From Alphaproteobacteria bacterium (GTDB lineage: Bacteria; Pseudomonadota; Alphaproteobacteria; Sphingomonadales; Kordiimonadaceae): DNA of 45,487 nt. Where the stretch lies: positions 1 through 45,487 of the forward strand of contig JABXIV010000058.1 of NCBI GenBank assembly GCA_013372925.1. The letters are read 5' to 3'. The position numbers were made by a program, and so were the translations under genes. Each line of letters begins with the position of its first letter. The first letter of the stretch is position 1. Shown in pieces: positions 1 through 45,487 of this stretch. Under the pieces are notes generated by a model. The model was not told where the DNA came from, ran no database searches, and worked only from the letters and a program-made list of their open reading frames with translations.

Positions 1-727
1 CAAGGCTATGGTGAACGAAACCACAGCCAGGGAAATGGGCTTTTCAATCCCTGCCGATGCCATAGGGCAAACTTTGCGCTGGTACGATAACCGCCCGCTG
101 GAAGTGATCGGTGTGGTGCAAAATGCCATGACCCAGTCCCTGCGCAGCGAGGCCGGCGGCGAGGTCTATTTTCTGCGCCCTACGACGGCCTATGCCCTGA
201 CGGTACGCTTTACCGGGAGTCCTAGCGCGATTGTGGCAGACGTTGAACAAATCTGGAACGAAGTGGCGCCGACTGTGCCGTTTGTCCATGACTTTGTTGA
301 CGAAATGGTCGCCCGTGAATTTGCAAGTGAACAACGCGCCACCAAGCTTCTGATGCTGTTCAGCTCCGTTGCTGTAATCGTTGCGTGCCTTGGCCTTTAT
401 GGCCTTGCTTCCTTCACAGCAGAGCGCCGCACAAAGGAAATTGGTATCCGGAAGGTTCTCGGTGCCAACGTTGTTGATATCGTGCGTCTATTAATTTGGC
501 AGTTCTCGACCCCTGTGTTGGTTGCCAACCTGATTGCCTGGCCTCTGGCGTTTTACGCCATGAGCAGTTGGCTCGAACAATTCCCTTACCGCATCAGCAG
601 CCTTTCAATTGTTGCCTTCTGCCTGCTTGCAGGTGGCGTGGCGCTTTTGATCGCGTGGATAACGGTGGGTGGCAATGCGGCGAGGGTTGCGAAGGCAAAC
701 CCTGTGCACGCTTTGCGGTATGAATAA
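1..727 (+). CDS. FtsX/MacB-like ABC transporter permease, C-terminal part (5' end outside window)
   Basis: ORF 8..727; C-terminal FtsX module with GLYGLASFTAERRTKEIGIRKVLGA and terminal NPVHALRYE, as in the next three genes; start lies upstream of the window. Confidence 0.88.
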   Translation, partial: KAMVNETTAREMGFSIPADAIGQTLRWYDNRPLEVIGVVQNAMTQSLRSEAGGEVYFLRPTTAYALTVRFTGSPSAIVADVEQIWNEVAPTVPFVHDFVDEMVAREFASEQRATKLLMLFSSVAVIVACLGLYGLASFTAERRTKEIGIRKVLGANVVDIVRLLIWQFSTPVLVANLIAWPLAFYAMSSWLEQFPYRISSLSIVAFCLLAGGVALLIAWITVGGNAARVAKANPVHALRYE

Positions 728-739
728 AGGACTAAACCA

Positions 740-3166
740 ATGTGGTTAAGCTATCTGAAAATCGGTGTCAGAAACCTGCTGAAGAACCGGCTGTATGCTG
801 CGATCAATGTAATCGGGCTGGGGCTCGGGCTTACCATCTATTTGATGAGCAACCTGGTTGCCGATTATGAGCGCGATCATGACCACATGTTCGCGAACAG
901 GGACCGCATTTTCACCGTTTCCACTGTTTATGCGCCGGGTTCAAACAGCTCTACGGTAGAGACACGGGGTGTCTATACGGCGATGAAGCCGCTCATTGAG
1001 CTCGCAGTGCCTGAACTGACGGGGATCGCGCGCGCGATCCGCCAAGAGGTGCTTGCCACAGCAGGGGAGAAGACCTTCTATCAGGAAGTTCGCTTCGTAG
1101 ACCCCGATTTTGTCCAGATGTTCGATTTCGATTATATCGCGGGTGATGCGATGAGCCTGGGTGGGCCGAACGAAATTGCGATCAGTGATGATATGGCGCG
1201 GAAGTTTTTTGGCAGTGCCGACGTGGTGGGGGAAACAATTACGTTTGAGCACCGCGAAGACCTCCGCATCAAAGCCGTTTACCGTGCTGTGCCAGAAGAT
1301 AGCCATTTCAATTCCACAATCGGCGAAAGCGAAGGGCTTGAGGCCTTTGTCCTTATGCCGATGTTTGAACGGTTAAATCCCGATTATGAGTTGCCCAACA
1401 ACTGGTTCAATCTTTCCAGCGACAACCTTCTGTATTTGATGACAGACGGCAACCTATCTCAGGTTGAGCTTGAAAGCCGGGTGGACCAGGTTTATCGCGC
1501 GAACGCGCCAGAGGACGCGCAAGAATCAAACGTTGGCCAGCATGTCAGGCCGCTCAGCGAAGCCAATCTTTCCTTCTGGTATGGTGTAGGTGTGCCCTTT
1601 ATCACCATCGTGGAAGTGATGGGGCTGCTGGTGCTGGCGATTGCCATGATCAACTATACCAACTTAGCCACTGCCCAATATATGGGACGCACGCGGGAAG
1701 TGGGCCTTAGGAAGACCCTGGGCGCGACCCGTGGCCAGCTTTTGTCCCAATTTCTGGTGGAAAGCCTGTGCACCGCGCTTGTGGCGATGTTGATCGCGCT
1801 TGTTGCGCTTGAACTTGTCGTACCTGCTTTCAATCAGGCATTCGGCAAAGTATTGGCGCTTCACTATGGCGCGATGATACCGTGGGTTTTGGCTGTTACC
1901 GTTGTTGTCGGCCTGTTGGCGGGTGCATACCCGGCTTACATGATTGTTCGGGCCGAGCCTGTGGAGGCCCTGAAGGCAGATGCTGTTCGTGGCAACAAGG
2001 GAGGCGTGGCCCGCAGTATCATGATTGGTACCCAGTTTGCGCTTTCTATCATTCTTCTGGCCATGGTTTTGGTCATCTTTGGTCAGAACCAACGCATGCT
2101 CAGCGCAAGCGACATATTCCCCAAATCGCAGATCATGGATGTTCGCCGTGTTGGCAACGACGATGTCGCGGCGCGTGGCGAAACGTTGCTGCGCGAAATC
2201 AGGGCTATCGATGGCGTTGAAAGCGCAAGCTTCTCCAGCCAGATCCCGTTCCTTCAACAAAACTGGCGTTGGGATGTGACAAGTGCCAAAGGTGATGTTG
2301 CAAACAAGTTTGAGGTCAACACGATCAATGTGGATTACGACTTCTTCAGTACATATGACATTCCGATTATTGCAGGGCGAGGTTTCAGCCGGGAAATCAG
2401 TGCAGATCTGGCGAAACGTGGAACTGGTTTTTCCCATGTTGTGATCAATGAATTGGCGTCGCGCCGCCTAGGCTATGACCGCCCTGAAGATGCGGTGGGC
2501 CAGATATTCTATGACGCCTCAACCCAGGATAATCCCTATCAGGCGATCATTGTTGGCGTGATGGCAGACCGCAATATTCTGGGCCTGCATAACCAGATGA
2601 GGCCTTTCGTAGCCCGCGTGTTTGAACGCTATCGGCACCTTTCTGTGCGGGTGGGCGGTGACAAGCTGATGCACACGATTGAAGAGATTGAGAATGCATG
2701 GGCACGCGTAGTGCCGGAATATCCGATGGACTGGTCTTTCCTCGATGCCGTTTTTGACGGCCAGTTCATGATCCTGCGGGCGGTGAATGAGATCATTGCC
2801 GGGTTTGCCGTGGTAGCCATTTTGCTGGCGATGTTTGGCCTGTTTGGGTTGGCTGCTTTTATGGCAGAGCGCCGCACGAAGGAGATTGGTATTCGCAAGG
2901 TGCTTGGCGCGGATATCGCCCGAATTGTTGGCATGTTGGTATTCCAGTTCTCGAAACCCGTTTTCTGGGCATTGTTGCTGGCTGTGCCAACAGCTTACCT
3001 GCTTGCGGAAGAGTACCTCAGCCTGTTCTCAGACCGGATCGGTGCATCGTTGGTGCTGATTTTGACGGCCGGGGTGCTGGCGCTTGTTTTCTCGTGGGCG
3101 ACGATTTCGCTCCATGCGGTGCGGGTTGCGCGGCAAAACCCGATCAAGGCCCTGCGGTACGAATAA
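740..3166 (+). CDS. FtsX/MacB-like ABC transporter permease
   Basis: 808 aa, N-terminal TM plus two FtsX modules (TREVGLRKTLGA and RRTKEIGIRKVLGA), ends NPIKALRYE. Confidence 0.92.
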   Translation: MWLSYLKIGVRNLLKNRLYAAINVIGLGLGLTIYLMSNLVADYERDHDHMFANRDRIFTVSTVYAPGSNSSTVETRGVYTAMKPLIELAVPELTGIARAIRQEVLATAGEKTFYQEVRFVDPDFVQMFDFDYIAGDAMSLGGPNEIAISDDMARKFFGSADVVGETITFEHREDLRIKAVYRAVPEDSHFNSTIGESEGLEAFVLMPMFERLNPDYELPNNWFNLSSDNLLYLMTDGNLSQVELESRVDQVYRANAPEDAQESNVGQHVRPLSEANLSFWYGVGVPFITIVEVMGLLVLAIAMINYTNLATAQYMGRTREVGLRKTLGATRGQLLSQFLVESLCTALVAMLIALVALELVVPAFNQAFGKVLALHYGAMIPWVLAVTVVVGLLAGAYPAYMIVRAEPVEALKADAVRGNKGGVARSIMIGTQFALSIILLAMVLVIFGQNQRMLSASDIFPKSQIMDVRRVGNDDVAARGETLLREIRAIDGVESASFSSQIPFLQQNWRWDVTSAKGDVANKFEVNTINVDYDFFSTYDIPIIAGRGFSREISADLAKRGTGFSHVVINELASRRLGYDRPEDAVGQIFYDASTQDNPYQAIIVGVMADRNILGLHNQMRPFVARVFERYRHLSVRVGGDKLMHTIEEIENAWARVVPEYPMDWSFLDAVFDGQFMILRAVNEIIAGFAVVAILLAMFGLFGLAAFMAERRTKEIGIRKVLGADIARIVGMLVFQFSKPVFWALLLAVPTAYLLAEEYLSLFSDRIGASLVLILTAGVLALVFSWATISLHAVRVARQNPIKALRYE

Positions 3167-3217
3167 AACCGAGCCATCCAGGAACGAGGTGGCTTTTATA
3201 GAAGCGAGGATGAGACG

Positions 3218-5731
3218 ATGTTTAAAAATTATTTGCTGACCGCCTGGCGGCATATTTTGAAAAACAGGCTCTTTTCGGCCATCAATGTGTTTGGCTTGGC
3301 TATTGGCATGATGAGCTGCATCCTTATCCTCCTTTATGTGCGCGATGAAGTTACCTATGACACATGGGTGCCGGAAGCAGATCGGATCGTACGTATCCAT
3401 TCTTCTTATCATTCGCCCGACAGGCCCCCATTCCTGACAGTGCGTTCCGCTGGCCGAATGATGGAAATGCTGAAATCATACGCCAGTTCTGAAGTTGAAG
3501 AAGGTGTTCGTATCCTTCAATCAGGCACGACGATTATCAAAGATGGTAATGCCTTCAATGAAGGGCTGTTGTTCGCGGATGGCAGTTTCTTCGATGTGTT
3601 TGACTTGCCATTCGCTCACGGCGAAAAAGGCAGTGCCTTCGCAGCCCCTATGAGTCTGGTGGTCTCTGAAGAAGTGGCTATCAAATATTTTGGCCGCACG
3701 GATGTTGTGGGTGAAACCTTGGTCGCGTGCTGCGTTCAGAACCAGCAGATGGAACTGAAAGTAGGCGGCGTTATCAAGGATATTCCTGAAAATTCGCACA
3801 TGCGCATTGATATGCTGGTTCACATGGAGCCTAGCATGTTTGATTTCGCGCCGAACCTGCTGAATACATGGACTTCCGTCAACACATACACGTATTTCAA
3901 GTTGAAGCCGGGTGCGACTGCGGCCAGCCTGAAAGAGCGCTACAAGGTCTGGATTGATACAGAAAGCATTTTCGTTGATCAGCAAGGTAGTTTGCCGGGC
4001 AAGCCGAGCGACTATGTTAAGCCCAATGTGATGCCGCTTCTTGATCTGCACCTGCATGCCGGAAAAGATGCAGGTAACCTGGGTGACATGACCCCGATGG
4101 GTGACATCACCATGGTCTATACTTTCTCAGGCGTTGCCGGACTAATCCTTCTGATTGCCTCCATCAATTTCATGAATCTGGCAACGGCAAAGGCGGCCAA
4201 GCGGGCACGGGAAGTAGCCTTGCGTAAAGTAATGGGCGCGTCGCGGTTGCAGGTTGCCATGCAGTTCCTTGGCGAAGCTGTTGCGATCGCTACGTTCGGA
4301 TTGCTCTTTGGCCTCGTCGGCGTTGAATTAGCGCTTCCGCTTTATAACGATGCAATCGGAAAAGAACTGTCTTTCAACGTTCTGAGCGATTTGCCATTGC
4401 TTGCCCTGCTGTTTGGGGTGGCGATCCTTGTAGGGCTGCTTTCTGGCAGCTATCCTGCGGCCTACCTGTCGCGTTTCTTGCCTGCTCGCATTCTGCGGTC
4501 GAACAAGTCGTCTGAATCTAGTAGCACGGGCGGTTTCCGTGCCGCGCTTGTGGTGTTCCAGTTTGCGATTTCAATTGGTCTAGTGATGTGTACGGCGGTG
4601 ATCTACGCCCAAACCATGTATGCCAAGAACATGGATGTTGGCTACCAGCATGACGGCAAGTTGGCGGTGCTGAACATGCGCGCAACAGGCAGTGCGGCAA
4701 AGGCGGAAACAGTTCGGCAAGCGCTAAGCCAGATCCCGAATGTGACCAGCGTTGTTCTGTCTTCTGAAGTGCCAAGCCAGGACAATGAAAATAACACGGG
4801 TTTCAGGTTGCTTGACAGTGCTGGCGGCACGCCAGCGGGCGACCAAGTGGTGATAAACTACCATTCTTTTGGCTATGGTTTCCTTGAAGCATACGGCATC
4901 AAACCCATAGCGGGCCGCACTTTCAGTGAAGAGTATGGCACAGACACGATCACTGCGATTCCTGAAGAGGAAAACCGTACTGGCAGCGCCAGCATTATTC
5001 TGAACGAATCCGCCGTTCGGGCGCTGGGGATCGCCTCACCTGAGGCAGCCATCGGGCGCACCGTTCGGGCAAATGTATTCCGGGCTGGGAACTATGAACT
5101 GACCATCGTCGGTGTTGTGCCGGATATATATTTCCGGTCGCTTAAATTCGGCGTGCGCCCGAGCGTTTATTGGGTGATGCCAGATGCGTTTCGGGTGGCT
5201 ACCGTCAGCTTTGAAGGGGCGAATGTACCGAACCTTGTGCGCGATGTGGAAGAGGCGTGGCGCCAGCAAATGCCGCTTTCACCGATCAGCCATCAGTTTG
5301 TGACACAGATGCTGGATGCCCAATATGCCAGTGAAGAGGCTCAGGCCAAACTGTTCGCTGCTTTCTCTGCCCTTGCCATTGTTGTGGCATGTTTGGGGCT
5401 TTATGGGCTGGCATCCTTCTCGGCGGAACAGCGCACGAAAGAGATCGGTATCCGCAAGGTGTTGGGGGCCCGTGTGCGGGATATCGTGCAGCTTCTGGTG
5501 TGGCAATTCTCTCGCCCTGTATTGATCGCGAACGCAATTGCTTGGCCTGTGGGCTGGTACGCCATGTCTGGCTGGCTGGAAACCTTCCAATACAGGCTGG
5601 ACACCAGCTTTATCGTCATCATGGCGCTCATTGCGGGTGGGGGCGCTCTTTTGATCGCATGGATCACTGTCGCAGGCCGTGCGGTGCATGTGGCCCAAGC
5701 CAATCCTATTCACGCCCTTCGGTATGAATAA
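3218..5731 (+). CDS. FtsX/MacB-like ABC transporter permease
   Basis: 837 aa, two FtsX modules (AREVALRKVMGA, QRTKEIGIRKVLGA), ends NPIHALRYE. Confidence 0.92.
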   Translation: MFKNYLLTAWRHILKNRLFSAINVFGLAIGMMSCILILLYVRDEVTYDTWVPEADRIVRIHSSYHSPDRPPFLTVRSAGRMMEMLKSYASSEVEEGVRILQSGTTIIKDGNAFNEGLLFADGSFFDVFDLPFAHGEKGSAFAAPMSLVVSEEVAIKYFGRTDVVGETLVACCVQNQQMELKVGGVIKDIPENSHMRIDMLVHMEPSMFDFAPNLLNTWTSVNTYTYFKLKPGATAASLKERYKVWIDTESIFVDQQGSLPGKPSDYVKPNVMPLLDLHLHAGKDAGNLGDMTPMGDITMVYTFSGVAGLILLIASINFMNLATAKAAKRAREVALRKVMGASRLQVAMQFLGEAVAIATFGLLFGLVGVELALPLYNDAIGKELSFNVLSDLPLLALLFGVAILVGLLSGSYPAAYLSRFLPARILRSNKSSESSSTGGFRAALVVFQFAISIGLVMCTAVIYAQTMYAKNMDVGYQHDGKLAVLNMRATGSAAKAETVRQALSQIPNVTSVVLSSEVPSQDNENNTGFRLLDSAGGTPAGDQVVINYHSFGYGFLEAYGIKPIAGRTFSEEYGTDTITAIPEEENRTGSASIILNESAVRALGIASPEAAIGRTVRANVFRAGNYELTIVGVVPDIYFRSLKFGVRPSVYWVMPDAFRVATVSFEGANVPNLVRDVEEAWRQQMPLSPISHQFVTQMLDAQYASEEAQAKLFAAFSALAIVVACLGLYGLASFSAEQRTKEIGIRKVLGARVRDIVQLLVWQFSRPVLIANAIAWPVGWYAMSGWLETFQYRLDTSFIVIMALIAGGGALLIAWITVAGRAVHVAQANPIHALRYE

Positions 5732-5760
5732 GCTTAAGCACGACAGCGGGGAAAAGAATA

Positions 5761-8205
5761 ATGATACTTAACTATCTGACAGTGGCGCTAAGGCGGCTTC
5801 GCAGGAACAGGATGCTTTCCGTTATTAATATTGGCGGCCTGGCAATCGGTTTTGCTGCGGTGACGCTGATTGGTCTCTATGTCCATTATGAGACTAGTTA
5901 CAACAAGTGGCTGCCGAATGTGGACAAGCTCTATAAGGTCGAGTTTACCGAAACAGAGCCAGGACATAGTCCGATTCCTTCGGCCATGACACCAGCGCCA
6001 TTGGCTTCAGCGCTGGTGAAAGATTTTTCCAGTATTGAGGGCGCCACAAGGCTGAAAACAACCAAGTTCACGCTTCGGCATGGCAAGAATCAATTTGCTG
6101 AGGAAATTTATTTTGCGGACCCGAATTTCTTCGAGTTGTTCGACCTTCCCGTTGTCTTGGGGGAGCAGGCCGACATCCTCAAAAACACCAGCAACATCGC
6201 TTTGTCAGAGACAGCGGCCAAAAGATATTTCGGTGACAGGAATCCGATCGGCGAAATCCTGAATATTGGGGGCAGGGAAGATCGTCGCGTGGTGGCAGTT
6301 CTGAAGGACCTGCCAGAGAACACGCATCTGAATATCCATTTCCTGACGCGCATCTCTGCTGACGAAAACGGGCTGCTGGGCTTTCGTGATACTTGGGGGT
6401 CAGACCAGGCCCATACCTATCTGAAGGTCAGCGAGGGGTTCGACCCAGCTATACTGGAGCGGGATGGCAGGGCATTCGCAGAGCGCAACATTACATTGAC
6501 CTGGACCAAGTTGCCCCCAGCAGACTTGCATCACTATAATGCTGTGGCCCTTTCTGACCTGCATCTCTATTCGGACAAAGACAATCACGAAGGCCCTGTT
6601 GGCGATATCGAGACGGTGGTCACTTTCGCAATGATCGCTTTGCTCGTACTTGTGCTGGCGGTGATCAATTTTGCGAACTTGTCTACAGCGAATGCTCTTA
6701 TGCATGCGCGCGAGGTGGCGATGCGCAAGGTTCTTGGTGCCTCTTCACGGCAGATCATGGTTCAGTTCCTCGGGGAGGCAGTGCTTACTGCCTTTCTTGC
6801 CCTCTTGCTGGGCCTTGTCTTGGCGGAACTGGCCCTGTTTGGGTTCGGCAATTTCCTTGGCAAAGACATCTCGCTTGCGCCACTTTACAGCGTTTCAGCG
6901 GCTATCATTCTTGGGTCTGCGACTGTGGCTTCCGGTCTGTTGGGGGGGCTTTATTCTGCTTTCTTTCTCTCGCGCTTCAGGCCTGCGTCGGTTCTTGGTG
7001 CCAATAAATCCAGAAATGATGGCGTGCCTTGGTTGCGCAATAGCCTCGTGGTTATGCAGTTTGCTGTTTCTGTTGCGTTGATCGCTTCAACGGCTGTTAT
7101 TTACAAGCAAACTGAGTTTGTGCGGAACGCTGACCTTGGCTTTAACCCAGGCGGCAAGGTTATTCTGCCGATTAGCGAAGCTGAGGTCAGGTCGGCATCA
7201 ACGGCGCTCAAGAATAGTTTTGGTCAAATCGCCGGTGTGCGTTCTCTAGCGATGACGACTGCACCGCTTCCAAACACACCGCACGGCCTTGGCGTGTTTA
7301 TCCCACAAGGCCGTAGCAGTGATGAAGCCAGAAGTATTACCCAAGTATGGGTGGATACAGACTTCTTCCCAACTATGGATCAAACACCTGTTGCGGGGCG
7401 CTTGTTTAGCACAGACCGGCAGGCTGATTTCACTTATACGCCTGAAGATGCGCTGCTGCCGCGTACGCGCGGTGTGATCCTTAATGAAGCAGCAGTACAG
7501 CTTTTGGGATATGACGGTGCCGAGCACGCGATTGATCAGCAAATTACCATGCCCATGGGGAGGCAAACGGTTGCTACAGTTGTAGGCGTTGTGCCGGATA
7601 TTCACCTTGGTAGCCTTTATAAAGAAATCGAGCCGATGGCTTTCTTCGTTACGGAAGGGCCGCTTTATTACATGATTGTTGATATCCTGCCGGGAGCAGA
7701 ACAGAGGGTTCTTGCTGATATGGAGCGTGTATGGAACGACCTTGTGCCAAGCGTGCCGATGAGCCCAACATTCCTGGGGCAGGCTTATCGCGGCCTTTAC
7801 ATAGACGCTGAAAGACAGGCTATCCTGTTTGGTGCTTTCAGCCTGTTTGCAGTGATGGTGGCTTGTCTTGGGCTTTATGGTCTCGCTTCTTATGCAGCGA
7901 CCCGGCGGACGAAAGAGGTGGGCATTCGCAAGGTTCTGGGCGCCCGCATCCTCGACATCGTCATTCTGCTTACCTGGCAATTCAGCCGCTTGGTGTTGCT
8001 CGCTATACCGGTTGGTGTAGTGGTGTCCGCGGTTGGTATGAACAGTTGGCTTGATGGCTTTGCGTATCGAATTTCACTGTTTGGCAACGCATGGGTGTTC
8101 CTTGTTGCTGCGCTGGTTGCATTGGCAATCGCTTGGGCGACGGTAGGTGGACAGGCAGCCAAGGTGGCGCGCCGCAACCCTATCCATGCCCTTAGGCACG
8201 AATAA
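5761..8205 (+). CDS. FtsX/MacB-like ABC transporter permease
   Basis: 814 aa, two FtsX modules (AREVAMRKVLGA, RRTKEVGIRKVLGA), ends NPIHALRHE. Confidence 0.92.
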   Translation: MILNYLTVALRRLRRNRMLSVINIGGLAIGFAAVTLIGLYVHYETSYNKWLPNVDKLYKVEFTETEPGHSPIPSAMTPAPLASALVKDFSSIEGATRLKTTKFTLRHGKNQFAEEIYFADPNFFELFDLPVVLGEQADILKNTSNIALSETAAKRYFGDRNPIGEILNIGGREDRRVVAVLKDLPENTHLNIHFLTRISADENGLLGFRDTWGSDQAHTYLKVSEGFDPAILERDGRAFAERNITLTWTKLPPADLHHYNAVALSDLHLYSDKDNHEGPVGDIETVVTFAMIALLVLVLAVINFANLSTANALMHAREVAMRKVLGASSRQIMVQFLGEAVLTAFLALLLGLVLAELALFGFGNFLGKDISLAPLYSVSAAIILGSATVASGLLGGLYSAFFLSRFRPASVLGANKSRNDGVPWLRNSLVVMQFAVSVALIASTAVIYKQTEFVRNADLGFNPGGKVILPISEAEVRSASTALKNSFGQIAGVRSLAMTTAPLPNTPHGLGVFIPQGRSSDEARSITQVWVDTDFFPTMDQTPVAGRLFSTDRQADFTYTPEDALLPRTRGVILNEAAVQLLGYDGAEHAIDQQITMPMGRQTVATVVGVVPDIHLGSLYKEIEPMAFFVTEGPLYYMIVDILPGAEQRVLADMERVWNDLVPSVPMSPTFLGQAYRGLYIDAERQAILFGAFSLFAVMVACLGLYGLASYAATRRTKEVGIRKVLGARILDIVILLTWQFSRLVLLAIPVGVVVSAVGMNSWLDGFAYRISLFGNAWVFLVAALVALAIAWATVGGQAAKVARRNPIHALRHE

Positions 8206-8253
8206 AAGCTCTCTCGCGTGATGAAGGTCAATTTGACCTTCGTTCGCTTTCAC

Positions 8254-8282
8254 TAGGGGAACCTCCGGGTTCCCCTTTTTTT
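8254..8282 (+). terminator. Rho-independent terminator after the permease array
   Basis: GGGGAACctccgGGTTCCCC followed by a T-run. Confidence 0.85.
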
Positions 8283-8758
8283 ATGCGAATCGCGTTAAGA
8301 ACTGAAAATTGCTCGTAAAACGAGGGGTGAAATGCCCGCCCGTAGTGAGCCATTTAGTCCTCATGTGGCCAATGCGGGCTGCTTCTCGGTGTAGTCTTGG
8401 AATAGCTATAGGATACTGCAGGATACAACGCGTGTATGTCGCTTTTTGTGCATGAAGGCTGTCTGTTTATTGATGAAATATTTATTATTTTCAGCAAGTT
8501 AAGGGCATTTTGCGGTAAAGTTAATCGCTTTGTAGGGACGTGCTCAGTCAGTGGGGGCAATGCATTTTAATCATGCGAAAGCATGTTGGAGCAGGGCTCA
8601 TAGGTCTGCTGAAATCGATTCAATTTTAGCTAACATTTTACCCATTCATTGACGAAATTCTCACCTCCTTATGACAATCTGGAGTGATCAGGCGTGTAGA
8701 ATGACACCGGTTTTAATCAGGCCCGGGAAGACATGTGGCTAAGATTGGAGCCGATTAG

Positions 8759-9775
8759 ATGGACTTAAATGCCGTGACATTGATTGATACAGTGCAGATC
8801 GAGAAGATCGTTCTTGCCAAGCGGGTGGGCCAGTTCCTGGTTTCCGAGCAGGCAGAAGAAGAACGTGCGACTGTAGAAAATGTTGCGCGGGTCTTGGCTC
8901 AGGATGTGTCACCCCAAGTGCGTGAGGTGCTCGCGTTTGAGCTTCGCAAATGCAAAGTTCTTGCCCATGACCTAGCTGAAAAGATTGCCCGGGATGTGGA
9001 AATGGTGTCGGGTCCGTTCCTTGGTGAAACCAACGTGTTCACCGATCAGGAATGGATGCGCCTTATTCCAGCCCTTGAAGAGCATGCCTTGATGACATTG
9101 GCGCGTCGCTCAGACCTGAGCGAGACCGTATCAACGGCAGTTGCAACATACGGAAAAGAGAGAAGTGTAACCACCCTCGTGCGGAATGATCGCGCAGAGT
9201 TGCCCGAGAAGGCCAGCGGCAAGGTGGTGGACCGTTTCTCTGATAATGTAAGAATGATGGACCATTTGAGCGCGCGGGCAGATTTGCCGCTCAATGTTGT
9301 CGAGCGTATCGTGAACAAGGTTTCAAGCCATTGTCGTGATTTGCTTGTGTCCCAATATGCGATTGACCAGGAAGTAGCCGGTCAGATCGCTGAAGATAAT
9401 AAAATTGATGCGCTATGGGATCAGCTCAAGAATGCCAGCGCACCTCAAATCCACGCTTTTGTTACAGATCTCAGGAATGATCGTCGTCTCACCCACCTTC
9501 TTGTGGTGGAAATCGCTGATCGCGGCAGTCGCGCTTTCATGGAAAGTGCGCTCGCGCTCGAAGCTGGTTTGCCGGTTGGACGCATTAGGGAGATCTTGAC
9601 GCTTGAAGATCCATCCGCATTCGTGCGGTTGATGCAAATGGCAAATGTCAGCAAGACCATGGCTCCTCGATTCCTCAAGCTTGCCAAACGCTTCATTGGC
9701 GAAGCCAAGGTAGAAGAAGAGCATGAGGTCAAGGTTGTCCCTCGCGCGGAAAAGGCAGAAGGGGCTGCGGCATAA
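8759..9775 (+). CDS. DUF2336 domain-containing protein
   Basis: 338 aa; EERATVENVARVLAQDVSPQVREVLAFELRK... typical alphaproteobacterial DUF2336 helical-repeat family. Confidence 0.8.
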   Translation: MDLNAVTLIDTVQIEKIVLAKRVGQFLVSEQAEEERATVENVARVLAQDVSPQVREVLAFELRKCKVLAHDLAEKIARDVEMVSGPFLGETNVFTDQEWMRLIPALEEHALMTLARRSDLSETVSTAVATYGKERSVTTLVRNDRAELPEKASGKVVDRFSDNVRMMDHLSARADLPLNVVERIVNKVSSHCRDLLVSQYAIDQEVAGQIAEDNKIDALWDQLKNASAPQIHAFVTDLRNDRRLTHLLVVEIADRGSRAFMESALALEAGLPVGRIREILTLEDPSAFVRLMQMANVSKTMAPRFLKLAKRFIGEAKVEEEHEVKVVPRAEKAEGAAA

Positions 9776-9798
9776 GTCATTTTGGCCGGTTTCGGCCC

Positions 9799-9826
9799 AG
9801 GCTGGACGGAGACATCCAGCCTTCGT
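9799..9826 (+). terminator. Hairpin downstream of first DUF2336 gene
   Basis: AGGCTGGA-N8-TCCAGCCT perfect 8-bp stem; only a weak T-tract. Confidence 0.45.
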
Positions 9827-9960
9827 TAATAAAGTAGTGAGTGCGCCCAACCCTTTTGGGCTGGCGTTAAGATAAATTTTACGGCATCATGCTAGTGGTT
9901 AAGCGGGTGCCAAACTTGGGAATGCTGAGAAGCAGCTTTCCCGATGACGGAGCCAATGCA

Positions 9961-10944
9961 ATGAGTTTGGACCCTCAAAATCTGGCAAAAGCCGACCCCG
10001 CCGCGAAGGTGGTGCTCGCCAAGCGCACATCCAGATTTCTCAATTCTGACAATCGCCCGGAAGAAGAACTGGCGACTGTGGAAAATATTGCGCGTGCGCT
10101 TGCGCAGGACATCTGCCTGGAAGTGCGCGAAACACTTGCCTTTGAATTGCGCTATTGCAGTCGCCTGCCTTATGACTTGGCGGCACGGATCGCGACTGAC
10201 GTGGAAAGCGTGTCCGGCCCTTTTATTGAAGTGACAACCGCTTTTACGGACGCACAGTGGGCTAGTCTGATCCCTCATCTTGAAGAGCATGCCCTGATGC
10301 GTATCGCCAAGCGGGAAGATCTTGGCGATCATGCCGCCTTTGCGATTGTTAGTTCTTGTCCGGTGCGTCCGGCAGAAACTGTAGTCAGGAACGATGCGAT
10401 CAAGCTGTCCGAGCGCTCTTGCAATAAGACAGTAGATCGTTTCTCGGATAACGAAGGCATCATAGACGCGCTGGCACAGCGGAACGACCTGCCGCTTGGT
10501 GTGGTGGAGCGCATCGTGAATATGGTGTCGGCAGAATACCGCAAACTGCTTGTGAACAAATATGCCGTGGCCCAAGGTGAAGCCGCAACGGCGATAAACC
10601 AGACTCAGGAACAAGCTCTTTGGTCGCGGATCGCGAAGGCAGGTCCTGCGCAAATTCATGGTTATGTTATCGATTTGAAAGCTGAAGGCCGGCTTGAAGA
10701 GAGGCTTGTCCTCAAGATGGCGGAAATGGGTAGTTTCCAGTTTCTTGGCAGTGCCTTGGCTGTGGAGGCAGGCGTTACATTGGGTGATGTGCGTCGGGCT
10801 TTTGAATCAGGCGAATTGCGCCGCATGCTGGAACTGGTGCATGCCGCAGGATTCTCGGAGGATGCTGCCAAGCAGATATTCCGCTATCTGAAGAAGAACG
10901 ACTTGAATTTTATCCGGGGTGAAGCGCGCGCAAGCATTCACTAG
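9961..10944 (+). CDS. DUF2336 domain-containing protein (paralogue of preceding gene)
   Basis: ORF 9889..10944; start at 9961 (MSLDPQN...) preferred because it matches the N-terminus of the upstream paralogue; strong colinear similarity. Confidence 0.8.
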   Translation: MSLDPQNLAKADPAAKVVLAKRTSRFLNSDNRPEEELATVENIARALAQDICLEVRETLAFELRYCSRLPYDLAARIATDVESVSGPFIEVTTAFTDAQWASLIPHLEEHALMRIAKREDLGDHAAFAIVSSCPVRPAETVVRNDAIKLSERSCNKTVDRFSDNEGIIDALAQRNDLPLGVVERIVNMVSAEYRKLLVNKYAVAQGEAATAINQTQEQALWSRIAKAGPAQIHGYVIDLKAEGRLEERLVLKMAEMGSFQFLGSALAVEAGVTLGDVRRAFESGELRRMLELVHAAGFSEDAAKQIFRYLKKNDLNFIRGEARASIH

Positions 10945-10974
10945 ACCGGCAACATCAATCCAAGCCGTGGTGCG

Positions 10975-11022
10975 GGAAAAAGAGGCAAGGGTTCAGGCCC
11001 TTCTGCCTCTTTTCCTTTTTTT
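10975..11022. terminator. Bidirectional terminator between convergent genes
   Basis: GGAAAAAGAGGCA ... TGCCTCTTTTCC long stem with T-run. Confidence 0.85.
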
Positions 11023-11452
11023 ATGCATTGGTATTTAGAAGATCTTGCTTGTGGCGGATCACCAGCCATAGCGCTGAAACGAAGGACACAACCGCAAGAT
11101 AGAAGAGAGAACCATCTTCATGCATCTCGCCATTTTCCATCCACTGAACCGTTACGCCAAGCGGACTGAACAGGTGGAATGTGATAGCGCCTGCCATAAT
11201 GCCCAAGGTAAGCAGGGCGCCAAAAGCCCGCGTGCGGGGGATTAAAAGAAGGACGCAGGCAATTGCCTCTGCAATGCCAATAATATAGCCCCCGGCTGAC
11301 TTGAAAAAATCAAGGCCGAGGAATGTGCCAACCACATCGAAGATATGCGCCGTTTCGGCTGATCCACCAAACTTGTATGGCAGGCTGCCGCCCAGTATCA
11401 CCACGATTGCCACCACGGGCAGCCACTCGATATGTTTTTTAACGAAATCCAT
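11021..11452 (-). CDS. DoxX-like integral membrane protein
   Basis: 143 aa, four predicted TM segments, DoxX-like pattern. Confidence 0.65.
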   Translation of the reverse strand: MDFVKKHIEWLPVVAIVVILGGSLPYKFGGSAETAHIFDVVGTFLGLDFFKSAGGYIIGIAEAIACVLLLIPRTRAFGALLTLGIMAGAITFHLFSPLGVTVQWMENGEMHEDGSLFYLAVVSFVSALWLVIRHKQDLLNTNA

Positions 11453-11468
11453 CTGTGTCTCCTGTTCC

Positions 11469-12602
11469 CTAGTGGGTGATCGGGTAATGTTTGGTCAGGC
11501 GTTTCTCGCGCCACCATGCCTTGATCAGTTTCTGTAAAGGTGTGGGCTTGTGACCCCGTTTCCGGTTTTTGGCCCCGATGGCGTATAGGTGCCCGAACTG
11601 ATGCATCAGTGTTTTATATGCTTCCCGGAGTGTCGTACGCGAATCCCATATGTGTGTTGCTTCGCCACCCGCACCGTTGATTTCAATGATGCGGAAGCCT
11701 TCCCCAGCCTGGAAGCGATTAAAGTCAGCGAAGCGCACATCAAACCTGCCGATAAAAAAACCTTCCATTGATTGCGCGATCTGGTCAAAGCGCTCTGTCA
11801 TGGCTTGGGTGATCTCATTGTTGCCATTGCGGAAGATGGTGCCGCGGCAGTGGTTGCCAGCAAAAGCAAGGCGTATGCTCTCGCCCACAGTGATCACTTC
11901 ATCAAGCCTATCGCGGTGACGCGCCAGATAAAGGTGTGCCAGTTTGCCGGCCCGCGGGTCGGCCATAATAAGCTGCCGGAGCGTGGATTTGCCGTCACCT
12001 GTGACGCGCGGGAAGTATTTCAGGGTCAGGCTGATGATCCGGCCTTTTTTCTCATCTGGATGGCGCACGTAAAAAACGCCTGCTTCGCCCTCCATATCCA
12101 CCAGTTTTTGCAGTAGCAGGTTTGCGCCCGCAGGAAACGCCTGAAGGTATGATTCCAGTTCGGCCTCGTTGTGCACGAGTTGAACGCCAGCCCCGCGCAT
12201 GCCGATGTCTGGCTTGGCAACCAGCGGGAAGTCGATGCCTGCTTCCTTTAGGGCGTTAGATGCATCTTCAAGGGTGCGCACCATCCCGCCGTCGCCGCCC
12301 CAGCGCAAGATACGCACATAAGGCGATATCCAGTCTTTCGATGTGGGCCAGGCGTGGCTTAGAACCTCGAACTTGCTTTCCCCTACAAGGCCTGAATAAG
12401 GAAGCGCAGGGTTTGTTCCTGTTGGAAGCGTAAGCCCTCGGTGGCGGAGTGACAGCAACCCGCAATAAAGAGCAATGGGTGTGTAAAACAGGTGTGCGGG
12501 TGCAAATTCAAACCAGCTTGTACGCGCGGCGCTTTCATCCAGTGGCGGCATTCCTGCGTGCAACAAGGGGGCTTCGGCATTGATGTTCGGATTATTGTGC
12601 AT
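11469..12602 (-). CDS. ATP-grasp domain protein (glutathione synthase / D-Ala-D-Ala ligase-like)
   Basis: ORF 11469..12677; start at 12602 (MHNNPNINAEAP) preferred; PLVAKPDIGMRGAGV...LLQKLVDMEGEAGVFYVRHP...GRFDVRFADF...IIEINGAGGEATHIWD ATP-grasp signatures. Confidence 0.75.
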   Translation of the reverse strand: MHNNPNINAEAPLLHAGMPPLDESAARTSWFEFAPAHLFYTPIALYCGLLSLRHRGLTLPTGTNPALPYSGLVGESKFEVLSHAWPTSKDWISPYVRILRWGGDGGMVRTLEDASNALKEAGIDFPLVAKPDIGMRGAGVQLVHNEAELESYLQAFPAGANLLLQKLVDMEGEAGVFYVRHPDEKKGRIISLTLKYFPRVTGDGKSTLRQLIMADPRAGKLAHLYLARHRDRLDEVITVGESIRLAFAGNHCRGTIFRNGNNEITQAMTERFDQIAQSMEGFFIGRFDVRFADFNRFQAGEGFRIIEINGAGGEATHIWDSRTTLREAYKTLMHQFGHLYAIGAKNRKRGHKPTPLQKLIKAWWREKRLTKHYPITH

Positions 12603-13233
12603 TGGCAGCTTCCACAGCCTCTTCTTGACGCGCAGGTTCGTTTTCAAGGCGCTGGCCATATCGGCTTTTCCTGACAATGCGGTGTGACAGCATGATCAGG
12701 AAAACAGCCACAAGTACGCCTGCAGAAAGACCTGCCCAGCCCCCAAGGTGCGCCACTGCTTTCTGGACTTCGCTGATGAAAAACACCATCAGGGATACCC
12801 ACACGGCGGCGGCGGCGCTCATCACCAGGATGAAATGCAAGAGCGGCATGCGTAGGAAGCCGAACGTAAGATAGGTTGGCAGGCGTGTACCAGGTAGAAA
12901 GCGAGAGGCGAAAAGAAGCGGCGTGCTTTTGCCCTTTAGCCAGCGCCGGGCTTGCCGCGCTTTCTTGATAGGCAGGCGCCTTTTCAGCCAGCGAATGCGG
13001 CGGGCCAGTGCGCCGAGGCCGTAAAGCCCCACATCACCGGCTGCTATTCCGAATGCCACAGCGCCAATTACCAAGGGTGCGGGCGCGATGCCGGCTCCCA
13101 CCATCAAGCTGCCGGCAATGAGTGTGCCGTCTTCTGTAATCAGAGTTGCCAGTGCCAGAAGGCACGCCAGCAGAACTGGTTCATGCGCCAGGCTCTCTGC
13201 CCATCCGATAAGGATATCTGGAGTGATGTTCAT
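12592..13233 (-). CDS. DedA/SNARE-associated (VTT) family membrane protein
   Basis: ORF 12592..13335; start at 13233 (MNITPDILIGW); ...FASRFLPGTRLPTYLTFGFLRMP... matches the DedA motif F.xRF.PG.R. Confidence 0.85.
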   Translation of the reverse strand: MNITPDILIGWAESLAHEPVLLACLLALATLITEDGTLIAGSLMVGAGIAPAPLVIGAVAFGIAAGDVGLYGLGALARRIRWLKRRLPIKKARQARRWLKGKSTPLLFASRFLPGTRLPTYLTFGFLRMPLLHFILVMSAAAAVWVSLMVFFISEVQKAVAHLGGWAGLSAGVLVAVFLIMLSHRIVRKSRYGQRLENEPARQEEAVEAANAQ

Positions 13234-13429
13234 TCGTTCCCCTTGGCAGCTATTAGCCCGCCAGACCACAGGCGTGTCAAGCCACGAGCAATCAATAGCT
13301 GCAATCGTACTTGTCATAAAAGCGCAACGCTGCATAGTGTATCAGCCCTGAATAGAAGATTGCTGTGGGGACGATAAGGGGTTACACGCATTGCTGACGC
13401 AATTGTGTTGAGGCGACGAGGAGGACGTG

Positions 13430-13915
13430 ATGGTGAATGTGCTGGTTCTTTGTACGGGAAATTCGGCCCGCTCCGTGCTGAGCGAAGCCATCATAAACAG
13501 GCGTGGTGAAGGTCGTTTCAGGGCTTTCAGTGCAGGCAGCAAGCCTACCGGGAAAGTAAATCCGTTTGCGATCAAATTGCTTGAAGCAAAAGGATACGAA
13601 ACCAAAGATTTCCGTTCCAAAAGCTGGGACGAATTCGTGGCCGCCGACGCCCCCAAGATGGATATTGTCATCACTGTTTGCGATAGCGCAGCAGGGGAAA
13701 CTTGCCCCATATGGCCGGGCGTGCCAGTGCGGGCCCATTGGGGGTTTCCTGACCCTGCTGCCGTGGTTGGCTCGGATGACGAGATTTTACAGGCATTTTC
13801 TGATGTTTATGACGCCATTGACCCGCTGATCGAAAAGCTGGTGGCACTGGATGTTGAAGAGATGGATGGCACCGCGCTAAAAGCAGCGCTGGAAGATATC
13901 GCGATCCACGCTTAG
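13430..13915 (+). CDS. arsC: Arsenate reductase, low-molecular-weight phosphotyrosine phosphatase fold
   Basis: VLVLCTGNSARSVLSEA P-loop, AHWGFPDPA motif. Confidence 0.9.
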   Translation: MVNVLVLCTGNSARSVLSEAIINRRGEGRFRAFSAGSKPTGKVNPFAIKLLEAKGYETKDFRSKSWDEFVAADAPKMDIVITVCDSAAGETCPIWPGVPVRAHWGFPDPAAVVGSDDEILQAFSDVYDAIDPLIEKLVALDVEEMDGTALKAALEDIAIHA

Positions 13916-13952
13916 ACGTTGCGCTACTGAAAAGAGTGCGGGGGAAACAAGA

Positions 13953-14618
13953 ATGACCATGAAACAGAAATTGCTGGCCGAATTTGTTGGTACCCTGATG
14001 CTGCTTGCCACCGTTGTTGGCTCAGGCATCATGGGCGAGACATTGGCGGCAGGCAATACGGCCGTTGCCTTGTGGGGTAATACGGCCGCGACGGGCGCTA
14101 TTCTTGTGGTTCTGATCCTGGTGTTCGGGCCGTTTTCCGGTGCGCATTTCAATCCCGCTGTTACGCTTGTTTTCTTTGCGAAAGGGCAGCTGACGCGTCT
14201 TGAGGCTGCATCTTATGTTTTGACCCAAGTTATTGCGGCTATCGCGGGTGTGGTGCTGGCGCATGCAATGTTTGATCAGACCCTTGTACAGACATCCCTG
14301 AACGGGCGCACAGGCACGGGCCAGTGGATCAGCGAGGGTGTCGCTACCTTCGGGCTGCTTGCGGCCATCCTTGGGACGGTACGCTACAAGGTTGAGGCTG
14401 TACCCTATGCTGTCGGTCTTTTTATCACTGCCGGCTACTGGTTTACCGCGAGCACGAGTTTCGCCAACCCGGCGGTGACGATCGCACGATCCTTTACCAA
14501 TACGTTTTCCGGTATTGCCCCTGCAGATGTGATGCCGTTCATTGCTGCGCAAATAGTAGGGGCCTTTGTAGCTCTTTTCTTGTTCAAGGTGCTGGAAAAT
14601 AATAAAGTGGACACTTAG
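13953..14618 (+). CDS. MIP/aquaporin family channel
   Basis: 221 aa, two NPA boxes (HFNPAVT, FANPAVT), six TM segments; adjacent to arsC. Confidence 0.92.
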   Translation: MTMKQKLLAEFVGTLMLLATVVGSGIMGETLAAGNTAVALWGNTAATGAILVVLILVFGPFSGAHFNPAVTLVFFAKGQLTRLEAASYVLTQVIAAIAGVVLAHAMFDQTLVQTSLNGRTGTGQWISEGVATFGLLAAILGTVRYKVEAVPYAVGLFITAGYWFTASTSFANPAVTIARSFTNTFSGIAPADVMPFIAAQIVGAFVALFLFKVLENNKVDT

Positions 14619-14642
14619 TCCACTTTATCTATGAGGCTACCC

Positions 14643-15173
14643 ATGAAGGACTTGAAGTCCTATATCCGGACGGTTCCGGATTTCCCGGCAGACGGGATTA
14701 TGTTTCGAGACATCACTACACTTTACGGCAACCCGGCAGCGCTGAAGCATGCGGTTGACCTTCTGTTCGGTCATTTCAGAAATGACCGGGTGCAGATGGT
14801 GGCAGGTATTGAGGCACGCGGCTTTGTCATTGGCGGGGCGCTGGCCTGCAGGCTTGGGGCCGGATTTGTCCCTATCCGCAAGAAAGGTAAGCTTCCCCAC
14901 CAAGCCGTGGAGGAAAGCTATACGCTTGAATATGGTGAAGCCACCCTTGAAATGCATCTGGATGCTTTTGGCGCCGGCGACCGCGTGTTGCTGGTTGATG
15001 ACTTGATCGCAACCGGCGGTACGGCTGATGCGGCGGTGTCGCTGATCGACCACCTTGGCGGCGATGTGGTCGGTGCGGGCTTCATTGTTGATCTGCCAGA
15101 TTTGGGCGGAGCAGCGAAACTGAGAGATCGCTGCGAAAAGGTTGTCAGTCTCGTCAGTTTCGAGGGCGATTAA
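14643..15173 (+). CDS. apt: Adenine phosphoribosyltransferase
   Basis: MKDLKSYIRTVPDFPADGIMFRDITTL...VLLVDDLIATGGT PRPP motif. Confidence 0.97.
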   Translation: MKDLKSYIRTVPDFPADGIMFRDITTLYGNPAALKHAVDLLFGHFRNDRVQMVAGIEARGFVIGGALACRLGAGFVPIRKKGKLPHQAVEESYTLEYGEATLEMHLDAFGAGDRVLLVDDLIATGGTADAAVSLIDHLGGDVVGAGFIVDLPDLGGAAKLRDRCEKVVSLVSFEGD

Positions 15174-15194
15174 CGCAATTTGCGATAAAAAATG

Positions 15195-15229
15195 ACGCAT
15201 AATGCGATAATGAAAATTGCATTATGCGT
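15195..15229. repeat. Perfect 11-bp inverted repeat
   Basis: ACGCATAATGC-N13-GCATTATGCGT in the apt 3' region. Confidence 0.8.
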
Positions 15230-15314
15230 TAATTTATGACGGCAGTTACGCAGGTGCCTCGTTGTTCCCCTACGGAATCCTCATATTTTCCTAGATAGTT
15301 AAAATTTTATCTTT

Positions 15315-15330
15315 TGGCACAAATGATGCG
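15315..15330 (+). promoter_or_regulatory. Candidate sigma-54 (RpoN) -24/-12 promoter
   Basis: TGGCACAAATGATGCG: GG-N10-GC spacing, 6/6 match to TGGCAC and TGC at -12. Confidence 0.5.
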
Positions 15331-15442
15331 GCTACTGGTTCGAATGGCTACTCGGACCCGTTTTGCATCGTGACCAGGCACACGCAACGACCGCAAAAAC
15401 AGGCCTCTCCCGGCAGCCAGTTTGATTGATAGGAGAAGTCTT

Positions 15443-17041
15443 ATGCGTACTTTAACTTTTACACTTGATGTCCAAACCGGTGATGACGGTATGGCGCCAG
15501 CCACGCTGACAATTGTTGAACTGGGCGATGGCACACTGCAATTCACCATCACAAACGATCAGGACAATGATGGCCTGATTGGTGATATCCGCGGCCTGTT
15601 CTTCGATGTGGCTGACGATACCCTTCTGGGCGGCCTTACCTTCACAGGTGCAGAGATCACTGAAGTGCAGCAGGATGGTGATGTGTCGAACCTTGGCGGC
15701 GGTGTCACAACAAACGGTGTTCCAAACAGCCCATTCGAGATTGGCATTGAATTCGGCACATCCGGCATGTCCACAGATGACTATCAGACTGTTACGTTTG
15801 TGATGTCATCTGCTGATCGCGCATTGACGCTGGATGATATTGCGCTTGAAAGCTTGGCTGTACGCCAAACCTCTGTGTCCTCCGCTGATGGTGGCCGTGA
15901 AGATTCCGACAAGCTTTACGGTGACGCGCCTTACCCGGTGGATGCCGTTGATGATGCCACGACTGTATATGAAGACACTGTGGGCACGGGCAACGTGTTT
16001 GCCAATGATGTTGATCTGGATGCAGGCGACGCAGATGGCGACGGCATTCCGGACGGGCTTAGCGTGACGGCAATCAACGGCTCTGCTGGTGATGTTGGTC
16101 AACCGATTGTCGTTGCGCCGGGCATCAGTGTTACGGTGGATGCAGATGGCTCCTACAGTGTGGATGCGGTGGATGCTGACTGGCTTGCTGAAGGCGAAAC
16201 CTTCACCACCGATCTTACCTATAGTGTGGATGATGGCAACGGTGGGTCTGACAGCGCAGTGCTGACTGTAACCGTTGTTGGCGTGAACGATACGCCTGAT
16301 GCCGTGGATGATGCGGCCGCTACAGATGAAGCGACAGCCATCAGCGGCAATGTGTTGCCAAACGATAGCGATCCTGACCTGAGCGACGTGCTGACAGTGT
16401 TTGCCGTGAACGGCGATGACACGGTGGTTGGGCAAGAGATCGTGCTCGATTCGGGGGCTCTCCTGACGCTGAACGCCGATGGTACTTTCGTATACGACCC
16501 GAATGGTGCCTTCAATGCCCTGAACGACGGTGAAACAGCGACGGACAGTTTCACTTATCAGGTGTCAGACGGCAATGGCGGTTTCGATACAGCCACGGTG
16601 ACGCTGACAATCGAAGGCATTGATGGCGGTGACACTGGCCCAGAAGAAGGAGAGGATCACTTCGGCACCTTCTCAAACAAGAAGGGTACGGCAGACCATG
16701 AGATATCCAACGTGGTGCTTTACCTGGATGACGGTGAAGGCGGCATCCTGAAGGTGAAGATTGATGGTTGGTACGGTGAAACAGACCTTGATGACGTAAA
16801 CCTGAACGCTTTCATGGAAAACGAAGGGTATGACGACTATGAACTGCTGGCTGTTTCCATCAAGGCTGGCAACAACCACAACAAGGACCTCGGCCCTGGT
16901 GAAGGGCAACTGTTCCTTTTGGATGGTGACGAGGATATCGACTATGACGCAGGCGGCGATGTGCCCGATGGTCTTACATTGGCGATCCTGGGTGCCAAAG
17001 TTGATGAGACCATCATCTACGATCCAGACCTGTTTATCTAA
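15443..17041 (+). CDS. VCBS/cadherin-like repeat acidic protein, probably secreted
   Basis: ORF 15422..17041; start 15443 behind AGGAGAAG; VDAVDDATTVYEDT..., VNDTPDAVDDAAATDEATAISGNVLPNDSDPDLSDVLTV... repeats; Asp/Gly rich. Confidence 0.75.
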   Translation: MRTLTFTLDVQTGDDGMAPATLTIVELGDGTLQFTITNDQDNDGLIGDIRGLFFDVADDTLLGGLTFTGAEITEVQQDGDVSNLGGGVTTNGVPNSPFEIGIEFGTSGMSTDDYQTVTFVMSSADRALTLDDIALESLAVRQTSVSSADGGREDSDKLYGDAPYPVDAVDDATTVYEDTVGTGNVFANDVDLDAGDADGDGIPDGLSVTAINGSAGDVGQPIVVAPGISVTVDADGSYSVDAVDADWLAEGETFTTDLTYSVDDGNGGSDSAVLTVTVVGVNDTPDAVDDAAATDEATAISGNVLPNDSDPDLSDVLTVFAVNGDDTVVGQEIVLDSGALLTLNADGTFVYDPNGAFNALNDGETATDSFTYQVSDGNGGFDTATVTLTIEGIDGGDTGPEEGEDHFGTFSNKKGTADHEISNVVLYLDDGEGGILKVKIDGWYGETDLDDVNLNAFMENEGYDDYELLAVSIKAGNNHNKDLGPGEGQLFLLDGDEDIDYDAGGDVPDGLTLAILGAKVDETIIYDPDLFI

Positions 17042-17062
17042 CAGATAGCGATACCTTGTCTG

Positions 17063-17095
17063 AAGGGCCCTGCCAGGGGTGGCGGGGCCCTTTTC
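17063..17095 (+). terminator. Rho-independent terminator
   Basis: AAGGGCCCtGCCA...TGGCggGGCCCTTTT. Confidence 0.85.
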
Positions 17096-17119
17096 TGTCA
17101 TCGCTGCTTTCGCGTCAAG

Positions 17120-17587
17120 CTAGGCTTTGTAAGGCGTGCCGTCGCGGCGGGTGAACATGGCGGGTTTACCGTCCATTCGTGCCACAAGGTCAGCTTCGGG
17201 GTATTGAACCACGTCATTGTGTGTGCGGGTGCCAACTTCCAAAACCAACGCTTCTTTGTCAGACCGGTTCTGCAGGTGGTGGCCGTCTTCTTCGCCTGCC
17301 TTGAAGCCTGCGGCGTCACCGGCACTGAGGGTTTCTTCGCCGCTATCCGTTACCAGCACAACCTCGCCCTCGAGAACATAGATGAATTCGTCCTCAAGCT
17401 TGTGCCAATGCCGCTGGGCCGACCAGACCCCGGGTTCAAGTCTTAACAGGTTTACGCCGAACTGTGTCAGCCCGGCTTCGTCGCCAAGCTTGCGTTTGCC
17501 GCGGGCACGAACCGGTTCGTCATAGGGCGCTGGATACTGCGTGCCGATCAGTTCCTTCACCTTGCTCGGGTCAATTTTTTTGCTCAT
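17120..17587 (-). CDS. Cupin domain protein
   Basis: 155 aa; HWHKLEDEFIYVLEGEVVLVTDSGEETLSAGDAAGFKAGEEDGHHL. Confidence 0.9.
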   Translation of the reverse strand: MSKKIDPSKVKELIGTQYPAPYDEPVRARGKRKLGDEAGLTQFGVNLLRLEPGVWSAQRHWHKLEDEFIYVLEGEVVLVTDSGEETLSAGDAAGFKAGEEDGHHLQNRSDKEALVLEVGTRTHNDVVQYPEADLVARMDGKPAMFTRRDGTPYKA

Positions 17588-17611
17588 GGTTCGTCCCCCA
17601 AATGATCAAAT

Positions 17612-17641
17612 AAAAAAAAGGGCGGGTTTGCCCGCCCTTTG
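17612..17641 (-). terminator. Rho-independent terminator for the carboxypeptidase gene
   Basis: AAAGGGCGGGcaaaCCCGCCCTTTTTTTT read on minus strand. Confidence 0.85.
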
Positions 17642-17666
17642 TGGAATGTAAGTACGATTGCGCGAA

Positions 17667-18791
17667 TTACAATTCGTCGATCATTCTGTGCAGGGTATCC
17701 ATGCAGGCACGGCCAAGGTGGCGGCAGCGCTCAGGCGACCAACCGAAATCAGGATCTGGCAGGTCAGCATTATCCTTGAAAGGCATTTCAAGCGTCATGG
17801 CCAGGCAGCCATGGGTTTCTGCTACATAATTGGTGCAAATGGAAAGATCCGCCTTGCCAGGCTCGTCTTCGTCGTAACCGTGTTTGGTCTGGAAGTCAGG
17901 GGACAGTTTGGCCAGAATGTTCTGGAACATCTGGATCAAAGCCATTTGTTTGTCTTTCAGGCTTGGGATGCCCTCAAAGCCCGCAACGAAGTTATAGGGC
18001 AGTGCTTCGTCACCGTGCACGTCCAGATGGAAGTCGCAGCCTGTCTCTGCCATTTTTTCACGCACCAGATATACTTCCGGGCTGCGTTCCATTGTGGCGA
18101 CATTCCACTCGCGGTTCAGGTTTGCGCCTACGGCGTTGGTGCGTAGGTGCCCGCGCCTGGACCCATCCGGGTTCATGTTTGGCACAATATAGAAATGCGC
18201 TTTTTCAAGAAGCTTGCGCGCCACCGGGTTGTCCATATCCAGCAGATAATCCAGCGCGCCTTCCATCCACCATTCGGCCATGGTCTCGCCGGGGTGCTGG
18301 CGGGCCTGCAGCCAGATTTTTTTGCGGCCTTCTGGGCCGTATCCAAGTTCGATCAGGTCCATGTCCTGGCCGTCAAGTGTGTGGCCAAGGACGCTGGTGC
18401 GCACGAGCGGAGATTGTGCCACTTCTGCGATCAAGTCGGCATGGCGTTCCATGGAATAGGGGGCGAAATAGGCGAAATAGATGAAGTCCTGTTCCGGCAT
18501 GGCTTCCCAGCTCAGCATCTTGCCGTCATAGGCTGTGTCGATCCGGAACCAGGTTTCCCGGTCGTATGAGGCGCAGACCTTATAGTCGTCCCAGCCTTCA
18601 AGGTAGGCTGCTCCGCCTGCGTTTTCGATTGTGAACTTGCATTCAGTGTCCTGAACGCCGGAAACACGAAAATGAAACCACTGATAAAAATCAGATTGAT
18701 TGTCTTTGCGAATATTGAGGCGGATATCCGATGGGTTGTCGCCCTTGAGAACTTCAATGTTGCCGCTATCGAACTGGCTGGAAATAAGCAT
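17667..18791 (-). CDS. M14 family cytosolic-type zinc carboxypeptidase (AGBL/CCP-like)
   Basis: 374 aa; ARQHPGETMAEWWMEG (HxxE), NPDGSRRGHLRTNAVGANLNREW, DVHGDE; N-terminal beta-domain as in cytosolic carboxypeptidases. Confidence 0.88.
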   Translation of the reverse strand: MLISSQFDSGNIEVLKGDNPSDIRLNIRKDNQSDFYQWFHFRVSGVQDTECKFTIENAGGAAYLEGWDDYKVCASYDRETWFRIDTAYDGKMLSWEAMPEQDFIYFAYFAPYSMERHADLIAEVAQSPLVRTSVLGHTLDGQDMDLIELGYGPEGRKKIWLQARQHPGETMAEWWMEGALDYLLDMDNPVARKLLEKAHFYIVPNMNPDGSRRGHLRTNAVGANLNREWNVATMERSPEVYLVREKMAETGCDFHLDVHGDEALPYNFVAGFEGIPSLKDKQMALIQMFQNILAKLSPDFQTKHGYDEDEPGKADLSICTNYVAETHGCLAMTLEMPFKDNADLPDPDFGWSPERCRHLGRACMDTLHRMIDEL

Positions 18792-19007
18792 GGATCAGGT
18801 CTCTTTGTTCTTCTGGAATGTGTCCTTCAACCGATTGCCTACAGGCTGTTGGCGGGGCGGTCAATGGCGATTGAAGGGGCTGGACCAACAGGGGCAGCAA
18901 TACTGGCCTTTTATTCCCATGACAAGACGGTCCCATTTTGGTATTATGTATCTACTGACGCACAGGCGTGAGCGGACTATCCCTGCTAACCAGTAGGGAA
19001 AATTTGG

Positions 19008-19044
19008 GGCGTCCCACCGGGCATGGGGGACGCCTCCATTTTTT
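19008..19044 (+). terminator. Terminator-like hairpin upstream of rpmJ
   Basis: GGCGTCCC...GGGACGCCTCCATTTTTT. Confidence 0.65.
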
Positions 19045-19101
19045 ATGGGCAGACTGTGGGGCGTTTCAGGCAAAAAGCCTGTGATACCGGAGTCTAAGCT
19101 A

Positions 19102-19130
19102 TTGACAGGTGGGGGTCTCATCATTATGTT
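19102..19130 (+). promoter_or_regulatory. Candidate sigma-70 promoter of rpmJ
   Basis: TTGACA-17 bp-TATGTT. Confidence 0.6.
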
Positions 19131-19241
19131 CCGCCGCCAATGGATTAGCGGAATGACGGATTCGTGGTTCCCACCCTGTGTGCCAAGTGCCGGCTGGCCA
19201 GGCAGGGAAAAGGTTTTAGCCGGTTTGTAGTGAGACGAACG

Positions 19242-19367
19242 ATGAAAATTCGTAACAGCTTGAAATCTTTGAAGAGCCGTCACCGCGATTGCCGCGTGAT
19301 TCGCCGCAAAGGCCGCATCTACGTGATCAACAAGACGCAGCGTCGCTTTAAAGCGCGTCAGGGCTAA
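19242..19367 (+). CDS. rpmJ: 50S ribosomal protein L36 (alphaproteobacterial, non-zinc type)
   Basis: [41 protein letters not shown]. Confidence 0.97.
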
Positions 19368-19461
19368 GCTTCTCGCTTCAGCCCGGTCTGGTTTGATCCA
19401 GTCTGATTGATTTAGCCGTGCACTCTGCTAGAGTTGCGCGGCTTTATCGTTTGGGGATTGT

Positions 19462-20076
19462 ATGACTGGTTTAGACAAAGCAGTACTCTTTGATATCGGC
19501 AATGTATTTGTCGAGTGGGATCCGCGCTTCCTGTACCAGAAGCTGATACCCGATTCGGCAGAGTTGGATAGATTTCTCAGTGATGTGGTTACGCTTGGCT
19601 GGCATACAGAGCATGACCGCGGTCGCCCTTTTGCCGAAGGTGTGCAAATCCTGTCTCGGAAATACCCAGAGTATGAAGACCTGATTCGCGCCTATGATGA
19701 ACGGTGGGATGAAACCATCGGTGATGTCATCCAGGGCACGGTTGACCTGCTGGAGCAGCTAACAGAGCAAGGTATGCGCTGTTATGGCCTGACGAACTTT
19801 TCGCAGGAAAAATGGCCACCCTTCTGCCGCCAGAATGCCTTTACGGACCTGTTTGAAGGGGTTGTGGTGTCTGGCGAGGAAAAGCTGGTGAAACCAGACC
19901 CACGCATCTTCCATGTGGCGGTGGAGCGTTTCGGCCTTGATCCAGAACATACGCTTTATATCGATGACCGGATCGACAATGTCCGGGCGTCAGAGCAATT
20001 GGGAATGATTGGCCACCATTTTAAAGGCGCAGACCAGCTTGAAGCCGACCTGCGCCATCATGGTTTTCTTTTGTAG
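19462..20076 (+). CDS. HAD family hydrolase (subfamily IA)
   Basis: AVLFDIGNVFVEWD, GLTNFS, KPDPRIF, YIDDR motifs. Confidence 0.92.
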   Translation: MTGLDKAVLFDIGNVFVEWDPRFLYQKLIPDSAELDRFLSDVVTLGWHTEHDRGRPFAEGVQILSRKYPEYEDLIRAYDERWDETIGDVIQGTVDLLEQLTEQGMRCYGLTNFSQEKWPPFCRQNAFTDLFEGVVVSGEEKLVKPDPRIFHVAVERFGLDPEHTLYIDDRIDNVRASEQLGMIGHHFKGADQLEADLRHHGFLL

Positions 20077-20088
20077 GCGGATTGCTCT

Positions 20089-21537
20089 TTAAAGCTCGTT
20101 GCCGCTGATCCAGGCGATGTGCAGCACGTTGGTGGCGCCCGGCGTACCAAAAGGAACACCTGCGGTTACCACAATCCGGTCTCCAGCCTGAACAAGACCA
20201 GCTCGGAGTGCCATGCGTTTGGCTTTGCCAACCATCTCTTCAAAGGCGCCCACATCTTTTGTCTTCACTGTATGCAGGCCCCACACGATCGACAGGCGTC
20301 GTGCTACGGCAAGCTTGGGGGTAAGCGTCAGGATCGGGGCGTCAGGCCGTTCCCGCGCAGCGCGCAGGGCCGTAGCGCCTGATGTGGTGAAGGTAACAAT
20401 CGCTTTTGCTTTCACGGTGCGGGCCACTTGGCGCGCGGCTGCCGTGATGGCATCTTCCGTGGTTGCATTCGGGTTGTTGCGTTCTTCTGCACCGCTCATG
20501 AAATAGCTTGGCTCATGTTCAACGCGCGATGCTACACGGTCCATTACCTGTACGGCTTCGATAGGATAGTCACCGACCGCAGACTCGGCAGACAGCATAA
20601 CTGCATCGGCGCCATCAAGCACGGCCGTTGCTACGTCTGAAACTTCTGCGCGGGTTGGTACGGGTGATTTGATCATACTTTCCAGCATTTGTGTGGCCAC
20701 GACCACAGGCTTGCCTGCCTGCCGGGCTGCGCGCACGATCTGTTTCTGGATGCCCGGTACATTTTCCAAGGGTTCTTCAACGCCCAAGTCGCCGCGCGCA
20801 ACCATCACACCATCTGCAAGTTCGATAATCTCATGCAAAGATTCTACGGCAGCAGGCTTTTCAATCTTGGCCATCACAGCAGCCTTCTTGCCGACGAGCT
20901 TTTTGGCTTCGGCCACATCTGCCGGGCGCTGCACGAAGGAAAGCGCAATCCAGTCCACGCCGCACTGCAGTGCAAAGGTAAGGTCACGCCGGTCTTTTTC
21001 TGTGAGAGCCGCCAGCGGCAGCACTGCGTTTGGCACGTTCACACCTTTGCGGTCAGAAAGAACGCCGCCAACGATTACCCGTGTGCGAGCCCGGCCTTCT
21101 TCAACGGCTTCCACCTCAAGGCGGATTTTGCCGTCATCCAGCAGGATATGGGTACCAACCTCCAGCGCATCGAAAATTTCTTTGTGAGGCAGATAAACGC
21201 GTTCGTCGGTGCCGGGCTGGTCCAGGAGATCCAGCTTGAACGGCTGTCCTTCCTTAAGCGTCACCTTGCCTTCTTCGAACAGGCCAATGCGAAGCTTTGG
21301 ACCCTGAAGGTCGGCAAGGATGGCGATCGGGTGGTTCAATTCCCGCTCAACTGCGCGAATGGTGTGAACCAGGGCTTCCTTGTCCTTGTGTTCGCCATGG
21401 CTCATGTTCAGACGGAATACATCTACGCCAGTCAGAAACAGTTTCTTGATGCGTTCATAGCTGCTGCTGGCAGGCCCCAAGGTGGCGACAATACGGGTCT
21501 TGCGCCCTCGTTGAATAGAAATCTGTTCGGAACTCAT
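20089..21537 (-). CDS. pyk: Pyruvate kinase
   Basis: 482 aa; TRIVATLGPAS, ARGDLGVE, PVVVATQMLESM motifs. Confidence 0.98.
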   Translation of the reverse strand: MSSEQISIQRGRKTRIVATLGPASSSYERIKKLFLTGVDVFRLNMSHGEHKDKEALVHTIRAVERELNHPIAILADLQGPKLRIGLFEEGKVTLKEGQPFKLDLLDQPGTDERVYLPHKEIFDALEVGTHILLDDGKIRLEVEAVEEGRARTRVIVGGVLSDRKGVNVPNAVLPLAALTEKDRRDLTFALQCGVDWIALSFVQRPADVAEAKKLVGKKAAVMAKIEKPAAVESLHEIIELADGVMVARGDLGVEEPLENVPGIQKQIVRAARQAGKPVVVATQMLESMIKSPVPTRAEVSDVATAVLDGADAVMLSAESAVGDYPIEAVQVMDRVASRVEHEPSYFMSGAEERNNPNATTEDAITAAARQVARTVKAKAIVTFTTSGATALRAARERPDAPILTLTPKLAVARRLSIVWGLHTVKTKDVGAFEEMVGKAKRMALRAGLVQAGDRIVVTAGVPFGTPGATNVLHIAWISGNEL

Positions 21538-21721
21538 GTTCTCTCCCGGACAAGAGCTTGGCGTGAAACCTGGGGCAAGGTATGCACGTGCTCAGTGGTT
21601 TGTTGACTAAAATGTTCAGATCGTTACTTTTCGGCGCACATGCTGCTTTATCGTGGTGTTCAGGTCCAGCTTTTTTGTAGGACTGTCACCCAAGTTTCAT
21701 ATGCGAACGTTGGTGTATCTT

Positions 21722-22492
21722 ATGTCGTCTTCCCCTGTCCAGCCAGAAATCCTCAACCCGGATGCCCGTACGGGGCTGATCATCCTGTGCGATCATGCGA
21801 CAAATTTCATTCCTGAAGGGTTCGATGATTTAGGGTTGGATGATGCGGTGCTTGGGCAACATATCGCCTATGATCTGGGTGCTGAGGCAGTGACGCGGAA
21901 GATGTGTGCAATGATGGGCGGCGCCGCTGTGCTGGCGCCCGTTTCGCGACTTTTGATCGATTGCAACCGCGAGCCAGACAGCCCCACATTGGTGCCGCGT
22001 ATCAGCGACGGTGTTGTAATCCCGGCGAATGCCGACCTGATGCCCGCAGCCGTTGAAGCCAGAAAGCGCGATTATTATACGCCTTTCCATGACGCCTGTG
22101 CTGGCCTTGTAGAAGCGCACCTAGAGGAAGGGATTGTGCCGATTGTGGTGGGCATGCACAGCTTCACACCCGAGATGGATGGTGAAAAACGCCCGTGGCA
22201 TGCAGGGTTTCTTTGGAACAAAGACCCGCGTTTGGCACAAGCGATGATCGGCATGATGGAGCGGGAAACCGATCTCGTGATCGGCGACAATCAGCCTTAT
22301 TCAGGTCGTCAGCTTTATTACACGATGCAGCGCCACGGTGCCGATCACGGATTGCCGCAAACGACAATTGAGATTAGGCAAGACCTTCTGGAAAAGCAGT
22401 CAATGGTGGATGAATGGGCTGCTTTGATGGCTGACATCCTTGACGAATGCATAACCCGTGACGACATAGCAGCAGTGAAATACTACTCATAA
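21722..22492 (+). CDS. N-formylglutamate amidohydrolase family protein
   Basis: ORF 21653..22492; start 21722 (MSSSPVQPE) preferred; LIILCDHATNFIPEGF, LIDCNREPDSP, VGMHSFTPEMDGEKRPWHAGFLWNKD. Confidence 0.88.
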   Translation: MSSSPVQPEILNPDARTGLIILCDHATNFIPEGFDDLGLDDAVLGQHIAYDLGAEAVTRKMCAMMGGAAVLAPVSRLLIDCNREPDSPTLVPRISDGVVIPANADLMPAAVEARKRDYYTPFHDACAGLVEAHLEEGIVPIVVGMHSFTPEMDGEKRPWHAGFLWNKDPRLAQAMIGMMERETDLVIGDNQPYSGRQLYYTMQRHGADHGLPQTTIEIRQDLLEKQSMVDEWAALMADILDECITRDDIAAVKYYS

Positions 22493-22503
22493 GGAGAGAA
22501 AAA

Positions 22504-22827
22504 ATGACAGCGACAGACGACAAGACCACCGAAATTGAAGCAGCCGTTTTCCGGCGCCTGCTGGATCACCTGCGGACGCGTACCGACGTTCAGAACATTG
22601 ACCTGATGGGGTGGGGAGGCTTCTGCCGGAACTGCCTGTCGAACTGGTATGCAGAAGCCGCAGAGGAGCTTGGGGCGGATGTTGCCAAGGATGAAGCGCG
22701 CGAACGTATCTACGGCATGCCCTATGACGAATATAAAGAGAAATATCAAATGCCTGCAACGGATGAACAGATGCGGCGTATGGATATCAGTGTCGCTAAA
22801 AACAAGTTGGCGAAGGCAGAAGAGTAA
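22504..22827 (+). CDS. DUF1244 family protein
   Basis: 107 aa; FRRLLDHLRTRTDVQNIDLMGWGGFCRNCLSNWY...GMPYDEYKEKYQ. Confidence 0.88.
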   Translation: MTATDDKTTEIEAAVFRRLLDHLRTRTDVQNIDLMGWGGFCRNCLSNWYAEAAEELGADVAKDEARERIYGMPYDEYKEKYQMPATDEQMRRMDISVAKNKLAKAEE

Positions 22828-22920
22828 AACACGATTGAACGGAGGCGGCGCGAGGGCTAAAGTGCGCGCCGAATCTAGGAGCCCGCTGGGGCAATGTATA
22901 ATTTCAGGGAGTAGGGCCAC

Positions 22921-23208
22921 ATGGTACAGGCTGGCGGCGTAGCAGGGGAACAGCTTCGTTCCTTTATCGAGCGGATCGAGCGCTTGGAAGAAGAGAAAAA
23001 AGGCATCGCGGAAGACATCAAGGAAGTTTACGCAGGCGCCAAGGCTGTCGGTTTCGATACCAAGGTGATGCGGAAGGTTATCGCTATCCGCAAAATGGAT
23101 CAGGCCGACCGGCAGGAGCAGGAAGCTCTTCTCGATGTGTATCTGCACGCGATTGAAGGTGGCCAACAGATTAGGCCAACAGCAGAAGTTGTTGCTGAAG
23201 AAGATTAA
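22921..23208 (+). CDS. gapR: GapR-like DUF2312 DNA-binding protein
   Basis: [55 protein letters not shown]. Confidence 0.92.
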
Positions 23209-23224
23209 CGCTGGCTTGATGATC

Positions 23225-23268
23225 AATGGGCTTGCCTTCAAGAGATGGAGGCAAGCCCATTATTCTTT
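23225..23268. terminator. Bidirectional terminator between gapR and flagellin-like gene
   Basis: AATGGGCTTGCCT-N11-AGGCAAGCCCATT, 13-bp perfect stem, then ATTCTTT. Confidence 0.85.
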
Positions 23269-23286
23269 ATAGGTTGAAAGCAGTGT

Positions 23287-24363
23287 TTAGCTTGCTTCGT
23301 CTGTGTTTGTAGCCATCAACCGTAGAATTTCAGCTTTGCCGCTTTCAATTTTGAAGCCTTTATTCATGTGCGCCTGCGTGGCGGTGAGGGCATGAAGGGT
23401 TTCAGCTTCACCTGCATTTGAGCTTGGCATGAAGGATAGCAAAGCTACTCGTTCCATGATTGAGTTCACAAGAGCTTCCATATTTGCAATATCGACATTG
23501 TGCTGCTGGAAGCTAGTGCGAGCCTCTTCTATCGCGTTTTTGGCAACTTCCACCGCTGCGCATACACCCTCATAGTCAGGCTGATCTGCAACGAGACATG
23601 CCTTGAGAGGAGACAGAGCACCAGCCCTTGTGCCTTGCAGGCTTACCGCCTCGATTTCCACATCATTGCCGGCAAGGATAGTCATCGTATTGCTATCAAA
23701 TTTCACAGGGAAATCAGGTAGTTCCTGATAGTTGGCCTTGAGTGCAGCTCCCAAAACAGCACAGATGGCTTTTGTTGTCCGTGTCCAGGCCATGTTTTGG
23801 GAAATAATCCTGCGGTCCTCACCCTTGCGGCGCATGGCAACGCGGATATATTTAATCGAAGAAATGGCCGTGCTTGGGTTATGGCCAGCCTCCACTGTGA
23901 TAGACACATTCCCTGTGTCTTTGTCTTTGCTGATTATGAAGGGACCGCTTTCCAAGCCTAAATTATGGCTGTAGGCAGTTTGCACAGACATAACTTTGGA
24001 AGAGCCCACCATGTCTGACTCTGTCAGAAACTGGAGGTCGTTGGTGCCTTTCAGCATGTTCACATCCTGAAACGACGATTCTTTTAGAATAGCATTCAGG
24101 CGTGCTACATAGCCGATGCCCAGTGGTGTGTTGGAGCCTTCTTTCTCCCGAGCAAGTTCTTGCTCTTTAATGTCTTCCAGTTGTTCTTCGACACAATCCA
24201 GTGCGCTCAGTGCGATGTTAATGGTGGCAGTTGCGCGCCAGAGATCATCGCTGATTTCCCGAAGATGGACGAGTTTCTCTGGGAAGCCTTTCAACTTCCC
24301 TGATTTTCTATCCGCAAGCTGGATCAAGTTAAAGTCATTGCTAACATTCAAGTTCGAAGTCAT
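23287..24363 (-). CDS. Divergent flagellin-like protein, coupled to flaF
   Basis: 358 aa; by-eye colinearity with the adjacent flagellin, including the middle domain (SSIKYIRVAMRR... vs KSITFTLQDTV...) and C-terminal helices; overlaps flaF by 23 bp. Confidence 0.55.
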   Translation of the reverse strand: MTSNLNVSNDFNLIQLADRKSGKLKGFPEKLVHLREISDDLWRATATINIALSALDCVEEQLEDIKEQELAREKEGSNTPLGIGYVARLNAILKESSFQDVNMLKGTNDLQFLTESDMVGSSKVMSVQTAYSHNLGLESGPFIISKDKDTGNVSITVEAGHNPSTAISSIKYIRVAMRRKGEDRRIISQNMAWTRTTKAICAVLGAALKANYQELPDFPVKFDSNTMTILAGNDVEIEAVSLQGTRAGALSPLKACLVADQPDYEGVCAAVEVAKNAIEEARTSFQQHNVDIANMEALVNSIMERVALLSFMPSSNAGEAETLHALTATQAHMNKGFKIESGKAEILRLMATNTDEAS

Positions 24364-24808
24364 CTTCTTTCTCCGTTAAGGAAGAGGGGTGAAGATTGCG
24401 ATTAGCAATATTCTGTTGCCCTGGAGCTTGTGCTGTGCCTTCAGGTCTCGCCTGCAATCCGGCGATGATATCCTTGTTCAGCAACACCAATGGTTCCACA
24501 TTCTTTCGGGTTTGAATCACCGTCTGCGTATGGCGATTTACCCAAATGGCCAGTGAAATCAGTCTAGCCCGTAGTTCAACCGGATAGGGGTGGTCATCTT
24601 CCGCTAGGGCGACCAGAAACTCGTTCCATATCTTCTGGTTTTTGGAAACTGCCTGATAGAATTGTTGAATATCGACATCCCCTTGAGATGTTCTTTCCAT
24701 CTCGGCGTTGATCCGGGTCAGAGCTTCCACTTCTTGAGAGCGACCGTCTTTCAGCGTCAGGCTGGCATTCTGATATGAACTAATTCCCCGTGCTAACATT
24801 GTCCTCAT
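24341..24808 (-). CDS. flaF: Flagellar biosynthesis regulator FlaF
   Basis: YQAVSKNQKIWNEFLVALAEDDHPYPVELRARLISLAIWVNRHT matches FlaF pattern; immediately downstream of flagellin. Confidence 0.85.
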   Translation of the reverse strand: MRTMLARGISSYQNASLTLKDGRSQEVEALTRINAEMERTSQGDVDIQQFYQAVSKNQKIWNEFLVALAEDDHPYPVELRARLISLAIWVNRHTQTVIQTRKNVEPLVLLNKDIIAGLQARPEGTAQAPGQQNIANRNLHPSSLTEKEDDFELEC

Positions 24809-24856
24809 TCCTCATTAACTAATAATATGTGAGTTGATGTGGTAGAAACGCTGGCC

Positions 24857-26068
24857 CTACTGGAAGAGGGACAACACCGAACGAGTTTGTTCGTTAGCAA
24901 TACCAAGAGCCTGATAACCAAGCTGTTGTTTTGCTTGGGCTTGGTTCAGGTTTACAGCTTCTTTGGTCAGATCAGCGTCAACTAGGGCGCTCAACCCGGT
25001 TTCAAGGCTATCTAGTAGGCCGGAGATGAAGTTGTCTTGCAAATCAAGGCGCCGCTGTTGCGAACCCAAAACGGCGTTTGTGTCGCTCACAATATCTGCT
25101 AGGCCATCGATTTCGCCCAGCGCAGCTACGGCACCTGGTGTGGTCGTAACATCAATTGCTGCCAACGGCATCAAGTCGCCACCGCTCAGCTCGACATCCG
25201 CGCCTTCAAAGGTGATTTTGTCAGTGCTGTCGCCAAATGTCAGCGTGGTGCCATTGGCGCTATCTGCAGCGACAGTCACCGTTGCAAAGTTTGCAGTCGG
25301 CGTCAGGGCCCGAATTTCAGTCTGAAGCTTTGTAGCCACTGCAGTCAGGTCGTCTTCTGCACTTACATCGATTGTAACTTCATGTGATGCTGGCGCAACG
25401 GTATCCTGAAGAGTGAATGTGATGGACTTCAAATCACCCGGCTTCACCTTGCTACCGTCAGTTGGCGTTACTTCGCCAGTGTAGGCTTGGTCCAAAGTGA
25501 TTACCGGGTCAGTCGCACCTGCGGCAAACGTATTGCTTGCGATGCCGTTGCCACGTGTCGTTGTGGTGCGAATATCATGCGTATCGAAATTCAGCGAATC
25601 CGGCACGCGCTCGCCATCCACGGTCTTGAAGCCGATCATCACATTGAATGGTTTGCCGCTGCCATTCAACAAGTTCAGGCCGTTGAATTCTGCAGCTTGA
25701 ACCTGGTTTTCAATTTGCGCGACAAGCTGGTCGATGTCAGCCTGGATTGCGTTGCGGTCAACGTTTTCGCCTTGTGCCTGCACAATCTTGGCTTTGATCT
25801 CAGACATCAGGCCATCGATTGTTTCAACGGCCGCAACGCCTGTTCCCAGTGAAGATTGGGCAAGGGCAAGCGTGTCGCTTACCACATTGTAGGTCTTGAT
25901 ATCAGAACGCAGGCCTTGCGCGATGGCATAGGTTGACGCGTTGTCTTTTGATGAACGAACCTTCAGGCCCGTTGAGATACGTTCCTGCGTTTCCTGAAGA
26001 AACGCATCGTTCTTGTTAAGAATCGTAAGCGCTTTGAGCGCTGACACATTTGTATTGATGGAGGCCAT
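24857..26068 (-). CDS. Flagellin
   Basis: 403 aa; MASINTNVSALKALTILNKN...QERISTGLKVRSSKDNASTYAIAQGLRSD and C-terminal SLETGLSALVDADLTKEAVNLNQAQAKQQLGYQALGIAN. Confidence 0.97.
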   Translation of the reverse strand: MASINTNVSALKALTILNKNDAFLQETQERISTGLKVRSSKDNASTYAIAQGLRSDIKTYNVVSDTLALAQSSLGTGVAAVETIDGLMSEIKAKIVQAQGENVDRNAIQADIDQLVAQIENQVQAAEFNGLNLLNGSGKPFNVMIGFKTVDGERVPDSLNFDTHDIRTTTTRGNGIASNTFAAGATDPVITLDQAYTGEVTPTDGSKVKPGDLKSITFTLQDTVAPASHEVTIDVSAEDDLTAVATKLQTEIRALTPTANFATVTVAADSANGTTLTFGDSTDKITFEGADVELSGGDLMPLAAIDVTTTPGAVAALGEIDGLADIVSDTNAVLGSQQRRLDLQDNFISGLLDSLETGLSALVDADLTKEAVNLNQAQAKQQLGYQALGIANEQTRSVLSLFQ

Positions 26069-26095
26069 GGCCTTTCTCCTTTCCTAAAGAGATCG

Positions 26096-26114
26096 CCACG
26101 ACGCTTTCTGCGGA
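26096..26114 (-). promoter_or_regulatory. Conserved flagellin leader motif, copy 1
   Basis: minus strand TCCGCAGAAAGCGTCGTGG, 27 nt upstream of the flagellin ATG; 16/19 identical to copy 2. Confidence 0.55.
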
Positions 26115-26357
26115 ATCTGTCTATGACCAGCGAGTACAATAATTCTTTGACCGCATAGATACGCCTTTGCGTAGGTCACGACAGCGTGTGACCAGAAACT
26201 AGTCAGAAACTTCCAATTGATTGTGGGATTGGTTTGATCCGATTTGCGGATATATTTATTAACTATCTAAAATAATTGAATAAAATTTATCGAAAATAGG
26301 TTGTGAGCACCTTTGCGGTGTGGGGCGACGGAAAAAACTTCATGCCTCTTAGCGAGA

Positions 26358-26385
26358 ATCCCACCCGGCGTGAACCGGGTGGGAT
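26358..26385 (-). terminator. Perfect 11-bp hairpin downstream of second flagellin
   Basis: ATCCCACCCGG-cgtgaa-CCGGGTGGGAT; no clear T-run. Confidence 0.6.
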
Positions 26386-26431
26386 GATAGCAGTAGCGTG
26401 CCTGCTATTGTTTCTAGTGCCGTTTTTAAAC

Positions 26432-27595
26432 TTAACGGAACAGTGACAGGATAGAGCTTGTGTTCTGGTTCGCGATAGACATCGCCTGAACGCCAAGCTG
26501 TTGTTTCGCTTGATACTGGCTCAGTTTCACTGATTCTTCGGTCATATCCGCATCAACGAGTGAGCTGAGGCCCTGCTTCAGGCTGTCAACAAGGCTGTTC
26601 ATGAAGTCAGCTTGCAGGTCCATCCGCTTTTGGGCGGAACCCAGTGATGCATCGGCCGACTTAATGGTTGTGATCACCGAGTCAATGGATGTCAGGGCAG
26701 AAGCTGCACCAGCCTGCGTCGAAACATCAATTGCAGCCAGGTCGGCCAGGCCGCCACCTGTTGCAGCTGCAGCTACACCGCGGAAGTTAACTGTACCTGC
26801 ATCGGCATCGCCGAATGTAAGTTGGCCTTCACCTGTTGCAGAAACCGTAGAGTTAGCATACACGCCGCCCAGCCCCTGAAGATCGGTTTGTAGTGCGGTT
26901 GCAACAGCTGCAAGGTTGGCCGCGCCACTAATGTCAACCGTGCGAGTCGTTTCGTTACCTGACGCAACATCAACAACGGTATAAGACATGCTGTCAAACT
27001 GCCCTGTAGCATAGTCCTTAGACAGCATTACATTGGCGGAATCTTGGGTGTCTGGGCCGAACTGGTCAAATGCAATGCTGTTGTTTAGGCCTGCGCGTGC
27101 GCTCAGGTCGGTGTAAGCAACAGAAATATTCTGTGCACTGCCATCGTCCTTGAAGCCGGACATTACGTTGAAGTTACCAGATCCGGAACCATCGATGAGG
27201 TTTGCGCCGTTAAATTCAGCGGCAGAAACCTGGCTATCGATTTGTGCAACAAGCTGGTTGATGTCATCCTGAATTACATTCCGGTCAACGTTGTCGCCTT
27301 GTGCGGAAACGATTTTCGCCCGAATTTCATCAGCCAGTGATGACATTGTCTTTGTTGCAGCAGTCGCAACAGACAGGGTGGCCTGGCCAAGAGCCAGCGA
27401 GTCTTTGATCGCGCCAAAAGCCTTCATATCAGAGCGAATGCCCTGCGCAATGGAGAAAGTAGAAGCGTTATCTTTAGAAGATGAAACCTTCAAACCTGTG
27501 GAAATACGCTGTTGCGTTTCCATCATGGATTTGTTGGTGTCGCGAAGGATGGAAAGTGCGTTGATTGCACTAGCATTAGTATTGATAGAAGTCAT
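26432..27595 (-). CDS. Flagellin
   Basis: 387 aa; MTSINTNASAINALSILRDTNKSMMETQQRISTGLKVSSSKDNAST..., C-terminal SLSSLVDADMTEESVKLSQYQAKQQLGVQAMSIANQ. Confidence 0.97.
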   Translation of the reverse strand: MTSINTNASAINALSILRDTNKSMMETQQRISTGLKVSSSKDNASTFSIAQGIRSDMKAFGAIKDSLALGQATLSVATAATKTMSSLADEIRAKIVSAQGDNVDRNVIQDDINQLVAQIDSQVSAAEFNGANLIDGSGSGNFNVMSGFKDDGSAQNISVAYTDLSARAGLNNSIAFDQFGPDTQDSANVMLSKDYATGQFDSMSYTVVDVASGNETTRTVDISGAANLAAVATALQTDLQGLGGVYANSTVSATGEGQLTFGDADAGTVNFRGVAAAATGGGLADLAAIDVSTQAGAASALTSIDSVITTIKSADASLGSAQKRMDLQADFMNSLVDSLKQGLSSLVDADMTEESVKLSQYQAKQQLGVQAMSIANQNTSSILSLFR

Positions 27596-27626
27596 GGTTC
27601 TCTCCTTGAGATTTTATAAGGATTAA

Positions 27627-27645
27627 CCACAACGCTTTATGCGAA
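27627..27645 (-). promoter_or_regulatory. Conserved flagellin leader motif, copy 2
   Basis: minus strand TTCGCATAAAGCGTTGTGG, 31 nt upstream of the flagellin ATG. Confidence 0.55.
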
Positions 27646-27925
27646 GCATACCGGCCCATTGCTCTTTCTGATCAATCACCGGATAGGTGACACATTGATT
27701 AGCCTGTTTAATGATCCGTGTGTTGCATCACATTGATGCGAAAAGCGGATCAAATGAAATAAATATATAAATATCAAATAGTTAAGGTTTATTTTTCTGG
27801 GAAAATTAATACTGTTTGGGGCTTGGGTGTGCCTCAAGACACGGCAAAACGCTGTGTTTCATGCATCACTAGAGTGTTGGGGCAGCAAGCAGTTGTGTGT
27901 AGATTGGCCTTGGGGGGGAGAAGTT

Positions 27926-28831
27926 TTAGCCGTTGGCGATCTTGAGCTGCATTTCGCTGCTTTTCGAGAAAACAGTTACTTCGTGATCAAGCGCTTTCAG
28001 TGCGGGGGAGAAGGCCCTGCCGCGTGCAGTGATGAAGCTCAGTTCGTACGGTGGTAGGCTTGCTGCAAAATCCCAACTGACCTTAAGGTCCAGCTTTTTG
28101 GCAAGCGCTTGGGGTACAAGGCCGCAGCCAAAGCCAGAAGACACCAGATCAACCAACCATTCCATGCGCTGGCACTTCCTAATTGATTTCGGCTGGACTT
28201 CAAACTGTGAAAGTGCCTGTTCCAGCAATAGGCTGTCGATGGCGTTTTCGTTCACCATCAAGGGCAATTTCTCAAGCTTCTTCGGGAAGGCTAGTGTTTC
28301 TTCTGCGCCCAGAACTTGAGGAACCGCAATAACGTATGATTCCCTGAGGATGGATTTGCTTTTGAAATTGTCAGCGATGGTCATGGGGCTTGCAAGAAAT
28401 ACTGCGTCTACTTCCGCTTCCTGCAGAGCGGTGTGTAGCTCCGGGCCGGAGGCGTGGACAAATTCAAGCTCTGCCGAGGGCAGCGTTGTACTGAACTTTT
28501 GAAGCAGCGGATGAAGTAGCGAGAACACAACATTGTCGTCAATGCCGATCCTTAAGTGGCCACCTTCTGTTCGAAGGAGGATATCGGCCTGGTTCTGAAT
28601 GTGTTCATATTGCGAGCGCAGCGCATATAAGGCGGGCTCCATGGAGCGCCCGAATGATGATGGCCTGACCTTGCGGCCTTCGCGTGAGAACAGTTGTCCG
28701 CCAAGAGTAGTTTCCAAGCGTGCGATCGCTCTGCTGACAGTTGATTGGGCAATTTTGAATTCAAATGCTGTTTGGCGAAAACAAAGGCATTCATTCAAGG
28801 CGACATAATACTGTAGGTCACGCAACTGCAT
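27926..28831 (-). CDS. LysR family transcriptional regulator
   Basis: N-terminal HTH MQLRDLQYYVALNECLCFRQTAFEFKIAQSTVSRAIARLETTLGGQLFSREGRKV; substrate-binding domain follows. Confidence 0.95.
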   Translation of the reverse strand: MQLRDLQYYVALNECLCFRQTAFEFKIAQSTVSRAIARLETTLGGQLFSREGRKVRPSSFGRSMEPALYALRSQYEHIQNQADILLRTEGGHLRIGIDDNVVFSLLHPLLQKFSTTLPSAELEFVHASGPELHTALQEAEVDAVFLASPMTIADNFKSKSILRESYVIAVPQVLGAEETLAFPKKLEKLPLMVNENAIDSLLLEQALSQFEVQPKSIRKCQRMEWLVDLVSSGFGCGLVPQALAKKLDLKVSWDFAASLPPYELSFITARGRAFSPALKALDHEVTVFSKSSEMQLKIANG

Positions 28832-29121
28832 ACACGATCACACATTGTTCATTATCAAGTTACCAATAAGCTGGTGTAACTGTGTCAGTATCGCCAACCC
28901 CCTGCTTTGTTCATAACTTCCGAAAATATTTTATTTCAATAAAACCTAGGATTAGGTTCTATTGATAAGGTTGTATTTAGTACTGAAAACTAGGGAACTA
29001 GAGTTTATTTTGTGCCAAATTGATGCAGAAATCGGTTCTCAAACTTAAAAAAAAGGATCAGTCCGAGCCGATTTAAAGGAGGAATTTTGCATTTTTCTGG
29101 TTGAATGAAGGTGTATTGAAA

Positions 29122-29940
29122 TTAATTCGAACTGGATATGCCTACTAATTCAGCGTCTCTGGCGAGTATTTTTTGCCACACTTTCTCAAGGCCTTCGATT
29201 TCGATGCCGAATGTTTTTTCGAGTGTGGCGCGATAGTCATCCAGATTTTCGATTATGCGTTTGTAGCTACCCTCGGGCTGGATCGTTTTCAGCACTCGGC
29301 CACGCATCACTTCCAACCGGTCAGGGAAATGGCGTTGGCAAACAGCGTTCTGGACAAATGACGAATCCGGCGAGCTCTGCAAATAGGTACATTTTTCTGC
29401 CAGCAATCGGTTGTCGGCCGTGTCTTCTGTGAAATCAAAGGATGAGGCTGCGCCCTCAGGGTGGTTATGCAGCCTCCACCACATGTCATCGAGTTTTTCC
29501 AACCTGAACTGCCAATGCCGCTGCTTGAAGGAGCCTTCCTTGAGGATGGCAGGTTCCACCATCCCGTCACCAAACCCCACGTCAGCGAGATAGCGCTCGC
29601 CGTTCAGGTCCACCAGAAGGGCCAGGTGGTTGCCTGTCATCGTGTCTCCTAGTTGTTCGCGTCTTACGCCTGCCGCAACACGCTGAACCGAAAAGCCGAT
29701 TTCGCTGAGCGCCCATCCCATCAAGCCGTTCATTTCATAGCACCAGCCACCGCGACGCTTGCCCACAATTTTTTCATATGCGTCAGCAACGGAAAGGCCC
29801 GTGGGTGTGCCGGTTTGTACATCCAGGTTTTCATAGGGAATATTGTCGCTGTGCAAGTGGTGGATAAGCCGGAACGTATCCAGGTCAACGCGGGGTGTGG
29901 CGTTGAAGCCAATATGTTTTAGGTAGGCGTCTACTTGCAT
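29122..29940 (-). CDS. Arylamine N-acetyltransferase
   Basis: ORF 29122..29985; start 29940 (MQVDAYLKHIGF) preferred; KIVGKRRGGWCYEMNGLMGWAL catalytic Cys motif, NHLALLVDL, YLADVGFGDGMVEP. Confidence 0.92.
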   Translation of the reverse strand: MQVDAYLKHIGFNATPRVDLDTFRLIHHLHSDNIPYENLDVQTGTPTGLSVADAYEKIVGKRRGGWCYEMNGLMGWALSEIGFSVQRVAAGVRREQLGDTMTGNHLALLVDLNGERYLADVGFGDGMVEPAILKEGSFKQRHWQFRLEKLDDMWWRLHNHPEGAASSFDFTEDTADNRLLAEKCTYLQSSPDSSFVQNAVCQRHFPDRLEVMRGRVLKTIQPEGSYKRIIENLDDYRATLEKTFGIEIEGLEKVWQKILARDAELVGISSSN

Positions 29941-29971
29941 TCCATTGTTCCCTTTTGGGTGGCCGGGCTGT

Positions 29972-31159
29972 TTATCCTGCCTCAATCAGGAAACCACTTT
30001 TCAATAATCGGTTCACCAGTGCGATACGCACACTGTCATCTATTGCGCCGGGGATGTCGGCAATGGTGAACTCATTTGTATCCAGAATGAAACGCATGGC
30101 CTCTTCCGCGCCCAAATGTATCAGGAACTGTTCGCCGGGTTGGCGGAACTCCAGTGTGTGCGGCAATGCATTGAGTTGGCCATAAGCCAGCGGGTGGTGT
30201 CTTACTCTGCTATCCAACGCGACAGCGGGTATCCTGTCGGGCCGAGGTAGCTTTGGCAGGCCTTCAAGCATCCTGGCTTTCCGGAGCACGATAGCATCAC
30301 GAACAAAGCTGTTTGATTGGGCGTTTTCCTGAAGTTGCGCGATACCGTCTCTTATCTGGCGCAAAACAATATCGGCCCCTTTGTTTTGCGTCATGCAGTC
30401 GGCCCGTGTGCCCAGGTCCGCCCGAAGAGGTTGATTAAGTTCTGATAGCTGGTCCAGCGCCGCGGCGATCATTTCCCGAACTGTTACTGGCGTGAAGCCA
30501 ATGGCCAGATGGATGGACTCGCTGGTTGATTTCACCGTGTGTGGCGTGCCGCGCGGTACATACAGAAGATCACCGGGGCCGATATCAATCGTGCTGTAGC
30601 GTTCAAACGACGGGACACCTTCACCGACACTTTTCCAGATATTTGGCTGTGTCGGTGGTTCGTCAGAAATGAACCATTTTTTGCTACCCACCAGTTGCAG
30701 CACAATCACATCGATTTCGTCGTGATGGATGGGGGCCTCGGCTTCGCTATCACTCCAGAAGACAACCACGCCGGCAGGGTTGCCAATGATGACCTCAATC
30801 GCCCTCGTCAACTCAGTCAGGCGAGGCGATAGGTTCAGAACATCAGGGATGCGAACTGTGTAACCACCTTTGTGATAGCCTTTGATCAATTGCAGGAATG
30901 CGTCAGCGTCCTGCACAGGTTTTGCGCTTGGAGGCGGGCCTTTTGGTGTACGGTTGTGGGATGTCAGGAACGGGGCATAGGTTTCATATGCGCTCAGAAT
31001 CGTATCTTTGGGGTCTTCACCAAGCATCAGGTGTCGGTCTGCGGTGTTCTTACCAATGACTGTGAGCGGCTTTTTGCCAACATATTCGTCGAAAAACTGG
31101 TCATAGCCACACGGGGCTAGAATGTCGGACAGTATTTTTTGTGCTTCCTCTAGCCGCAT
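29972..31159 (-). CDS. JmjC/cupin-like (RoxA-type) putative oxygenase
   Basis: 395 aa; IHHDEIDVIVLQLVGSKKWFISD ... GDLLYVPRGTPHTVKS (HxD...H), C-terminal winged-helix-like segment. Confidence 0.75.
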   Translation of the reverse strand: MRLEEAQKILSDILAPCGYDQFFDEYVGKKPLTVIGKNTADRHLMLGEDPKDTILSAYETYAPFLTSHNRTPKGPPPSAKPVQDADAFLQLIKGYHKGGYTVRIPDVLNLSPRLTELTRAIEVIIGNPAGVVVFWSDSEAEAPIHHDEIDVIVLQLVGSKKWFISDEPPTQPNIWKSVGEGVPSFERYSTIDIGPGDLLYVPRGTPHTVKSTSESIHLAIGFTPVTVREMIAAALDQLSELNQPLRADLGTRADCMTQNKGADIVLRQIRDGIAQLQENAQSNSFVRDAIVLRKARMLEGLPKLPRPDRIPAVALDSRVRHHPLAYGQLNALPHTLEFRQPGEQFLIHLGAEEAMRFILDTNEFTIADIPGAIDDSVRIALVNRLLKSGFLIEAG

Positions 31160-31339
31160 GCCATGTGCCTATTTTCGCAAAGTACCAATATTACGAGAAA
31201 GGAACTTAACTCTCTCTCTTCCAGGCTGAACAATATCTTTCAGTCTCTAAGCTGTCGATTAAACGAAAGTTTTAATTTCGTCAAAGGGCGTAATAGAGCT
31301 TTCTTGCTTTTGTATAGGCCTGTTCCAAGCCAAGAAACC

Positions 31340-31939
31340 ATGGACAAGCTGCGATTTGCTTGGCAGTCTGATTTTACGGATGGGGCAACATGTAACAAGA
31401 AGGGTGCGGTCTTGCAGGCATTACCCGAAGTACACGGAAACTTTCTGAAATATTACAAGAGACTAGTGCATGATGGAGGTGGCCGTGTGCCGCCGAGGAT
31501 AAGTGTACGCCCCGCTGATATTAAACCCATGTTGCCCTGGACGGTATTGGCAGAGCGTGATGGGCCGGGGCATCTGGTGCCAACAGTGATCGGTAGTGCG
31601 GTGGACGACATCCTGCGTGTTAGCCTGACCGGACTGAACCTTTTTGACCATTGGTCCGAAGAACTGGGCGCACAGATGGATGAATTTTATTCCAGTATTA
31701 CGGATACGCCATGCGGCGGTTTCATGGTGCGCTCTCTTGAAACAAGTGGCGGACTTTTAAAGGATTATATCAGTTCCCTGTTTCCGTTGGTTGGGGCTAG
31801 CGGCAAGGTCGACAGGGTTTTTGGTCTGATTTCTGTGTCGAAGGAAGAGCCATTATTAGCATCTTTCGGAAGGCCGGAAGACATTGAAACCTCTGTCACG
31901 GATATGTCTTTCATCGATATTGGCTTCGGGGTGCCCTAG
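31340..31939 (+). CDS. PAS domain protein (PAS_5/DUF1488-era alphaproteobacterial type; family assignment tentative)
   Basis: ORF 31163..31939; start 31340 (MDKLRFAW) likely; GGRVPPRISVRPADIKPMLPWTVLAERD...GSAVDDILRVSLTGLNLFDHW. Confidence 0.7.
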   Translation: MDKLRFAWQSDFTDGATCNKKGAVLQALPEVHGNFLKYYKRLVHDGGGRVPPRISVRPADIKPMLPWTVLAERDGPGHLVPTVIGSAVDDILRVSLTGLNLFDHWSEELGAQMDEFYSSITDTPCGGFMVRSLETSGGLLKDYISSLFPLVGASGKVDRVFGLISVSKEEPLLASFGRPEDIETSVTDMSFIDIGFGVP

Positions 31940-31979
31940 TCGATTTGTAGATCGAGCATTTGCGCGGTACTATGGGGCC

Positions 31980-32624
31980 ATGTTCGCGGACCGCAGATCA
32001 GCAGGCCAGGCCTTGGCCAAAGAACTGGAGGCCTATGCCAGTCAGAGCCCTTTGGTGGTTGGTTTGCCGCGCGGCGGTGTGCCGGTCGCGTTTGAAGTAG
32101 CTAAAGCACTCAAAGCGCCACTGGATGTTTTGATGGTGCGCAAGGTGGGTGCGCCGGGGCAGCCGGAGCTTGCTGTGGCGGCGGTAACCGAAGGGAATCC
32201 TCCTCATCTGATACAGAACCGGGACATTATCGCGCATCTGGGCGTGTCCGACGCGTATCTGGAAAGCACAGCCAAGGACTTGCTGGTTTCAATGGGAAAA
32301 CGGCGTGCAGCCATGGGTGCAGGTACTGCCCCGCCTGATTTCAAGGGCCGGACCGTTATTTTGGTGGATGATGGCATCGCAACAGGCGCAACAATGAAGG
32401 CCGCAATTGCAGCTATCAAGGCGCAGGGTGCGCGGCATTTATGTGTTGCTGTGCCTGTTGCCCCAAGGGAAACGATTGCTGAGATGCAGCGCCTTGCAGA
32501 CAATATGGTTTGTCTGGAAGTGCCTGATTTTTTCCGGGCCGTGGGAGCCCATTATCTGGATTTTGGTCAAACAAGTACTGAAGACGTAGCGCAGTTTTTG
32601 GCTGAAAGCCGGGGCATGGATTAA
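31980..32624 (+). CDS. Phosphoribosyltransferase domain protein
   Basis: ORF 31884..32624; start 31980 (MFADRRSAGQALAKEL); VILVDDGIATGATMKAAI PRPP loop. Confidence 0.9.
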   Translation: MFADRRSAGQALAKELEAYASQSPLVVGLPRGGVPVAFEVAKALKAPLDVLMVRKVGAPGQPELAVAAVTEGNPPHLIQNRDIIAHLGVSDAYLESTAKDLLVSMGKRRAAMGAGTAPPDFKGRTVILVDDGIATGATMKAAIAAIKAQGARHLCVAVPVAPRETIAEMQRLADNMVCLEVPDFFRAVGAHYLDFGQTSTEDVAQFLAESRGMD

Positions 32625-33457
32625 ACCGTGTTGTGATCCTCAAAATGGCGCAGCTTTTCCGGCAGGTAGGCATTTGCCATGGTCACATCTTCAGGGCGAC
32701 CTGTTGTTAAAAGCCGAACACGGCCAGTGCCCTCTTTCCGGTATGAAGGGTGGCGGTCCAAATACTCCCTCAGCGATGCAGCAACGATGTCCGGTTGGGA
32801 CAGAAGCTCGGTCGTCGGTGGCAAGGCTGCCCTGAAATAGTCCTTCACAAGTGGGAAATGTGTACATCCAAGGAACGCTGCGTCTGGTGTAGGTGCTTCT
32901 TTAAGGACCTCGCCCACAAATCCACCGATCAGGCCACTGATTGGTGCCTTACCAGCGCCACCCTCAATGGCATCCACGAGCCCCGGGCACGCTTTCTGGC
33001 TAAGCCGGACATGGGGGGCGCGTTTTTCTACTTCCTCAAGGTAGGAGCCGCTGTCTACCGTTTTTCGCGTGGCGAACAAGAGAATAGAGCGATCGCCCCG
33101 TTGCTGGCGGTTCGGGTGTTCCTGGCTCCAGGGCACACCTGTCAGTGCTTCCACCATGGGCACAAGCACGCCAAGGATACGTTTGCCTGGATAGGCGTTT
33201 GGGAGCCAGTCTTGTTGCAGCGACCGAAGCGCAATGGCTGCGGCCGTGTTGCAGGCTAGAATAACCAGATCGCAGCCCGCTTCAAAAAGCGTTTCCACGC
33301 CAGCCTTTGTCATTGTGACAATTTGCTGGTTGGAGCGATGCCCATAGGGCGCATTGGCATGATCTCCCAGATACAGAAAATCCTGGGTGGGCATGGCTTC
33401 GTGCAGAGCTTCAAGGATAGTAAGCCCGCCAGAACCTGAATCAAATACGCCAATCAT
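32621..33457 (-). CDS. murI: Glutamate racemase
   Basis: ORF 32621..33628; start 33457 (MIGVFDSGSGGLTIL); ACNTAAA, LGCTHFPL catalytic Cys motifs. Confidence 0.95.
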   Translation of the reverse strand: MIGVFDSGSGGLTILEALHEAMPTQDFLYLGDHANAPYGHRSNQQIVTMTKAGVETLFEAGCDLVILACNTAAAIALRSLQQDWLPNAYPGKRILGVLVPMVEALTGVPWSQEHPNRQQRGDRSILLFATRKTVDSGSYLEEVEKRAPHVRLSQKACPGLVDAIEGGAGKAPISGLIGGFVGEVLKEAPTPDAAFLGCTHFPLVKDYFRAALPPTTELLSQPDIVAASLREYLDRHPSYRKEGTGRVRLLTTGRPEDVTMANAYLPEKLRHFEDHNTV

Positions 33458-33473
33458 GAAGGGTATTCTTTCG

Positions 33474-34928
33474 CTATTTATCGAGACCGTATTCAGATAC
33501 TTTTCGATACAGCGTTGAACGCCCGATGCCAAGCCTTCGTGCAACTTCAGCCATTTTGCCGTGATATTTCTCGAGCGCCTTGGCGATGATAGCGGCTTCA
33601 AGGTCGTCGAAGCGACGGATGTGGCCATCGCTATCTTCTAGGGAAAGTGTCAAACCCTCAAAGGCTTCCGCTGTTGGCCTGTGGAGAGGGAGGAAAGATT
33701 CTACTGCAGGGGCTGCAATATCTGATGCGGGTTGCAGATGCGGGAAATCGCTTGGTGTCAGCATGTCGCCGTCAGAAAGGATGACAGCCCGGAAAAGGGC
33801 GTTTTGCAATTGCCGGATGTTGCCGGGCCAGTCATAGTTTTCCAACAGTCGCAGCGCATCAGCCGAGATCTGCCTGCGCGGCATATCTTCCATTTCGGCG
33901 ATTTGCGTAAGGAAATGTTCCGTAAGCGCCGGGATGTCGCCCTTGCGGCCCCTCAGGGGGGGCAAATGAATGGGATAAACATTTAGCCGGTAGAACAGGT
34001 CCTCACGAAAGGCACCGTGAGAAACTTGCTCTGCCAAGTTTCGATTCGTTGCCGAAATGATTCTGATATCTACTTTTATGCTTTGACGCCCGCCAACGGG
34101 GTCAACTTCTTTTTCCTGGATCGCGCGCAGAAGTTTCACCTGCACATCAAGGGGCAGTTCGCCAACTTCATCCAGAAAAAGGGTGCCGCCGTCGGCCTCC
34201 TGAAATTTACCGATGCGTTTTTCCGTGGCACCCGTGAAGGAACCTTTTTCATGGCCAAACAGGATGCTTTCAACCAGATTTTCAGGGATGGCACCACAGT
34301 TTACTGCAACAAACGGTGTGCCGGCACGGTCACTGGCATCGTGGATGGCATGGGCGAACACTTCTTTACCCACGCCCGATTCACCTTCGATCAGAACCGG
34401 GATGGCCGCCTTGGCTGCCTTTTTGGCAAGCTCGGTTGCCCGCTGCATGCTATCAGATGTACCGACAAGTCCCTCAAAACCAGCCCCTGCTGCGCGCCCT
34501 GCCATTTGATCCCGCATGGGGCCAATCTCGCCCACGAGGGCGCTGGTCTTTAAAGCCGCTTCAATCGCCGTGCGGATGCGTTCGGCACTAGCGGGTTTAA
34601 CGATAAAATCATTTGCGCCCGCGCGCATTGCATCAACAACCGTACTGATTGAACTGTGCGCTGTTAGCATGATGACAGGCAGCGAGGGCATTTTCGGGCG
34701 AACTGTGTTGAGGACTTCGATGCCGTCCATGCCAGGCATAACGAGATCCAGCAGTACAACATCCACCTTTGGTCCAGCGGTGGACAGCAGCCTTTGAGCG
34801 GCATCCTGACCGCTCATGCATTTTTCAGCCACGTAGCCAGCACGTGTAACAATCCCCTCCAGAAGCGTTATCTGGGTGATTTCATCTTCAACAATCAGTA
34901 CGCGTTCATTCGCCACAATATGCCTCAA
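33474..34928 (-). CDS. NtrC-family sigma-54-dependent response regulator
   Basis: 484 aa; receiver (VVLLDLVMPGMDG), AAA+ (GESGVGKE, GSFTGA, GGTLFLDEVGELP), Fis-type HTH. Confidence 0.96.
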   Translation of the reverse strand: MRHIVANERVLIVEDEITQITLLEGIVTRAGYVAEKCMSGQDAAQRLLSTAGPKVDVVLLDLVMPGMDGIEVLNTVRPKMPSLPVIMLTAHSSISTVVDAMRAGANDFIVKPASAERIRTAIEAALKTSALVGEIGPMRDQMAGRAAGAGFEGLVGTSDSMQRATELAKKAAKAAIPVLIEGESGVGKEVFAHAIHDASDRAGTPFVAVNCGAIPENLVESILFGHEKGSFTGATEKRIGKFQEADGGTLFLDEVGELPLDVQVKLLRAIQEKEVDPVGGRQSIKVDIRIISATNRNLAEQVSHGAFREDLFYRLNVYPIHLPPLRGRKGDIPALTEHFLTQIAEMEDMPRRQISADALRLLENYDWPGNIRQLQNALFRAVILSDGDMLTPSDFPHLQPASDIAAPAVESFLPLHRPTAEAFEGLTLSLEDSDGHIRRFDDLEAAIIAKALEKYHGKMAEVARRLGIGRSTLYRKVSEYGLDK

Positions 34929-35168
34929 CCCTCGAAATTGGACTGTATCATTTCAGGACACTTGTTAACAAATTGGTAATTATAAAATTTTATCGATCAC
35001 TTTCTCTTCACAGGACAATCACAAGAAATAATGTTGCTCACACGCGCAATTGCGCTACCCTTCCATTTCAAGGCTCTGGCAGCTCATAGGGGCAAACCAG
35101 AAAAAAAATCGTTTTAAGTGCTGAAGTGCCTGTGTTTGTTGTCTTTTTAATGTTCAGGAGAACTGCTT

Positions 35169-36299
35169 ATGAAACTGGCGGTCCTTCGGGAACGGCGAGA
35201 CGCGGAGAAGCGCGTGGCAGCCAGCCCCGAAACAGTCAAAAAACTGATCGGCCTCGGATTTGAGGTGATCATAGAAGCAGGTGCCGGAGATGGCGCCTCT
35301 ATTCCAGACGAAGCCTTCAAAGAGGCTGGTGCAACTATTACCAAGGATCTGAAAGCCACGGTCAATGACGCGGATGTTGTTTTCTCCGTGCAGGGGCTGG
35401 AGGCCAAAGATGCCAAGCACGCCAAGAAGGGAGCGGCACTTATGGCCATTCTCAATCCCTTCGTGGAAGGGGACCGGGTGAAGGCCTATGCCGATGCGGG
35501 CTTGATGGCATTTGCAATGGAATTTGTGCCCCGTATCACCAGGGCGCAATCGATGGACGTGCTTTCATCACAGTCCAACCTTGCGGGCTACAAGGCAGTG
35601 CTTGATGGCGCCGCGGAATTTGGCCGCGCCTTCCCGATGATGATGACAGCAGCCGGCACAGTGCCTCCTGCCAAGGTTTTGGTGATGGGCGCTGGTGTTG
35701 CCGGCCTTCAGGCCATTGCAACCGCCAAGCGCCTTGGTGCAATTGTCAGCGCCACTGACGTACGGCCAGCAGCCAAGGAACAGGTGCAAAGCTTGGGCGG
35801 CAAGTTTGTGATGGTTGAAGATGAAGAAACGGCCGCCGCAGAAACCGCTGGTGGCTACGCCAAGGAAATGTCTGACGAATACAAAGCCAAGCAGGCGAAG
35901 TTGATCGCCGAAACACTGGCCAAGCAGGACATGGCGATCACCACAGCCCTTATTCCCGGACGTCCGGCACCAAAGCTGATCACCGAAGAGATGGTGAAAA
36001 GCATGAAGCCCGGTAGCGTGATCGTTGATCTGGCCGTTGAAATGGGCGGGAACTGCGAACTGTCGAAACCCGGTGAAGTGGTGGAAGTTCACGGCGTAAA
36101 AATTGTTGGGCACCGCAATGTGCCGTCACGGCTCGCGGCCGATGCTTCAGCGCTTTATGCTCGTAATCTGGTTCATTTCATTACACCCATGGTGAAAGAG
36201 GGCGCCCTTGCCTTCGATTTCGAAGATGAAATCATCAAGGAATCTCTCGTCACCAAAGACGGCGCCGTTGTGAACGAGCGCCTCAAGGGGGAGAAATAA
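35169..36299 (+). CDS. pntAA: NAD(P) transhydrogenase subunit alpha part 1
   Basis: MKLAVLRERRDAEKRVAASPETVKKLIGLGFEV; RITRAQSMDVLSSQSNLAGYKAV; VLVMGAGVAGLQAIATAKRLGA. Confidence 0.96.
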   Translation: MKLAVLRERRDAEKRVAASPETVKKLIGLGFEVIIEAGAGDGASIPDEAFKEAGATITKDLKATVNDADVVFSVQGLEAKDAKHAKKGAALMAILNPFVEGDRVKAYADAGLMAFAMEFVPRITRAQSMDVLSSQSNLAGYKAVLDGAAEFGRAFPMMMTAAGTVPPAKVLVMGAGVAGLQAIATAKRLGAIVSATDVRPAAKEQVQSLGGKFVMVEDEETAAAETAGGYAKEMSDEYKAKQAKLIAETLAKQDMAITTALIPGRPAPKLITEEMVKSMKPGSVIVDLAVEMGGNCELSKPGEVVEVHGVKIVGHRNVPSRLAADASALYARNLVHFITPMVKEGALAFDFEDEIIKESLVTKDGAVVNERLKGEK

Positions 36300-36300
36300 G

Positions 36301-36597
36301 ATGCATGACATCATTGTAAATCCGTTTATCCAGCAGTTCTCCGTATTCCTTTTGGCCATCTTTGTTGGCTATTATGTGGTCTGGTCGGTTACACCTGCCC
36401 TGCACACGCCGCTGATGAGCGTTACCAACGCGATATCAAGCGTGATTATTGTGGGCGCGTTGATTGCGGCGGGGCCTGAGGGCGTATCGATCTCCAAAAT
36501 TCTTGGGGCGATTGCCATCGGGCTAGCCGCGGTGAATATCTTCGGCGGCTTCGCTGTGACAGCGCGCATGCTCTCTATGTACAAGAAAAAGAAATAG
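36301..36597 (+). CDS. pntAB: NAD(P) transhydrogenase subunit alpha part 2
   Basis: 98 aa, TM; VWSVTPALHTPLMSVTNAISSVIIVGAL. Confidence 0.96.
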   Translation: MHDIIVNPFIQQFSVFLLAIFVGYYVVWSVTPALHTPLMSVTNAISSVIIVGALIAAGPEGVSISKILGAIAIGLAAVNIFGGFAVTARMLSMYKKKK

Positions 36598-36609
36598 GGG
36601 GCGGGGCAT

Positions 36610-38031
36610 ATGACACAATTACACGTGGACCTGACGGCCGTTGCCTATTTGGTGGCTGCTGTTCTTTTCATCCTAAGTTTGCGGGGCTTGTCTTCGCCTG
36701 AAACCAGCCGTAAGGGGAATATTTTTGGGATCATCGGCATGACCATTGCCGTGGTGACAACCATTATGAACCCTGAGATTGTTTCCTATGACTGGATCAT
36801 TGGCGCAATCGTTATCGGTGGTGGGATCGGCTTTGTGATCGCGCGCAAGATCGCCATGACCGCCATGCCGCAGCTTGTGGCTGCTTTCCATAGCCTTGTG
36901 GGGTTGGCGGCGGTTCTGGTGGCAGCCAGTGCCTTCCTGAACCCGGTTTCCTTCGGTATCGCCGATGCGCTTGGTCATATCCATACGGCTTCTAAAATTG
37001 AGATGACCCTGGGTATTGCCATTGGCGCGATTACTTTTTCGGGTTCTGTGATTGCCTTTGCCAAGCTGAACGGGAATATGTCCGGCGCGCCAATCATGTT
37101 GCCGGGCAGGCACCTGATCAACATCTTGCTGGCGGCAGGCATCGTTGGCGGCATCGTGATGTTCGTTATGGACCAGAATGCTGAAATTGCAGGCATCCAT
37201 GTTTTCTGGATACTGACAGCGCTCAGCTTCATTATCGGCTTCCTTCTGATCATCCCGATCGGTGGTGCGGATATGCCGGTGGTTGTTTCCATGCTGAACA
37301 GTTATTCCGGCTGGGCAGCAGCGGGCATCGGTTTCACACTTGCAAACACGGCATTGATCGTGACCGGCGCGCTTGTTGGCTCCTCCGGCGCGATCCTCAG
37401 CTACATCATGTGTAAAGGCATGAACCGGTCGTTCATCAGCGTTATCCTTGGCGGTTTCGGTGGTGATGACGCAGCGGCTGGCCCCGGCGGTGCAACTGAA
37501 ACACGGCCTGTGAAGCAGGGCAGCGCCGAAGACGCGGCCTTTATCATGAAGAATGCCTCCAAGGTGATCATCGTGCCGGGGTACGGTATGGCGGTTGCGC
37601 AAGCCCAGCACGCGCTCAAGGAAATGGGCGATATGCTGAAGGATGAAGGTGTGGAAGTGAAATACGCTATTCACCCTGTGGCGGGCCGGATGCCGGGGCA
37701 TATGAACGTGCTGCTGGCGGAAGCCAACGTGCCATATGATGAAGTGTTTGAGCTGGAAGACATCAACAGCGAGTTCGCGCAGGCCGACGTGGCTTTCGTG
37801 ATCGGAGCGAACGATGTAACCAACCCTGCTGCGAAAACCGATCCGCAAAGCCCGATCTTCGGCATGCCAATTCTGGATGTTGAAAAGGCTGGAACGGTTC
37901 TGTTTATCAAGCGGTCAATGGGCAGTGGTTACGCGGGCGTTGAGAACGAACTGTTCTTCCGTGATAACACCATGATGCTGTTTTCTGACGCCAAGAAGAT
38001 GGTGGAAGAAATCGTCAAGAGCTTCCATTAG
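36610..38031 (+). CDS. pntB: NAD(P) transhydrogenase subunit beta
   Basis: 473 aa; VPGYGMAVAQAQHALKEM, HPVAGRMPGHMNVLLAEANVPYDEV, GANDVTNPAAKTD. Confidence 0.97.
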   Translation: MTQLHVDLTAVAYLVAAVLFILSLRGLSSPETSRKGNIFGIIGMTIAVVTTIMNPEIVSYDWIIGAIVIGGGIGFVIARKIAMTAMPQLVAAFHSLVGLAAVLVAASAFLNPVSFGIADALGHIHTASKIEMTLGIAIGAITFSGSVIAFAKLNGNMSGAPIMLPGRHLINILLAAGIVGGIVMFVMDQNAEIAGIHVFWILTALSFIIGFLLIIPIGGADMPVVVSMLNSYSGWAAAGIGFTLANTALIVTGALVGSSGAILSYIMCKGMNRSFISVILGGFGGDDAAAGPGGATETRPVKQGSAEDAAFIMKNASKVIIVPGYGMAVAQAQHALKEMGDMLKDEGVEVKYAIHPVAGRMPGHMNVLLAEANVPYDEVFELEDINSEFAQADVAFVIGANDVTNPAAKTDPQSPIFGMPILDVEKAGTVLFIKRSMGSGYAGVENELFFRDNTMMLFSDAKKMVEEIVKSFH

Positions 38032-38054
38032 GTCGATTGGTCAATAGATTAGGG

Positions 38055-38090
38055 GAAGGGTTGCCTCAGGCTTGGGGTGGCCCTTTTTCT
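38055..38090 (+). terminator. Probable terminator of the pnt operon
   Basis: AGGGTTGCC...GGTGGCCCTTTTTCT, stem with G-U pairs and T-run. Confidence 0.6.
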
Positions 38091-38104
38091 TAAACCATCG
38101 TTAA
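38090..38104. promoter_or_regulatory. Candidate CtrA full site
   Basis: TTAA-ACCATCG-TTAA, exact TTAA-N7-TTAA spacing, ~60 bp upstream of the next CDS. Confidence 0.4.
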
Positions 38105-38166
38105 GGTTTGGTTCAGGCTCGGATAGGTAGTGGTTTTGCTGGGATCAAAGAATGAGGAGATATCTC

Positions 38167-38841
38167 ATGGTGGCTAGGTGGAATATTATTCGAGGCGCCC
38201 GCGCGGTGTCTGTCGGGTTGCTTGCAGGGCTGATGAGCCAGGCGGTGGCGGCTGCGGATGTGAAAGTTGAATTTTCAGATTTCCTTGCGGAACGCATGGG
38301 GCGTATCTCGGCGATTGAGAAAGAGCACGAAAAATTCTTCCGTGAATACCGTGCGGAAGGCCGTCGCCAGCCTTCCATCAGTGTTCAGAAGAACAAGAAC
38401 CGTTTTCTGGATGCTGAATGGGGCAATGAACGGCTGGTTGAAGATGTGCGGGCCTATAGCGTGCCCGCGCTAGCCCAGGCGATGATGGAACATGGCATCA
38501 AGGAAGCGAAACCTGATTTTGATGGCAGGATTGTCCTTCATATTGACCGTATGAAGGTGGCGAATTTTTCCCTGAGCGTACTGCGGGCAAGTCGGTCCCA
38601 AATTCGGGGCACTGTTGATGTGTTCGACGCGGCAGGGAATTTGGTGGCAACCCACAAGGTTTCCACAACGCTTTTCCCGAAATATACGCAGTCCAGGAAA
38701 TATCAGGGGCCTGACTATGCCTATCTGGCACCAGCGGCAGGCCTTAGGGTAGGGCCTGTTCTGGCGCAGTTTACGGAGGAAGCGCTTGAGAAGGTTTTCC
38801 CTGGTTATGATGCGCCGAGCGCAATTCTGGTCCGTGGATAA
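38167..38841 (+). CDS. Hypothetical exported protein
   Basis: ORF 38152..38841; start 38167 behind AGGAG; N-terminal signal-like segment (ARAVSVGLLAGLMSQAVAAADV). Confidence 0.75.
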   Translation: MVARWNIIRGARAVSVGLLAGLMSQAVAAADVKVEFSDFLAERMGRISAIEKEHEKFFREYRAEGRRQPSISVQKNKNRFLDAEWGNERLVEDVRAYSVPALAQAMMEHGIKEAKPDFDGRIVLHIDRMKVANFSLSVLRASRSQIRGTVDVFDAAGNLVATHKVSTTLFPKYTQSRKYQGPDYAYLAPAAGLRVGPVLAQFTEEALEKVFPGYDAPSAILVRG

Positions 38842-38873
38842 TCAAAGCAACTTCTGTTTCAACAGATGTAGAA

Positions 38874-38905
38874 AAGCCGCTCCATATGGGGCGGCTTAGT
38901 TTTGA
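38874..38905 (+). terminator. Rho-independent terminator
   Basis: AAGCCGCtCCatatGGgGCGGCTTagtttt. Confidence 0.7.
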
Positions 38906-39109
38906 GAAGTTAGGGGCGGATGACGAACCAGAGAGTTTAGGGCCAATCATGTTCGCCATCCGCCGGATCGCACCGCTGTCAGGGTCGGTGCTGTGCAGGC
39001 CGAAGCATCCGGGTTCGGTCTGATGCCCATTATGTACCATTAATGCAATTAATAATCAATATTATAAAAGCTAAAATGACACTCCTTGTCTGAGGCGGTT
39101 TATATGTTG

Positions 39110-39880
39110 TTATGCTTTGTTTTTTGGCGGGCCGGGGAAGAAGGCGTTTGTGCGATTGATATAGTCCGCATACCCAGGGCGACGCTTTTTCAGGCCTCTC
39201 TCCAGAAGCGGCACACCCGACCATTTCATCAAAAGGAAAGTCATCAGTGCAGGGGCAAAAACAAGCGTGATGTCATGGCCGACAAGCCACAGTCCCCACC
39301 ATACACACGCGTCGCCAAAATAATTCGGATGGCGTGTCAGGGCCCAAAGCCCGGTGTTGAGTACTTTGCCCTCATTGTCGGGGTTTGCTTTGAAGCGGGA
39401 AAGTTGCCAGTCGCCAATCCATTCGAAGAAGGCCCCGATGGCCCAAACGGAAGCTCCCAAAATAGTCCATCCATCCGGGCTGGAGGGGGAGGCTGCCAGA
39501 ATGCCGATTACCGGGCTGACAATAATCAGGATTAAAACGCCCTGAAGGCCAAACACGAACCAGAGTGAAAACAGGTGCCGAGCAGCACCAGTGCGACTGC
39601 CCAGAATTTTGACATAGCGTAGGTCTTCACCGTTCCTCAGATAGCGTTTCAATAAGTAGATGGAGAGGCGCAGTCCCCACGCAGTAAGAAGGATAAGCGC
39701 GATTGTTTGTTCCAAGCCAAGCGCGGGTAGGAGCCAGGCAGTCGCACCAGCGGCAACAATGAATCCGGTGCCCCAAAATGCGTCAATGAAGCTTACATGC
39801 CCACGCCATATGCTGATAAGCCACAACAGAACCATCGCCCCAGCAAGGGCAGTAGCCGCAGTGATAAACAGGTCAAACAT
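39110..39880 (-). CDS. DUF1295 family membrane protein (ICMT/steroid reductase-like)
   Basis: 256 aa; multiple TM; GLWALTRHPNYFGDACVWWGLWL. Confidence 0.92.
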   Translation of the reverse strand: MFDLFITAATALAGAMVLLWLISIWRGHVSFIDAFWGTGFIVAAGATAWLLPALGLEQTIALILLTAWGLRLSIYLLKRYLRNGEDLRYVKILGSRTGAARHLFSLWFVFGLQGVLILIIVSPVIGILAASPSSPDGWTILGASVWAIGAFFEWIGDWQLSRFKANPDNEGKVLNTGLWALTRHPNYFGDACVWWGLWLVGHDITLVFAPALMTFLLMKWSGVPLLERGLKKRRPGYADYINRTNAFFPGPPKNKA

Positions 39881-40006
39881 TCATACCTCCCCGATAGCGT
39901 TAAAGTGTGTACGAAAAAGATTGCTGAATCGATCAAAATATCGGACTCATTTGTCGTTTGGACCTGCACCATGTATAGGAAGACAGGTCATTCATTAGGA
40001 ACGGGT

Positions 40007-40519
40007 ATGACGGAACAGGCCACCATTATCGATTTCCTGAGCGCCAGCCTGCGAGGGCTGGAAGCATCTGGGCGCGCCATTCTCAGCCCGCATCAGCAGA
40101 AACTTGCTGATGATATCGCCGCGTCTCTGGATCGCGAGTTGGAGGATATGGTCAAGCAACTCGAAGCTGTGGCTTCCTGCCAGCAGGAAGAAGATGACGA
40201 TACACCGGAAGAAGAACTGCCGCCCTTTGAGGCTTTCTGTGCTGGTCTCAAGCGCATAGGGGGCACGTTGCTGCCGCACCTGATGCAGGAATTCGTGAAG
40301 CTTTGTGAGACGCGACAAGTGCCGACTGCGCCATTCAGCTGGATCATCAGGGCACGGGCGGATGCCTTTGTCGCGTATCTTCTGCAAGTGGCGCAGGTGC
40401 ATGGCTTGGCATTCGACGACAGTTTGACAAAAGTGGGCCGGAATGAGCAGATTGCCCTCGCGAACCTGGGGGCAGACCTAAGGGTCGTGATGCAGCGCGA
40501 ACTGGATAAGCTTGACTAG
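40007..40519 (+). CDS. Hypothetical protein with acidic central segment
   Basis: ORF 39797..40519; start 40007 (MTEQATIIDFLSASLRGLEASG); no family recognised. Confidence 0.65.
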   Translation: MTEQATIIDFLSASLRGLEASGRAILSPHQQKLADDIAASLDRELEDMVKQLEAVASCQQEEDDDTPEEELPPFEAFCAGLKRIGGTLLPHLMQEFVKLCETRQVPTAPFSWIIRARADAFVAYLLQVAQVHGLAFDDSLTKVGRNEQIALANLGADLRVVMQRELDKLD

Positions 40520-40532
40520 CAGCACAGAAATC

Positions 40533-40547
40533 GTTCAGGGAATGTTC
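40533..40547. promoter_or_regulatory. Candidate alphaproteobacterial LexA (SOS) box
   Basis: GTTC-AGGGAAT-GTTC, exact GTTC-N7-GTTC, 54 bp upstream of the next CDS start. Confidence 0.4.
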
Positions 40548-40600
40548 AGACATCTCTTGATAGATTAGCCACAAGAGTATGAGGAAAGGTGTACCAAGCA

Positions 40601-41056
40601 ATGAAACAAAAATCCCTGTTCTCTGCGGCGATGATAGCAGCCCTGGCTTTTTCCTTCAGTACCGTTGCCAGCGATGATGAAGGCGACAAGAAAGAACTGA
40701 CGCGCGGCGAGAAACGCCTTGAAAAGATCGAGAGAGACTACGAACCCACCGGCAAAACGCGTTATTGTGTGAACCTGCGGTTCCTGCGTGATTCAAAAAT
40801 TATCGATGACAAGACCATCTTTTTCCATGGCTTGGGAAAAACCGGCTATATGAACCGGATGTCGAACCGTTGCGCACGCTTGGCGCAGGAAGAGCGCTTT
40901 ATGTACAGCACCTCAATTTCCCAATTGTGCAAGGGTGAAATCATCACTGTGCTCGACAGCTTTGGTCGCCAGTGGGGCAGCTGTAGTCTCGGTAAATTCG
41001 AGGAATGGAAAAAGAAAGATAAGGACGACAAAGAGCAGGAAAAAGACGATCAGTAA
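40601..41056 (+). CDS. DUF6491-like exported small protein
   Basis: start 40601 (MKQKSLFSAAMIAALAFSFSTVAS signal peptide); conserved-looking Cys pattern YCVNLRF...IDDKTIFF...RCARL...LCKGEIITVLD...GSCSLGKFE. Confidence 0.65.
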   Translation: MKQKSLFSAAMIAALAFSFSTVASDDEGDKKELTRGEKRLEKIERDYEPTGKTRYCVNLRFLRDSKIIDDKTIFFHGLGKTGYMNRMSNRCARLAQEERFMYSTSISQLCKGEIITVLDSFGRQWGSCSLGKFEEWKKKDKDDKEQEKDDQ

Positions 41057-41103
41057 TCGAGTCTTTCTTAGTATTTCCTTTTAAAACTAAAGTTTATAAA
41101 TAG

Positions 41104-41125
41104 AAGGGGCGGCAGCGCCCCTTTT
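41104..41125 (+). terminator. Rho-independent terminator
   Basis: AAGGGGCG-gcag-CGCCCCTTTT. Confidence 0.85.
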
Positions 41126-41240
41126 GTCATTTTGTCGCAAGCTTCGTGCGTTCCACCGCAATCGAATTTTCTGATATAATGTAACGCTTCATATCTCCTC
41201 GTAACGACATAAATGGATGCGACGCGAGGAAAACCAATCC

Positions 41241-44200
41241 ATGAAACTCACAGAAAAGAGCCTGAAAAATCCGGCGGCTGTCATAGTGATCGCTGCTATG
41301 GCGCTCGTACTGGGTGCCGTGATGCTGACCAAGCTGCCTGTTCAGCTTTTCCCGGCCATTGAGCGGCCGCAACTTGCCGTGCAAGTATTCTGGCGGGGGG
41401 CCAGTCCTTCGGAAATTGAATCTGAGATTATCGAGCCAATTGAAGAAGTGATGCAGGGCATCCCGGCGCTTGAGGAAATGCGCACCTTCTCGAACAACAG
41501 CTTCGGTTTTGTATCGCTTGAGTTTGCACTCGAGGCGGATATGGACCGCACGTTGATCGACGTGATCAGCCGCATCAACCGGTTGCCGCCCCTGCCTGCC
41601 GATGCTGACCGCCCCCGCGTACTGATGAATGGAGGCAACCCAACGGGTGAAACGCTGATCTATCTGTTTACCCAGTTCCGGGAAGGCAGTGCCCTGCCGC
41701 AGGATCAGTATGTCAGCTTCATTCAGGACGAGGTGGTGCCGCAGCTTGAAAGCGTGGAAGGCGTGTCTCGCATTTCTGTGGAAGCAGGTGCGGGGTTTGG
41801 CGAACAGCTCACCATCGAATTTGATGCCATTCGGGCAGCAGAACTGGGTGTCAGCCCGAATGCGATTGCGCGTCTTGTTGGCCGCACGGTGGACAGTTCA
41901 GGGGGCTTCCTCGAGGTTGGGCGTCGCCGCTATATGCTGAACTTTCAGGGCCGCTATGAGCCGGAAGAGCTGAAAGCCCAGATTCTGGATTGGCGCGACG
42001 GCAGGCCCATCACCCTTGGGGATATTGCCACTGTTGAAGTGGCGCCGCCTGATGCAAGCCAAGTGGTTTACCAGAATGGCAATCCAGCTGTGGGCATGCG
42101 GGTTATTCGCGAAAGCGGCGCCAATGTGCTGGCCACAATTGATCGCCTGACCGAACGATTGGATGAGATGAATGCCGGTATCCTTAAGGAACGCGGTATT
42201 GCCATTGAGAAATCCTTCGATCCTTCTGTCTTTATCAAGCGGGCCATCAACCTTCTCAGCACCAACCTTTTGATCGGTGTGCTGTTGGCTGTCGGTGTGC
42301 TGTGGTGGTTCCTGCGCCAGATCAGGGCAACGCTTCTGATCGCACTGACAATTCCAGTGTGCTTGCTGACAACCATCATCGTCTTGGCGCTTTTTGGCCG
42401 CACGGTGAATGTGATCTCGCTTGCGGGGCTCGCATTTGCAACGGGCATGGTGCTGGATGCTGCTATTGTGGTGCTTGAAAATATCGTCCGGTTGCGGGAA
42501 CGGGGAGAGAAATCCTCTGTCGCGTCGCTTTTGGGCGCAAGCCAGGTCTGGGGGGCGCTTCTTGCTTCCACCACCACAACAGTGGCGATCTTTGTGCCCA
42601 TTCTTTTCCTGAAAGATGTGGAAGGCCAACTGTTTGCGGATCTTGCGCTTACTATTGCGATTGGTGTTGGCCTGTCGCTGATTGTGGCGGTTACCGTGCT
42701 CCCGGTGGCGGCTGACGCGTGGCTGAAAAAGCTGCCAGCGAATGAAGCCGCCGGTGCCCGCGCCAAACGCTTTGCCGGCAAGCTGATGACCCTCACTGGC
42801 CACCCAGTTCGCCGTGTGGGGCTGATTGTGGGCCTGATGGCTGGGGCTGTGGGGCTGAGCTATGCCTTGCTGCCAAACCTGAACTATCTGCCGCCAGTGA
42901 AGCGCGATGCGGTGGATGCCTTCATGGCCTTCCCGTCTGGTGCCAACACCGAAACGGTGGATAAGGAAATCGCCAGCGTTATCGTGGAACGCCTGAAGCC
43001 TTATATGGACGGCACAAAGGAACCTGCGCTCAGGAACTATTACATCATCACTTTCCCGAACGGGCAGGGCGGTTCCCTTGGTGTGCGCGCCAAAGACCAG
43101 AACAAGGTCAAGGAACTTGAGAAGATCGTGAATGAGGAAATCCTCGCAGGATTCCCCGATGTGTTTGCCTTTGGCCAGCAGGGAAATCTGTTTGGCGGCT
43201 TTGGTGGCAGCGGTTCGGTGCAGTTGCATCTGCAGTCCCGCGATCTGGACGGCCTTAGGGACGTGACCATGCGGGCGATGCAGCTTGTGCAGGAAAACCT
43301 GCCCGGTGCTCGCGCGCAGCCAAATCCTGATCCGAACGTGGTAACCCCTGAACTGAAAATCATCCCGAACGATCGTCGTTTGGCAGAGGTGGGATATACC
43401 CGCAACGATGTGGCCCGCATTATCCGGGCGCTGGGGGATGGCCTGTGGCTTGGCGAGCATTTCGATGGCGAGCGCCGCGTGGATATGATCCTGAAGTCCC
43501 AAGAATGGGCCGAACCCGAGCAACTTGAAAGCGTGCCTGTGGCGACGCCGCGTGGCGGCACAGTCCTGCTGGGTGATCTGGTGAAGATTGAGCGCGGGGT
43601 TGGTCCAAGTTTCGTGCAGCGGGTGGACCGCAAGCGCACGGTCACGCTGAATATCAACCAGCCTGACGGTATGGCGCTTGAAGACATGATCACCGTGCTG
43701 CGGGAAAAGGTTGAACCTGAGCTGAAACCGATGATGCCTGCTGACGGCACCATCAGCTATGGCGGCAGTGCTGACGCACTTGATCGTGCTGTTGGATCGC
43801 TGGCGATCAACTTTGTGCTGGCCCTTGGCCTTCTGTTCATGATTTTGGCGGCGCTTTTCCGCTCAGCCAAGGATGCCATCTTTGTGGTGATTACCATTCC
43901 GCTGGCAACAGTGGGGGGTGTGCTGGCTCTCAGGCTTCTGAACCTGTTCTCATTCGCGCCGCTTGATCTGCTGACAATGATTGGCTTCATCATCCTGCTC
44001 GGCCTTGTGGTGAACAATGCGATCCTGCTGGTTGCCCAAGCACGAGCCGGTGAAGCGGAAGGCCTGACACGGGATGAAGCGGTTGAACGCTCGCTCGCCT
44101 TGCGCCTGCGCCCGATCTTCATGAGCACGCTGACATCCATCATGGGCATGTTGCCGCTGGTGCTGTTCCCCGGTGCGGGCAGCGATATCTATCGTGGTAT

Positions 44201-44345
44201 GGCAACGACCATCGTTGGCGGTATGGCGCTTTCCACCCTCTTTACGCTTGTGCTTTTGCCTTGTCTGCTGCGCTTCAAGGAACTGGACATGATCATGGCC
44301 TTTTTCGCCCGCCTGCGGAGGCGTCCGCTTCGGGCAGCCGAATAA
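41241..44345 (+). CDS. RND efflux transporter permease
   Basis: ORF 41217..44345; start 41241 (MKLTEKSLKNPAAV); AcrB-like, GMVLDAAIVVLENIVRLRERG, second-half TM repeat. Confidence 0.96.
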   Translation: MKLTEKSLKNPAAVIVIAAMALVLGAVMLTKLPVQLFPAIERPQLAVQVFWRGASPSEIESEIIEPIEEVMQGIPALEEMRTFSNNSFGFVSLEFALEADMDRTLIDVISRINRLPPLPADADRPRVLMNGGNPTGETLIYLFTQFREGSALPQDQYVSFIQDEVVPQLESVEGVSRISVEAGAGFGEQLTIEFDAIRAAELGVSPNAIARLVGRTVDSSGGFLEVGRRRYMLNFQGRYEPEELKAQILDWRDGRPITLGDIATVEVAPPDASQVVYQNGNPAVGMRVIRESGANVLATIDRLTERLDEMNAGILKERGIAIEKSFDPSVFIKRAINLLSTNLLIGVLLAVGVLWWFLRQIRATLLIALTIPVCLLTTIIVLALFGRTVNVISLAGLAFATGMVLDAAIVVLENIVRLRERGEKSSVASLLGASQVWGALLASTTTTVAIFVPILFLKDVEGQLFADLALTIAIGVGLSLIVAVTVLPVAADAWLKKLPANEAAGARAKRFAGKLMTLTGHPVRRVGLIVGLMAGAVGLSYALLPNLNYLPPVKRDAVDAFMAFPSGANTETVDKEIASVIVERLKPYMDGTKEPALRNYYIITFPNGQGGSLGVRAKDQNKVKELEKIVNEEILAGFPDVFAFGQQGNLFGGFGGSGSVQLHLQSRDLDGLRDVTMRAMQLVQENLPGARAQPNPDPNVVTPELKIIPNDRRLAEVGYTRNDVARIIRALGDGLWLGEHFDGERRVDMILKSQEWAEPEQLESVPVATPRGGTVLLGDLVKIERGVGPSFVQRVDRKRTVTLNINQPDGMALEDMITVLREKVEPELKPMMPADGTISYGGSADALDRAVGSLAINFVLALGLLFMILAALFRSAKDAIFVVITIPLATVGGVLALRLLNLFSFAPLDLLTMIGFIILLGLVVNNAILLVAQARAGEAEGLTRDEAVERSLALRLRPIFMSTLTSIMGMLPLVLFPGAGSDIYRGMATTIVGGMALSTLFTLVLLPCLLRFKELDMIMAFFARLRRRPLRAAE

Positions 44346-44369
44346 AAATATAATGCGAGGAACTGAACA

Positions 44370-45476
44370 ATGACGACACTTACCATTCCAGAGAAACTAC
44401 CCTTCAGGGCGACCCTTGTTGCGGCCCTGTCTGCTGTCAGCCTGCTTTCGGGCGCTGCCGGGGCCATGCAACAAAACAAGATGCCGGCTGCCCTTGTAGA
44501 AGTGGCGGAAGCCAGCGATGAACTGATGGCCCCGCAAACATACCTGCCGGGTACGGTGGTCAGCCTGAACGACAGCCGCATTTCGGCGGAAATTTCAGGC
44601 CGTGTGACATGGATTGCCAGCGAAGGCACGCTTTTGAAGGAAGGCGATGTGATCGCGGAGATTGACGACAGAAACCTGCGCCTGACGCTAACGCGCAACA
44701 AAAGCCAGGTTAACCGCCTCCAGGCCCGTATCAAGTATCTCGAAAGTGATCTGTCGCGCCTGAAGGAACTTGCGGGAAATAACAATATTCCTGCAAGCCG
44801 CCTTGAGGAGGCACAAAGCACCCTCGCCATGACCAAAGAAGAACTGGCGCAGGCCCGCGTACTGGTGGATCAGGCGGAAGTGGACCTTGACCGCACCAAA
44901 GTGCGCGCACCTTTCCCGGGCCGGGTGGTGGAACGCCTGGCACAGATCGGCGAATATTCCACACCGGGGCGGCAGATCGTACGCCTTGTGGATACCGAGC
45001 ATCTCGAGGTTTCCGCCAAAGCGCCGGTAACGCTTGCCCGCGTACTGACAGATGGCCAGGCCGCTACCCTACGGGAAGACGACGCTGTGAAAGACACGCG
45101 CATCCGTGCCATTGTGCCGGTGGGTGATGCCCTCAGCCGCACGATGGAACTACGGGTCAGCCTGCCTGTGGGCAGCAACTATGTTGTGGGGTCTGCGCTT
45201 CAGGTTGGTGTGCCGTCTGCCAATCCGCAACAGGTAGTGGCCGTGCCGCGGGATGCGCTCGTGCTGCGCCGTGAAGGCACCTTTGTGTTCCGCGTGAAAG
45301 AAGACAACACAGCCGAACGCCTGCTGGTGAACACCGGCGCGGCGACCGGCCGTGTGGTGGCAGTAACCGGTGGTATCCAAAGCGGTGACCGGGTGGTGGT
45401 GCGCGGCGGTGAACGCCTGCGTGAAGGCCAGCCGGTTCAGCTTCGCGATATGGCTTCCCTTGCGAGCGGTCGGTAA
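44370..45476 (+). CDS. RND efflux periplasmic adaptor (MFP/HlyD family)
   Basis: 368 aa; GRVTWIASEGTLLKEGDVIAEIDDRNL, coiled-coil, APFPGRVVERLAQIGEYSTPGRQIVRLVD. Confidence 0.95.
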   Translation: MTTLTIPEKLPFRATLVAALSAVSLLSGAAGAMQQNKMPAALVEVAEASDELMAPQTYLPGTVVSLNDSRISAEISGRVTWIASEGTLLKEGDVIAEIDDRNLRLTLTRNKSQVNRLQARIKYLESDLSRLKELAGNNNIPASRLEEAQSTLAMTKEELAQARVLVDQAEVDLDRTKVRAPFPGRVVERLAQIGEYSTPGRQIVRLVDTEHLEVSAKAPVTLARVLTDGQAATLREDDAVKDTRIRAIVPVGDALSRTMELRVSLPVGSNYVVGSALQVGVPSANPQQVVAVPRDALVLRREGTFVFRVKEDNTAERLLVNTGAATGRVVAVTGGIQSGDRVVVRGGERLREGQPVQLRDMASLASGR

Positions 45477-45487
45477 CCCGTGCTCGC

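Follow-up and report, generated by a model that had tools for sequence, protein, structure and literature searches.

To our knowledge, very few cases have been described of flagellin paralogs that regulate rather than build; FljJ is the best-documented analog. This protein of Caulobacter crescentus is a specialized flagellin paralog that cannot form filaments alone and is bound by FlaF; it also uniquely binds FlbT and so represses translation of the other flagellins until FljJ is exported (PMC7591256). A full flagellin with 49% identity to its paralogs, FljJ is placed near the hook after export (PMC7591256). Flagellin homologs that are secreted as non-structural proteins are also documented: the Vibrio proteins FlaE/FlaF, found in the biofilm matrix (PMC6692518), and Campylobacter FlaC, which carries D0–D1 (PMC5466977). 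In E. coli and Salmonella, FliC residues 1–47 or 26–47 serve as the secretion signal (PMC6337784).

Here we describe a strongly diverged gene encoded directly after flaF in an alphaproteobacterial flagellin cluster (family Kordiimonadaceae). The window, that is, the whole stretch of DNA analyzed, comprises 45,487 nucleotides of contig JABXIV010000058.1 (assembly GCA_013372925.1). The gene product is very probably derived from flagellin and not an ordinary filament subunit.

A coding gene at the end of a flagellin–flaF run

The run consists, in order, of the 387-aa flagellin, the 403-aa flagellin, flaF (155 aa), and the diverged gene, which is last (Table 1). The preliminary description had recognized an ORF of 358 aa in this position, overlapping flaF by 23 bp. 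These coordinates, the minus strand, and the ATG are confirmed: the start codon lies 23 bp inside the 3′ end of flaF, with a GGAG motif 7 nt before it. Codon preference in the frame of the diverged gene is 0.077 bits per codon, within the range of the neighboring genes, and is negative in all other frames, which contain 9–23 stops. Given this ribosome-binding site, the in-frame codon bias, the overlap with flaF, and the hairpin past the stop codon, positions 23287–24363 are a genuine coding gene. A six-frame check found no frameshift concealing the absent N-terminal segment discussed below.

Table 1. Features of the diverged gene and its surroundings (window coordinates)
Feature	Position	Strand	Basis or remark
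Diverged flagellin paralog (very probable), 358 aa	23287..24363	minus	ORF; profile match; AF2/Foldseek
Parts of the 358-aa protein	N-terminal D1 hairpin, residues 33–171; beta-rich middle domain, ~140–245; C-terminal helices		
Second FlaF (flagellin secretion chaperone), 155 aa	24341..24808	minus	PF07309, E 1.5e-25
Canonical flagellin, 403 aa	24857..26068	minus	PF00669 + PF00700
Canonical flagellin, 387 aa	26432..27595	minus	PF00669 + PF00700; tree sister of 403-aa flagellin, 100/99
GGAG ribosome-binding site of diverged gene, inside flaF	24371..24374	minus	sequence
16-pair inverted repeat, probable terminator	23225..23261	.	between diverged gene and convergent gapR
17-nt element CGCANAAAGCGTNGTGG, possible shared leader element, ahead of 403-aa flagellin	26096..26112	minus	sequence
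Same 17-nt element CGCANAAAGCGTNGTGG, ahead of 387-aa flagellin	27627..27643	minus	sequence
Accessory island: diverged flagellin, flaF, two flagellins, LysR regulator, N-acetyltransferase, JmjC/cupin protein	23209..31162	.	boundaries approximate; comparison with nearest relative (G017)

A further inverted repeat, CCCACCCGG..CCGGGTGGG, lies 3′ of the 387-aa flagellin gene (window 26360–26383), which suggests that the 403-aa flagellin, flaF, and the diverged gene form a transcription unit of their own. The FlaF encoded in the window is 27% identical to the main FlaF of the genome, which is encoded on contig C82. Each of the two flagellins in the run has the element CGCANAAAGCGTNGTGG approximately 30 nt upstream of its start codon; the element is a possible leader or promoter control signal, and no exact copy was found upstream of the further flagellins that were fetched. 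Close to the flagellin starts, a search for strict sigma-54 and sigma-28 promoter patterns found none.

Similarity to flagellins

Comparison with flagellin profiles, which had been proposed as a check on the relationship, gives a divided answer. Neither Pfam nor NCBIfam yields a flagellin match for the diverged protein at a threshold as loose as E 1; the protein matches neither PF00669 (Flagellin_N) nor PF00700 (Flagellin_C) at the gathering score, and a PHROGs scan returned no flagellin match. With a custom profile of 66 flagellins, mostly of the same family, the match is significant: residues 33–171 align with the N-terminal D1 hairpin at 28.9 bits (E 7.7e-8 over 2002 sequences), against 16.7 bits for the best of 2000 shuffles and 0.6 for the reversed protein. 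The D1 segment alone scores 22.5–25.3 bits, the best shuffle reaching 12.0 and none of 3000 shuffles scoring as well. At the hairpin loop, the diverged protein reads FQDVNML, against FNGxNLL in flagellins. A phmmer search of the PDB that used no flagellin input placed three Caulobacter flagellins at the top of 177,635 sequences, with E 0.04.

The protein is approximately 20% identical to the operon flagellins, and its remaining parts are less easily placed. In a piecewise test, residues 1–45 scored no better against the profile than shuffles, nor did the middle or the C-terminus. Aligned end to end, residues 126–358 yield z 2.6 against the 387-aa flagellin (7 of 1000 shuffles as good) and z 1.4 against the 403-aa flagellin. 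MAFFT aligns the C-terminal EAETLHALTATQ...ILRLM with the flagellin end ..IANQ..xILSLFR, a region in which the profile score is again no better than that of shuffles. The branch leading to the diverged protein is 6.7 changes per site long, and its own placement in the tree is uninformative. Judged by sequence, only the N-terminal D1 hairpin is secure, and homology in the middle and C-terminal regions is weak.

Predicted structures point weakly to a similarity that extends further. A single-sequence AlphaFold2 model has a pLDDT of 47 overall, but of approximately 80 (confident) for the middle domain at residues 140–245, and orders the protein as a long helix hairpin, a beta-rich middle, and helices. 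Searched with this alignment-free, low-confidence model, Foldseek returned flagellins as its first eight matches, over the whole length (best E 9e-4). With a second model, whose alignment included the two operon flagellins, the first five matches were flagellins; the addition lowered AlphaFold2 confidence to 41, versus 47, and the second model is left out of detailed claims. TM-scores of the Foldseek matches were mostly 0.14–0.19, and both models are of low confidence, so that the rankings are supportive of full-length flagellin similarity, weakly, rather than proof of it. Both Foldseek searches place flagellins first over the full length, but with low-confidence models and low TM-scores. The by-eye alignment with the 403-aa flagellin in the preliminary description, which ran over most of the protein, holds for the D1 hairpin (about residues 33–171), where the profile score exceeds those of all shuffles; sequence statistics do not confirm it for the middle and C-terminus, where structure searches weakly favor a full-length relationship.

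Two readings would deny flagellin descent altogether. In favor of an unrelated protein with a chance coiled-coil similarity are the lack of a curated-family match and the non-significant profile similarity of the middle and C-terminal parts. However, the shuffle tests, the PDB ranking, and the two Foldseek rankings all indicate flagellins, and the gene adjoins flagellins and flaF; we consider chance similarity highly improbable. FlgL has D0/D1 in common with flagellin, and a hook–filament junction protein of the FlgL/FlgK type could be suspected from the FlgL structures that appear low in the Foldseek list, at ranks 12 and 21. Yet flagellins rank above FlgL in every search (PDB phmmer and both Foldseek searches), no FlgL model matches (TIGR02550 and others; NCBIfam at E 1), and the flagellin profile gives the diverged protein 28.9 bits, versus 11.1 for a match on contig C40 that is probably FlgL. 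FlgL identity was rejected on the absent NCBIfam match and the flagellin-profile scores, and we regard a junction protein as highly improbable.

The missing N-terminal segment

Aligned to the operon flagellins, the protein lacks about 10 residues beyond position nine and a further 15 or so (VSSSKDNASTFSIAQ) at the D0–D1 junction. The D0-N/spoke segment (NTN.SA..AL...ISTGL..SSKDNA) gives no profile signal, and in the alignment some 25 residues are absent. The segment ISTGL..SSKDN had been described as missing. This stands insofar as VSSSKDNASTFSIAQ is lacking, although RKSGKLK could be what is left of RISTGLK: the 17-residue stretches NDFNLIQLADRKSGKLK and NDAFLQETQERISTGLK share 7 of 17 identities, a similarity equaled by 53 of 1000 shuffles. 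The loss of most of the FliC-type secretion-signal region suggests that the diverged protein would be poorly exported and would not polymerize.

This loss bears directly on whether the protein could be an exported accessory flagellin, either as a minor or hook-proximal part of the filament or as a secreted protein with no structural role, comparable to Vibrio FlaE/FlaF and Campylobacter FlaC. Secreted, non-assembled flagellin homologs provide precedents (PMC6692518; PMC5466977), and the diverged protein keeps the D1 hairpin, has a confidently folded middle domain, and is encoded beside a chaperone gene. However, Campylobacter FlaC has D0–D1 (PMC5466977), whereas most of D0 and the spoke, including the FliC secretion-signal region, is gone here. 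The missing region argues against a non-structural flagellin exported through the channel, although not decisively. We regard an exported accessory role as somewhat unlikely; among functional alternatives, a secreted non-structural flagellin is the chief one.

The accessory island

Searches for an ortholog of the diverged gene within the family (30 genomes) and the class (385 genomes) yielded ordinary flagellins only; GTDB-species contigs, viral contigs, and plasmids were scanned as well, with no match. The surrounding backbone is conserved in relatives: pyruvate kinase, N-formylglutamate amidohydrolase, DUF1244, gapR, racemase, and a sigma-54 response regulator. In the nearest relative (G017), gapR directly adjoins the homolog of the ORF at 31163, and in the window approximately 8 kb lies between them. 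The absence of the diverged gene from other genomes follows from the absence of this ~8-kb island at the same site in relatives. G+C is mostly 0.46–0.53 over much of the island, versus 0.53–0.57 outside it. In the tree, the two island flagellins group in a separate clade (100/99), which lies outside the one that holds the remaining flagellins of the family. Their own genome aside, their best matches come from other families in the class. The flagellin module was probably acquired horizontally. The diverged gene is known from a single assembly, which is 80.7% complete.

It is somewhat unlikely, in our judgment, that the gene is simply a decaying flagellin copy in the island that lost its function and is drifting, its frame open by chance or inactivated only recently; this is the principal null explanation. 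Such decay would be in keeping with the extreme divergence, the loss of essential segments, the lack of an ortholog, and the limited distribution of the island. But the frame retains 358 open codons with genome-like codon preference, while the other frames have 9–23 stops, and the ribosome-binding site, overlap, and probable terminator are intact. Neutral drift to such divergence should leave stops, and the open frame argues against long drift. A gene in plain decay would illustrate how flagellin families lose members in acquired islands.

Flagellins have multiplied strongly in the genus of the source genome. Flagellin-type sequences occur at ten places in this incomplete genome (contigs C7, C9, C40, C41, C78, C82, and C227), and one relative has 14 matches. 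A second degenerate flagellin, of 276 aa, is encoded on contig C227 (L085:8641-9471), with a canonical flagellin and sugar-nucleotide genes as neighbors. It matches Flagellin_C, falls just under the cut-off for Flagellin_N, and has a scrambled ISTGL..SSKDN segment. This gene is conserved, as judged by a 47% identical copy in the same arrangement in G017 (L217:6671-7555).

The position of flbT

The order flagellin, flaF, flbT is found at L215 and L216, two of the loci in other families that contain the best matches to the island flagellins, and at L089, the locus of the flagellin that matches the diverged gene best across the class. The diverged gene thus occupies the flbT position of near-related clusters outside the family, and the earlier placement of the gene in the regulatory part of a flagellin operon fits this arrangement. 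Only one flbT is present in the assembled genome, on C82 beside the main flaF and a flagellin. The possibility that the diverged gene is itself an FlbT by homology was rejected, as PF07378 is not among its Pfam matches. From the class, 60 flaF regions were fetched, in only part of which the simple gene caller called flaF; they showed no comparable case of a degenerate flagellin after flaF.

Possible function

The preliminary description of a D0-eroded flagellin homolog co-encoded with flaF is upheld by the D1 profile, the PDB and Foldseek matches, and the gene order, but only weakly for the remainder of the protein. Candidate roles named in that description were a minor filament component, a decoy, a co-chaperone, and a sensor. 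A helper, a regulator, or a relic is more likely than a subunit of the filament. Tentatively, the best explanation is a non-structural flagellin paralog in a probably acquired flagellin module. By analogy with FljJ, a mechanism that involves FlaF or FlbT as partner is possible, if doubtful. Under this scheme, the protein would descend from a duplicated flagellin, would be made from the same mRNA as a flagellin and FlaF, and, without most of the export and assembly region (about residues 26–50 of a flagellin), would be poorly exported and non-polymerizing. Its cytoplasmic partner would then probably be the FlaF of the module or the only FlbT of the genome, and the bound protein could compete with or gate the export or synthesis of flagellin, along the lines of FljJ. 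Several points count against this explanation: FljJ is itself an exported, full flagellin to which the diverged protein bears no specific resemblance, profile scores do not support retention of a FlaF-binding C-terminus, no ortholog was found that would show any conserved function, and RKSGKLK may represent a residual export or assembly segment. A bolder version, in which a mobile module carries a flagellin-derived regulator in place of FlbT, a stripped, cytoplasmic, FlaF-bound protein that sets how much module flagellin is made or exported, seems to us decidedly unlikely. Were a regulatory flagellin to lack most of its export and packing segment, the sensing role would be split from the structural one, and the split could be tested in a single small operon.

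Comparison with known systems

The operon flagellins resemble the diverged protein in the D1 hairpin, in length, and in the order of helices, beta-rich middle, and helices; they differ in matching both Flagellin_N and Flagellin_C, neither of which the diverged protein matches. FlbT shares the position directly after flaF in related flagellin–flaF–flbT clusters, but is unrelated in sequence and size (about 130–145 aa). Vibrio FlaE/FlaF and Campylobacter FlaC are, as is proposed for the diverged protein, flagellin homologs not built into the filament; however, they are exported via the flagellar channel, and the N-terminal export and assembly region of the diverged protein is mostly missing. FljJ is a flagellin paralog linked functionally to FlaF/FlbT and not needed as a bulk filament subunit, which is likewise proposed here, but it is full-length and 49% identical to its paralogs, whereas the diverged protein is approximately 20% identical to the operon flagellins, lacks most of D0-N, and bears no specific resemblance to FljJ. 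Specialized flagellin paralogs are already known; this case stands out by the unusual location of the gene and by the unusually large part of the export and packing region that is lost.
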